From positions 774,997 to 838,996 of the forward strand of contig VUYT01000004.1 of assembly GCA_008802785.1 (NCBI GenBank): a DNA stretch of 64,000 nt. Direction: 5' to 3'. Position 1 is the stretch's first letter. Each line of letters opens with the position of its first letter. Source of the DNA: Symmetrospora coprosmae (lineage: Eukaryota; Basidiomycota; Cystobasidiomycetes; Symmetrosporaceae). The position numbers and the translations under genes were made by a program. This document shows, one piece after another, positions 1 through 64,000 of the stretch. The notes under the pieces are model-generated. The model saw nothing but the letters and a program-made list of their open reading frames with translations, was not told the DNA's origin and searched no databases.

Positions 1-209
1 AGCAAGATGTTGACCAAGGGAGAGGTCGAAGGTCAACGGACGACACGCTCAAAGTCGCACGCTGTCGCGCAGCCTGGGTGAGCGCACTCATCATTGTCGC
101 TGCTGCCGTCACTTGCAGCTGGGTCGGGTCGGGCTCCGTCGGTCCCGTGCGAGAGCTGGCCGTTGACACTGGCACTCCCGTACCCCCGCCGTCCCTCCTG
201 CTCGCCTGC
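1..209. other. Left edge, upstream of uridine kinase
   Basis: I see no gene that can be supported here. It is presumably promoter and 5' leader of the uridine kinase. An in-frame CTG/GTG-rich extension reaches back to about position 78 without a stop, but the ATG at 210 gives the start expected for the family. Confidence 0.4.
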
Positions 210-2349
210 ATGGCGCACGAGCACAGTCGAGCGCCATGGTACACTATCGACGGCAAGCCTGTCAACGCCTATGTCATCGGGATAGCCGGAGGTAGCGCGA
301 GCGGCAAGGTGAGCTCGTGCAAGGCCAGGCCAGGTCGATCGGGTGGAGACGCGCATGCACGAAGCCACGGCAGAGGCTGAGCAGGCGCATTCCCTATGCT
401 CCCTGCTGTCTCCCACTGCAGACACGAGTCGCCTCGTAGGTCGCTCCCCCGTCTGCTGTCCTTCCAAGCCCAGGCGGGACTCGCTCATCCCGCTTATCGG
501 CTGCTTGTGCCTGTCTGCGAACCCACAGCGAGATCCTCAAGGCTCTGGACGCCCCTTCTGTACTTGTCGTTTCGCAAGACAGCTTCTACAAGTCCCTGAC
601 GTCCGAGCAGAGCAAATCAGCCTTCCGCAACGAGTACGACTTCGATTGCCCGGCAGCCTTTGACTGGGAGACACTGCGCGACTGCACCTCGGACCTCAAG
701 CAATGTCGATCTGTCGAGATCCCTGTCTATTCATTCGTCTTACATCAGCGTACCGAGGACACACAGTATCTCTACGGCGCAAGCGTCATCATCCTCGAAG
801 GCCTGTTTGTCCTGTCGGACCCAGAGCTGCGCGACCTCATGGACATGAAGATCTTCGGTGCGTGGGCATTGATTTCTCGTGATGATGCGCGCGTTCTGCC
901 CCTGACCAGCTGTACCATATTTTCACCCCTTCAGTCCAGTGTGACACGGACCTCATGCTCGCCCGTCGGATACAGCGCGACACGGTGGAAAGAGGGCGTG
1001 ATGTTCAGGGTATCATCTCGCAGTACTTGACGTGTGAGTGTTTCTCTCAGGCGACACGCGACTCGAAAGTGCGCCAAGCTAACCGAGACGGTCTACAGTT
1101 GTGAAACCTAGCTTCGACAACACCATTTTGCCTACTTCCCGGCACGCCGATGTGGTGAGTTAGCGTCTGCTCTCTCTCTGCACTAATGCCTGGCTGACAA
1201 TCGGCGTTCCGCTCGCAGATAGTCCCAGGAGCGGCCAACACCGTCGCTATAGACCTCATTGCAACGCACATTCGGCGACAGCTGAAAGAGCGCGAATTGA
1301 GTCATCGCAATACTCTGCCTGGCTTCGTCAAGCAAACTCATGCCCTAGAAGACCTACCTCCTACTGTCAAGGTGCTAGAACAGACTGCCCAGTTGAAGGT
1401 GGGTTGCCGGTCTCGCCTTTTCCCGTCCGGTTATCCTGACACCTGATTGCTCTGTGCGCAGGGTATCCATACCATCCTGCGGGACAAGGACTGCTCAAGG
1501 GAGGACTTCATCCATTTCTCAACGCGCCTGTCGACTGTCATCGTTGAGGAGGCGCTCAAGATGCTGCCCTACTCGCCGCAATCCGTGGAGACACCGACTG
1601 GCTGCAACTACGATGGGAAGAAGCTGGAGATCAGCGTGGGTATGGCACTCTGGCGTGCCGCTCTCGGCTCATGCTGATGCTGTGTCTACCCTATGACTCA
1701 GCTATGCGGCGTCTCTATCCTTAGGTCCGGCCAATGCTTCGAAAAGGGCTTGCGTCGTGTTCTCCAGGACGTTATTCTCGGGTCACTGCTTATTCAACAA
1801 GACGATGAGTCTGGCGAGCCGCTCAACTTCCACACTGCGCTGCCACCCATCCTCAAGAAGCGGCAAAGCGCTAGCGAGGCCTACGTTCTGCTATGCGACT
1901 CGCAGATCGGGACTGCTGCAGCATGCATCATGGCCATTCGGATCTTGCTAGATCACGGCGTTCAGGAGGATCAGTGGGTTGTGCATTATCGCCTACACCG
2001 AAAAGACGGAAGCTAATGACGCCGCTCCCGCCCGCAGCATCATCTTCCTCTGCTTCTTGGTAGCACAGACTGGCGGTGTTCACGCAGTTGCGACGGCCTT
2101 TCCGCGCGTGCGGATAGTCACGTCTGCGGTCGACCCTACCCTGGAAGAGCGGGCGCTGCCCATTCGCGAGGTGGACCCCATCACCGGCGCGCATCGCAAC
2201 CTCACAAAGAAATGCTGGGCTATCCTCCCAGGAGGTGAGCACGCGAGACCTGAGTGTGGCAGCAATCTCGCCAGGGCGCCATAGCTGATGCTCCTTTTCG
2301 CGCCTGATCAGTGGGCAACTTTGGCAACCGCTACTTCGGTACCAGCTAG
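210..2349 (+). CDS. URK1: Uridine kinase with C-terminal UPRT-like domain
   Basis: Pyrimidine salvage enzyme that phosphorylates uridine/cytidine to UMP/CMP, expected in the cytosol. Ten exons: 210-308, 422-435, 529-857, 935-1033, 1099-1154, 1219-1398, 1462-1635, 1702-1973, 2038-2234, 2312-2349; all phases agree and give 485 aa. The N-terminal kinase domain has the P-loop GGSASGKT (residues 27-34), the VVSQDSFYK strand and the EGLFVL and DLMLARRIQRD segments. The C-terminal half (from about residue 320) is UPRT-like, with CGVSILRSG, FLVAQTGGVHAV and the terminal VGNFGNRYFGTS. This two-domain form is usual for fungal Urk1. The P-loop is split by introns and its Thr lies in a 14-nt exon (422-435), so exon 1 alone would end at GK. 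Identity is secure; exon edges are hand-derived. Confidence 0.93.
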
Positions 2350-3195
2350 CTTCCTACCTTACCATCACCGTGGTCTCCAGCACCATCGTTCGCAGTCAGA
2401 AGTAGACAGTAGCATCATCTCGTCGCGCATGTAGGTATGAATCATTGCATTGCAGTCAGCTATCCTGCGCGCTCAGCCCTCAAAGCTCGCGCACCAGGGC
2501 ATGGCCACGCTTCACGCTCGCTGGCGACTCACGTCTCGTAGCTTTGCACACGGAGGAGACGGGATACCCTGCGAGATGCACCAAAGATCGATGGAGGCAT
2601 GCGTGCGTGCGGGTGTCCATCGGGGCATCTCCGATGTATCGGAAGCGGCTCCGACGAGACACCCCCTTTGCTCTCTCCCGAGTGAACCCCTGGCGTCCGA
2701 GTCGGCTTCGAAGTCAGCGCGATCTGCCGACCCTGACCAAGATGAGAATGCAGCAGCAGATTCCGATGGTCCAACACCAGAACGAGCGCGATGGTTGCGG
2801 ACCTGCGCGCGCGAGGGTAAGCGAGAACGCCGGGACGGGTCTGGCCTTTCCCTTGACCCGGTCCGGTACGGCGGGAAGGCGGTGAACAGGCAGACACATT
2901 GGCGGTTGCTGCTCTGCTCTGCTCGCACGCCTGATTCTTCTTCGTCGACAGCTTCCTCGCTTCGCTTCCAAGCTTCTCTTGACGCCCATTGCGTCTTCTT
3001 GTCCGCACTTCTCGGCAGGCTTTTCTTGTCCGCACTTCTCGGCAGGCTTTGCATACACGCCCGTTTCTGCGTCAATCGCTGCTTCATCGCCTCACTCTCA
3101 TTGCTGGAGTTCTTGCACTGCATCAATCGCTTACGCTTGCCGCGTTGAGGTAATCCCCAGCGACTTAGCCTCAACACCATCGGTCTGGACCAGCC
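2350..3195. other. Intergenic stretch with a 27-bp tandem repeat
   Basis: Lies between the uridine kinase stop and the protein kinase start, so it should hold the kinase promoter and leader. Open frames on both strands overlap one another and resemble nothing. A 27-bp unit (TTCTTGTCCGCACTTCTCGG...) is repeated twice back to back at 2996-3049. No RNA gene was seen. Confidence 0.5.
2996..3049. repeat. 27-bp direct tandem repeat, two copies
   Basis: Two adjacent, apparently identical copies starting at 2996 and 3023. They lie about 150 bp upstream of the protein kinase start, probably in its leader or promoter. Confidence 0.85.
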
Positions 3196-5439
3196 ATGAA
3201 AGCCATCCACTACTACGAGGCTTCCCACTTTATTGGCCTACGAGTCGACGGCGGCCGACTGGAGATAGTAGACGTCATTGGGCATGGAGCAGAGGGAGAG
3301 GTCCTGCTGGCCAGAAACGTGTCAGAAGGCGAGCCAGGTTGCGTCCTATATACTGAGCCTTTCTACGTAAGTGCGCCAGAGACCACACGAATGCAGCTAG
3401 TAGGCCCGCCTCTAACGAATCCGAGTTTTCCACAGGCCGTTAAGGTCATATCCAAACTGGGCCTCGAGACAAAGGCAGTCATGGGTCTCCAGGCCGAGAT
3501 CCAGCTGCAGCAGCGCGCAAGCTCCGGGTCGCATGCAGGCGTCATCAAGCTGCACAATGTCGTCGATACAGTCGGGTGCCTCTTCCTCGTCTCTACCTTC
3601 TGTGCGTGCGGTGATCTTTTCGACCAGATTGTCAAGACGTCTGGGACGCCCTTTGCGCTCTCTGGCGACGCGGGCGCAATTCGCGATATCATCATACAGC
3701 TCGTCGACGTCGTGCGGTACCTCCACGAGGACAAGCACATTGCTCACCGCGACATCAAGCCCGAGAATTTGTACTGGGACGCCGAGGCGCGCAGGCTCAC
3801 GATTGGGGATTTCGGCCTAGCATGCGAAGGGCAGTTCGCCTCGGATTTTGGCAACGGGACGAGCTTCTACGCCTCGCCGGAGGCAGTGGGTTACTTCAAG
3901 CACATCGCCCTTGCTGAGGAGTACCAGCGGGACCAGCGGGACCAGCGGGACCAGCGGGACCAGCGCGGGGGCGCAGGCGATAGAGCGGTCAGCGCGCCCG
4001 ACGACCCGCGCAAGTACCGCTACGATGCTTTCGCCAGTGACATCTGGTCCATCGGGATTGTCATCATCAACCTGTCATGCGAGCGCAACCCATGGCAGTA
4101 TGCCGTCCCGACCAACGACGAGGCATTCGCGTCGTACCTGCTGCGGCCAGAGACGTTCCTCAAGGACATCCTCCCCGACATTACCGATGACTGCCACGCC
4201 CTCCTCCGCGGCATTCTGCGCATCAACCCAGAGGAGAGGATGTCGCTTGCGGAGATCAGGGACGCAGTGGCAGAAATTGAGGCATTCACTGTCACAGCGG
4301 ACCTGAACCAGCACGAGCGGCGTATCACCGAGGACGGAAATAGTGGCGAGGGCCGTCCGGCCAAGACGAGGGAGACGACGGCCTGCAGCAGCTGGATCGA
4401 TACCGATTCTCAGGATTGTCGCCAGTCTTCGTCGGTCAAAGAGTGGCTCAACACCAACGGACTCGTCAGCGCCGCCTCCCTCGTCTCCTCGACGCCGTCT
4501 TGGCTGAATTCCGACGCCCCCCTCGTCTCGCCGGCGCTCGGATCGGGCCAGGGTACGGGCGAAGAGTTCTACTCGCTACCATCGGCAGAGCTGTTCAAGG
4601 GTGCTTGCTCCGAGCCTCCTTCAGTGGAAGCCGACGCCTCGGCAGAGACAGGCTCCGCGCCCACATCGTACAGGTTCCCGCCTACAATCTCTAAACCGAC
4701 ACCTGAGAAGGTCAAGCCCATCCTCACCGCCGACACATCCGGCCTTCCGCTGCTCGCTTCAGCAGCCTGCTCGCTCACCCTGTCAGCTTCGACGCACACG
4801 GGCAGCAATGTTCGTACACCGGTGTCGGAAGCTGGCGATCCTCTCCGCATCACCGTGGCTAGCGAGGACGATGTCCTGGCTGCTGACGATCAGAATAAGG
4901 AGACTAAGCCGGCTGCGATACGTTCGCCTCTGCCCTCGCTTGCTAGCCAATGCAGGAGCCCTGCCGGTGTTCGGGCACTGCCACTCTCTCCCAGCGCCGG
5001 CATGATGCTAGCAACCCCGACCACTCCAACCTTTAATTTCAACATGGCCTCGTCCCCCTCTCCGATGAGCTACTTGCAGTCGCCCCTGCGACACGCTCAG
5101 CAGGCCTTCCTCGACAAGCACTATGGGCAATTTGCTGCAGCCGTCTCGCCGACTTCGCCCTCGTTCGGCGGCGTCTTCCTAGGATCTGCTGGCCTTGTGC
5201 CGGGACCGCCTTCGCCCCTCTCGCCGGTCGGAGGAGGGTTCGGCTTTGGTGCTGGCTATGGCGGGAATCTCACGCTGGCACTACCGCATTCTGCCGCTCC
5301 CGTGGTCGTCGCCGGGTTTAGGAGGGGCAGTCTGCCTCTAGCCAACGACGGCCCTCGCTCTGCCGAACTGCCTTTGTCCGGCAGGAGTGGCAATGGGGCT
5401 GGAGGTGGGCCCCGTCGAGCCAGCAAGCCTGGCTACTGA
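3196..5439 (+). CDS. Serine/threonine protein kinase (Ran1/Sks1-like group, tentative)
   Basis: Kinase domain spans roughly residues 20-370 of about 724: glycine loop GHGAEGEV, catalytic lysine in AVKVISK, HRDIKPEN catalytic loop, DFG (GDFGLAC), SFYASPE in place of APE, and DIWSIG in helix F. The segment between SFYASPE and DIWSIG carries an insert with the near-perfect 9-nt repeat encoding QRD. The remaining half is Ser/Pro/Thr-rich with many SP/TP sites (for example SPSPMSYLQSP), as in nutrient- or cycle-linked fungal kinases. An intron at 3367-3435 (69 nt, GTAAGT...CACAG) is a multiple of three with no stop; removing it joins EPFY to AVKVISK and restores the VAIK strand. The subgroup assignment is a guess from overall feel; the kinase call is firm. 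Confidence 0.9.
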   Translation: MKAIHYYEASHFIGLRVDGGRLEIVDVIGHGAEGEVLLARNVSEGEPGCVLYTEPFYVSAPETTRMQLVGPPLTNPSFPQAVKVISKLGLETKAVMGLQAEIQLQQRASSGSHAGVIKLHNVVDTVGCLFLVSTFCACGDLFDQIVKTSGTPFALSGDAGAIRDIIIQLVDVVRYLHEDKHIAHRDIKPENLYWDAEARRLTIGDFGLACEGQFASDFGNGTSFYASPEAVGYFKHIALAEEYQRDQRDQRDQRDQRGGAGDRAVSAPDDPRKYRYDAFASDIWSIGIVIINLSCERNPWQYAVPTNDEAFASYLLRPETFLKDILPDITDDCHALLRGILRINPEERMSLAEIRDAVAEIEAFTVTADLNQHERRITEDGNSGEGRPAKTRETTACSSWIDTDSQDCRQSSSVKEWLNTNGLVSAASLVSSTPSWLNSDAPLVSPALGSGQGTGEEFYSLPSAELFKGACSEPPSVEADASAETGSAPTSYRFPPTISKPTPEKVKPILTADTSGLPLLASAACSLTLSASTHTGSNVRTPVSEAGDPLRITVASEDDVLAADDQNKETKPAAIRSPLPSLASQCRSPAGVRALPLSPSAGMMLATPTTPTFNFNMASSPSPMSYLQSPLRHAQQAFLDKHYGQFAAAVSPTSPSFGGVFLGSAGLVPGPPSPLSPVGGGFGFGAGYGGNLTLALPHSAAPVVVAGFRRGSLPLANDGPRSAELPLSGRSGNGAGGGPRRASKPGY
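3924..3966 (+). repeat. 9-nt tandem repeat (GACCAGCGG) encoding QRD
   Basis: About four to five in-frame copies inside the kinase domain, after SFYASPE. Expansion or contraction keeps frame and would alter the length of this surface insert. Confidence 0.85.
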
Positions 5440-6513
5440 TGGCATGTTGCACCATGGCTGGCTTTGTTGGCCATCTCTCTCTCTCTCTCTCCCACTATCG
5501 CTCAAGCCTGCTCTGTGTAGCAGGCCGGTCCCCTCGCCTTTGCTGATCCCCTATCTGTTCATAGTCGCCTCAGTATGTTGCCTGTTTGGATAGATCAGCA
5601 GAATCGCATCATGTCGGCTCATTGAAATGCAAATGTCGATAGTCCTCCCATCTCAGTCTTGTCCAGTTCTCTCAAGGGAGCTCGATTTCTGCGAAAAGTA
5701 CGCGCGTCATTTCCGTGCCCCTGAACGCGTCGAGGCGGTTCAGCCCGGGGCGCGCGTAGAGTGGGCAGTGGTGGAGTATCAGGCAGAAGACGGGCACTGC
5801 AGAGGAGAGTACAGCGATACAACACATGCACATGAGATGTATGCGACACGGTGTGATCTAGACACAGGCACGACCCTCTTTGCGCGACTCTCTCTGTTGC
5901 TGCTTGCTGAGATGTGACCCCGGTCGATCGCCTGCGCCTTGCCCCTGGCGAGCGTGTTGTTGCGGGCGCAGCGGGCGCAGAGGGTGGGCGACTGCTGCCT
6001 CCTTCTCCCTTCTCCTCTCCCATCCTCATCCTCGTCCACACGCACGTACGCAGCAGTACAGACTCCCTTCCTCTCCTCTATCTACATCTACGTACCCACA
6101 CTCCCTCCCTGTCTGTTCTGTCTGTGTTCTCTTTCCCTCTTCCCGCCGGCCATTCCTCCAGTCCCAGCCAGCCCCGACCACCACCGAGAGAATCAAAACA
6201 ACAACCGTCCCCAGCCCCAGCTACAACCGCAATAGCAGCAGCAGCAGCAGCAGCGACAACCAGAGTAGAGCGACAACAAACAGTGCTCGCACGTCATCAT
6301 ACGCGCTGTCCCCTCACCCGCGGAACCAGCCAGCTAGTTCCCCCGGCCCCAGCCGCCCATCCGCGTCTGCCCCTCTTGCTGCTCCCTCTGTTTGAATGGC
6401 GGTGAGTCCGCGGCCTTCCCCAGCTCACCTGCATCTGCACCGACTCGGCACCTGCCTTGCTGCCTGCCTCACATCAGTACTGATCAATCCCAATTCTATC
6501 TCTCCTCCCACCC
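5440..6513. other. Intergenic region and probable long leader of the cyclin gene
   Basis: Contains a (CT)n run near 5474-5492 and a pyrimidine-rich tract at 5990-6180, then an (AGC)n tract near 6233-6254. Overlapping open frames here are compositional. The ATG at 6396 is followed at once by GTGAGT, so a short first coding exon (ATGGCG) spliced to a downstream exon is an alternative start for the cyclin. Confidence 0.45.
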
Positions 6514-8887
6514 ATGCCTGTCCCGCTGCCGTCCGACGCGCACATCACCCTCAACCACCCCTACGTCCCGGCATTGCCACTGCCCTTGATGCCTCTGCCC
6601 CATCCGCCTGCTGCTGCTGTCGGCCATCCAATACGCATCCGCATACCTGCGCGATACAACTCGGCCAAACCCGAACCTGCCGACGGTCTACCTCCGCCGC
6701 TCCCGACCTCCGTGGCCGACCTTCCGCCCCACAACAATAACAACAACGCCACTAACGCGTCTCGTCGCCGGTACCGCAACCGCAATGCTCCACGCAATAC
6801 CAACAACTCGCAGAGCCGACGCGTAAACACCAGAGCAGCTGCCTCGACCGTCACGGTCCTCGGTAGTGACGAAAACAAGATCAACCCGGGCATTGGAAAA
6901 GCAGGCCTGAGAGCAACTGGAGCAGCAGCAGCGTCAAAGGGCAAGGTGAGTGGACGACAGCAGTGGTGTCTCCATGAAAGCCTTTACCTGATTTGATTGC
7001 TCCTCGTGCAGGCATCCACCACGGGCGCCGCTTCGAACGCAACGGCCGCAGGCGCAAAGAGGAGGACTGCCCTCGCCGACTCCTCCAACAAGGTTGCTCA
7101 GCCTTTCAAGGGCACCAAGGGCAAGCTCGGTGTAGTCGTCGAAAAGGCCGGTGCCACTGGCAAGGCCGCCTCTACCGGTGTCGCAGCCGGCACGGCTCGC
7201 AGCCTGCGCTCCTCGACGAGCAAGAGCACTGCCGGCGCCAAGGCCGAAGACGATGACGGAGACGCCGTCATGGAGACCACCGAGGACCGACCCATCAAGT
7301 CGCTCCGCAACTCTGGCTCGCGGACCGCAAGCACGGCCCTAGCTGGCAAATCCACCAACATCCCCAAGGCAGCCACGACGGGGCAGCCAACCAAGAATGC
7401 CGGGTTGCGCAAGTCCACGTCCGCATCCGCACCAGTCTCCAAGAAGGAGGAGCCGGCCGTCAAGCGGTCCACCAAGAATGCCGGGCTCCGCCTCAAGCGA
7501 GAGATTCAGGAGGTCGACGTATCGCGCGTCGAGGAGGAGGCGGAAGTCGACGAGAACCATGCCGTCGCGCTGCACGAGGATGTCGAGCCGCCTGCTGGAC
7601 AGCGGAGGCGGAGCAAGCGCTTGCGCCCATCTGACCCGCTCGAGAACGCCGAGGCATCCACGTCTGCGCTCAAGGCGGAGGAGGACGCTGTCGCAGCCGC
7701 CAACCGATCCGTCGCAGAGACCGTCTCGCGCATCATTGAGAGCGACGTCGGGATTGATGTCGACCAGGACGAGGAGGTTGACGAGAATGCCAAAGACTAC
7801 GGATGGGAGGATCTCGACATTGGAGACGAGGAGGACCCGCTCATGGTGACGGAGTATGTCAGGGAGATCCACGACTATATGAAGGAGCTGGAGGTGGGTT
7901 TCAGTTACTGCTGTGTCACTCATCAGCACAGTCTGACGAGCCTGTCCCCCTGCAGATCACCACGCTCGCCGACCCGCACTACATGTCGCGCCAGAGCGAA
8001 GTGACGTGGAAGATGCGCAGCATTCTGGTCGACTGGCTCATCGAGGTGCACGGCAAGTTCCGCCTGCTGCCCGAGACCATCTTCCTCGCCGTCAACATCG
8101 TCGATCGCCTGCTGTCGATTCGGACCGTCTCCCTGACGAAGTTCCAGCTGGTCGGGATTGTCTCGCTCTTTGTCGCGAGCAAGTACGAAGAGGTCATCTG
8201 CCCGAGCGTCAGCTCATTCCTCTACATGACGGACGGCGGCTACACGGACGACGAGATGCTCAGCGCCGAGCGCTACATCCTCAAGCAGATCGACTTCAAC
8301 CTTTCTTACCCGAATCCCATCAATTTCCTCCGCCGCATCTCCAAAGCAGACGGATACGACATCCAGACGAGGACGGTAGCAAAGTACTTCCTCGAGATGA
8401 GCTGCGTCGACCGCAAGTTCATTTCGGTCACTCCGAGTCTGATCGCGGCTGCAGGCATGTGGCTTGCGCGAAAGATTCTGGATCGAGGAGATTGGGTGAG
8501 TGCATTCTGCTTGTCAAATGCGTGTTGGTCATTGGCTGATGGATGATCTGCTCGCTTCTACAGCACGCCAACCTTGTGCACTACTCAACGTACTCGCAGC
8601 TCGAGCTGCTGCCCACAGCACAGCTCATGCTTGACTATGTCCTTCGACGCTCGCAGACGCCCAGCGATCCCATCGAGCACCCGCACTTCACCAAGAAGTA
8701 CTCGGCAAAGAAGTTCTACCGAGCAGCAGAGATTGTCCGCGAGTGGGCAGAGGCACGATACCTCGTTCGACGCGGAGCAGAGAAGGCGACCGGATCAGTC
8801 AGCCTGTTTCCGGAGCTCGACAACGCTGGCAGACTCGAGGAGTGGGAGGAGGAGGGCCGCATTGCGCCCACTGCCGACTACGTCTAG
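6514..8887 (+). CDS. B-type (mitotic) cyclin
   Basis: Regulatory subunit of Cdk1 that drives G2/M. Exons 6514-6945, 7012-7893, 7956-8495 and 8564-8887 join in frame (about 725 aa). The N-terminal region is low complexity, with a destruction-box-like RTALADSSN near residue 168, a lysine-rich linker and an acidic stretch. Cyclin_N follows: MRSILVDWLIEVHGKF, LPETIFLAVNIVDRLLS, SKYEEVICPSV and FLYMTDGGYTDDEM, then Cyclin_C with YFLEMSCVDR and HYSTYSQLELLPTAQLML. The MRxILVDWLIEVH signature and D-box fit the B type. The start is uncertain: 6514 is the first ATG in the open frame, but ATGGCG|GTGAGT at 6396 may be the true first exon. Confidence 0.9.
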
Positions 8888-9260
8888 GCTTGCATCGTCG
8901 CTTGGCCTTCCGACTCGTCTCTTTCTGGACCCGACCTTCCTCCGCATCCGTCTTTCGCAACTCGTTCCGCAAGCCATGTCGTCCTCGTCTTCTAGCGATG
9001 TCCTTCTGCTTTTCTCGTGGCGCCCCTTTCGCCTCTACCCTCTACTTGCTCAGCCCCTCACCCGCACATACCGCAGTTGTCCTCTCCACCACGAATAGCT
9101 CGCCTGTTTCCAGAAGTGCGCTGTCTGTGCACCCACTTGCCGTAACGCGCGAGTCGGTGCTGCACCTTATCCCATCGAAGTGCTGTAGATCTCCCTTCAT
9201 GACTAGCAACGATGATGCTGCCATGATCATAGCAATGCCTGGCCCTGGCTGTCCGTATCT
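8888..9260. other. 3' region of cyclin gene, no gene seen
   Basis: Pyrimidine-rich sequence after the cyclin stop. Open frames are shadows of each other and show no family signature. The tRNA-derived repeat begins at its right edge. Confidence 0.4.
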
Positions 9261-9293
9261 CCGTCTCGCGCGCTCCTGTTGCGCCAGCAGAGC
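9261..9293 (-). pseudogene. Truncated tRNA-Arg 5' half (relic)
   Basis: On the minus strand this matches the first part of the intact tRNA-Arg gene at 11974: acceptor 5' strand GCTCTGC, then TGGCGCAA, a diverged D-loop, and GCGCGCGAGAC. Similarity stops at the anticodon stem, so the anticodon loop, T arm and acceptor 3' strand are missing. Its 5' flank (9294-9497) is copied with it. It cannot encode a functional tRNA. Confidence 0.75.
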
Positions 9294-9497
9294 GTTTGGT
9301 TAATCCGCTTGCGAGCGGCATTGAGGTCTACATTCGCCTACTGTGGGGTCTCTCGTAACGTCCCTGCATGCTTCCCATCCCCACTCTGGACATCTCCTGG
9401 TTGCGAATGCTCTGCATCGGCATGTCTTGAGCCTCTCCTCTGGCCCGGACTGCCGGACCCTTGCATGTCCGCTGGCTACGTCAGCCTTCCCCGCACC
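9279..9497 (-). repeat. Inverted copy of the tRNA-Arg 5' flank (copy A)
   Basis: About 220 bp that reappears inverted at 11770-11990 with only a handful of mismatches by eye, beginning inside the tRNA 5' end and running through its 5' flank. Similarity ends abruptly after CCGCACC. There are no coding signs; the matching open frames in both copies simply reflect the DNA identity. Confidence 0.85.
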
Positions 9498-9682
9498 GCG
9501 TTATTACCTGACTCGCACAGAATGACAAGGTTCAGTGTCTGACGGAGCCGCGGTGCCCATTCCTAAGGCATCCTCCTCTTTGCCCAATGTGTGAACATGC
9601 ACTTAGGCGGCAGATAACGTTATTGCAAGGTCGTCTGCAAGTTGTGGCAGGCATTACATGGTGTATAGAAGAGAATGTTCAG

Positions 9683-10672
9683 CTAAGCAGGCAGATACTT
9701 CGCCTCTTGCGCTTTGCGGAAGAAAGCCAGAATCGATTGTGCGGCGCTGCGGGCGGCTTCGACTGCCCGCATGAGCTGGACAATCGTGGACCGAGGCTTA
9801 GCTAGTGGGTCCAAGGCTGAGAATAAGTCGGTTTGAGCTTACTTCTTCCTCCTCGCAGCTACCGCTACTCAGCTCCAGGAAGCAGACATCGCCGACCGTT
9901 TCGCCCTGGCCTTTGCCGAACGAGAACGCGACGCAGAGAGTGGCTAGAGAATCGCGCTCCTCTTCGGCTGTAGGATCGAGCACTACGTTTGAATGAGCAC
10001 TCGTCTCCATTTCGTCGCTGTCGTCTTGACTCGGTAGAAGAGCGACTGCAACGGCAGCGACCATGCCCTTCATTCCGACTGCTGCGTCCACGAGCGCAAG
10101 GACGGCGGCGTTGATGCAGGCTGCCTTCTCAGATACGCTCTCGCGCTCGATTGCGCTGCTGCCATCGTCGTCTGCACGGTCTTCGCTGAAAGTCCGGAAG
10201 GGTTTCGAAAATTTGGTGGTTGGAAGCGAGAGTGTTTGGAGTGAAAGCTGGATGAGCGAGCGGGGATGGCGATTCAGGAGGAGGATAGGAATGAGGACGG
10301 AGGAGAGAGAATCGCAAAGCGATTTCGTGGCCGGTCCTACACTCAAGCTGCATCAGTATAGCCCATCGGATGCCAGCCGAGGCGCCTCACCTGGAAGTCC
10401 TTTCGCAGGTCGTACGTTGACTTCGAGATGAGCTCGGTCTACGATCTCGTCTCGCAAGCGTACTTCGAGTGGACCATTCACGGATGCGAGAACCTGGACT
10501 GGACCTGCCACGATGGGCGGGGTTACATCTCGTCAACTGACGAGCGGCGCGGACGTCTCGATCACAACTCACCACTTGAGAACTTGGCAGAACCATCAGC
10601 GCGACTCAAGACGCTCGTTTGCAGGCCGAGCTCGCGCAGGTCGCCTGCGGCACGTCCTCCCGCGCGCTTCAT
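9683..10672 (-). CDS. RRP46: Exosome core subunit Rrp46 (RNase PH-like)
   Basis: Non-catalytic PH-ring subunit of the RNA exosome, nuclear and cytoplasmic. Minus-strand exons 10573-10672, 10391-10504, 9843-10336 and 9683-9796 join in phase to 273 aa. Diagnostic pieces are RADGSAKFSSG and VLASVNGPLEVR at the N-terminus, RAHLEVNVRPAKGLPG, then LLNRHPRSLIQLSLQ, the ALVDAAVGMKGMVAAV strand-helix, the conserved DPT before an acidic run, and ATLCVAFSFGKGQGE. The tail after the last intron ends LMRAVEAARSAAQSIL. An alternative acceptor for exon 3 would hit a stop, so TGTAG|GACCGG is favoured. Mtr3 is the main alternative. Confidence 0.85.
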
Positions 10673-11642
10673 TTTCCAAACTGGTTATATCGAGATGGCG
10701 GGAAGGCATGAGAACACTGGTACCTGCGCCGCACTTCTGTCGCAAACGACATCGGAGCAGGTGTCGGAACCTGAACGTACATGTTGCCTGCATTGCGCTT
10801 GCAGAGATACGAGCATACATTCTGACAGGTATGCTCTCACAGCGTGCGGTCTCGGCCAAAGAAAGTGAATAAAGCATGCGCTGTTCCCACGCGAGAGTGT
10901 GGGACAATCCGCAGAAGCTCAGAACATTTGAGGCATATTACGCTCCACACCTACATAACGGTCACTGCTGAGATGCATACCAAAACTGTGCTGAATGTCC
11001 GATCTTCGCAAAACCTTCCACTGCGCTTGATCGGACTATATGCAACCTGAAAGACGTTGAAGATCCGGCAGCATTTGAGAAGTATAGGTAGTCGCATGCT
11101 GGCGCCAAAAGGGGCATCCATACACCGTAAGAGACGCCTACCAGATCAACGAAATCGACCTCGATGCGGACCACGCGTATATGTAGGCAGGGGGAACGGA
11201 ATCGGTCTGGCCCTTCGCTTATGGAGATTTGAGGTATACAAACCGTCAAGGAGCTAAAACTTCAAGCTGTATTCCTCTGACATTCCGGCGTTCCCTTCGA
11301 CGCCCAACCTCGGTTGCGGCCGGATCCTCGCTTCGGCTTTTCGCCTGCCCAGCTTTCGATATGAAATGATGCCGTGGCACAAAAGCGCCCGAACGCAACG
11401 CAGTGCAACGCAGCGTCCGTAGAGGTTGTCACACCACTTACGCGCCACCAGACCGTTGAGGAGGAGAGCTCGCCCTAATCACACGCACACTCTACATGTG
11501 TGAATCAGTCGCATTCCGCGCTCCTGCTCCAGACGCGCTGGTCGGGTGGAGAACAAGGTTCGTATGTGTCCGGCGAGTTCTCGCCACCAATGGCCATATG
11601 TACAGCAGGACCCCGAGACATCGAGCAACGATACACACGCGA
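10673..11642. other. Intergenic stretch, no gene seen
   Basis: Lies upstream of the Rrp46 gene and runs to the degenerate tRNA copy. Short overlapping open frames only. The right end (about 11565-11642) is the inverted copy of the intact tRNA's 3' flank: on the minus strand GCGTGTGTATCGT follows the tRNA-like part, as it does after the real tRNA. Confidence 0.4.
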
Positions 11643-11723
11643 TCTCCACGCGGGACTCGAACCCGCAAAGCTCGAGCCCAGAAGTCTCGCGCAAAGCGAA
11701 TTCGAGCACTGGAGCATCAGAGC
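11643..11723 (-). pseudogene. Degenerate tRNA-Arg(TCT) copy
   Basis: On the minus strand it reads GCTCTGATG, a disrupted and lengthened D arm, then CGAGACTTCTGGGCTCG, a variable region, an intact T arm GCGGGTTCGAGTCCCGC and GTGGAGA. The T arm and TCT anticodon triplet survive. The D arm is destroyed and the sequence is about 10 nt longer than the intact gene. No T-run terminator follows it, unlike the functional copy. It is divergent to the tRNA at 11974, about 250 bp away. Confidence 0.7.
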
Positions 11724-11769
11724 GTCCTCAGAGGGCGGCAGGCATTTGGCGAAACCCGGGAAGAAATCT

Positions 11770-11990
11770 GGTGCGGGGAAGGTTGACGCCTCCAGCGGAC
11801 ATGCAAGAGTCCGGCAGTCCGGGCCAGAGGAGAGGCTCAGAACATGCCGTTGCAGAGCATTCGCAACCAGGAGATGTCCAGAGTGGGGATGGGAAGCATG
11901 CAGGGACGTTACGAGAGACCCCACAGTAGGCGAATGTAGACCTCAATGCCGCTCGCAAGCGGATTAACCAAACGCTCTGCTGGCGCAATG
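11770..11990 (+). repeat. tRNA-Arg 5' flank repeat (copy B)
   Basis: Reverse-complement partner of 9279-9497, including the first 17 or so bases of the tRNA gene itself. Near-identity over about 220 bp suggests a recent duplication or gene conversion. Confidence 0.85.
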
Positions 11991-12044
11991 GTAGCGCGCG
12001 AGACTTCTAATCTCGAGGTTGCGGGTTCGAGTCCCGCGTGGAGC
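11974..12044 (+). tRNA. tRNA-Arg (anticodon TCT)
   Basis: A 71-nt cloverleaf without intron. The 7-bp acceptor stem GCTCTGC/GTGGAGC has two G-T wobbles; D arm is GCGC-AATGGTA-GCGC; anticodon arm is CGAGA-CTTCTAA-TCTCG with TCT at the anticodon; variable loop AGGTT; T arm is GCGGG-TTCGAGT-CCCGC. A box (TGGCGCAATGG) and B box (GGTTCGAGTCC) are present. A run of six T at about 12077-12082 is a plausible Pol III terminator. Confidence 0.93.
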
Positions 12045-13323
12045 TTGCGTGTGTATCGTCGTTGGACGTCCCGCGCTTTTTTGGTCCATGCAGGCCTTGG
12101 TGGCGACATTCCCGGCTTTCGCGCTGATCCGACGCTGGCGTCCATCTCTTTATATCAAAGAGCATGAGAGCGTGTTACTGCACTCTATCGCGACCATATA
12201 CTCTAATCTCAGCGAAATCGAAGCTTGCTTGTCCGTCCTACAGCCGTTTCGAGCAGCCGAACGCCTACATACAGGATTGAGGAAGCCTCGGCCAGAAAGC
12301 GACCTATTTGAACGATACTGGCTGTGATATGCTTCATACATTCAGAGGCACAAGTCTTATTCTTTGCGCCTCAATCCTGGACCTCATGTGCAATCAGTGG
12401 CCTCCGCGAGCCCGCCAGAAGCCAGGCACCGGACAAGTAGTCGCAAGGCAACTTCCTGGCAAGCGAGTACTCAGGTCATTACGGTGAACAGTAAGAACAT
12501 CTCAGATACTTGTTTATAAGCATCCTCATTCAGCCCAGACAAGCCGGGTCTCACTTTCCCCGCAAGGTAGCCGCGGTAGGAAGCGCCCGCTGCATCGCTA
12601 CTTTCTGGCGATCTGTCAGGTTGCTAAACCTCAAAAAGCAGTAAGGGAGCACGCTACAATGTTCGCTCGTGTGTATCGTCAGCCCTCCTACGCGTTCATG
12701 ATCTTGGATCCTCCCAGAAGGAAGGAAAGGTCGTCATCAGAATGTTCCTCCTAATCCCCAGCAGCTGAGCCATGGTCGCTGGACGCCCTGATCTGGCTAA
12801 GATTACCATCCGTATACCCATATGGTATTCTCAGAATGTCGTTCGGTGCAGATCTTCGCCAGCAAGGGTTGGGTCGGTGCGGGGTGATCTGATTCAAGTC
12901 GCTTATACCAGAGGACACAACGCAGAGGTCTTCGTTATCTGTTCGTATATTCCGTTATCATGACGTGTTCCTTCAACGCATATCGTCTTTTCAGAGTATT
13001 CGTGCGGTCTTTTCGGAGTATTCGGTGCGATGGCCCATTCACGTCGAACGAGCTTCTGCCAGTGGCCCGAAGACAGCGAGGCGAGGGCCAAGGCCTCGGC
13101 GTATGGAAGCGAAGCGAGCTGCAACCCCCGTTAATCTTTTCGTTAATCAATCGGAGGGATACCAGCGAATGAATGAATAGCGGCATGCAGGAGGACGTCA
13201 GTACTGTAGCTGGACCCGCACCGACCCACACTTTGAGCTGAGCCATACCCCTATACCCCGTGAGAAGTGGGGCAAGCTAGGGGTCGGCCTGCAGGACAGG
13301 CGCGATAAGGAGCAGGCAGCGCG
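12045..13323. other. Intergenic stretch, no gene seen
   Basis: Begins with the tRNA 3' flank and Pol III terminator; the first 60 bp are shared with the inverted flank left of 11643. The remainder has lower GC than the genes around it, with no credible coding frame or RNA gene. It should include the permease promoter at its right end. Confidence 0.4.
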
Positions 13324-16300
13324 ATGGAGAACAGCAGGAGGATGGCAGGGGATGCCATACCAGCCAGCACAATTGCATCCCACGGAGCGCTGTCAGAAGC
13401 GACTGCTGGCGATGTCAGCCTGGCGGACAGCAGGACGCCGCTCGTCCGGGCTGGTTCGTCCGTATACACGGCAAGCAGCATCAAGGACGGTGACGATAGC
13501 GGGAGCAGCGACCAAGTGCGGGACAACATCGGCACACCAGACACCGATATCTCACACGGCAAGCCCGTAGACGACACACCCGCCGAACCCGTCATCCAGG
13601 CAGGAAAGCGCAAGCGGCGGCGGCGGCTGCTCTTCCGCCAACCCATCGCCACAGTCACGTCTACGCTAGCGAGAGCGAAGACATCGCGCACGAACGACTC
13701 ACCACCGTCCGTGTACACTCCAGGAAGCGGCGGCGAGTCTCCAAAAGATGCGCTCTTCAAGGCGCCATCTGACGCCACGGACCACGAACTGGGCTATAAC
13801 GATGGGAAGGGCACAGAAGGGATACTGCGGCGCGTCTACGATACATGGTCATTGACGAGCCTGGGAGTCGCCAATATTGGGCCGATATCAGGTGGGTTGC
13901 GACAGGCTCTGATCTTCATCCGCTGCGCTGACACGCTCTGGTATTCAGGGGCCTTTTTCGGTGTCCACACGGCGAAAGAGTACGGTGGCTACAGCATGCT
14001 AGCTATCGGCTGGCCGCTGTCAGGCCTCTTCATGTGCCTCTTCACGGCCGTCCTTGCCGGGATGTCGTCAAGCTATCCGGTGGCGGGAGCTATGTGCGTT
14101 CGCCTTCTCCGCCGCAGAAAGCGTAGGCAGACGGCTTACACTTCCGCAATGCTCATAGGTACACATGGACATTCCGCTTGTGCCGCTTGAGTCCGACTCT
14201 GCGGCCTCTGGCGAGGTTCCTGTCTTGGCTATGCGGGAGCTTCCTCCTGTGTGGACACATTCTCGCTCAGGTACGCGAATCCAATGCTGCTTGCTCCTTG
14301 CTCCTTCCCTGGTCGTCGCGACTGACACGCCTTCCTCCTAGATGCTGCTCGAATGGCAAATGGCGACCATTTTCCAGGTGAGAGTAGCGCGTGACGAGCA
14401 AGACACTCGTACATTTGGCTGAAACGACTGCCTTATGACAGGGCTTGATCGTCATTTACGCTCCAGGCTATCACCCGGCTACCTGGAAGGCGGTGCTCTT
14501 TGCCTGGGTAAGCAAGACGCTTGGGCAACTACCAGGACAAGGCTGATCAGTTACACCGTCCCAGGCCGGCCTTGTCATCTCCGCAATCGTAGCCTCCTCC
14601 AATGTAGGACGCTCTCCGATACTATGGAAGGGCTTCTGTAGGTCTATCGCATGCCGATCATACTCGAGACTCCGCTGACGCCACTTGCGCTTCAACGCAG
14701 CCATTCTATGCGTGTCGACCGTAGTGATTCTGGCGGTCTCGCTGCTAGTATCGACATCCAATCGAAAGTGCGTCGGTCAAACAGCATTGCCATTAGATCT
14801 GAGACTGATTACCACGCCCGCAGCTCCACCGCCACGATCTTTACATCATACGCCAACGGGACTGGCTTCACATCAAAAGGATATGTCTACCTGCTCGGAT
14901 GGGTGCTCACAAGCATAGCGACAGGGCAAGATGTCGGCTCGCACATGGCTGAAGAGACCAAGTTTCCTACCAAGACCGTACCTCTTGCCATCTTCTGGAG
15001 TACAGCCATATCCTACATCAGCGGCTGGGTCGTCATGCTAAGCATCATGGCTGTGAGTCCTGTTAGTCGTACTCAACGAAGCATCACTCAAAATCGTGCT
15101 CGATCTCCGCAGGTCTCACCTGAAACGCGAAGCTTGGACGCACCCGTCAAAAGCTATAGTGCACCCGCGCAAATGCTCACTGAGGTCTTGCCACGCCCAG
15201 TCGCATTTGTCTTGGTCCTCCTTCTAGTCTTCCTCATGCAGTTCCAGGACATTGCCCAGCTTCTCGCTTCCTCGAGGTTCGTCTGGGCGCTCGCCAGAGA
15301 CGATGCCGTGCCCTTCTCCCCACATCTCCGCCGCCTCTCCGCCGACACGCGCATTCCAGTGCGCGCCATCTGGGTCATCTGCATCTTCGTTGCGCCGGCG
15401 CTTCTCCTCGTCATCGGTAGCCGGAAGATCGTGACTAGCCTGATCCTATCTGGCTGCGGGGCATCCCTCGTCATCGCCTATCTCATTCCGGTCCTCTGCT
15501 ACCTCACCTGCGCTCGCGACGCGCTGGATGTCGACGGGCGGAACGAATGGACTTTGCGGCGATGGAGCAAATGGGTCGCTGTGGTCGGAACAGCCTACAT
15601 CTGCCTGATCATCGTGCTCATGTGCTGCCCTAATACGGCCCCTGTCACAGCCAGTGAGTTTGCTGTAATGCTCCGCGGACGTGACGCAATGATGAGCTGA
15701 TTCAGAGTACGCCCCCTTCAGCCTCATTCTCCTACGCCGGCCCCATCATCGTGGTTGTCGTCCTACTTTCCACCCTCACTTGGGTTCTCTTCGGCAATTC
15801 ACACTACGCCGGTCCCATTAAATCAATCACTGTCTATACTATCGGCAGAGAAGTCGAGCTCCCCAAAACAACATACGCTACATCAACGCACAACCGAGCG
15901 ACACCCGGCAGCGGGCAGCCACAGACGCCTGTAGAGGGCAATGGCCTGACCACGACCGAGTTTGAAATCGGCAAGACGGCCAATCTGTACAGCGAGAGCA
16001 TTGCGAGCTGTGACGTGGGGCACAGAAGTCGCGCTGCACCGGACGGCTCGTCACGTCGACCGCGACCACCCCCGACAGACACGGCGCTAAGTGCTGCGAC
16101 GGGCGCAACGAATAGCGCATTCACCGATACGCAAATGACGGGCATGACGTCCGACGGAAGCTACACCGACTCGTTAGGCGAAGGCGACAGCGAGGAGGAA
16201 AGTCTAAGGGCTGCCCAACCCACGCGCACTCAGCCTAGGCTGTCTGTGCCGGCCTCTCCTACACCAAACCAATCGGTCGAGCAACAACAACTAGCACCTG

Positions 16301-16353
16301 CGCCTCAGCGACCACCTCCGATACATCTGCCATCTCTGCGTCGTGCTGTCTAG
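13324..16353 (+). CDS. APC-superfamily amino acid/choline-type permease
   Basis: Integral membrane transporter for an amino acid, choline or GABA-like solute. Ten exons (13324-13891, 13949-14093, 14159-14270, 14342-14377, 14442-14507, 14565-14637, 14701-14767, 14824-15052, 15113-15653, 15722-16353) give 822 aa. The transmembrane core starts near residue 185 (TSLGVANIGPISGAFFGVHTA is split over two exons) and includes YGGYSMLAIGWPLSGLF, PVAGAMYTWTFRL, LLGWVLTSIATGQDVGSHMAEET and AQLLASSRFVWALARD, all typical of the fungal ACT group (Uga4/Hnm1-like). The cytosolic N-terminal extension of about 180 aa and the polar C-terminal tail of about 180 aa are unusually long. The substrate cannot be read from sequence. 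Several small exons (36-73 nt) make the gene easy to mis-annotate. Confidence 0.87.
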
Positions 16354-16698
16354 ATCAGCGGGCGCCCGTCACCAGTTCGTCAATTCCGTCCAGATGTAGC
16401 AATAGCTCGCAGTGCACATATGTTCAAAGTAGTAGCTCTGTCGTGTGTTGTTGTGCAGTGTACGTGGTATTCAGGCAAGATGGCATTGATCGATCTTCCG
16501 CGATGGGCAACAAGAAAAGATCGTCCTTGTGAGACGCCTGTCAGGCTCTAGCTACAATGAAAGTCTACCGTCTACATGCTCTCCTTCGTCTCCGCACATA
16601 CCACCTCTGACCTCTACTCCGATCTACAGAAGATGTTGGACGTGCTGCGGCACGGCTGCTCCTGGCAGTCCGGCTTGTTAGCACACCAGTTGCTTTTC
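16354..16698. other. Convergent 3' region, no gene seen
   Basis: Between the stop codons of the permease (+) and the desaturase (-). It holds only 3' untranslated sequence as far as I can tell. Confidence 0.5.
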
Positions 16699-18452
16699 TC
16701 ACTCGTCCTTGAGTCCACCGAGGTTGCCGGTCCCGCCTGCGTGGGCAATAGCCTCGAGGGTATCGCCATGCGCCTTTGGCATGCGCTTGACGCGCGAGAA
16801 GAGTCCGACGTCGGTGTCAAAGATGAACCTGTACGTGACCATGCACCAGCTGTCGTGGCGGGGCAGGTCCTTGTAGTACTCGTTGGCAATGTTGTGGAGT
16901 GCGGGGAGGCGCGTCCACGGGATGGACGGGAAGTCGTGGTGCTCGTTGTGGTAGCCCACGTTGTAGGTAAGGTAGTTGAGGCAGCCGTAGTACGACCACG
17001 TCTCCTGGTCCCACTGGTCGAACAGGTAGTGCTCGGCGATGAAGTGGCCCGCGCACGGGTGCAGCGAGCCCGCAAAGAACGACGACATGATGAAGTAGAT
17101 CAAGGGACGGAAGTTCCAGCTGCCGTCTGCAGGGAGCGCCGAGAGGAGCGTGCTCGCGTAAACGAGGAGCGCGTCGAACCCAAATTGCGACGCGAGGTTG
17201 AAGGCGTGCCACCGCGTCAAAGTCTGTGCCCGCACAAAACCTGGCCGGAGCGCGTAGAAGAGGATTTGGAAGATGCTGCGTGCGGCGCGAAGCGGAGCGG
17301 AGGAGGTCAGTCAGTACAGCGCCAAGGAAGCTTGCGAGGGGTGGCGGCTCACCAGAAGAAGGCCTTGCCGGCTACGTTGCGCAGACAGAGCAGCTCTAGG
17401 CGGGTCGGGAGGTCCGTGTCGACGCCGTCAACCCCAAGAGCACGGTGGTGCCTGTGAAGGCCGTATGTCAGCATCGATCTGCCTGGACTGACGGCGCTCA
17501 GGGGGTAGACACGACTCACTCCATGTGGTACTTCTTGAACATCATGGCATACGGTATGCCGATAGGAAGGTTGGCAAACATGGCAAAGGTCCGGTTGGCC
17601 TTGATGCCCTTGAAGGCCAGGTTGTGAGTGATCTCGTGGATCTGCGTGCGAACTAGTCAGCCACGAGTCAAGCTGCACGATGCACAACGCGCATTCACAG
17701 CACTCACCGCAAGGAAAAGGTTCTGATTGCACGTTCCCCCGATGGCGTAGGCGGCGAGGACGAACTTCCAGCTCAGAGGACTCGTGTCCCGCAGGAAGAA
17801 GGCGGTCAAGAACTGGATGGAAACGACCAGTAGCACTGCATACTTGGTCCACGGCTCGTAGCCCATAAGTTTTGTGACCTGTGTGAGAACGGTCCCAGCA
17901 GACGCGTTAGGACGCATGCCGGCGACAACGGGGCTCCACGAGGAGAGGAGCTCCGCAAACCCACCTCGGGATGACTCTGGAGGATAGCACGACGCCGAGA
18001 GCGATGGGGCTCCTCATTGTGCATCCACAGCCAGTCATTCGGGTCCTGGACAATGCGCGAAGGAAAGGTGGAAAGGTCAGCCCGAACGTGCCTGTGCCCT
18101 CTGCGAACCGGTTCATGCAGGCGCGCTCCGGAAAAGCTGGGACACCGCGAGCAAGCAAGCGCACCTGAGAGACCTTCTGCGGCAGCCGGACGACATGCAC
18201 AGGCTTCGCAGCTGATTTAACGCTCCTGCTCTGGGTTATCGAGGCCGCGGCTTCGTCCTCTGAGCTCGACCCGCTCGCGCTTGGACTGAGCTCCTCGCTG
18301 GCCGTGTCGTCCTCGTCACTGCTCAACGTTGCTGTCGTGCCAGCATCTGCGCCCTCTCTGTGGCGCAGACTGCTGCTCTGGTGTACGCCGTCGAGGCTCT
18401 CTGCCCCCGCGAGGAGCGAGTAATCTATCGCTGTTGCGTTGAGGACCGCCAT
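16699..18452 (-). CDS. DES1: Sphingolipid delta-4 desaturase (dihydroceramide desaturase)
   Basis: ER membrane enzyme introducing the delta-4 double bond into the sphingoid base of ceramide. Minus-strand exons 18165-18452, 17965-18045, 17708-17878, 17520-17641, 17353-17451 and 16699-17275 join in phase to 445 aa. The Lipid_DES N-terminal motif ([18 protein letters not shown]) is followed by membrane spans and three histidine boxes: HEITH, HMEHH (rebuilt across the exon 4/5 junction) and HNEHHD. KYHMEHH followed by [14 protein letters not shown] is highly diagnostic. An N-terminal Ser/Asp/Glu-rich extension of about 95 aa precedes the conserved part and is not typical. The start is the ATG heading the open frame [12 protein letters not shown]; upstream frame has no better candidate. 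Confidence 0.93.
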
Positions 18453-19372
18453 GGCGTTGCTTGCGGGCGCGGCGGCTAGAAAGTGAGTGGGAGGCGGTGG
18501 ATGACCCAGTTTCTGCAATGACAATGAGCGAACGAGTGGGTGCGATTGCGATACGGTGTTGTCGATGGAGTTCTTCCTATGTATGCATAAATCTCCTGGA
18601 TGTCTGAAGGGAAGCCCTCCCGGCGTTTCCCCTCCTCTCGTCCCATCTCTGGCCGGGGTCTCGCCCCTGTCCCGGACTCCCGAGCCGGAGTGGTCCGCAG
18701 AAACGACCATGCTATCATCGCGTCGCGCATGTACTGACACACACTGAGACACTTGAGTGACACCGACTGGCCGCGACTGCATATGGCTTCCGTCTAGAGT
18801 ACCGGTACCTTCGTCAGGGCGTTCAAAGGCGGTCCCGCCCACGCATAGATGTATCGCCACCAAAGCTCGGAACACTGGCAGATGCACGCACGAATACAAG
18901 CCAGGGTCCATAGCAGCTGGGGCAGCACCGCGTCGACGTTGTGTCCATAGCAGCTGGAGCAGCACCGCGTCGACGTTCAAACGGCCTGGCTTCCCATGTG
19001 CAAGGCTCAACGCCCCCGATGTCTGCGTACTCTCACTCAGGCAACTGCATACTGGAATCACGTCTCGCTCTCTCCCCTGCTAAGGATCCCAGTCCAACGC
19101 AGCCCTCGCTTGCTGCGTCAAGCGATACGAGGCAGGATACAAACGCATCCCGGTTGGCGCCCTCAGCCGGGCCACTCCCTTAGACGTCGCTCAGGCTGAG
19201 ATCCATGTCTCCCGGAGCGGCATGAAAGGCATGCTCGCGCCCGCCGAGCGATAGACGGCACTGCCCCATCCAGCCTCATCACGGACGATCTGCGCGGACA
19301 GCGCAGCTCCTCCTCGCGTTCTGGCCCTCTCCTCTGCCAAGCCCCATCCGATATCCCAGTCTCGCCCTGAAC
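18453..19372. other. Divergent promoter region, desaturase / thaumatin-like
   Basis: Separates two divergent genes and should contain both promoters. Contains a 37-bp direct repeat at 18906-18979. The long minus-strand frame that runs through it in frame with the desaturase shows no domain and probably reflects GC-rich composition. Confidence 0.45.
18906..18979. repeat. 37-bp direct tandem repeat, two copies
   Basis: GTCCATAGCAGCTGG... repeated head to tail with one visible difference (GGGGC versus GGAGC). The unit contains GTCGACGTT. Non-coding by context. Confidence 0.85.
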
Positions 19373-20499
19373 ATGCACTCTTTAACTTTTCTTGCTTATG
19401 CGCTGTCGCTTGCGCTCGCTTCCACCTCGCTATCGACCGCGTTCAAGATCACCGTCGTCAACAAATGCCCCGAGCCCATCTCTGTCGCCGCTTCTCAGGC
19501 CGACGTACTCACAACTGACAAGTCACCAGAGCTAGAAGCAGTCCGTCCCTTCCCGGCAGTGAGTACGATTCCGACCTGCCCCGTTGAAGGCGATACAGAC
19601 GCTACGGTGGAGACCTGAGATAATGCCTGCACACCCTATGTCACCTCGTGGCAGCTCGAAGAGAAATACACGGGCTCGGAACCCCTTGCCCAGGGCGAGT
19701 CGTTCGAGATCATCCCTCCCGCCAAATGGATGGGCGGCAGGGTCTGGGGCAGGACCGGATGCAAAGGAACAGGCGCAGTGAGTGCCTGCCGGGCCCTTGC
19801 TCCACTGTGCTAGTCGGTCCACTGACCAATCGTTTCGCCCGCTTTCATGTCATCAAGGCCATGGTTTGCGAAACAGGCAATTGCAATGCCGGGCAGTTCT
19901 GCACCGGCTACGACGTGAGTCGGCGCTGTGCATCTGATCATAAAGCGAGCTCGTGTGACATTTCACAGAACTAAGGCGTTTTGAGCTCGTGTGCTCGGCA
20001 GGCCAGCTGGACGGAGCCAATGCTGCTTGCAGAGTAAGTCAGCCGCGCGCTCGTATACACTGCCATCAAGTGTCACGGGGCGACGACGTTCTGCCTTGCA
20101 GCCGAACTGAGAAAGGATGCCCTGCTGTCGCAGGTTCGGATATGGCTACAAGGACGCACAGCAGCCGTCGCCCAATGGCTACTGCAATCTCTCCAGGGTC
20201 ACCGGATTTGACTTTGCCAAGTCACTTGATGGTATAGCCACGCCGAAGAAGTGTCTAAGTAGCACATGCGCCGTGGAGGGCGGCGCTTATGCTAACCCCG
20301 ACGATCATCTTGCCATGGAAGGAGGGATGTGTGAGTCAGCTTACTGTTTGCATGTCGGCAAACGTAAGCGCTAACGCTGAGAGCATCCCCCACTGTGTCT
20401 GTCCGTCTCACTCAAGATGACATTAATACTGGCGAACTGACAGTGACATTCTGTCCCGAAGGCAAAATGCCAGCTCGCAAGCTGGTCAAACTCACTTGA
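19373..20499 (+). CDS. Secreted thaumatin-like protein
   Basis: Predicted extracellular beta-sandwich protein of the thaumatin/PR-5 family; activity unknown. My model has six exons (19373-19562, 19620-19777, 19858-19914, 20002-20033, 20134-20330, 20444-20499), 229 aa, a normal length for small thaumatin-like proteins. It has a signal peptide (MHSLTFLAYALSLALASTSLSTA), the first strand FKITVVNKCPEPISVAAS, a GGRVWGRTGCKGTG segment followed by CETGNC (compare WGRTGC...TGDC in plant proteins), and LLAEF/GFDF near the TLAEF/DFYD positions. Ten cysteines remain after processing, as in small forms. The exon 1 donor (A|GTACGA) and the 32-nt exon 4 were chosen because they preserve frame and the LLAEF motif; alternatives run into stops. 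A decaying gene is possible. Confidence 0.68.
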
Positions 20500-20749
20500 C
20501 GGGCGCTCTAGCTGCATGTGAGCCCCGGCCAGCTATACCCTTATCTCTCCCGGAACGCCTGCTCTTTGTCCACCTGCATCTGCGCTCTGCGTATACCCAC
20601 GACGATGTGTCTTGCGCCTGGCGCGCAGGCAAGCGTCTCATGAAATCTATGCTCGTAAACTCCCGAGGAAGCGTCTTCGAAGTGGACCATTGTGGCAAGC
20701 AAAGATCACAGCCATACTCGTTACAACAACACTGCCCTCGTCCTCGTCC

Positions 20750-23565
20750 TCATCTCCTACCCTTGCGTAGCTTCTGCAGAGCCATCTCCTCCAAGTCGAT
20801 CTCCTCCTCAGAGTCTGCCTGTGAGGCTGCCTTGCGCCGCTTGCCGCTGACCGGCTCATCCTCTTCATCGCTGGCACGGTCCGAAAGCGAGCCAAAGTCA
20901 ATGTCGACGACGCCGTTGTCGTCATCTTCAGCCGCCAAGAAGGCCTGTCGCCCTTCGCCGTCCACTTCGCGCTCGCGCTCTTTGCGCTTGCGCTTCTTCT
21001 CCCGCTTGAGCTCCTTGATGGCCTCCTTGTCGAGCACGTCGACGTCCTTCATGCGCTCCGCCTCCTGCTGCACGAACGCCCGCCTTGCAGCCTCGACGTC
21101 GCCCATCTCGCTCTCGCCCATGAGCTCGTACAGCGGGTGCGCGCCGCCTTCGTCGTCGAACCGCAGCTTTTCGCCCGTCCCGCGCAGCTTCTGCAGACCC
21201 TTCTTGGTCATCCCAAGCTTTTGTCGCCGCTTCGACAGGTCTTCTTGCTGCAGTGCAATCTCGCCGTCTCGATCGAGGGCAAGCTCTCCTTGCTCAGCCA
21301 CTCCCTCTGGCAGTGCGTGATGCACCCGTGCCAGCGTGATAAAGTCCTCCTGATCGTCGTCTGCCCCGAGCAGCGATGTGGAGGGTCTGCTGCCTTCCTC
21401 GTCCTGCCCGACCAGCTTCTGGTAGTGCTCCGACAGGATGCCCTGATTCTTGCGCTTGTACATCTTGTCGTATTTCGTTGTCCGGCTGGCAGCTGCAGCA
21501 GATGCGGGCGTCTTCCCGTCACCGACTGGCTGTCCAGCCTTATCCGTGAGGGTCTCCTCCTCATGCTCCTCATCTTCACTAGACGTCGCCTCATCATCGG
21601 AGGATTCGCCCTCACTGTCCTCGCTTTCTTCCGCGTTACGCAAGAGAGCTGGAAGCTGCCTCCTGCTTGTGCTCGCGCCATCTTCTGCCTCCTTGGCTGC
21701 TTTGAGCTTTTCAACTTCTCTGGCCTTGTTCTTCTTGTCGCTAGCCTCCTTCTTGCTAACGAACTTGATCTTCGGCGTGCCCGCGAGGCCCAGGCTCTGC
21801 GCATATTTGTCCAGCGGAAGCGCATTGACATCGAACATCTTCTTGTCCTTCTGGAGGTAGACGGAGCGCGTGTAAGATATAAAGGCGCGCTGCGCGAGGA
21901 ACTTGATCTCTGGGAACTGGAACGCAAGCGACTGGAACTGCTTCTGGACCGTCTGCTGCTTGGCCGCGTTGGCCTTGATGGGCTTGATGAGGGCATCGAG
22001 GCGCTTCTCCTTCAACCGGCCGAGGAATCCGCTCTCTTCGCTAGGGAGGAGCATGAGCAGCGCCTTGCCCTTGCTGTTGTAGCGCGCCGTCCTGCCGACA
22101 CGGTGCACATACGTGTCGACGTCCTCTGGGCAGTCGAGCTGGACGACCCAGTTGACGGAAGGGAAGTCCAATCCACGTGCTGCGACATCCGTCGCAAACA
22201 GCACGGACGAGGACGAAGAGGTGAACTTTTGGTAGATTTCAAGCCGCTTGGTCTGCTTCTGCTTGCCATGAATGTGCATGAGCGGGATACCGGGTCGAAG
22301 GTGGCGGAAAGTCTCGAATGCGAAGCGGACCTGCAGGACGGCGAACAAAGCATTTATGCATATCAGCTTCTGTCGTAACGAGTGAGCTGCATCACACTGG
22401 TCGCGCACCTGCTTGCAGCTCGACATGAAGACCAGGGTCTTGCACGCAAGGTGAGACTTGACAAAGCTCCATAGTGTGTCGAGCTTGCGGTCCAGATCAA
22501 CGACCATGTAGTGCTGCTCGAGCCCTTTTGGCGTCTCGAGCTTGCGCAGATCCTCCTTCTCGGTAGCCACCCCTCCAGCCTCTTTCGAAGTGCCCGCTGT
22601 GGGGTTGTTGGGGTCCGTTGGTGCATCTCGCACGCTGATGTACGCCGGGTCGCGCAGACTGAGCCTGGCGAGCGCCTGCACCGAGTTTGTCTGCGTCGCG
22701 CTGAACAGGAGGGTCTGCCTGCCGTTCGGACCGGACGGCGGCAGGTTCTGCACAATGGCGTCAATGGTCTTGCTGAAGCCCATGTCGAGGATTCTGTCTG
22801 CCTCATCGAGGACGAGGAGCTGGAGGTTGCTCGTGTCAAACAGCTGCGTCTGGTCCATGTGCTGCAGGAGCCGGCCAGGGGTGGCGACGAGGATGTTCAT
22901 GCGCGAGAGGCGCTCCTGCTCGTCCTTGAGGCTCTTGCCGCCGATGACGAGGCCCGCGCTGAGGGCGTGGTGCGGCCCGACCTTGCGGAGCACCTCGAAG
23001 ATCTGCACGGCGAGCTCGCGCGTGGGCGAGATGACGAGCGCGCCTAGCCCGTCGCTCGGCCCCCATTTCGCGCGGTGCAGCTTCTCGAGCAGGGGCACTA
23101 TGAAGGCCAGCGTCTTGCCTGACCCTGTCCGGGCGGCTGCGAGGATGTCCGAGTTCGTCAGGGCGTACGGCAGCGATTTCGCCTGGATGGGCGTGAGGGT
23201 CGTGAAGTAGCATGCGGAGAGTCCAGCCAGGGTAGCTGCAGAGAGCGGGAGGTCTGTGAATTTGGTGACGCTCGTCGAAGTGGCACGGGGGTCCTGTAGA
23301 CGATGGGATGGGCAGAGGTGGGCCGGATTGCATTCAGCTCTTTGCTCGATGATGATCAGGTTCAACCAGAAATGCCAGATGCGCAACCCACCAGCTCTGC
23401 TATCCGTTCCTCTAGCTCCTTCAGCTCGTTCTTGAGAGCCGACTTTCTCGCCAGGCGGGCGTTTGCTCCTCGCCCGTGGATGGCAGGACCTGCTCCACCT
23501 CCGCCGCGAGCACCACCGTTGCCGCTTCCACCTCTGCCCGCCTTGCGACTGCGTTCGCCTGCCAT
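20750..23565 (-). CDS. DBP4: DEAD-box RNA helicase Dbp4 (Hca4/DDX10 type)
   Basis: Nucleolar ATP-dependent RNA helicase needed for 18S rRNA processing and U14 snoRNA release. Minus-strand exons 23392-23565, 22409-23293 and 20750-22330 give 879 aa. Order: an N-terminal basic/coiled segment, Q motif (FTDLPLSAATLAGL, TPIQ), motif I ARTGSGKT, Ia PTRELAVQ, Ib TPGRLLQHMD, II DEAD, III SAT, V ARGLD and VI HRVGRTAR, then a Lys/Glu-rich tail. The intron at 22331-22408 (78 nt, GTGCGC...CTGCAG) is a multiple of three and open. I remove it because SSCKQ|VRFAFETFRHLRPG then matches the family, whereas the intron translation is unrelated. Confidence 0.93.
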
Positions 23566-24021
23566 CCTGCTCAGAGCTCTGTCGTGTCTGATCCTGAGCC
23601 GGTGCGAAGTAGTCGGCAGAGCAAAGGTGAGTCGCTCAGACAGGCAGAAAAAACGTGATGTGGCAAAGGGACGACGAGCCTCTGACGCGAGAGCAGGCCC
23701 GGGCGACCGCAGGGCATGAGTTGACGGATGAGCACAGAGCACGCCCTCTCATGATGGAATAGGATAGGATGCTGACCCCCTTTTGACCGTGTCTGGGCCG
23801 TCTCCCGACAGGGTGAGAGAGCAGTGGCCTGAAGGCAGCGCGTCTCAAGATGATGACACTGGCGTGTATCTGCCTTGCGGCAACCAATGATAATCTATCT
23901 TTACATTGTCGTCTCGTTGCTCAGATGTGCGGGTGCATTACGGTTGTTCACTGCTGTAGTTTAGAAGCGTAGAGCATGGCAGAGGTGGGTAGGCATACTT
24001 CGCGGTCGCGCATCCTCACGC
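23566..24021. other. Intergenic, Pmp3 3' end to Dbp4 promoter
   Basis: Two minus-strand genes lie in tandem here. I see no coding frame with family resemblance and no RNA gene. Confidence 0.45.
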
Positions 24022-24881
24022 TCAGTCTGTACGGTGACGCAAGAGCAATCAGTAGGTGCGCAGTAACCACAGCTCTAATGCTCCCTACTCACACTTGAGA
24101 ATCTGTTGCCGAGGCAAGGGGGAGGGCAGACGATGGTGAGAGAAGGCGGTCAGCTCTCGATCAACGATGGTCGAGAAGTCTGCATAGAGGCTTAGACCGC
24201 GTACGATGTAGAGCGCGTGGATCTGTGTAATACAGGGATCAATGGTTAGCGGGCCGTCCTTTGGTGTCTGCCTCGGAAGGGCGAGCTGAAGAGAGGCGAC
24301 TCACGATACCGGGAATGTAACCGAGAACCGTCAACAGGATGTTGATGAGGACTGTAATGGCGAAAATTCAGCCGCGGTGTCTCATGGCCACGTTGTCGTC
24401 TCAGGGCACGCACAGTCGGCACCGCAACCACGCTCAAGGAAGACACCAAGAGGTGGGCTGTAGAACGGACGAGAACCACATCAGCACTCCATCTCGTACG
24501 TTCGCGCTGCTGAGGCTTGCTGATCCACTTACAGGATGATGGCGAGAATCTGTAGGCATCACGACCACGCAGCGGAACAAGGTCCGGTCGGACGGAGAAG
24601 ACGTCAGCGATGCGGTGCTGCAGATCCTCCCCATGTGCTGCGGCAGCGCAAGCAGCCTGGTAGCGCGACACCAGCGAATCAAGCTCACGATCTTGCAGAT
24701 GTCTGGTAGCAAGAAGCAGGTGCACCAAGCGGGTCAGCGCCTATCCTCCCGCATTGCGCCAAGCGGCTGGGCTGCTTGCTGCTGTTGCTGCTGCGCTGCG
24801 TGGCCATCACGAAAATGGCTCTGCGCAGGGAGCGAGCAGGAGCAAGCGGACAGGTCCCTCACCTCCCCCGGTGAAAGCCAT
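24022..24881 (-). CDS. PMP3: Pmp3/Sna-type small plasma-membrane proteolipid
   Basis: Tiny two-span membrane protein (UPF0057 family) that affects membrane potential and cation tolerance. Minus-strand exons 24863-24881, 24689-24702, 24533-24549, 24414-24457, 24305-24351, 24205-24222, 24093-24102 and 24022-24026 are 19, 14, 17, 44, 47, 18, 10 and 5 nt. They sum to 174 nt, exactly 57 codons plus stop. The product reads MAFTGGDICKIILAII, LPPLGVFLERGCGADFLIN, ILLTVLGYIPGIIHALYIILKY, which is the full-length family consensus. The last exon contributes only AC-TGA. All splice sites are GT-AG. The gene is invisible to ORF finding because no exon exceeds 47 nt. Confidence 0.93.
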
Positions 24882-26146
24882 TGTGTGGTATGGGTTGTGT
24901 GGTGAGTGGTGGTGATTGGGGCTGCTTGTCAAGTCGTTGTACAGAGAAGAAGCAGCGGGTCGCGGGGGTCGTCGCGAACGAGGCCGGATCAGGACGGATA
25001 GGGGGGGCAGGCGAGCTGATCAGCTTGGTGTGACGGGCAAGGGGCGACAGCGAGCAGCAACCGCAGCCATTCCAGCATATACGGGGCTGTCGCACAAGCT
25101 GCTACTGCTACTGCTGCTGCTGCTGAGTAACACAGATCCAGTCTCACCTTGTTGATGCTGCTGCTTTGTATGGCCTTGATCCGTTTCGTGGGAAAGAGGA
25201 AAAGGAAGGGACGGCGGCCTCCTCGGGGAACAGCGAGGTCTTTGACTGGGCCAAGCGAGAAGACCGAAAAGGAGCGACGTCATCGAGACGTCGACGTCGG
25301 CGGGACGCAGCAAAGACAGCGAACAGCAATGCACAGCATCGCTCTTCCCTGCCTCCCCCTGACACCACACCCGCACAGTCAAACATGAAAGACAGCGCTG
25401 CAGACCGCGAGCCAAGAAAAAGGCCAGGACGGGGGAAAGGATGGGCGTGAAAGCTGCGTGCGGTACGATTGACCGAGTCTTGTGCCTGAATTGGGATGGA
25501 GCAGAAAAAGCTCGGGGAAGGCGGCACCAGGACAAAGTAGTTACAGACCTCGAGCAGTCTGTCACAGTCGTGCTGATACTACATAGGCTAATCGTGTTGG
25601 CGAAGATGTATGCCGGGGTCGCAATGCAGCGGCTTTGTCTGGCGACTTGCGGCAAGTGACTGTCCGAGCTAAGACGAGTTGATGAGTGTTGGCTTCCTTC
25701 TCGCCGACTGCCAGGGCCGCGAGCTACAGCTACAACAACAGCACAGCCCAACGTAGAGTTGGGCACCCTACACACCTACCCTATTTCACTGTTATCCTTC
25801 ATCCTCTGCCAGCGCGATTCTCCCTACCCTGTTCGCGACTGAGCGCGACCGAGCTGCCAAACCGTCGAGACCTGGTGCGAACTGCGCGGGGCGAAGCAGC
25901 GTAGAGGTGCTCCATCGCAGCCAGGAACGTCTTACTACTTCAACTCGCGAGATCACAGCCATCTACATCTTCGGCGGTCCGGCCGGTGCATCCGTGTCTG
26001 GCTCGCTCACCGTCTCCGCTTCCCCTTCCTTTCCTCCATATCTCACCCTCCTCTCCAGCGCTTGCCGCCTGCCGCTCTGGAGAGTCGGCTCATGCTGTGA
26101 TTACCACCTTCTGCATCCTCCACACATCTTCAACGGCTGACCGACT
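24882..26146. other. Long divergent intergenic region
   Basis: Separates Pmp3 (-) from the gene at 26147 (+). It holds a CTG/CTA-rich microsatellite near 25095-25125 and several purine- or pyrimidine-biased tracts. The 251-codon minus-strand frame (25020-25775) overlaps other frames, is compositionally skewed and shows no domain, so I do not call it. Confidence 0.45.
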
Positions 26147-28671
26147 ATGGCACTTCGATCGGGAGGCCTGTTCTGCCCCCTACCCGACACGACGGCCGCT
26201 TCGGCAGACAAGAGGGCCCAGAACAGGATTAGCGCTTCCCACGGCGTGCGATGCTCGCTCTACGTCTCTGCAGAGCCCTTCGACATTGAGGCTGGTCCCA
26301 GCAGGCTCTACAAGCCCAGCGTAAGAACGGGTCCCGATGGCGCCCAGGAACTACGGGCATACGTCGAAAGCGATTCCCCGTACGTTGCGGTGCAGCTGGC
26401 ACTCGAGGGAGTCTCGAGCAACTCGACGCCACTCGCATGGCAGCATACATCACCACTTTACGCGCGCATGTGCATGGACGGCAGTGCCCAGCCAGTGCGG
26501 GAAAGGAGTAAGTCTGGCGTTCGGGGTCTGCATGAGTGAGCACCCATTCGGTCGCCTGCTAACCATGGGTCGGTTCCCTGTCCTCTCCTTCCTCTCAAGT
26601 CTTCGACTCGCATGTCTCGAACCCCTCCTTCCTCGGTAAGCCCTGGGGCATGCCAACTAAACCGAGTCCCCGCACAAAGGCAGCAACCTACTTACGCCTG
26701 CCTGGCTATTCGAAACTGAACAGATTATAGTCATCGCGATAACGAAGGCAACCTTTTCAACGTCCCTTTCTGCTTCAAGCAACGCGGCCTCAACGAGGGC
26801 GGCCAGCCCTCCCTGGCCGTGGAGGAGTCCGTTATCGAGTCCTACAGCAGCATCGCGGTCGAAGTTGGCACTCTCGACAGACCAGCCGCGCCACCCCTTG
26901 TAGCCACCGCGACCTCGCGCACACTGGGTCGCGAAGGACCTGCAGAGAGCCATTCATCCGCTCTGGGCCGGGAGACCAGGAGTGGTCCGGGCCGAGCGCA
27001 TCTCGGGCAGAGCTCGAGGTACCTGCATGCGCGTCTCTCGCACTTCGTTGGGTGAGGAGTCGCAGCGGACTTGGTTCCGGTCAGAGTCTCGTAGCTGACA
27101 CGGACAGCACGCTCAGCCTCGACGACTTGGCCTCTAAGCCAGCAGACGTCCACGCTGTCTCCGCCAGGAGCAACCTCCTCAAGACAAAAGCGCTTGTCCG
27201 CTTCACCTTCTATTACAAGAGCAGGAGTGGGTGCCGTCTTTCTCGTGAACGCATAGGCGCAAGCCCGCTCGCAATACTGATATGGTCCGCTTGTTCCTTT
27301 GCAGCGAGGCTTCGAGCTTGCGGGCTGCTCGAGAACGGCGCGGGTGGGCCTGTTTACAACGCTCCTGCTGTTCCTCATCCAACTGCCGGGCCTGTGCAAA
27401 GTCAAACAAGAGCTTCGGGTGCCACTGCAGCTGCCAGTAGCGAGCGAGGTCAGCCTCTCCTACAACATGTACTCACTGCATGGCAGACTCCGCAGCTGGT
27501 TCTTCGGACTATCCAGAGCCAGAACCAGAATCATAACCAGAACCAAAACCAGCACAACAGCCAGAATCAGAACCAGAACGAAAACCGGAACTCCAGCCAG
27601 AATCAGATGGCGCGCAGTCAGCACCAGCAGCCGAATCGATCTGCCGATCCCCGTCGCCGACCGGGATCCTGCAATCGAGGCCCTGCACAATCTGCACCGG
27701 AGCAGGGGCTTCAGGCAGCCGGTCCGAGCACGAGCACTAGTGCTTCAGGAGCGAAGCCTCCCCTCCTCGCACCCTCGCCATCGACTCTCCGGGCCGAAGA
27801 TCAGGCGCGTGAGGCTAAGCGAATCAAGAGGGAGGCCGTTAATGACGGTCTTCAACAGGTTAGCGGATCTGCACCTCGCTCACCTCTCGCTCCGACGCCC
27901 CGCCCAGCCGCTCGGGTGCCCAGATCGCAAGAGGCATCGTTTCAGGCCGCGCGCCCAGCGACTCTGCCACAGCCCCCAATTCCGTTGGCAGGACCGAGCG
28001 TGCCGAGAGCGGTAGTGCCGTCGGGAGCTTCACGAAGTACCGCCGAAAATGGAGGTTCAGCTATTATCGACCTGACCTCGAAATCGGATGACGAGCAGAG
28101 GGGGGAAGTGCCCGCCCGAGAGCACACCGGTGGGAGACAGGATGACGTGCATCACGGGGTCAAGCAGGAGGGGATCAGGCAGGCAGCGGCGCGAGTAGAG
28201 CATCGGGATCAGGATGCCACAACTGCTCACCCTGCAGCGGTTCAGCAGGGTGATCCGGCAGCTGTCGTCCAGCACAAGGATCAGCAGGCCGAAGGACAGC
28301 ACAGAGGTGACTCCTGGTCTTGCTTTCAAGTCCCCTGCAGTTTCATCAGCTGCTCCCATGCTGATTCACGAGTATGCCGATCTATCCTAGCAGGCGCTGC
28401 GAGGCCAAAGGCAGCAGCTCTCGCCGCGTCAGACAGCTTTCTTTCGCACGTGGAAGTCATACTTGGTCCCGCGATGGCGGCTTCAGTTGGCGAAGTCCTG
28501 GCCGATTTCAGCCTCGACATCTCGCTCGAAGAGATTCGCACGCGCTTTGCCTGGTGTGATGAGGGCGGCAAGGAGGTGATTTGGAACGCCCTCGACGAGA
28601 GGATAATGCGCTTCAACCGAGGCGTGATCATGGGACTCATCGAGCAGAGGGGCGATAAGGGCAGCGAGTAA
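26147..28671 (+). CDS. Uncharacterised basidiomycete protein with SIM-like motif
   Basis: No function recognised. My model joins 26147-26507, 26600-26635, 26724-27051, 27087-27226, 27305-28306 and 28391-28671 (about 715 aa). The N-terminal 250 residues look folded (VRCSLYVSAEPFDIEAG; YSHRDNEGNLFNVPFCF; ESYSSIAVEVGTLD; VRFTFYYKSR) and faintly resemble the DUF7918-type proteins common in basidiomycetes; this is weak. Then comes an Asn/Gln-rich stretch (QNQNHNQNQNQHN...), a linker, and AIIDLTSKSDDE, which fits a SUMO-interacting motif (hydrophobic core followed by Ser/acidic). A C-terminal helical part ends with DISLEEIRTRFAW. Two of the proposed introns (27227-27304 and 28307-28390) are in-frame and open, so their removal is a judgement. 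Confidence 0.6.
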
Positions 28672-29213
28672 GGTCGATCCCGATTGCTCGGGTCGGATGT
28701 GTTTGATGGAGCGGATGGAGCGGATGCATTGCACGTGCACGGGATGTATGGGGTATCAAGGATCTAATATCCATCAGTAAGCTTCCTCCGAATGTAGCTA
28801 TAAGTTGCACGCCAGCGCGCGTAGCCGACTTCAGTCTCCGATGGGCTAGTTGAGTAATCTGATCCGCGCACATACACGCAGAGGGGCTCCAAGATAGTAC
28901 GAAGGACGACCAGCGTCCCTGCCAGAGCACTCTTAGTGCAGTCCAATAGCGCGGCGAGGCAGGTAATTGTCCCGAGATCGATGAGCAGGGTCCCGGGGCT
29001 ATATTCTAGACGGTGGGCTCGGTATTTTCCAATCCTTCGACTCCTCCTTTACAGCTTTAATGCGGGTATTTCCGCATTGTAGCCTCGTGGTCGCTGTGAG
29101 TCTGAAAAATGCCGCTGATCACTTTAGCTCCATCGCCAGTGGCTATAGGGTTCTACGTCAGCGTCGCTAATGCAGATCCGCATATGCCGGCACAGGCAGT
29201 TGCATATCGAGAC
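28672..29213. other. Intergenic, no gene seen
   Basis: AT content is higher than in the neighbouring genes. A short perfect inverted repeat (AATGCGG...CCGCATT, 29059-29078) lies here; I assign no function to it. Confidence 0.4.
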
Positions 29214-29735
29214 TTACGCTCTACTTTCCGACTGCTGGAAATATGAGCTGGAGTGGGCCAAAGGAGACAGGGTTAGACAATATTCGTCCTGATCGAGCGG
29301 GATCGCTGGCTCACGCTTTCGCTCTCCTTGACGTCGGCCTGCCTTGTTCTCCTGGTATATCTTCTCGAGTTCAGCCTGTCGGGCTTCTCTTACCATCTCA
29401 GTCGCGCCAATTGTGATCCGAGTCGCAGGTGGACGCGGAAGAGTCTCGGGAGGACTGTTGAACGGTCGAGGATCGCGTCTGATGCCTTCCTTCTGCATCT
29501 GCGGCCTACCGCCTGATTGCGGAACCTGCGACTGCACTGGGATTTGAGTCGGGTTGAGAGAGGAATCAGGTCCAACGCGTCGAACGTATTCGAGCCATTG
29601 ACGCCGAAGACGCCCAAACCCACGTTGGCTTTTGGTGCCAAATTGGCGGACTGGCACTGCGCCTGAGCGAGAAGCCTGTTGGAGAGCAGTCCCTGCCTGC
29701 CTTACTTCATTGGGTCTACTCACTTTGCTGCCCAT
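29214..29735 (-). CDS. Small basic hypothetical protein
   Basis: I do not recognise it. ATG at 29735 begins MGSK, followed by a consensus donor GTGAGT; splicing 29676-29723 out (48 nt) gives exons 29724-29735 and 29214-29675, 157 aa. The N-terminus (MGSKASRSGAVPVRQF) is basic and could be a mitochondrial presequence, or an N-myristoylation site given Gly2. Proline-rich middle, then a charged helical segment (TEMVREARQAELEKIYQENK) and KRKREP-like basic end. The C-terminus after LDQDE looks less protein-like, so a further intron there is possible. The frame could be chance. Confidence 0.4.
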   Translation of the reverse strand: MGSKVSRPNEVRQAGTALQQASRSGAVPVRQFGTKSQRGFGRLRRQWLEYVRRVGPDSSLNPTQIPVQSQVPQSGGRPQMQKEGIRRDPRPFNSPPETLPRPPATRITIGATEMVREARQAELEKIYQENKAGRRQGERKREPAIPLDQDEYCLTLSPLAHSSSYFQQSESRA

Positions 29736-30096
29736 GACGCGAAATGGTTCAAGCGAGTGTATGCAATATCGAAAGCAGAGGGGCGCTTCGAGCAGGTCGC
29801 TGGCGCTGAAGCCGAGCTTGTAGCCAGCCAGGCTCACTTCAGCAACCCTTTGATGTCAGGCTTTGCAGGCAAGTACATAGAAAGGGGTACCCTGGATGTA
29901 AGGTACCGGGGTGTAACGGAGGAGCTCAGTTCCGATTGCGCTGGTCCGGCCTCTATCCGATGCTTGATGCAGCAAGCGAGGCGTTCCGTTGAGCGTCACG
30001 CAAGGGTTCAGATTGAGTACGATGTACGTAAAAAGTTCGTGTCAAGTCTTGCACAACGACAAGATGCCCGGAGAACCTGGTCTGCTATCATGAGGT
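29736..30096. other. Intergenic, no gene seen
   Basis: Between two minus-strand genes; presumed 3' untranslated region of the arrestin gene and promoter of the small hypothetical gene. Confidence 0.4.
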
Positions 30097-33000
30097 CTAG
30101 CTGAACTTGTCGATCAGCGCCCGAAGCTTCAGTGCTCCAGGCCCAAGGGCGATTTCAGCTGCTGGCGGAGTAGGCGGGTCCGAGACAGTCCGTCCCGGCA
30201 CGGGCTTCTTCGGCTGGACTACTTCTGCCATCGATGCTGCTTCTGGAGGATAGCGCTTCGCAAAGACTGCAGGCTTGCCCATGGTCGAATTGACGAACGT
30301 TCGAGCCGGAGCGGCTTTGCCAGGCTGTTGACGAGCGAAGTTGGGCATGGGCGCCTTGGGCGGCGCGGAGACCGCGGCTGGCGCCGTGGCCGGGGCCGAC
30401 AAGTTCTTCGAGATACCTGCTTTACCGTTGCTGCTCGCACTCGCTAACTTAGATGGCACTATCGGACCTTTGTCAAAGGTCGCCGCGCCGACACCTGGCC
30501 GCGCCACCTTCTTCTGCGCGGCGATCGGAACGACCACGACGTCGCTCGACTCGCCAGCAGCGATGAGCGTCGCCCACTGCTTTGCGACGTCAGTCACCAG
30601 CCCGCCTCTGCCGCCTCTCGCCGAGCCAAACTTGTCCTTGTCTTGCGACAAGCCGAGCGAGGGTGGTGGTGCACTGTCGAGCGAGATCCGGCGTGAGGCT
30701 GCACTCGTTGTCGCTCCGTTCGTCTTGTCGGCGAGTGCAGGAGAAGAGGAAGATCCTTGCGGGTCGGACGCATAGCGCTTGGAGGGAGTTGCGGGAGAAC
30801 GCGGTGGCGCTCCTGTTATCGCGCGCATGGAAGCTGGAGAGGCTGCGATAGGAGATAGCGAAGGCTTGCTTGGGCTGTTCCTGCCGGAACGTATTGTAGC
30901 CGCGGACGTCTTGGTATCTGACACAGCTAGCGTGGTACGCGCTGTGGTAGGCGTCCTGACTGTTTTGACCGTACTGGAGACCGTCTTGCCAGGCAGCTTC
31001 CTTGGAGTTTCGCTACCGATCGCAGCCGCCTCAGCTCTCGATGCCGCAGAGGCTGTCGCCCTACTCATCGGCTCCTTGGTCACTGTGTTGATGTGTCTGT
31101 CCGCGTTGCTAGCCTTCGAGACAACTCTTGGGCTGCTCGACACTTCAGAATCCGCCAGCCGCTTGCTCGCTGGGCCAAGGTTTCTTTGTACACTGGCCGC
31201 TACCTCTGGCGCATTCGCTCCGCCGCTGACTCTCTCTACAGCTTTCGAAGTGCTGACCGGCAGTGCCTTCGTCTCATCGTCGACCCGAGGCGGCTTCTTC
31301 CTCCTGAGCGAGATCTGACTGCTCTTCTTACGGAGAGCGCCCGCGTTTCCGACATGCACGGGCGAGAGCCCTCTCTGCACTGGACTAGTCGTGCTCGACC
31401 GCAGCGGAGGGGATGTTTTCGGCGCCAGAGCGAAAGCTGCAGCTATTGGCGGAAGAGGGGACGTGGGCGAAATAGGCGATGAAGGACGGGAGAGGCGCGA
31501 CTCGAGCGCAAGGAGGGAGTCGCTCTGCGAGGGGCGGATGATTGGCTTGGGCGGGATGGCAACGGGTGCGAGGGGCTGACTTGCGCGTCGCAGGGTAGCA
31601 TTCGCCGTGGTTGGCGTAGAGGGCGCGCCGCTAAACATATTGAATAGCGTTACTTTAGCCTCTGACGGCAGCGTGGCTGTGGACGCCGCTGGGCCCTTAT
31701 CGGAAGGGACAGGGGGCCGAGGCAGGCTCTTGTCCGTGTCCATCTCCGCCAGTATGCTGCCGCCCGCACCCAATCCCGAGGCTTTGACGCTCTCCCTCTC
31801 CTTCTCGCGGTCCCGCTGCTCGACCAGCTCCTCCAGCAGCGAGACGGACGTGTTCCCTTCCTCATCAACGCTGCTCCCCACAGCATGGAGCGCTTTCACG
31901 CTCTGCACGATCGAGACCTGGCTCGAGGAGCGCGGGAGAGTACCCTTGATCCGCAGCGTGCCCGCCTGCGATTCGCCGTCCTCGCCGATCGTGGGCAGAC
32001 CAGCAATCCCGCCCGTTGCTGAGTTCAGCGTACGCAGCTCATCCGCCGTGAAGGGCGAGCTGCTCTGCTGAGGCGGGGTGGCGAACCGCGACGAAGGAGC
32101 GAGCGGCGGCGTTCGGCTCGGTCGACTCGCTGCTGGCGCATCGAAGAGCGCGACAGAGGGCGCAGGTGGCGGCATGCTCTGTCGGCGAGATGCTCTCGCA
32201 TCATTGCGCGGCGAGCCCGATGGGGAGGCCTGCGCTTGTTGTTGAAGAGCATGCTGCCTGTCTCTGAGGGTATATGCCCGCTCTGCGACATCGTACGAAG
32301 CAGGTCGGGCATTCAGGAGCACTCGCGCCTGTTCTTCCGCGGTGAGAGCCTCGCGCAGGACCGGCGAGAGAGCCCGCTGCGGAGACGTCATGCGCGACGG
32401 CGAGGACCGCAGGTACGGATTTGCCGAGCTTGAGCGGGGCATGCTGCCTGCTGGTGCAGAGTCGGACCGGCCGTACGAGGCCGGCCCGCCTGTCTGCGCC
32501 TGTGCGTGCTGGCCCTGCATGGGCGGCAGGACGTTCTGCTGCTGCAGGAAGCGTATCGTGTTGGGCTGCCACTGCGTCCCTGCATAGGACATCGCCGAGC
32601 TCGGACGCGCGGGCGAGGCAATCGGAGAGGCGGGCATCTGCTGGTAGGCCTGCTGCTGCTGAGGTGCGTGGTACGGCGCACTCGAAGGCGGAGCACTCTG
32701 GCCCAGGTGCGCAAAGAAGCGCGACTGGGTGAGATCGGGCGCGGTCGGGTCGAACGAGATGAAATTGGGTAGTGCGTGGCCAGGACTGGCAGGCGGCGAG
32801 AAGTGCTGCGGGATGCTGGGCGAGTAGCGCCCGGTGTTCTGGTATGTCTGCCAGTCCGGTGGAGACTGGAGGTGCGGCTGGGGCGAGGCTGGTGGGAAGT
32901 AGCCTGGGTGGGCATAGCCTGCATGTTGTGTAGGCGGCTGCGTGATCTGCATGGGCGATACAGCGCATGGAGCTGCCGAATGGGGCCTGCGTGGCGCCGA

Positions 33001-34307
33001 GAAAGGCGACTGGCTCCGGCCCAGGGGATGCAGCTGTTGAGACAGCGTTGGCTGTTTGAAGAAGGCCTCTTTGGGCAGCGAGGCGTAGTGCGCTACCCAA
33101 ATTGGGAGCTCGAGGATGATGTCCTTGCTGTAGCGACCCTGTTCGTCAGCTTGAGCCAGGTAGCGGGCATGACCTCACCCTACTCACGTGAGAGTCCCCA
33201 TGTCGAGCGTAACCTTGACGAGCGGATGCACCTCGAAGAGCCTCGACTTTCGGATCGAGAGGAACCTGTCCTGTTTCGGAACATCGACAAAGCAAGTGAC
33301 GATTCTCTCTTGCCCTGCAGGCGGGAACTCCCACTCCCTGCCAGAGAAGCTGCGGACCTGCACGTCCTCCGTGATGCGCGGCTTGGGGACCGACGCACCG
33401 CCCGCGCCCGCTTCAGCAGGCAGGATCTTGAGTCGCCTGTGCAGCGAGACTTCGACGCCAGACAGCGTCTTGGTGGTGCAATTCTTGACTGAGAGCTGGA
33501 TCGCAATCTGGCCTCTGCTGAGCTCCTTCTCCGGTCCTCCGCCCTGCTCCTCCGGCAGCTCGTAGCCCCGGTAGAACAGCCTGTCAGGAATGATCGCGTC
33601 GAACCAGATGTTCCCCTCTGGCCCACCGAGCAGACCTCCTCCGACCCGCTCACGCCGCTGCGCCTCGCTCGGCTCATGGAATCGCTCGGCGTGCCAGTCA
33701 GTCCAGCGCTCAACGACAGCGACCTCGAGGCGCTTCGTGAGGATCTGCCTCTCGCCCTGTCCCGAGCTGTCCGTGTTCTGCACCTGCACCGTCCCGCTCA
33801 GATGGTACGCTATCGAGGCGTTCCCGCCGAACCGGCAGGACGTCGGGCAGCTGGCCGGGATGGGGAAGCTGAATGGAAAGCGGGTGACGCCCTTTCGTGC
33901 GGGCCAGTACCCGGATAGTGACGGGCTGGTCGAGAGCACGGCATTCGAAGGAGGTAGGGAGGCGGACTGGAAGCTGACTTCGGCGTTCAGGAAGGTCTGC
34001 GAGGCGGCGTGGTCGAGCGATTGCAGTTCTGGCGGGACGACAGGTGAATACGGCGTCAGCTTATGCGGGTCGATCAGATTGACAGACAGGAGGGGCCATC
34101 AGACCCACGCTCTGCTCCGCGCAGCTCGAGGCCAATCCTGCCGAGCCACACCTTCTCCGAGCTGCAGGCGAGCTCGAGGACGCCATTGATGGACTGCCCA
34201 GCGACGTAGAGGGTCCTGTCTGGCCTGACGTGCAGGGTGACCTTGCTGTGCTTGAAGACGGCCTGAGGAGGCAAGGGCGGTGAATAGGAGCGACGTGTCC
34301 CTGCCAT
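30097..34307 (-). CDS. Alpha-arrestin with a very long disordered tail
   Basis: Probable adaptor for ubiquitin-dependent endocytosis of plasma-membrane transporters. Minus-strand exons 34109-34307, 33188-34028 and 30097-33127 join in phase (1356 aa). The arrestin N-domain starts at residue 18 (FKHSKVTLHVRPDRTLYVAGQ, SINGVLELAC) and continues through VTRFPFSFPIP, EGNIWFDAIIPDR and the C-domain (IAIQLSVKNCTTKTLSGVEVSLHRR; LTKDIILELPIWVAHY), ending near residue 375. The remaining 980 aa are Ser/Pro/Ala-rich with many SP/TP sites and Gln runs. I find no clear PPxY, which Rsp5/Nedd4-binding arrestins usually have. The exon 3 acceptor CGCTACAG|CAAGG keeps frame with the preceding AC; the other candidate does not. 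Confidence 0.85.
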
Positions 34308-34812
34308 GGCACCCGAGTGCGCTTTGACGGCGGCTGGATGCGGTTGCTCGGCGGGGTGAGAGAGTGTCAGGATGCTGCCACCACTGCCATTCTACACCGT
34401 AGCCCAGTCAGTGTGGGATCAGTCAGAACAGAGACAAGGATGCGCCAGTGAGAGTGATGCATGTTTGGGGTCTGCCCGTCATAGGAGGCCTGGCTGCCTG
34501 CCTGGCTGCCTGGACGGGCCGAAACCGCCGACGGGCCCGTGGAGGAGAAGCGAGGATTGTCAGGGCGGCTGGGATCGCAATCAACAGCGGCAGGGAACTC
34601 GGAGCAGCTTGATATGTGCTAGATGTGCACTCTGTGATTGCGATGTGCAATCCATGTTTGTAAGTTGACGTAGGCTTGTCGTTGCCGTCAGTGACCCGAA
34701 AAGCAAGGGTGATCCTGCAAAAGCCGCCGGAGCTTCTCTGACGGGTTTCCGCCACTGGGAGGGACCCCGCTTGCCCTCTGTCTGACTGCGACCGACACTG
34801 CCCCCACCTTGG
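34308..34812. other. Divergent promoter region, arrestin / nucleotidyltransferase
   Basis: No coding signal stands out. It contains two near-repeats of CTGGCTGCCTG around 34487-34513. Confidence 0.45.
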
Positions 34813-37800
34813 ATGGCAGCAACCTCACTCTTGCAGCATCTCATTCGTCTACCTCGACATCGCACCTTTCCGCATCTTGCAGCAACTGGCCGCAGCTGCA
34901 TCAGCATCGTCCCCTCCTTGCCCCTGCTCGCGTCTCCTCGCAGCAGCAGCAGCAGCAGCAGCAGCAGCACCGCGATCGCCAGTACCCGCTCGGCGTCATC
35001 GACAAGGTCAATAGCAGCTTCCAGTCACAGCAGCAGCATCCGCGCACTCGCTGCAATGCTCAGCACATCCGCTTCGTCGGGCGCATCGGCTTCCCCCTTT
35101 CCCAGGAAGGCCAGAGCTGGAGGAACCGCCCATCAAGCGTCAACCTCCGGAGGAGCCGCCGGATCGCGCTACGAGTGCTTCGTATGCCACCTCGCCTTCA
35201 CCAACAAGAACCTCCTGCAGCAGCACATCAAGGGTAGTCCGTTCTGCAGTGGGCATAGCAACGGCAAGGCCGGCAGTAGCAGCGGCGGCAGTAGCGCCCA
35301 CGCCGAACGCAGCAGGCCCGCTGCAGGAGCCGTCCTACCCGGCTTTGTCCCTGCTAGCGCATTGACAAAGCAGCACAGTCTGCTCAAGGAGGCAGCGTTG
35401 GCTGCTCCTGCGTCGGCGTCGAGCGCGAATGGGGCACCCACTGTCGATGCACCTCGGATACACGTCAATGGCGAGAGCACATCCTCGCCGGCCTCACCGG
35501 GCAAAGCAGCCAAGGGGAAAGCAAAAGCCATCCCTATCGGAGACTCGCAACCAAGCGTCACAGCAGGCCTCGGCCTCCACCAGCCGCAGCATCCGTCCTC
35601 CGTCAACTCCGCGAGCTCGATGGCCCGCAGCTCATCGATCGAAAGCCGCTCCAGCACAGGTACCGCATCCGCACCTGCGTACGCTGCGAGCAACGGCAGC
35701 GGCAAGGCCCCGAAGGTGAAGAAGCCGAAATGGACGCAGGCAATGAAGGATGAGCGCGATGAGCTGAAGCGGCAGGCGGAAGCGGGTGGGCAGGGACTCG
35801 CGACAACGAAGCAGAAGGGCGTCGCTCGGCCCTGTTTCAAGCCGGCGGCGACAGCTGTCGGAGGAGGAGCGAGTCGGCCGAGACATGGCCTTGCCATCGA
35901 TTCTGGCAACGTATCGCGCCTTTTCCCTGGCAGCGTCCCCAGCAATGCGCTAGACCCAGCAGGAAGGGAAGGCGCTACGAGCCCGGCAGAGTCGATCGCA
36001 TCGTCCACGGACGAGCTTGTGCAGGCACACTCGCCGCCGACAGTCGCAGACACGCCGAAGAGCCAGAGCAAAGGCCAGCAGAAGGGGGAATCTGCATCCG
36101 CATCTACACCAGCATCAACAGCGGGAGCCGTCGCACCCTCCGCCTCGTCTTTCCCTTCCTCGCCATTCTCCTCGTCGCCTTTCCAGGCGCACATCGATCC
36201 CTTCAGCTTTTTGGCCTCCAGACAGGCTCTTGCTGCTGCACAGCTGAGGCAGGGACCAGCCAGCGAGGCCAGCACGTCCTCGACCATCTCGACACAAAAG
36301 CCTATACCCGCAGCTGCCCCGATCCCTGTACCTGCAGCCACCGCCGCCGCCGCAGCTCAGCCAGCACCACCTCCGTCCCTGCCCATTCCACCGCTCGTGC
36401 ATCGCGACTCCGGCAAGCGGATACCGCAGTCTCCGCTCCTATGGAGCAGCGGTCCTTCTGCGGCCCCTCTGTCCGCGCCGACGCTCGGCTCGCCCGCGAT
36501 ACCCACATCACCCAGCGGGCGCTTCGAGGATGTGCAGTACTTCGACGGCGAGGACATGTCCACACATCAGCGCGGGTCGCGCGGTGCGCACGATGATAGC
36601 GACGGCTACGATCACGACGCGGGCGCAGCGGCGGCCATCCAGCGTGCGCGGTACGCGACGGACAGAGATGCGGTCGTCGCTGCGCTCGCGGAGAAGCTCA
36701 ACAAGGACGTCAGCATCGTCTCTGGCGAGGCGCGGAAAGCGCGGAAAGCGGAGCTGGAGAAAAGGCGCGAGGAGCTGCTTGCGCGCGCAAAAAGCCAGGG
36801 CGCTGACGCCGAGCAGCAGGAGAAGTACCTCGAGGGACAGCGCACAGAGGCGGAGGCGCGACTGCAGGAGAGGGAGGCGGCCGAAGCACGGAGAAGGGAG
36901 CTGCAGAGGCGCAAGGACGAGCAGGATAATGAGGAGGCCTTGCCCGGACCACATGGGTACGATAAGGCGTCAGACAAGCAGGAGGAGTCCTCCGACGAGC
37001 ACGATGAGACCATGCGAGAGAGCCAAGCGACCATCAAGGATGGAGATGGCGTCGTCCGTCAAGATATGGCACAGACACACGGTGCCAGCAACTCGACTGC
37101 TCCGCAGAAACCGCAGCAGAATCCGCAGCAGAACACCAGAGTCGAGTATGACCCGCCAGAACGGAAGGTGCAACGGGCCTTCCCGACGGGCGAAATCGAC
37201 GCGTCAACGGTACAGGCCATTGCGCCCGCGGTACTCAAGTCGACGCTCGCAGACGAGCCTACGACTAGCACAACGAATACAGCCGAAGAAGAAGACGATG
37301 GCACAGGCTCAGACGCCGGCTCCGACGCCAGTGTGACGAGCCGTCTCGTCCGGACAGTCGTGCGCGATTTCGACATGCGCAGCTGGGACGATCTCGCAGA
37401 CACTGCTCCGTCGGTACAGGCAACGCACAAGAGGATACAGCTCGAGCGGACGATCCTCGCGCTCGAGAAGCGGCACCGCCCTTCTCCGACAACGCTCATG
37501 CGGCGCCGAGAGATGGTCAATGCCGTTCGGAAGCGGCTGAATGGTCTCCTCCCCGAGTGGCGCCCAGACTTCCAGTACACCATTTTGCCGTTCGGCAGTA
37601 CGGCGTACGGCCTCGACACGGACTCGTCGGATCTGGATCTGTGCATCGTCGACCCAAAGCGTCTCGACGGGTTCCGGAATGTTTGGGATTTGTACGAGAT
37701 GTCGCCGCAGGGCAACACCGGCGAGGAGCCGCTCAGCACAACGGACGATGATGCTGCGGCTGGGAACACAACGTTTAACGCCACCACGGACGTGGGCAGG

Positions 37801-39943
37801 CGACCACCGCACCACAAGGCCCGGAATGGCAAGTGGGATGCACCAGATGTGAAGACGGAGCTAGGGCTGGATCCCATCTACGATGTCAGAAGGATTGCCG
37901 GAGTACTCAGACGGATGAACTACCGCGAGGTTATACCTATCCCATCCGCAGGGGTCCCCATTGTCAAATTCAAGAGCGCCGATGGCATCAAAGCAGACAT
38001 GGTGAGCGGGACCGACACAAGATGCACAGAGCAAACGCTGATTCGCTTGACCCATGCAGAACGCCAATGAGCAGCTTGGCGTGCGCAACTCTGCCCTGCT
38101 GAAAGCCTACGTCCACTTCTCGCCCGTGGTACGGCCATTTCTCATCTTCCTGAAGGCGTGGGCCAAGCAGCGCGGCCTGAACGACCCATCCGGCGCACAC
38201 GGAGCCATGTCGCTCTCTTCTTACTCGCTCATCCTCATGGCAATCGGGTACCTGCAGCACGCGGGCGTCGTGCCCAATCTGCAGGATCTGCGGCTGATCG
38301 CGCAGAGCGGGATGGAGCGCGAGGCGTTCTGGACCAAGGTGCCCAACAAGAACGCCATCAAGCCGGGGATGAGAGGGAAGGGCCGGTACCTCGGCGACTA
38401 CAAGGCCATGGTCGTCGAGACCACGTTTGTCAGGATGCTGCCGGCTAGCGCAGACTGGAAGCCTAGCCATGCCGCTGGATCGCAGGCGAATGGCGCAAGC
38501 AAGGCTGTCAATCCCGCTACTATGCCTCGGCATGTTCCGACAGGCTGGGACAGCGATGACGCTCAGTCGATCGCCCAGTCAAACGGAACCGGGACAAGCA
38601 AGAGCACGATAGGCAACACGACGGTGACCGACTTGGCGCAAGGCTTCTTCCACTACTATCTCGGCTTTCCGCTCGACAGCAAAGCGGTCTCGATCTGGGC
38701 TGGGCGGCCTCTGGACCGCTCAATGGGATACCTGCCCCTCGCCGCAGATGCAGACGGGATCCCGTTGCCGACGTTGCCCAAGATCACGCGGGAGGAGCGA
38801 GAGGAGCTCTATGAGGAGGCGGCGGAGGAGTCTGACGAGGAGATCTACGACGAGCGGAATCCCACGTCCGCTACGCCAAAGCAGGAATTGGAGACACGGC
38901 AGGATGCCTCGTCGCCGCAAAACACAAATGGCATCGAGTCCAGCACAGAGACGGACGAAGAGCGCCTGTCGCGCGCCACATTGGCAAAGTACGACGCTCT
39001 TCTTCGGGCACATGGAGTGCAAGATCTCGCCCCTTCTTTCGAAGACGCCAATCGAAAGGCTGTCGATGCTCGAGCGACGAGCGCAGTATCGCCCGGCACC
39101 ACCCCAGATCCTACGCCGACAACTGCGCGCTTCCCTGCGCACGTCCGCTCCAGCGAGAATGGACGGCCCGATTCCATCTCAACTGGCACTTCGAGAAGCA
39201 AGGCGCGGGCGTCGGGCGCACACACCGGCCTCGAGCTCCACCATGCAGACGAGACGACCGGCCTGTTCCCCTTTCCAGAGCAGGAGCGTCCCGAGGATTT
39301 TGTCGAGCCGCCGACGTGGACGCAAAAGCTCGTCGTGCAGGACCCGTTCATCCACACGCGCAATACGTGCTTAAACATCGTGCCCCGCGTCGTCGATCGC
39401 ATCATGGCTGTAAGTGGCCTGCCTTTTCCTGCATTCCGTTCTCTATGGATTCGAGCTGACGCGGTCGATGCGCGGCTCTAGGAAATGCAACGCGCATACG
39501 ACCTGCTTCAGGAATCGGCCCCGCTCGACAAGGTCTGTCTGAGCGTCAAGAAGGATTCCGAATTCCGGGCCGAGTACTACTCGCCGGGGACGCCCATGTC
39601 GCGTGCTGCGCGGCGCATCGCGCAAGAAGCCAAGAAGGAGGAGAGACTGCGGCGGGAGCAGGAGCGACGGAACCGGAAGCGCGAGGCGAACGATCAGGCG
39701 CGGCGGGAGAGGCGGGCCGATCGTCGAGAGCCTGGTGGGCAGGCGGGGGAGAGCGGCGCGCATAGTCAGAGCCAAGGGCAGTCGCACACGCAGGGTCGCA
39801 GGAGCCCGTCGCCGCGGCCGCACAACCCAGAGAACGGGAGCCCGGCGAATGCAAATGGGCGGGCGGCGCGAAGAGGCAGAGGCTTTTCGCGCTGGAAGGA
39901 GCAGAAGCACAAGAAGAGGGAGGAGCGGCAGGGAGCGCCGTAG
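34813..39943 (+). CDS. Non-canonical poly(A)/poly(U) polymerase (Cid1/Trf4 superfamily)
   Basis: Template-independent RNA nucleotidyltransferase, probably tagging RNAs with A or U tails. Exons 34813-38001, 38060-39409 and 39482-39943 give 1666 aa. Near residue 118 is a C2H2-like zinc-finger segment (CFVCHLAFTNKNLLQQHIKG), followed by about 700 low-complexity residues and a charged coiled coil (residues 630-720). The catalytic domain (about 840-1210) has FGSTAYGLDTDSSDLDLCIVD with both catalytic aspartates, GIPIVKFK-like VPIVKFKSADGIKADM, and the PAP-associated core LLKAYVHFSPVVRPFLIFLKAWAKQRGLND, SLSSYSLILMAIGYLQ. The tail is strongly basic (KRRE-rich), a possible RNA-binding tail. The first 80 residues cover an (AGC)n tract, so the true start may be the Met near residue 82. 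Confidence 0.87.
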
Positions 39944-40227
39944 ATGCGAGCTGGCCAGAAATGTCCTCTGCAGATTGACCCATGTCAAGAACCTCGTTCT
40001 GCTTTGTTAGTGTAGCATAGCATAGTTGTTATCGCTTAATGGCAGCGTTAGTCAAGAGGGGCCATCGCTGCATAGAGCGAGCCCACGACCAGGCTATCTG
40101 GGCTGTGCCGATCCAACAAACCATTTTGCGAGCGGTGTCGACTGACTGCGCTTCGATACACTGCACCTTCCTATTCGTCCTGGCTCGTACGGCCTGCCAT
40201 CTCCAGGTCCGAGCGGACTTCCCCCAT

Positions 40228-40821
40228 CTACTTGAAGAACGCTCTCGTGACCTTGTTGATAAGGTGTAGCGCGACGACGGAAGCGATGAAGACGACTGCA
40301 AGACCCATAACGACGACGGGGTCACTGTGAGGAAGGACATGCATACATGGCAGGGCACTCAGCCGATATGTTCTGGCCTGGGCAGACGCATGCCCAGAGG
40401 AACCGAGGCATAGGCCCTGAGGCGGAACTCACACTTTGAGACCCGGAGTATCATCGTTCGTGTAGAGCCGGAGCATTGTCGAGCTAGATCCTCCTGCGCC
40501 CGCTGCGCGCGTTGACGCTGGCTTCTCGTTCGCCTCACCAAGGGCAGCTGCACGGCGCCTGTGCATGGATGCGGCGACACAGACCAGACCATGTCAGCAT
40601 CTACGACCTCTGCCGCATGGCGTGTGCGACCTCGCCATCTGCACGCCAATGCCTCGCCTGGCCTGGCCTGGTCTGGCCTGGCCTCACCTCAGCGCTCCCG
40701 GCTGGACCGCCTTTGCGCCCGCTGGACGCCCTGCTGCTTGCGGGCTGCCTGCTGCGACTGCGCTCGACGAGCCAGAGCTTGGCGAGACGGGCCGCGCTGC
40801 TCCGACCTGCTGCGATGCCAT
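40228..40821 (-). CDS. SBH1: Sec61 translocon beta subunit
   Basis: Tail-anchored ER subunit of the Sec61 protein-conducting channel. Minus-strand exons 40688-40821, 40433-40558 and 40228-40324 join in phase to 118 aa. After a Ser/Ala/Pro-rich cytosolic part come GGSSSTMLRLYTNDDTPGLK, V-DPVVVMGLAVVFIASVVAL and HLINKVTRAF, the complete Sec61beta signature with its single C-terminal membrane span. It converges with the polymerase gene (284 bp apart) and diverges from the gene at 41048. Confidence 0.95.
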
Positions 40822-41047
40822 AGTGAGATGGAGGGATGGGAAGGGAGAGAGGAAGAGTCGCTGCTGTGGCCGTTGACCTTCTCTTTGTGCGATGCGATGG
40901 GATGGGAGAGATGGCAACCTCACAGTCGGATCTGTCCCCGGCGTCTGAGGGGGAAAGCACTCGACGGCACCGCGGCTTCTCGCTCTCTCCCTCCCACATG
41001 TCAGACCCAACAGTGTAGCATGCACGATATCCACACGCTCTAGATTG

Positions 41048-41082
41048 ATGTACGCTGCGTCGAGGACGCCGTCCCGCTATGC

Positions 41083-41126
<44 letters not shown>

Positions 41127-44100
41127 CCTCGGCCAGACCGTCACGCGGGCGCGTCAGGCACAGCGCTCGTCGCATTCGGGGAGACAAGTACACGCTGGCA
41201 CAGGGTACAGCAGGAGCAGCCTACTCCGGTCACAGCTACTCTGCAACAGCTCACACTCCGTATGCAGGCGGTACATCCTCCCGCCGCCGCCCGTTGCCAA
41301 CCACGCTCAGAGCATTCAGGCTGCTCGAAGAGCTGTCGGCCGCCAGGAACCAAGATAGCAGCAGCAGCGAGGAAGATGAGTATGCCAACGCCAATTACAC
41401 CTATGCCTATCGCCTTCCTTCCTCGAATGCACAGACAACAAGCGCGATGCGATTTCGCACGCCGCAGCTCCGGCCAACCCTCCCAATGCGACTCGGAACA
41501 AGAAGCTCCGCACAGAAGCAGCCATATCAAGGCAATCTACAAGCTCCGCGTTACGCTACATCATCTGGCTTCGTTCCACAAATCCAGGTAGCTCACGCCT
41601 CTCGCCCAATCCCGACAACAGTCGATGCGTCCAGAGGATACCCGCTGCAGACCAGCAATCTACATGCATATCAACAGCAAAGGCAGCAAGGCCCTAATAC
41701 GTACTCAAACAGCTATGACTCACCCGCACAAGTCAGCTCTATACTTCGACGCCGTGCCGCGACCGCCCACGTTGCATCTCTGTCTCGCCAGCAGCAGGCA
41801 CGCTCCTCGACATCCCGAATCAAGAAACCCACTCAAGCCGTACCTGATCTGGCATCTGCAGCCATAACGACTTCTCTCTCCCTTCAGATGCCCGCTAATT
41901 CTACAGCAGAGCACCAGCAGCAGCAGCAGGACGCCTTTTCCGCGCAAAGGTCCGAATCGGCCGAGATGGGATCGGACCCGGTCGAAGGCCCCTCTTTCAC
42001 GCGTATTCCCTCGCCTGGCCTTTCTGTCGGCATCCCACATGTGACTTCACGCTCCTCACTAGCCCGGAGCGCATCCTCTGCCATCGTGTCCGACACTCTG
42101 CAACGCACCGGCGCGGCAAGTAGCACGCCGAGGCGCGTCAGAGGCCGAGAGCGCCTCGTCAGGCTGCAGTCGCTGCGAGCCGCGGATGCACCATCCGGGC
42201 ATACGAAGGGCACAGCCGATACACCGCCTGCGACGATGCAGGTCCTCGAGCCAGCGCTGAGCAACACACTGCGGCGACTGAGTAGGCCAGCTCCCCAGCC
42301 AAAGCAAGTCATGCCGTCATCGAGCATAAATGCCGCCGTGATCTCGAACAGGGCAGTAGATGGTACGCAGAGACCTAGCTCTCCGCTCGAGACGAAGACG
42401 CACCCTAGTACTACACACACGCCGCGACAGTATGAACGAGAGATCACGCAGATCCCCAGCTCGCAGCCTGAAGCCGACTATGGGTCAGCGACCGGGCACA
42501 AGAAGTCGCACTCTACAAGTGCGCCCACCCCACCGACGCCCGCAAGACATACATTGGTCGACACAGCCCCTGATTCAGGACCGGCGTGCTCTCCGTCCAC
42601 GTCACCGGAAAATCGCCTTGACTCGTGCGCGCGTACGCTTCGAATACTGCCAAATCCCAATGGCTCTGATGCTGTGGTCAACCACAGTGAGGAACAGCAG
42701 GCCTTTGATGCGCCGGAAAGAAGCCCTTCGGTCGAGTACGTGCGAGACGAGCTACCCGTTGACCAAACGCAGGAAGAGATTTCTGCCCTTGGGGCCGCCG
42801 TCTCCCCTGCGTACCAAGCTACTAGCGAGAAGCTCGCTCCCTCGCCTCGGTATCGTGCGGAAGGCAGCTCGGTTACGGCTGGACCGGCGAGCCTGCGTCC
42901 CGTCCTGTGTGAGTCAATCCGGCAGCCGATGTAAATGCACCAAGTCAACCAGGTTCTGACATGTTCTGAGGTCTTCCTCCATTGCAGCGCCCCTGCGGCC
43001 TGCATTGAGCCAAGGATCGACGCTTCTGTCTTATCCGAGCATGGATCGCCGCGCCTCGCCGATCGGAAGCCCCCAGCAGCCAGGCATGCCGCATTCTCGT
43101 AAACGACGGCGTCTGGCGAGCTATGGACAATCGGTGCCACTTATCGCCGCTCCCGCTACATCACCTCTGCGGGACCCGTGTGCTGCACTCGCACCAGCAT
43201 GGGCTGCTGACGAGGACAGTCACGACTTCGATGGGGGTGGTGGAGACGCCTACGGATATCCCTCGCCTGTGCGCTCGCCGGAGGCGCCTGGATGGGCTGA
43301 GCGCCTCCCGCCACTTTCTGGACCGGAAGACAGATCAAGTCACAGCAATATCCCGCAGCAGCAGCAAGTCTCACGTCGCACCGATACTACGTACCGCAAG
43401 GCTTTGCCCTACCGGAGCAGATTGCCCAATAACACATCGAAGGCCCTGCCTGCACGCTCGTCTACGACGCACCACAGTCGAGAAGAGGCTCGCCCTACAA
43501 GACTTACCAAGCAAGGCTCCAGCAGGAGATTCAGCACTACATTCGTCCACGATGGGAAACGAGCATTTGCATCCCCCTCTCCTCGTCGAGACGCACATGC
43601 GCCGGACAACGTGTCCGAGTGGAGCGAGTGGAGCCGCATTGACATACCCGCAGCGGGCGGCATCGGTGATGAGTCTGGCGATAGTCCGGCCAGGCCTCCT
43701 AAAAGCAAAGGCTCCAGTGCCGCTCCAAGCTCGCGGTCCAGCAGAAAGGCCGATGCAATGCCGATCTCACCCGTGTCCCGGCTGCTGAGCACAGTCTCCA
43801 GTATATTAGAGCGTAGGACCAAGCGACAAAAGAAGAGCAGCCCGAGGGACGACGATGAGGATGATGACGAGCGCGATACGAGCCTAGACCGGGAGAACTG
43901 GGACGTCAGCAGCTCAAGCTCGTCGTCTGCGAATAGCGGTGATACGGACTATGACGAGTCAAAGGTTGTCAGACGTGCAGACAAGAATGTGGAGGGTCAC
44001 TCATGTGCGATCCCTTTACATGCTGACCATTGACCTGGCCTTCCGACAGGACCGTGCCCCGCTTCGCGACTACGTGGTCGAGCAAAGACCAGGAGCAGCA

Positions 44101-44367
44101 GCAGCAGCAGAGCACGAAGCGCGCAGCAGGCGCTCGCAAGCCAACGAAAAAGCGACCAGCGCTCAGGCGAGACGAGTCTTCGAGCTCCGGGTCACTGTCA
44201 AAGAACCCGGTGCGTATACTCGCTCTTCTGAGGTCCGACGTGCAGTCAAGTGGCTTCTGACGGGTGAGACGTGCTCTACGCAGGTATATCTCGCCAACCG
44301 ACAGGCACGCAAGGTCATGTTTGCAGATCTGGACAAGCTCAGTCTGGAGACTGAATATGTGCTGTGA
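41048..44367 (+). CDS. Low-complexity polyglutamine/basic protein, probably nuclear
   Basis: Not recognised. Exon 1 (41048-42908) starts MYAASRTPSRYAQ and a run of 14 Gln from a (CAG)n tract at 41083-41125, then Ser/Arg/Pro-rich sequence. Exon 2 begins 42988 (T|CGCCC joins as SPLRPALSQ) and has a basic KRRRL signal-like motif and a RRTKRQKK cluster followed by an acidic run. A later exon reads EQQQQQ, STKRAAGARKPTKKRPALRRDESSSSG and ends at 44209; the last exon 44284-44367 ends LDKLSLETEYVL. The exon 2 donor (43960-44010) and its acceptor (44049-44093) are unresolved; phase-0 and phase-1 pairs both work. The basic clusters suggest nuclear localisation only. Confidence 0.6.
41083..41126 (+). 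repeat. (CAG)n microsatellite encoding polyglutamine
   Basis: About 14 CAG units in frame, encoding a Gln run after MYAASRTPSRYA. Length variation between strains is expected. Confidence 0.95.
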
Positions 44368-44834
44368 GGGTGTGGTGTGCAGGATGGGTCGTGTAAATAA
44401 GCGGGCGAGATAAGGGACCTCGTCGGCGAGAAACGCAGGACCGCAGTAAACGACCTGTAGCATTGGTCTATCGCTGCTCAATGAGTGCAATGCAGCGAAT
44501 CAGTCGCGCGCTTGTGTACCTATGAACGCGTCGCGGGAGGGTTGCGGTGGCAAAGAGGGTCTAAGGAAAGCGTGAGAAGGGTCTCCGAGAACCCGCCGTC
44601 TAGATCTTTCTGGTCTGCCTCTGCTCCATCCTGCGAAAAGAAAAGACAGAGAGAGCGAAGGTGGCATTGGACGACCAGAGGGGAGGCGCGCTGCACCCGG
44701 GTGCGCTGGGCTGCATCAGCTGGCCCACCTCCGTCTTTCAGTCAGTCCCGCTATACTCAGTCAGCACTTGACAGCTCGGAGGGACGGGACCCGATCGAGG
44801 CGAGGCGAAGGAGAGCGAAAGCGACTAGTGCGCG
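44368..44834. other. Intergenic, promoter of the arrestin-like gene
   Basis: No supported gene. Purine-rich stretch (AAAGAAAAGACAGAGAGAGCGAAGG) near 44635-44660. Confidence 0.4.
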
Positions 44835-46838
44835 ATGCGGTCGTCGACAATGAGCCCAAGCAGCAGCAGCACTGGCAGCAATGGGAGGAGCAATCTGAGC
44901 GCCAGCCTGCAGAGGAACAGCGGTGCCACCACCCCTACGCTCGCCCCGGGCGGTCGGCCGGGCCATCATGCAGGATCGTCTTCAATGAGCAGCAGCGGAG
45001 GCGTCATGAGCAACGGGCGGGGAGCAGGCGGAGGGCAGCACCACAATGCGCTGTCCTCTGGCTCTGGCTCGGCGTCGTCCGCAAGTTCAGTAGGCAGCAT
45101 GCTGCTCGACACATTCGCCGGATCCACAAAGACGCCCAAGCTGCGCGTGTCGGCCCTCTCGGACCTCGTCATCCTCCATCCCAACCGGGAGGACCGCGAG
45201 GTGGACGACATCATCAGCGGAGTCGACACGCGCCCGCAAGGGGGAGCGAGCGCAGGAGCATTGATAGAAGGGACGGTCGTCCTGATCCTCCCGAGCGCGA
45301 AGAAGGTCGACAAGCTCAAGGTCGAACTGGTGAGTGCCGCGCGCAGATCCTCTTCTTCCTGGAAAGCGCCACGTTCCAGGACGAATTCTGGCTGGGCTCT
45401 TCGGGACTGTCGAGGAGCACCAGTATGCATAGTGTGATGACATGCTGACATGTCGCCTGCCCTTCGCGTATCACAGGTCGGCAAGCAGAGCGTCTGGCTC
45501 AAGCCTGCTTTCGAGAGCTACGATACAATACACCACACGGCAAAGCTAGACACTGGCCCGCAAATATTGTGTCCTGGCGAGCACAGTTTCAAGTTCAGCT
45601 TTGTCGTTCCTGATGACAGCGCGGCATTCGAGAACAGTCTCTAGTGGGTTTAGGCTTTCGCAAATGTCGCGTCTGCTGCATTCAACTGACAACGTGTATC
45701 TGCGCGTCCTTGCAGTGGACGGACATATCACAAGCTCATAGCCACAGCAGAGGGACTCGGCAAGTTTGGCAGCGACCTGGTAGCCGAGTCGGTCCTCTTT
45801 GTCATCTCCAACCACAGCGAGTCCGGGGGAATCCCTCCCGGGTTCAACATGGAGAACGAGTCCGAGCATCCCATCCTCGGGCCCGTAGGAGTGACCCTCA
45901 CGTCCAAATACCTCCTCGTATCGGGATACCTTCGACTCTCCCTCATCCTGCCGTCCTTCGCTCAGCCCGTCGAAATCAACGATGTTCGCGTCAACCTCAT
46001 CCAGAACTTCAGCCTGAACAGCCTGAAGAAGCCACGGCCAAAAACGGAGGACGTGAAACCCGTCACTGTGCCGCTGTGGAGCATGCGCAAGTCGGCGCGA
46101 TGGGAGGTCGACCCGGTCTTCGAGACGTACGAAGAGCTCACAGTCATGGAGCAGTTCCGCCTGCCGGACGACGACAAGATTCGCCCGTCCACCGCAGATG
46201 GCTCAATATCGGGCATTCGTGTCAGCCACGAGCTGTCCGTGTGCATATACTACACGCCGCTGCGGGACAACCCGGAACGGCAGAAGAGAGAGAAGAAGCT
46301 GTCGACGCCTGCGACCATCTCGAGCTGCTGTTGCATCTTCGATGCGCTCCAATTGCCCGCTTATAGCAGTCAGGGGCGGGCCGACGAATGTCTCATCGAC
46401 AAGGATGCCATCACCTTCTGTACGGGCTGTCTTGTGAGTGGGACATGTGCAGCTCAAGTGATCGAGCAGGCGCTGATAGCCACGCTTTCGACGTAGTGCC
46501 GCATGTCGGACACCAACAAATTCTCCCTGTATGGCTTTACGAACGACGAGCTGAGCAATGCGCTCCGGACGAAGCTGCCCAAGCCGCAATGGAAGGACGA
46601 CGAGACGTACCTGAAGGATCTCGAAGCGCACCACTTCGGCACGGCTGCATCTGCATCGACGAGCGGCACCCGCAGCCCGACGACACACATCCACACGGGC
46701 TCGACAGGCACGAATAGCTCGGATCGCGAAAGGCAGACGCTCGAACCGCCGCTGTACAGCGCAACGAGAGCGTGGCAGGTCCGTCCGCCTCTGCGGTCGA
46801 GGAACTCGGGCAACAGCGTTCATCGGCAGCCGCGATGA
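44835..46838 (+). CDS. Arrestin-fold protein (second alpha-arrestin)
   Basis: Probable trafficking adaptor. Exons 44835-45329, 45477-45643, 45716-46433 and 46497-46838 join in phase to 573 aa. After a Ser/Gly-rich N-terminus of about 85 aa, the arrestin N-domain reads LDLVILHP-like SALSDLVILHPNRE, ALIEGTVVLILPSAKKVDKLKVEL, GEHSFKFSFVVPDD and YHKLIATAEG; the C-domain reads LTSKYLLVSGYLRLSLILP, INDVRVNLIQNFSLNS and GIRVSHELSVCIYYTP. A conserved-looking CRMSDTNKFSLYGFT follows in the last exon. It is unrelated in sequence detail to the large arrestin at 30-34 kb. The start ATG has several alternatives nearby (MRSSTMSPS). Confidence 0.83.
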
Positions 46839-47284
46839 CGCCCCTTTTCTGCCTCAACGGCCTTCTCGACCATGCATCTCACGACCGCATGCCGCTCCGC
46901 AGGGATCCACCGAATAGACCTATGTATCGCTTCACCTCCTCGCCTCTTAGTTCACGCTTACGTCTCTACGTCTATCTCATCCGTGCTTCTGCCTATACAT
47001 GCATGTCCTTGTTGCTGTAGCACCACTGGCTGCGGCCCCCTCCTCCCTCCTATCGTGCATATACATGGGTCATGCGTTGTGCAAGCAGTTTTCGTGTCGG
47101 TCAGAGTACATACGCGATAGATCTGGCTTGCTCCTCCTCCTCGTGCCTGTTCAGGCTGTCAGTACTCTCGAGAGGCACTCGCACTGAGCGCACGGCGCGA
47201 GCCGACGCAGGCAGACCCAATCGGCAGACCAGTCGCTCTCCCTCCGCCCGTAAACGTCAAAGCAGCGCATAGCACACCGACAGC
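46839..47284. other. Intergenic, no gene seen
   Basis: Between two plus-strand genes; T/C-rich, with no credible frame. Confidence 0.4.
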
Positions 47285-48400
47285 ATGCCCAGTAAGCCTC
47301 AAATGGTGCGCGCGAGGCGATTATGCTGCTGGAGTCGCTTACGCTGGTCTTCGCACCGTCTGCGCTGCTCCTCCCCAGCTCAAGAAACGAACACGCCTTT
47401 CCCGCTCATCGACGCCGGTGAGCGAGGGCGCGCGTACATAAAGCAGACAAGCAGAATGGCGCTGATCATGTATTCCTCCGCCTGCTCCGTCTTGCGTTTA
47501 CGTTGCTTGCAGACCCGCATGCGGGCCGGGTCGTGCGCTACATGCGCCCAGCGGACTATGCCGTCTGGGGCGCAGCGACAGCGGCTTTCCCGGCGCTGCT
47601 CTACGGCTACGGTGGGCAGCCATACCTGGATGCCATGTCAGTCCTGTGCTGCTGATGCTTGCTGCCCTCCTGCTTTCTCGCCGCCGTGCGCTTCCCTCTG
47701 CTCAGAGATGGCCGACCCGTCAAGACTGTCGAAGAGAGGCCTGACCCCTGCACTCAAGTACTGCACCCTTCTCGGCTTTGCAGGCGGCTTCCTGCTAGCA
47801 TATCAGAGGAGCTCATGTGAGTGCCTCCGCTGTGCCTCTCGCTCGCGTGGGACCGGGGCTTGCAGGCTGATGGGGTGTCTTCATGTGCAGTCCGCTTTTG
47901 GGGATGGACCGAGAACGTGAGTCGCAGCAACGCCAAGTGGACATGGCATAGCGCCTCTGACACATCCAGTGCGGTCCCTACAGGCACGAGAGGAGAAGCG
48001 GGACATGGAGGAGCTCTCTGCCATTGCGGCGCAAGGGAAGCCCGTGTATGGCGAGACGGACCTGCCAGACTTCATCCAGGGAGTCGCGCACCGCAACTCG
48101 CAGTGGTCGCAGCTCAAATTCTCTGCTCTTCCTTGGTGAGTACATCGAGCGGGACATGCTGCCGAAGATGACTCAAGCAGTCATCTGGCCGAGCTGACCC
48201 TCCCATCCCGCGACTCTTTTCTCTGGTCATCGGCAATCCAGGTTCAACTTTGTTCGGTAAGCCAGGCGCGGTTTGCAGGGGTCAAGTATTGTCTTGCGCA
48301 CAAGCTGATGCCATGTTTCGCGATTCCATGCAGCCACCCGCATCACGGTGTCGACACGACAAAGTACTACTTGAAGGCGGAGGAGGACAAGGCGGAGTGA
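47285..48400 (+). CDS. Mitochondrial complex I 21-kDa subunit (NUXM type)
   Basis: Accessory inner-membrane subunit of fungal NADH:ubiquinone oxidoreductase. Eight exons: 47285-47291, 47379-47417, 47513-47611, 47706-47816, 47891-47916, 47984-48135, 48242-48256, 48334-48400, giving 171 aa. The rebuilt protein reads MPTQETNTPFPLIDADPH, RVVRYMRPADYAVWGAA, LLGFAGGFLLAYQRSSFRFWGW, YGETDLPDFIQGVAHRNSQWS and WFNFVRHPHHGVDTTKYY, matching the fungal family from end to end. The first coding exon is only 7 nt (ATGCCCA, donor GTAAGC) and the seventh is 15 nt. Reading past the first donor gives a wrong frame, which supports the short exon. Confidence 0.92.
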
Positions 48401-48691
48401 GGAGGGCGCAAGGGGTGAACGAGGCGCAGGAGAGACAGCGCAGCCTCGGATTCCATGTACATGACATTGCTGTCTTTCCTGTCTGGTCCGTCGCCTCGAG
48501 TGCAACTGCATATCTAAGCATTCCTCGAGAGGCACGATCCTCCGTCGGCCGGCGTGCCGCCAGCCCTGGCTTGTTTACGCCAGCTTCAGACGCGTTCAGC
48601 TCCCTTTGCTCCGCTGGCAACGACGAGAGCGCTGCGAGGGTAGCAGCAGCACCAACACCACCTTCTAGCACACACGAGTGAGAGCATAACC

Positions 48692-51600
48692 ATGGCAAAG
48701 TACACGTTGGAGTACTCGAAGAGCGCACGGGCAAAGTGTCGGAGGTGGGTCGCGCTGGCCAGAGGGGCGGGGCGGGCGTGCTGCCTGGTCGCTGGTCGCA
48801 AATTCACGCGACGGACCGTATCGTCCTGAAACAGCTGACTGACGCGCGGAGGCTGCCGTCTGTCCATCTATCTGCTCGCACCTTCTTGTTGCTCCCTCTG
48901 CATCTGCGACCCCCGTCCGACTGCGTAGATGCCAGGACACCATCCCAGAGGGCGCGCTCCGCACTGGCGAAACCACCGACGTGTTTGGCCACGAGTCGGT
49001 CGGCTACAGGCACTGGGGATGCAGCACCAAGGAAATCCTCCGTACCATCAATCTGCAGACTCCGGGCTTCCACGAGCTGAGGTGCGACTATGTTGCATCC
49101 GCTCGAGGTCCGCGCCACCCACGTCATGCTGAATTGTCTTCCCCCCTTCGACGCGTTTCCTCCCCGTTCCCCTCCTTCCCGTTACCTTCCTTCCTTTCCT
49201 TTCCTTCCTTCCTTCCTCATTACCCTCCCTCCGTCTCTTCCCCTCCTTCCTTCCTTCTCTCTTTCTCTCTTATCAACTCTCCTCACACAGAGCGGAGGAT
49301 CAGCGACGCGTCATTATGGCAATGAACAAGCGCAAGATCCCTGAAGAGGACCTCACGCCGTGCCTACGACCTGCTGGAGCGCTTCCCACCGGACTCGCCA
49401 AATCTTCCTCCGTCATCGCGCAAAAGACCGAAGTCCCTTCTGCCACGAACAGCTCGATGGCACCCGCCGAGGAGGACAAGAAAGGAGCGGTCGCCCCGTC
49501 CGCTTTCAACTTCCCCTGGTCGTCCAGGCCCCAAGGCTCTGACACGCCTAGCTGGTCAAGACCCGATGAGGATGCCGGTGTGAAAGCAGCCATCCCGTCA
49601 TCATCCAGCTCTTCCGTCCCTCGAACGTCCGCCCCGCTTTGGTCTCGACCCGATGAGGATGAAGGTGTCAAGCGTGCGATCGCCTCTACCGCCTCTACCT
49701 CCTCTTCCTCCTCGTCCAACTCCACAGCGGGCGCGCCAGTCTGGTCCCAGCCTGTTGAGGACGAGGACGTCAAGCGCGCTATCGCAGCATTCTCGTCCAG
49801 CAAGCCCCATGTTCCCGACACGAGTAACTCTTCGCATCCTGACGAAGACGAAGACATCAAGATGGCCATTGCACTTTCCCTCCAGGATGCGCAGCGAGCA
49901 CAGCCCTCTGCCTCCTCTTCCTCGGCTTTTGGTGGCTCGAGCTGGGCGCCCGCACGACCCAAGATAGGAAGCTCCGCACCAAACTCCCTCACGGGCTCTT
50001 CTGCTATGCACAACACGCTGTACGGCCTTCCCTCCCTCTCGGCACCCAACAGCTCGAAGCTCGGCCCCGCCTTTGCACCTTATGCCGGCATGCCTGGAGG
50101 TTGGAGGGGCGATGACACCGACAACGAGGATGTCAAGCCGTCCAGCTCCTCCGCGGTCGCCAGCTCGTCCAAGCTGCACCATTCCACACCCCCCACTTCT
50201 GCTTCTGGCCCCAGCTCGCGCAAGAACAGCAACTATATCGACCTCACGAGCTCGCCTCTTCCGGACGTCAAATCGGCCTTCAGAGGTGTCAAGCGAGAGG
50301 CTGCCATGCTCATCGACAGCGACGACGACGAAGATTTGAAAGACATCAAGCCAAATGTGCCGAACGCGGCCATCGAGCTCGAGGATGACGTCTTCTACGT
50401 GCGAACCTATGCGGACGTCGTCGGGATCACGCATTACAACGGGAAATGCGCACCTTATGAAGTCGTCACATTGGTGGGTGTTTGCACCACCTGAAGCGGC
50501 TACTATCCCACCCGTTCGCTCCGCTGACATACCGGATGCATCGGTAGCTGCGAGACCCCACAAACATTTTCGACCCTAAAGCGATCAGAGTCATGAACAG
50601 CTCCGGTATACAGATCGGCAGTCTCTCTCGCGGTGTCTCTGCGAACCTCGGTGAGTGGCAAGCGGACCCTTCCTGGCAGTCGCTCGGCAGCTAATCGCGC
50701 CTCTCTGCGCCTAGCCGGCCTGATGGACGGCGGTCTTATCACGCCCACCGCAAAGATGATCACCGGCAACAACGTCACACGCACATTCAAGCTGCGAATG
50801 TCAATCGACATCTACGGACCGCCTTCGTCGAGGGCCGCACTCGCCCCTTCTCTGGCCTGGGCCGGACCGCTCTCGACAACCGGACTATCTCCTGAGGCCG
50901 CCCACGCGAAGGCCATGGCTGACGCCGCCGCTGCCATGGCTCCGACCGCCAGCACGTCCGCAACGCCCGATTTTGCTTTCCCTCCAGGCCTGAGGAATTT
51001 CGACGGATCTGGCTTTGCCTTGCCGGGCTATGAGCAACTAGAGACCGAGGAGGAGAAGGCCGCACAAGAAGTTATGGCGGCTCTGCAGCAGCTCAATTCG
51101 GCCGAGCACAAGGCCGACGACTTCCTCGAGGCGCTCACCAAGGCTGTCGATGTCCTCAAGCTTCCCATGCACCCTGATCCGCCTAGCAAAGCCAAAGGGC
51201 AGCTGCTGAATGATCTGCTGGTGAGCTGCGCTCTCCTTACGGCTGCTTGCGAAGCGCTACTGACGGAGCAACCGCCGCCTTTACCTTAGCCCCACCAATC
51301 GCAAGGCCTTCTGTGGATGCAGCAGCACGAGAACCCGGTCCTGCCAGAGGGCGAAGAGCATGTACAGCTGTGGAGGCGCCGCGGCGACAAGATTCCACAC
51401 TGGTTCAACGTTGCCACCAAGATCACGCGAGCTCTCAAGCACGAGCCGGTGTTGGGACGCGGCGGGATCCTCGGTGCGTATTGCCAGGCTTTAGAAACCT
51501 CGTCACACAGAGGCTGATTCATCGTTTCTTACCGGAAGCCGACTGCATGGTGAGCGTGTCCGTCCTGCATGGCTGCCCAAATACGAATCAGTACTGATGC

Positions 51601-54200
51601 TAGATATGTTTTGTCAGGGCTTGGGAAAGACCATCAGTATCCTTGCACTGATTCTCGCGACCAAGCAGGAGCCGGCACCGGGCTTTTGCGGAGCTACCCT
51701 CATTGGTGAGCACCGACTACAGGACCCCCGAGACGGAGCGAACGGCAACTGACGCCTACTGCACAGTCTGCCCTCTGAGCGTGCTGTCCAATTGGGAGAG
51801 CCAGATCGACGAACATGCTGCACCCGGGCAGCTCAAGTACATCGTTTTTTACGGGCACGGACGAGAGGTATCGCAGGCCAAGCTCGAAAAGGCCGATGTC
51901 GTCATCACAACATACCAGGTCGTGACCAGCGAGCAGAGCACCCGCCCTTCAAAGGCCAAGAAGGCCAAGACTGGACAGAGCACTGGCAGACTGATTGACA
52001 CCAAGTGGAAGCGAATCGTTCTCGATGAAGGGCACACGATCAGAAATGCAGCTACGGGCATGGCGAGGTGGGCAGCATTCCAGAATGTCTTGACTGAGAA
52101 ACCGAGACTGACTCGCTTGCATGATCGACGTCGGCAGGGCCTGCACTGCTCTCGAAGCGCACCGACGATGGGTCGTCTCTGGCACTCCTATCGTCAACGG
52201 TCCCAAGGATCTCGGCTCTCTCCTGTCCTTCCTGAGGGTCTGCAGGCCTCTCGACGATCCCACTGAATTCAAGAACCGGGTCGGTACGTCGGATGATTGC
52301 TTCTCCGTGATGAGCCGCGCTGAGCGTCTTCTTCTCGCGATCTGCAGTCCGTGCGCTGAAGCCTGGCAAGCGAGGCAGCTTCCTGCTGCAGGCCATCATG
52401 TCACAGTCATGCCTCAGGCGAACCAAGGAGATGGAAGATGAGGATGGCAAGAGGCTCGTGCCTCTCCCGCCTGTCATTCACTACGACACTGTAGTGGAAC
52501 TCACCCCGGAGGATCGCCGGATCTACGACACCGCAATGACCATCTCGCGAGACCGCATCGTTGAGGCCCTGAGGGAAGGTGACGGAGCGCCTGTGAGTGC
52601 AATTGGTATCAGCTGCTTGTGCACAGTATGTGCTGACGATGTGTATGCCCTTGTGTTTCAGCCTCCGTCGCACGTACTCGCGATGCTCACCCGTCTTCGC
52701 CAGCTCTCGCTCTTTACGGGCTTGGTACCCTCAAATTACCTGCGCACGCTCCAGAAGGAGCAGAACCTGGCCGTCGCTATCTCGAGTGTATCCGACGAGG
52801 ACCGAGTCGACCTCCTATGGAAGCTCAAAGCCGCCGTAGACGATAACGAGGAGTGCCCGGTGAGGATATGTGATCGATGTACAGGCGCTGTGACAGCTTG
52901 GCTCACGCATGGTCGAAACTCGCAGGTCTGCTTCGAGACTCTCAACCAGCCGCGCATCACCATCTGCGGCCACGTCTACTGCCTCCCTTGCATCCAGGAG
53001 GTCATGGGCAGCGAGATCAAGAAATGTGAGTCTTCTCTCAGACAGTAGCGGGACCCAACAGTCCGAATGCAAAATCTGAATCAAATGCGCTTGATCTCAG
53101 GCCCGATGGACCGGACCGATCTACTATCAGCAGACCACTTGCTGGAACTGCCTGCGGTTATGCCACCCAAAAGGGAAGACCCTGCCAAGAAAGAGGAGAC
53201 GGAGGAGGAGGACACTGCCGCAGATCTCCCTGTCATCGAAACCGGCAATGGCCTCAAGTCAAGCGCCAAGATTGATGAGTTGTGCGTCCCTGCTGCGTCT
53301 TCATGTTAGTCGTTCAGGATTCTAGCGCTGACCTCCTCGGGCATTCATGTGGGCTAGGCTCCGCTACCTCAAGCTCTTCCCAAAGACTCAGAAATCGCTC
53401 GTCTTCAGTCAATTCACCGGGTTCCTTGATGCCATCGAGCCCCATCTCAAGGAGGCCGGGATCAGGTTTGTCCGCTTCGATGGGACCATGAACCAGACTG
53501 CACGAGCCGAGGTTCTCCAGGTGTTCCAGCGACCTCTCGCTCCCAAGTCCGGTCCGTCTCAGGATGTGAAGGACGTCAAAGAGGATGTCGACACTTCAGC
53601 CACCGAGGACAGCGATGCCGAATACGCGCCGCCATTCAGGAAGGCATCGGTCAAGGGCAAGGGCAGGGCGAGCGCATTGTCAAAGGGCGAGGGCAAGGCA
53701 CGAGGTGGCGATGACGACTACGATCCGAATGGCCCGACCGTCATGCTCATCTCGCTCAAGGCCGGCGCAGTCGGTTTGAACCTTACCGCAGGTGAGCAGA
53801 TGCTGTTATGTGAAGGTATGAAGCATACACGAACGCGTCCATTTTGCACCCGCAGCGTCCGCTGTCTTCCTGATGGATCCCTGGTGGGCTGCCGCTATCG
53901 AGTCGCAGGCCATCGACCGCGTCAATCGCATTGTGGGTGTCCAAGCTGTCGATTTCGGGGAATCGCGCTGACCATCTCCCACCTTGGCGCGAACAGGGTC
54001 AGACGGCCAAAGAGGTGCGCGTCTTTCAAGTCATTGCAAAGAATACCATCGAGGAGAAGGTGCTGGAGATTCAGGCACGCAAGAACGCCCTGGTCAAGTC
54101 CGCATTCGCTGGCATCAAGAACAAGCAGACAGCCCGAGAGAGGAAGGAAGCCCGATACGCCGAGCTGAGGGAGCTCTTTGGCATCCCGGAGAACAACTAG
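48692..54200 (+). CDS. PARP-type zinc finger + UIM + HIRAN + SNF2/RING translocase (HLTF/Rad5-like)
   Basis: Predicted nuclear DNA translocase/E3 ligase of replication-fork repair. Seventeen exons in phase, 1388 aa: 48692-48744, 48929-49081, 49291-50473, 50548-50650, 50715-51220, 51290-51473, 51539-51549, 51618-51705, 51767-52067, 52138-52283, 52348-52592, 52662-52859, 52926-53025, 53101-53281, 53358-53791, 53856-53932, 53997-54200. PARP finger: residues 1-77 (YTLEYSKSARAKCRRC, YRHWGC, FHELRAEDQRRV). UIM-like repeats: about 155-273, best DEDEDIKMAIALSLQDAQ. SIM-like NYIDLTSS. HIRAN: about 435-530 (VGITHYNGKCAPYEVV, IFDPKAIRV). SNF2 ATPase: LADCMGLGKT, LDEGH, WVVSGTP. RING: ECPVC, CGHVYCLPC, then CPMD. 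Helicase C: SLVFSQFTGFLD, LKAGAVGLNLTA, DRVNRIGQTAKE. Exon joins are by hand; the finger's end lies in the same exon as the UIMs, supporting fusion. Confidence 0.87.
49130..49290 (+). promoter_or_regulatory. Long CT-rich tract inside intron 2 of the translocase gene
   Basis: Intron 49082-49290 is 209 nt, two to four times longer than most others in the window, and is dominated by C/T runs (CCTTCCTTTCC...). It could be an extended polypyrimidine tract. Fungal promoters often show such CT-rich blocks just before transcription starts, and the next ATG (49316, MAMNKRK) is in frame, so an internal promoter making a finger-less form is conceivable. Confidence 0.35.
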
Positions 54201-54992
54201 GCCAATACGGACGCGGGACCTTTGGGCACAGGACGGCTTCAGCAGACTAGGCTCGAAAGGCCGCACGAGAAAGGAAGTCAGCACATACACCACGCAAACT
54301 AGGCCCATTGTCTCATCGCGCGCATCACGCGGTTTACGCAGTCAGTTCAATATCACCCCGCGGCCCAAGCAGCAACGCGCAGAAGTAGTTCATTAGTTTT
54401 CTCCCGGAACGCGTGGCGACTTTGGGTGAGTGGGACAGGCTATCCCTGCGAAAGGCTGGCTTTTGTCTCTGACATAGCCTTAATCTGCTCGCAGTACATG
54501 CGCCCGCACGACAAGCCTGAGCACGTCCGTGCAACAACAAATGGAACGCAGGAATGGGGTCTGCCCTTGAGGCCTGCCTGCCGTGCTAGGCGCAGTCCGC
54601 CGTCGCGCGATAGTCGTCCTTTGCCCACCAAACAGTACAGCTGCAATCGTAGTAGAAGATTTAGCACACACGCAGTACTTTGTGCTGTCATTGCATGGCT
54701 TCCTTGCAATCACGGTCGCGTTTCCTCGTGAATGGTATCCGTCCCGCGAAGCTTGCCTCTGCTCGACCCGCTTTACAAGTACTACTGGATTTGGTCGGGA
54801 TAACGAAGTTTACTTCTGATCGTACGTGCAGATACGCGCAGTCACGTTGCGCTCGCAAAGCAGCTGGCGATCTCACAAATGAACGGCGTCACTTTGCGCC
54901 CAGCGGTCCTTGCTTCCCAACACGTTCACGCCGGACAGCCACTTACATACGGTGCTCCTTTCTACTTGTCCAGGAAAGGGACTACGGACACC
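54201..54992. other. Intergenic, no gene seen
   Basis: Follows the translocase stop. The F-box-like frame extends back to an ATG at 54879 but that part has no domain. No RNA gene seen. Confidence 0.4.
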
Positions 54993-56102
54993 ATGCCTGC
55001 GCTATCGGCCGTCGCTCGCGTGTTGGAGGTGCCAGAGCTGCTCGGCTGCATCCTAGATCACCTACCCGACATCGGCAGTCTCGTGCGCGCAAGAGGTATC
55101 AACAGAGCCTTCGAGGCCGAGGCTATCTTGAGGCTCTTCCGTGACGTATCTGTCCGGGATGAGCGCGTTCGCTTGTGGGAGCGGGAAGGCCGCGTTGAGG
55201 TGGACGACCGCTATCGCGCTCCTGCCATCACTGGCGACCTATTCATGCAGCGACGGCAGACCTCTCCGCATATCTCCCATCACGTTCAGAGGCTGAGCGT
55301 GTCGGGCCTCGATGCACAGGTCACAGCGGACCTTCTGCAGCAGTGCACCAACTTGCACACCCTGCGCATCAGCCATTGGATGGATTCCGACTATCTGCGA
55401 GAATGTCGGCCCCGAATACATGCAGCGGGAATACGCACGCTGATCCAGGACATCAGAAGGATGGACATCGAGATGTACGACCTAGAGCGCCTGCGCCTGC
55501 TGCTCGGGAACAGTTTGCAGGAGCTCCGGATCGGCATCGATGCTGGAGATCGGCCAAGATTGTTGCCTGCCCTCCTCGTCGCCGGCCAGGCTGCCGCTCG
55601 CCTCGACGTGGATCAGACCGGGCGGAACTTGCATCCATCTTTCACGATCATAGACAAGACGCTCGAGGACGGCCTGCGGAACCCGCGAGCTCTCCGGCAC
55701 CTCACGATACGAGCAGCTTCCGTTGGCTATCTCAGCCTCACACCAAGTACACCTCCACCAGGCGAGACGCTACCTCGTGCTCCGCTCCCGTCCTCGCTGC
55801 ATGCGCTCAGCCTGCTCAATTGCAGCCTCGTCACATTTCGCCGCATCCTGGGAGACTTGGCAGACCCCGCATATCTGCCCGAGCTCCGGGAGGTACCGCT
55901 CATCACCATGAACTGCAGCAAGCGGCCATTTGTGTTCGAGCGCTGGGTCAACGCGCGTTCGCTTTCGGTATCACAGCTCGGTCCAGAGGAGAGGGCTTCC
56001 CTGCATGAGCTTGTTCAGCAAGCAGTAGCCGGGCTACGGAGCAGGAACTCTTGCGTGGTACGGCAGGAGGCGGTAGATGCGCTGTATGCGACGATACCGT
56101 GA
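54993..56102 (+). CDS. F-box-like protein
   Basis: Single open frame of 369 codons. The N-terminus LEVPELLGCILDHLPDIGSLVRARGINRAFEAEA fits the F-box pattern (hydrophobic helix, LP, then Arg/Asn before a helix), suggesting a Skp1-Cullin ubiquitin ligase adaptor. The remainder has irregular Leu-rich segments (LRISHWM, LRHLTIRAAS, LHALSLLNCSLVTFRRIL) like degenerate LRRs seen in many basidiomycete F-box proteins. No substrate can be inferred. An ATG at 54879 would add 38 residues with no domain; I prefer 54993, immediately before the F-box. Confidence 0.65.
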   Translation: MPALSAVARVLEVPELLGCILDHLPDIGSLVRARGINRAFEAEAILRLFRDVSVRDERVRLWEREGRVEVDDRYRAPAITGDLFMQRRQTSPHISHHVQRLSVSGLDAQVTADLLQQCTNLHTLRISHWMDSDYLRECRPRIHAAGIRTLIQDIRRMDIEMYDLERLRLLLGNSLQELRIGIDAGDRPRLLPALLVAGQAAARLDVDQTGRNLHPSFTIIDKTLEDGLRNPRALRHLTIRAASVGYLSLTPSTPPPGETLPRAPLPSSLHALSLLNCSLVTFRRILGDLADPAYLPELREVPLITMNCSKRPFVFERWVNARSLSVSQLGPEERASLHELVQQAVAGLRSRNSCVVRQEAVDALYATIP

Positions 56103-56817
56103 ACGCGAGCCTTGTGCATACAGCTTGTACTTGTCGTGCGGAGCCATCTCCCAAGGCGTCGAAGCGGGCATGTTCATATACAGTGTCTCGCGTGCTAGGG
56201 ACAACAAACGGAGCGCCGTGTGCAATGCATTCGTTCTTGAATGTGCTGCCGCTCTGCCATAGTCTCCTACCCGCACCAGCGTGGGTGGTCCATCTCGCCG
56301 TCTCGACAGTGCGAAGCTCGAGGTCCAGCAGCGGTGGTCGGCGCTCTTTTCCTCTTTCACCGACTGCCTTCAAGAACAAAATGCGCAGCGCAGGCAATGA
56401 AGAGCATACGGCGAAGCTGCATGCGGCTGACGTGGCTGCCGTCCAAACAATGCCATCGCGTGGGCCGACTTCTCCGTTGACGTGGAGCGAGCGCGTGTGT
56501 ACTTTCCGTTCGGGCGTGAAGCGAGCAGGATGACATCCGGTTGCAGAAGACGCAAAGACGGAGCACAACAAGACGGAGAAGATGGTCTGAGCGCGGATTT
56601 CCCTCGTGCACTTACTTCCCCTGACGCTGCCCTTCATCGCCCTCAGCAGAGTCCCCTGCAGCTTCGGACGACTGACTGTCTGCCAGGCCAAGCTCGATGA
56701 CTTGAGGACGCCTCACGAACGACACTCACGCCCACGTACACGGACCCATCCACGCACGACGCCTTTAACGATCTTTGTATTCCCTTGATACTCTGTACGA
56801 CCTCTCCATCTCTCGAT
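56103..56817. other. Intergenic, possible unrecognised small gene
   Basis: The minus strand has open frames through most of this stretch, including a segment ETLYMNMPASTPWEMAPHDKY that looks protein-like. I could not build a consistent exon set or match a family. It should also contain the promoter of the gene at 56818. Confidence 0.3.
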
Positions 56818-59800
56818 ATGTTCACGCTCAACGACTCCTCCACGCTGTCCGCGTCCAAGGGCAAACCGCTGCCTCGCCGCCCGTCCTTCGGGATCCTCCG
56901 CAGCTTCCAGAGCAGCAGCGCAAAGACGACAGCCACAGCAGCAGGGAGCACGGACGCACCTTCATCTTACTCGCCATATCCTGCAGCTCCACCTCCCTCG
57001 TCATCGTCGTCGGCTGCCTCGTCTCGCTCGGCATCGTCGTCCTGCAGCTCGAGCATCGCGGAGACCCCGTCAACATCTACCTCCGTCGCCTGGGGCCGCG
57101 ACAGCAACGAGCAGCACAAGCAGCAGCGAGCACACAGGATGAACAGGAACTCGAGCCCGAGCCTGTTTGGGATGAGAAGCAGGAGCACTACACCCTCGAA
57201 CGACCTTCATGACAATCTCCAGACTCCGGACACGAGCATGACGTCCCAACACAGCATACCCACTCCATTCGCGCATACCAAGCAGCACAGGGGGGCGAGT
57301 ACGCTAGGCAGGTCCACGGCTAGCAGCAGTACAACCGGGAACGTCCTGACCCGCAGCAGATCCGCCTTTTTCGGTCGAAGCACGCCGTCGCCCGCGGACC
57401 CTGCACGCGCAGGTAGCCCAGCCGGCTCTGTCAGCGCGTCCAAGAGCAAGATCCGCAGGCAGAGATCGAAGAAGACCCTGCAGGACGACAGCACATACTG
57501 CTACTTGTCCGATGAGGGCGTCGAAGTGCTGTCGAAGGAGGCCGTGCAGCCTGTCTCAGATAAGACTGGCAGCAGCGCAAAGAGGCTGAAACGCTCAGGC
57601 TCATTCAGCAACATGCTTAAGACGCCTTCGCGGCTGGGCCTCAGGAAGAGCACGAGCAAGCTCAACCTGCTCTCCGGCTCGACGCCATCTTCCGCTGCCT
57701 CGTCAGAGGCTGCCGACACGTCGAACTTGGGCAACCCGCTATGCGACTCGCCGCCGGACTCGCCGGTGCCTGTCCCTGCTATACCTGCCTCGTTTGTGCA
57801 GAGCAAGGCATCTGTTGCTGCAGCAGGCTCGGCGAACTCCACCAGATCGGCTAGCATCTTCGCTCGCGCCGTCCGCGGCGACCGCAAGTCAACTTCCATC
57901 GATGCGCCACCAACGCAGAAGAGCCTTGTCGGTCAGCCTGCTCCAGGCACATTAGCCGCTCAGATCAAGCGCTACCAGACGCTCAGCAATGCCAGCGACA
58001 GGCCTCTGGCCGCCTTTAGCTCGACTTCGGTATCCTCGCAGGCCCCTGCGCCGGCTGCGCCGGCTGCGCCGGCTGCGCCTGCTGCGCCTGCTGTTATCGA
58101 ATCCGCCGGCGAGATTGGCAAGACGCCCCGACAGAGGTGGTTCGCCAAGCTCAATCTCGGCAGGAACAGCAGCAAGAAGAAGGTCAGGCTCGAGATTCCG
58201 TCTTTCGAGAGCCTCAGTCTGGCGGACTCGGTAACGGCGGAGTTGAGGCGCAGAGTTGAGCCGGGTGGGTTGCCACTTTCCCACAAGCCACCTGACACGC
58301 CAGACTGACAGGGTGTCCATCTCAGCATCTGCAGATCTTGTCTCTGAGATGTGGCTGGCCTCGTCCGAGACTGGTACCACCCGCCCTGTCAGCTACGCAC
58401 CGCTGATAACCGGTCCTGCCACGGAAGAGCCGCCCAACCTTGCCTTCATGCAAGCTGTGGGCACTCCATCGATGCTCACTCCGGCAGGTCTCGACCCTGG
58501 CGATGCTCGTCCGTCCTCTGGCTACTTCCCACCTCTGAGCCGTCATCTCGACCCGTGCGATCCGCGCCCGTCTTCTGGCTACTTTCCCGCTCAGGCTGTT
58601 GTCGCTTCCTCGCCTATGTCAGGCGATCTACACTTGGGATCGTCTCCGGCGAGAAGCCCGGCTCATATAGCCATTCGTGCGTGCGAGGAGGAAGAGCACA
58701 CATCGCGCCACTCGATGTTCAGCCAGGATGGTGCGAAGAAAAAAGCAAGCACACGGCCGAGGAGCGATCCTAGTGAGCCTAAGCGACTCGGTCATCCTTG
58801 TGAATCTCAGCTGACGGTGCTCCTCCCCTATCTCGCACAGTTCCGCTGAAGAACGTGACTGGGGCGACAGAAGCGCTGAAGGACCTGTGAGTCACCCGTA
58901 CATCGCATAAAGGCAGACATGTGCGTTATTGACTCCGACTCTGGGCTCTTCAGACTCGCCGACTTCGAGGACACCTTTCACGAAGGCTGGGAATCCTGCC
59001 ATACCTCAGCCGCACCGACCGCACGCACTTTCAAGGACAGCAACTTCTCCTCGGTCGAGACGGACGAGACAAATTCAGGCGAAGAGGAGACAATCGATGT
59101 TCCTGACGATCTGCAGGATCTCATAGATAGCGTCATGACCACCGACGAGGACACGACCTTCTCTGCTCTCTCGGAGGTTTCGTCCTTCGAAGGCAATGCC
59201 TCTACAGCGCACGAAGCCATCGCTATGGTGACAGAACACCCTTCAATGCCAGACAATGCCATGGCGCACATCGTTAGCGCGTTCAGGCCCAGCATCGACA
59301 ACGAGACCGAGCGGCCCTCTCTCGATACGGAGCGACCGTCCTTCGACGAGACTGAACGCCCCTCGCTGGATTCAAGGCGGCCAAGCATCGACAGCGGCCG
59401 ATCTTCGTTCGATGATGGAGAGGAGCAATTCAAGTCGGCACTTGCGGACGTTACCATCGAGCCGGAGAAGTCCTTCTACCGCCATCGCAGGAACGTCAGT
59501 TCTGCAGGTGGCGCAAGCAACAGGTCCAGTCTTCGCGACTACCTCAGCATGGAGCGACCTGGAGTAAGTGTCGTAGTACTGGTATATCGGTGACGCAACT
59601 GGCTGACACGGGCGTGCTGTGTGCCTTTCAGCTCGGCGAGCGCATGCTGGAGGAAGTGGACGAAGATGTCGCGCTCGAGCCTATGCAGCGCGACGCTTAC
59701 CAGAGACAGTCCTTCCATTCTGACTATACCGACGCAAGCCGACACTCCGTCGTCCCCGGTGCCAGCCGCTTCGCAACGGCACGAACCTCCTATTCGAGCA

Positions 59801-62403
59801 TGGCATCCTCGGAGAGTGATGGCATGAGTTTCGTTGCCTCGCCGACGCCGGCAAACGGTCTCCGACACGCAATCAACCGTCACTCGATGGATGTCGATGT
59901 TGGCGACTCCACGCGTCCGTCCCTCGAGATTGACGTCGGCTCCTCCGAAGGCGGTCGCCCTTCCATCGACAGCGATGCTCCCGGAACACGTCCCTCGATG
60001 AACAGCGAAGGCTCCCGTCCGTCATTCGACTCTGTCAGGCCACTATCGCCTGCCCAGCGGCTCGTCCAGCAGAAGCAAAACCAGCTCGTCAAGCAGAGCA
60101 CCGCCTCCTCCATGCTGTCCTTGTCTTCTGTCAACTCTTCACCCTGTCCGCGTCCGCCTAGGAGGAAGCTCCTCATGCTAACGGGAGGCCGTCTACCCAG
60201 AGCTCCAGTCGCTGCGCCGATATTTAAGGCGGCCGCCCCAGCCGTTCAAGTACCGTCGCCTGCTCCCGGTCGGGTCAGGAAACTCAAGGACTCTTGGGAG
60301 GCCAAGCTGTCTCCCAAGAAGGAGGACACGGTTCGATGTGAGTGCATCAGAGCTGCTGCTTGTACGACTGTCCGCTCAAGCCAGCTCCCCTCAGCTACTG
60401 GTTCATCACCCCGCTACGTTCGGCCTCTGCCGCCTACTCTCGGGCAGAAGTCAGAAGTTCAGCGGCCTCGCTTGCTTACGAACTTATCTCTGAACGGCTC
60501 GTATAGTGAGCTCCATCTGCTGCCTGTACCCCATAAGCTCTACTGATCTTGTCCTTCTCTGCCTGTAGTCCCGCCCGACACGCCTCCTCCTTCCTCGCCG
60601 TCCGCTTCCGAGCAAAGCTTTAGCTCGGACAACCGGTCATCTATGGAGGGCGAGCGGCGCTCCGTTCAGTCACGCCTCTCCTATTTTGGGCGCAGGAAGG
60701 GCGGACATCGCAGGCAGACGTCTGCACTCTCGCGTTCCTCGATCCTCGCCGAGCCAATCCAGGAGGAGCCGGCCGTGACGATCACAATTGACGAGCGTTA
60801 TGCTCTCCCGCCTGTCTCCGACGACACTACAGCGACCTATCCGCACGCTGTGCCCAAGCCCTCGCCCATGACGTCGCCAGAGGCACCTAAGCCGCTCGCC
60901 ATCAGCAAACGTCGGGAGCCAAAGCCTGTCGCCACGATGCTAAACAAATGCTCCAGCGACAGGCTGTCTGTTGGCATGGATGCCTTCCAGATGGCCAGGC
61001 AAAGTCGGGTTGACCCTTGCCGCATCGAGGACGTGGCGCTCGAGCCTCAGCCAAGGCATCCCGCCCCTATCGTCGCGATTGCAGAGGAGGATCAGGACTG
61101 GGAGGAAATCTCGAACCAGTATAAGATCAAATGGGCTCGCTTCTGCCAGGAGGCCACATCGGAATTGCAGAAGAGGTGAGGGCGCCTCGAAGGTCTCGGA
61201 CTGCAAGCGAGTATGCTGACGCCATTCTGCTGTTGAACGTAGTCGTGCTCTCTGGCCCGATACAGAGGCATCGTTGGAGGTCCTGGATTGTGAGTCACCT
61301 TGACCTAGTATTGCGACCGCTCGTCAGCTGACAATTGCACTCTCGTTGCTATATAGCACCAGCCTCCTCCGTGTCTGGCATGTCTATGCACTCGGACATC
61401 TGGACTCCAGGCACACCCCTCCTGACCTCGCCATATGGAAGCGCAATAGTCGAGCTCATCCTCGACTCGCAAAGCAAGTATCGATCGGAGGCTGCTCATC
61501 CAGACAGCCCGGACAACAGCTGCGACTCTCTCGATGTTCCCAGCACTCCGGAACTCTCGCCCGATCTCGCTCGTGAGACATACATTGTCAAGCGGTCATC
61601 CGATATTACGCCTCCTTCGCCGACACCACAGCCGCGCGCTCCCTCCGCGAGGCCAGCATACCAGCCACGGCCGCTCATGCTCGTCGAGAAGCACCTCTCG
61701 GTCTCTGAGATCCCTCTCTCCGCCATCAGAGCTTCGCTGGCGCCGATTGCTCGCGCTCCTTCCCCAGCGGCAGCGCCACTTGCTGCCGCTCCGCTGGCCA
61801 TCGTCACGAACACTGTCGCTGCCGCCGCTGCTCCGCCTGTCGCGAAGTCCACCAAGGGCTGGAAGCCCCGAGTCGCCGGCGCGCCGACTGCTCAGCCGCA
61901 TCTCCAGCCGTCTGTCAAGTCGCTCACGCCGGGCAAGCGCGTTCGAGCGGCAGCGAACAAGCGCACCATCGCGGTCTACACCGACGACGCTACTTCGTCG
62001 CTTGCGAACGCGATCACTGCTCCGGCATCCATCCCGGCAGGCCGAGGGCGCGCTCAGGACGGCAAGACAAATTCGTTCCTCGGCGCCCGAAAGCTCAGCA
62101 CGCGCCGGCGCGACGCTTTCACAGCCGCTCGCAGAAAGCTTGAGGGTGTCGGTCAGCCAGACGAGCAGACTGACCGGAGCTCAGGCACGAGTAGCGGGAC
62201 TGAGGAGTGTGAGAACGGCCTGCTGGAAGCCAGAGGGAGCGCTGTCGAGTGAGTAGCTCTTATAGTTGGCGGTTGAAGACGAGCGGTCACTGAGAATATC
62301 TTCCGTCTCCGACAGCACCGCACAAACCGCTACGAGCAGGCCTCGACCCCGGCCTTCGCAGCGACGGACCACCTCTGGGATAGCCCGCCCGATGCGTTGC
62401 TAG
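56818..62403 (+). CDS. Giant low-complexity protein with RPSxD repeats
   Basis: Not recognised. Nine exons (56818-58264, 58326-58772, 58841-58886, 58954-59563, 59632-60337, 60569-61175, 61243-61289, 61357-62248, 62316-62403) join in phase, 1629 aa. Composition is Ser/Pro/Ala/Arg-rich and mostly disordered. Visible features: basic KSKIRRQRSKK, (APA)n from a 9-nt repeat near 58045-58095, GYFPP/SSGYFPA repeats, and a cluster of RPSxD units (ERPSLD, ERPSFD, RRPSID, SRPSFD) in exons 4-5. The most folded-looking part is DWEEISNQYKIKWARFCQEATSELQKR at the end of exon 6. Many SP/TP and RxxS sites suggest heavy phosphorylation. The final exon is chosen for phase and could instead be skipped, ending at 62252. 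Confidence 0.65.
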
Positions 62404-62472
62404 GCCACACGACGGCGGTTCGTCAAGCTTCTACGTTGCTAGGCCACACGACGGCGGTTCGTCAAGCTTCCA
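62395..62472. repeat. 39-bp direct tandem repeat across a stop codon
   Basis: CGTTGCTAGGCCACACGACG... occurs twice, starting at 62395 and 62434. The first copy contains the TAG that ends the giant protein in my model, so the duplication also duplicates the stop context. Confidence 0.85.
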
Positions 62473-62936
62473 GATTCCGAAACGCACTTTGGGCTGGTCT
62501 CCTCGTTGTTCAGTCGACGTACATAGTATCGCTTCCTTACCGTTTCTTCTTTTGTCTGCACACATGCCCTTTCTAGCACTCATGCCCTTTCTACGCACAT
62601 TCACGCCGCGCTGTAGCGTTCGCCTTGTAAGCCGGCTGGCTCGGCAGTCACTAGTTGACAAGCAACGCAATGCACGCATTCATGCAGCTCTCACGGCAGC
62701 GTAGGATTCGGCTCGCCGCATCCGGAGAGTGTCGCCATCAAATCAGCTGCAGGCGAACATGCAAAGGCCGGACGATGGCAAGCATAGCAGAAGAACCTTG
62801 AAAGATATGGTTTGCCCAGCTGCACACCGGAGATCAAACTATGCACACAACAAGCATGGGAGTGGACGCTCGAGGAGCTCGAAGAAAAGCGAAAAGCTAC
62901 AGCCGAGATGGTAGGAGGGAGGTGAGGCAGGGTCGT
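62404..62936. other. Convergent 3' region, no gene seen
   Basis: Between the giant protein gene (+) and histone H3 (-). Apart from the 39-bp repeat I see nothing. Confidence 0.45.

Positions 62937-64000
<1,064 letters not shown>

Follow-up and report, generated by a model that had tools for sequence, protein, structure and literature searches.

The locus at 48692–54200 of the window (the whole 64-kb stretch of DNA that was analysed) raises the question of whether a PARP-type zinc finger and an HLTF/Rad5-like translocase are encoded as one protein, or whether a short finger gene and a neighbouring HLTF gene have been joined by mistake. The initial annotation had read the locus as a fusion with a domain order not known from any described enzyme, and we followed this reading from the gene model to the individual domains.

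Gene structure and domain organization

Splice sites were set by eye with homology as a guide, the exons were then joined by script, and domains were called with Pfam on the whole spliced protein. The model and its first exons and introns, together with the upstream neighbour, which lies outside the fusion, are as follows.

48692–54200, + strand: whole gene model, 17 exons, 1388 aa, in the order zf-PARP, UIM-like repeats, HIRAN, SNF2, RING, Helicase_C
48692–48744, + strand: exon 1, with the start codon (AACCATGG) and the first finger cysteine (C16)
48745–48928, + strand: intron 1, 184 nt, GTGGGT...TAG
48929–49081, + strand: exon 2, with ligands C19, H46 and C49, and R29 and F37, ending two bases into the codon after FHEL
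49082–49290, + strand: intron 2, 209 nt, weak donor GTGCGA
49291–50473, + strand: exon 3, with the finger end RAEDQRRV, internal ATGs, the UIM-like repeats, a SIM-like IDLT and the start of HIRAN
47921–48400, + strand: 3' part of the gene for the NADH-ubiquinone oxidoreductase 21 kDa subunit

From the ATG at 48692 to the TAG at 54198–54200, the 16 introns are all GT-AG and the exons form a single frame of 4167 nt with a terminal stop, which bears out the earlier statement that 17 exons stay in one frame to the end of the helicase. The five domains for which a search had been proposed (zf-PARP, HIRAN, SNF2, RING and Helicase_C) were all matched in Pfam, and the placing of the finger and the translocase in one frame is supported by both the model and these matches. 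At the sequence level, the domains, their order and the single frame are present, and the edge of the finger shares its exon with the linker and the first part of HIRAN. The neighbouring subunit domain was matched in 47921–48139; read from the sequence, that gene ends at the TGA at 48398–48400, leaving a gap of 291 nt to the ATG at 48692.

Codon bias trained on exons 8–17 favoured the frame of the model in exon 2 (+21.6 versus −31.8 and −29.2) and in exon 3 (+12.0 versus −199.4 and −190.8), while exon 1 (1.7 versus −16.5 and 4.4) and exon 7 (0.2 versus 1.1 and −2.4) are too short to discriminate. An acidic insertion in exon 15 (~aa 1195–1270) may hide a missed intron.

The junction between exons 2 and 3

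At the junction across intron 2, residues 1–69, encoded by exons 1 and 2 alone, gave 53.5 Pfam bits with an alignment reaching position 61 of the 87 in the zf-PARP profile, whereas residues 1–89, which include the start of exon 3, gave 63.5 bits and an alignment over profile positions 1–85. The profile is then covered almost in full, with the FxELRxxDQ edge complete and the CxxC...HxxC ligands present, and the match ends at 49315, inside exon 3.

As a continuation of the finger, the acceptor at 49290 ranks first among 74 AG sites, with a gain of 22 against 16 for the runner-up. This rank and the rise in score uphold the claim that the C-terminal edge of the finger is completed by the exon carrying the UIM-like repeats and HIRAN. 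When alternative joins were scored in Pfam, the real one reached 63.9 bits, compared with 53.5 for intron retention and 53.0 for a finger given no tail; seven of the eight other acceptors with a gain of at least 9 (seven of the 73 others in all) reached 54.4–58.6 bits. The real join thus beats the best control by 5.3 bits. Compared with a finger given no tail, the best wrong join still adds 5.6 bits, half the increase that comes with the true acceptor, and we count this against our reading. In a weaker control, in which no AG was required, a gain of 22 was reached at four out of 5075 positions, which include the true acceptor.

Could gene prediction have wrongly joined a short finger gene to a neighbouring HLTF gene? 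Introns 1 and 2 (184 and 209 nt) are longer than introns 3–16 (61–76 nt), and intron 2 has weak splice sites (second lowest donor and third lowest acceptor of the 16), as such an artefact would have it. However, leaving out exon 3 ends the finger alignment 26 profile positions early, and the first-ranked acceptor leads into the HLTF frame, which is stop-free to the end of the protein; we regard an artefact as very improbable. Because any mRNA with the whole finger would, according to the model, enter the HLTF frame, we take the predicted fusion to be real at the coding level.

The PARP-type finger

In the whole protein, zf-PARP was matched at aa 7–77 (E 2.2e-15; 57.6 bits, cut-off 39.3), and the ligands C16, C19, H46 and C49 align to C21, C24, H53 and C56 of PARP1, which confirms the C-x2-C...H-x2-C PARP finger proposed earlier. 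The nearest solved structure is finger 1 of PARP1 (best chain 2.7e-12), with the same CCHC ligands and 26 identical residues out of 73 aligned. The DNA ligase III finger has like ligands, but its match is much weaker (0.063). Unlike PARP1 and DNA ligase III, the protein has one finger and is without PADR1/WGR/PARP or ligase domain. NCBIfam gave no match for the finger or for HIRAN. Among the 17 Pfam families found at E ≤ 1 in the whole protein there is no PARP catalytic domain, so the protein should not make ADP-ribose.

Nick sensing by the finger is suggested by the equivalents of PARP1 R18, R34 and F44, which are kept here, R34 being presumably a DNA-contact residue of PARP1. V48 is replaced by Ser and W79 by Ala, and the first of these changes weighs against the reading that we prefer. 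According to PMC4678113, Arg18 of PARP1 enters the minor groove, Phe44 stacks on an exposed base, and a strand break is bound by both PARP1 fingers together; the single finger found here is a further point against.

The finger might no longer recognise DNA breaks, and instead have a structural role or bind another protein, tethering the enzyme to a partner. Its being single and its lack of V48 and W79 fit this view, as does the finger protein Hpz1 of Schizosaccharomyces pombe. In PMC3435320, Hpz1 modulates G1-S timing, and the authors argue against a major role in repair, which also counts against the reading that we prefer. Given that all four ligands, the R18, R34 and F44 equivalents and the complete FxELRxxDQ edge are retained, we consider a pure tether unlikely.

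Linker, HIRAN and motor

The features downstream of the finger are the following.

49565–49891, + strand: four UIM-like repeats, starting near aa 161, 190, 225 and 253
50405–50815, + strand: HIRAN, aa 441–531, exons 3–5 (Pfam E 2.4e-11)
51293–52706, + strand: SNF2 ATPase domain, aa 668–1006 (SNF2-rel_dom, E 2.6e-56)
52851–53111, + strand: RING finger, aa 1055–1094 (zf-C3HC4_2 at 1055–1093, E 3.5e-8)
53728–53999, + strand: best-scoring stretch of Helicase_C, aa 1275–1322 (E 1.4e-13)

The enzyme had been taken to read ubiquitin and SUMO. Four UIM-like repeats are indeed present, but just one, at aa 253–269 (49841–49891), scores near the Pfam cut-off, and it falls below it (E 0.0011; 19.1 bits, cut-off 21); the other three copies are degenerate. 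For SUMO, a SIM-like IDLT was found in exon 3 as a single match. Both motifs are thus there in weaker form than claimed: the long low-complexity linker carries one probable and three degenerate ubiquitin-interacting motifs, and ubiquitin and SUMO reading are hinted at by one sub-cut-off UIM and one IDLT, respectively.

Among solved structures HIRAN is nearest to that of human HLTF, with 37 identical residues out of 109 aligned. Against PDB sequences it gave eight matches at E ≤ 1, five to HLTF and three unrelated, and the HIRAN of Rad5 is absent from these eight. In HLTF numbering, Y73, N91 and D94 are kept (Y73 and D94 are residues that we take to belong to the HLTF pocket), while Y93 is changed to F, Y72 to H and N90 to T; this partial conservation of the pocket also counts against our preferred reading. 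PMC4666394 describes base stacking by Y72 and Y93 of HLTF, and a loss of HIRAN function when N90 and N91 are both mutated.

HIRAN (441–531) lies N-terminal to the SNF2 motor (668–1006), as expected for a member of the Rad5/HLTF family, and the RING sits between the helicase halves, with SNF2 running to 1006, RING at 1055–1093 and the best Helicase_C stretch starting at 1275. Walker A (DCMGLGKT) falls at the 11-nt microexon 7 (51539–51549). The best PDB match for aa 429–1388 is Kluyveromyces lactis Rad5 (6l8n, 6.3e-66), and the DEGH box is common to the protein and yeast Rad5 (K. lactis 6l8n, Saccharomyces cerevisiae). The eighth and last ligand position of the RING is Asp (CPMD), not Cys, another point against; Asp can bind zinc. 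NCBIfam gave the RING a weak rad18 match, far below cut-off. Fork reversal and PCNA poly-ubiquitylation would be the activities predicted for a Rad5/HLTF-family enzyme of this kind.

A pyrimidine tract in intron 2

Intron 2 contains a CT tract (49152–49271) that is 93% pyrimidine, the richest 120 nt of the 64 kb (mean 51%, sd 8%). A content of at least 75% is found at just three other places in the window, on either strand: 63488–63623 directly adjoins the ATG of a histone H3 gene (63487, − strand); 5989–6125 (+ strand) lies upstream of reading frames that belong to a cyclin-domain gene (domain at 7782–8543), the start of which is unmapped; and 36815–36938 (− strand) runs antisense to a coding frame, which means that a CT-rich stretch need not be a promoter in this window. 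CT-rich promoters occur in fungi, and the intron 2 tract may act as an internal promoter, giving a finger-less form that starts from M78; this possibility and the weak splice sites of the intron count against the reading that we prefer.

This would allow two promoters and two products, an arrangement compatible with the preferred reading. Exons 1 and 2 would then be present in only some transcripts, while the main mRNA would start from the CT tract and yield a finger-less HLTF (M78/M80), and retention of intron 2 would yield a finger-only protein of 149 aa. Besides the tract itself and its counterparts next to the histone H3 gene and upstream of the cyclin-domain frames, such an arrangement is favoured by in-frame ATGs in exon 3 at 49316 (M78) and 49322 (M80), the former with the same context as the ATG at 48692 (A at −3, G at +4), by the weak splice sites of intron 2, and by a frame that stays open to the stop at 49323–49325 when the intron is retained. 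It leaves unexplained, however, why exon 3 opens in frame with the conserved C-terminal residues of the finger; moreover, the tract may be a mere (TTCC)n microsatellite, and the antisense position of 36815–36938 speaks against a general promoter role. We view two promoters as possible, but less likely than not.

Relation to known systems

Human HLTF (SMARCA3) likewise places HIRAN ahead of its SNF2 motor and has the RING embedded in that motor. Its domains are HIRAN, SWI/SNF and RING, with about 50 residues before HIRAN (PMC4666394), whereas here about 440 residues, including the PARP finger, precede it; the protein also differs in its Asp RING ligand and in a Cys preceding Walker A. In S. cerevisiae Rad5, the first 30 residues bind Rev1 (PMC7804152) and include no finger, unlike the N terminus of the present protein.

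A precedent for the reading that we prefer comes from PMC3435320: in several fungi Rad3/ATR carries a fused PARP-type finger, and S. pombe Hpz1 matters for HU resistance and, in G1, for UV resistance. The Rad3/ATR fusions are alike in joining such a finger to a replication-stress enzyme, but theirs is C-terminal on a PI3K-like kinase and ours is N-terminal on a fork remodeller; the finger is thus neither stand-alone with an acidic tail, as in the Hpz1-type layout, nor C-terminal to Rad3. The earlier remark that no described enzyme was known to have this domain order held among the literature matches listed, in which no zf-PARP and HLTF/Rad5 fusion was found; the passages of PMC4245714 that were covered make no mention of SNF2.

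Single-protein scans of IMG/VR and GTDB, which reach close relatives only, gave no fusion. In IMG/VR, 1 of 10 pattern matches was confirmed for the finger (18 residues matched, in a phage-like protein) and 2 of 12 for the SNF2 core (28–29% identity), compared with 0 of 63 for the RING part and 0 of 2 for HIRAN; in the bacterial and archaeal GTDB scan, 0 of 22 finger matches were confirmed. Since these collections are not fungal and the queries reach close relatives only, their silence is uninformative on conservation.

Proposed function and significance

Taken together, we think it probable that the locus encodes an HLTF-type enzyme of the Rad5 family with one N-terminal finger like finger 1 of PARP1, which would steer the fork remodeller to interrupted strands. 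The finger would bind nicks, gaps or single-strand/double-strand junctions, HIRAN would engage a free 3' ssDNA end, the UIM would hold ubiquitylated PCNA or chromatin, and the motor and RING would carry out fork reversal and lengthen the ubiquitin chains on PCNA. Post-replicative gaps, nicked templates and unligated Okazaki fragments would be the sites to which the finger directs the remodeller, and a shorter finger-less form from M78 may be made too.

A bolder version is that strand-break sensing, fork reversal and PCNA ubiquitylation are united in one polypeptide, and that a CT-rich promoter in intron 2 lets the cell alternate between a long form that senses breaks and a short form that is a conventional HLTF. 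Break sensing would then be built into the remodeller and not signalled by PARP; we regard this version as speculative and quite unlikely.

In animals, strand-break sensing (PARP1) and fork remodelling (HLTF) are carried out by separate proteins, and their coordination is of current interest. If the preferred reading is true, a natural fusion would argue that HLTF-type remodelling takes place where nicks or gaps are sensed, and it would make a single protein available in which the coupling could be broken by a finger point mutation. Seen alongside the Rad3-Hpz fusions, it would suggest that PARP-type fingers have been added to replication-stress enzymes on more than one occasion in fungi.

Gene model and domain order

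The predicted fusion gene runs from an ATG at 48692 to a TAG at 54198-54200, and its spliced model (17 exons in a single frame, 16 GT-AG introns) encodes 1388 aa. Splice sites were picked by eye with homology as a guide, a script being used for joining only. Using Pfam, we found the zf-PARP, HIRAN, SNF2, RING and Helicase_C domains expected from the initial annotation, all above the curated cut-offs; together with the one-frame model, they show that its exons, motifs and coordinates were correct.

Pfam matches in the predicted protein
aa 7-77: zf-PARP, above curated cut-off
aa 253-269: UIM, one copy, below cut-off (19.1 bits against 21, E 0.0011)
aa 441-531: HIRAN, above curated cut-off
aa 668-1006: SNF2, above curated cut-off
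aa 1055-1093: RING, above curated cut-off
aa 1275-1322 (best stretch): Helicase_C, above curated cut-off

The protein is classed as a member of the HLTF/Rad5 family with an extra zf-PARP finger. Introns are short (61-76 nt in 14 of 16) and seven of the 16 contain CTGAC branch-like motifs, both compatible with a basidiomycete source.

The finger and HLTF share a frame across intron 2

Intron 2 (49082-49290) interrupts the finger and is the decisive place for the fusion. Residues 1-69, encoded by exons 1 and 2, score 53.5 bits against the Pfam zf-PARP profile, with an alignment up to position 61 of 87, and residues 1-89 score 63.5 bits, up to position 85; inside the whole protein the finger scores 57.6 bits. 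We scored each AG between ~45 nt past the intron 2 donor and the exon 3 end against the PARP1 finger, and the model acceptor ranked first of 74 sites (gain 22; runners-up 16, 15 and 15). In a looser control without the AG requirement, four of 5075 positions gained at least 22, the real acceptor among them. The real join reached 63.9 bits in Pfam, as compared to 54.4-58.6 bits for seven of the eight alternative acceptors with a gain of at least 9, 53.5 bits with intron 2 retained and 53.0 bits for the finger without its tail. The margin of 5.3 bits over the best wrong join is clear, not overwhelming. It should be noted that intron 2 has weak splice sites, which count against the join: among the 16 introns, its donor scores second lowest (5.2 bits) and its acceptor third lowest (1.7 bits). 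Codon bias, trained on exons 8-17, agrees with the model on the frame of exons 2 and 3; for exons 1 and 7 it gives no decision.

Exon 3 stays open in the same frame, with no stop, across the repeats into HIRAN, so that any mRNA in which this join carries the finger as far as FHELRAEDQRRV codes for the start of HLTF as well. As judged from sequence, no other argument speaks as strongly for fusion at the coding level as this shared frame of finger edge and HLTF start, and at that level the fused finger and HLTF/Rad5 enzyme first proposed is confirmed. If intron 2 were retained, the product would be the finger alone, 149 aa long and lacking the DQ edge.

A possible internal start in intron 2

Intron 2 also holds the 120 nt with the highest pyrimidine content in the 64-kb window, 93% as compared to a window mean of 51% (sd 8%). 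Just three further places in the window, on either strand, reach at least 75% pyrimidine:

63488-63623, minus strand: extends to the histone start codon (ATG 63487; Histone in Pfam, H3 by reading of the sequence)
5989-6125, plus strand: upstream of frames of a plus-strand cyclin-domain gene
36815-36938: antisense to a long coding frame

Core promoters rich in CT are widespread among fungi. The intron 2 tract is followed by in-frame ATGs at 49316 and 49322, and a finger-less HLTF made from an internal promoter there is a serious rival or second product. The ATG at 49316 has the same context as that at 48692 (A at -3, G at +4), and the abutment of one CT-rich place on the histone H3 start codon points the same way. 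The CT-rich stretch of intron 2 can likewise be described as a degenerate (TTCC)n microsatellite, and it may be nothing more.

Elsewhere in the window, exact duplications were observed at 62395-62470 (a 39-bp unit in tandem, no mismatch) and 2996-3050 (27 bp). Long frames at 34786-39478 carry an MTPAP-like nucleotidyltransferase palm domain. C2H2 fingers match weakly in these frames, and PAP_assoc, also weakly, in the next one.

The finger probably binds strand breaks

Among PDB sequences, the best solved relatives of the fused finger are PARP1 chains (top 2.7e-12), with ligase III at 0.063. C16, C19, H46 and C49 match the zinc ligands of PARP1, and R13, R29 and F37 are the counterparts of its R18, R34 and F44, while V48 is replaced by Ser and W79 by Ala. 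In PARP1, R34 has a role in DNA contact and W79 is an interdomain contact. As described in excerpts of PMC4678113, Arg18 sits in the minor groove, an exposed base stacks with Phe44, Val48 makes contacts at the break, and both PARP1 fingers bind the break jointly, whereas the fusion protein has a single finger. Strand-break binding is likely, since the zinc ligands and the R18, R34 and F44 counterparts are kept, even if V48 and W79 are replaced and only one finger is present.

In the scan for relatives of the finger, an IMG/VR contig (L001) was seen to encode, at 2510-2830, a protein of 106 aa in which a C-x2-C...H-x2-C stretch is like part of the PARP finger. An ATP-dependent DNA ligase gene lies ~2.6 kb away (5448-6350). 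Pfam gave no zf-PARP call for the 106-aa protein, and weak LIM only.

Linker, HIRAN, motor and RING

An acidic-VKxAI motif occurs four times in the linker, with starts close to aa 161, 190, 225 and 253. When aa 78-440 were shuffled 20000 times, two of the shuffles had at least one copy; the pattern used for them was slightly narrower than the listing pattern and fits all four copies. Of the UIM-like repeats described initially, only the last is credible as a UIM, and below the Pfam cut-off. The proposed SUMO motif is a single IDLT (aa 385); a second SIM pattern had no match. The broader proposal of one enzyme that senses nicks, reads ubiquitin and SUMO and remodels forks is partly supported.

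As a query, the HIRAN domain matched eight PDB sequences at E≤1, five of HLTF and three unrelated, and 37 of 109 aligned residues are identical to the HLTF HIRAN. HLTF D94 and Y73, which we take to belong to the HIRAN pocket, are kept. Among the DNA pocket residues in excerpts of PMC4666394, N91 is kept, while Y93 is replaced by Phe, Y72 by His and N90 by Thr. The HIRANs of HLTF and K. lactis Rad5 share 12% identity (PMC7804152, in excerpt). From aa 429 onward, K. lactis Rad5 is the closest match among PDB sequences (6.3e-66). Its Walker A reads DEMGLGKT, as against DCMGLGKT here, where Cys730 comes from an 11-nt microexon (51539-51549) at the start of the motif. The eighth ligand position of the RING is Asp1094 (CPMD; codon 53109-53111), not Cys.

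According to the same excerpts (PMC7804152), the HIRAN of Rad5 binds PCNA and that of HLTF does not, so the fusion protein may need a route to PCNA other than HIRAN, for example UIM binding of mono-ubiquitylated PCNA.

Relation to known fusions

Among the literature matches listed, none joined a PARP finger to HIRAN, Rad5 or HLTF. Rad3/ATR of several fungi carries a PARP-type finger fused to its C terminus; the stand-alone form, fission-yeast Hpz1, plays a part in hydroxyurea and UV resistance and in G1-S timing, and a major repair role was doubted by its authors (PMC3435320, in excerpt). Given these Rad3/ATR fusions, a fungal PARP-type finger on a replication-stress enzyme is an already known class of event. 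Their finger is C-terminal, and neither the partner nor the orientation seen here appeared among the literature matches listed. The same architecture may be present but unremarked in protein databases.
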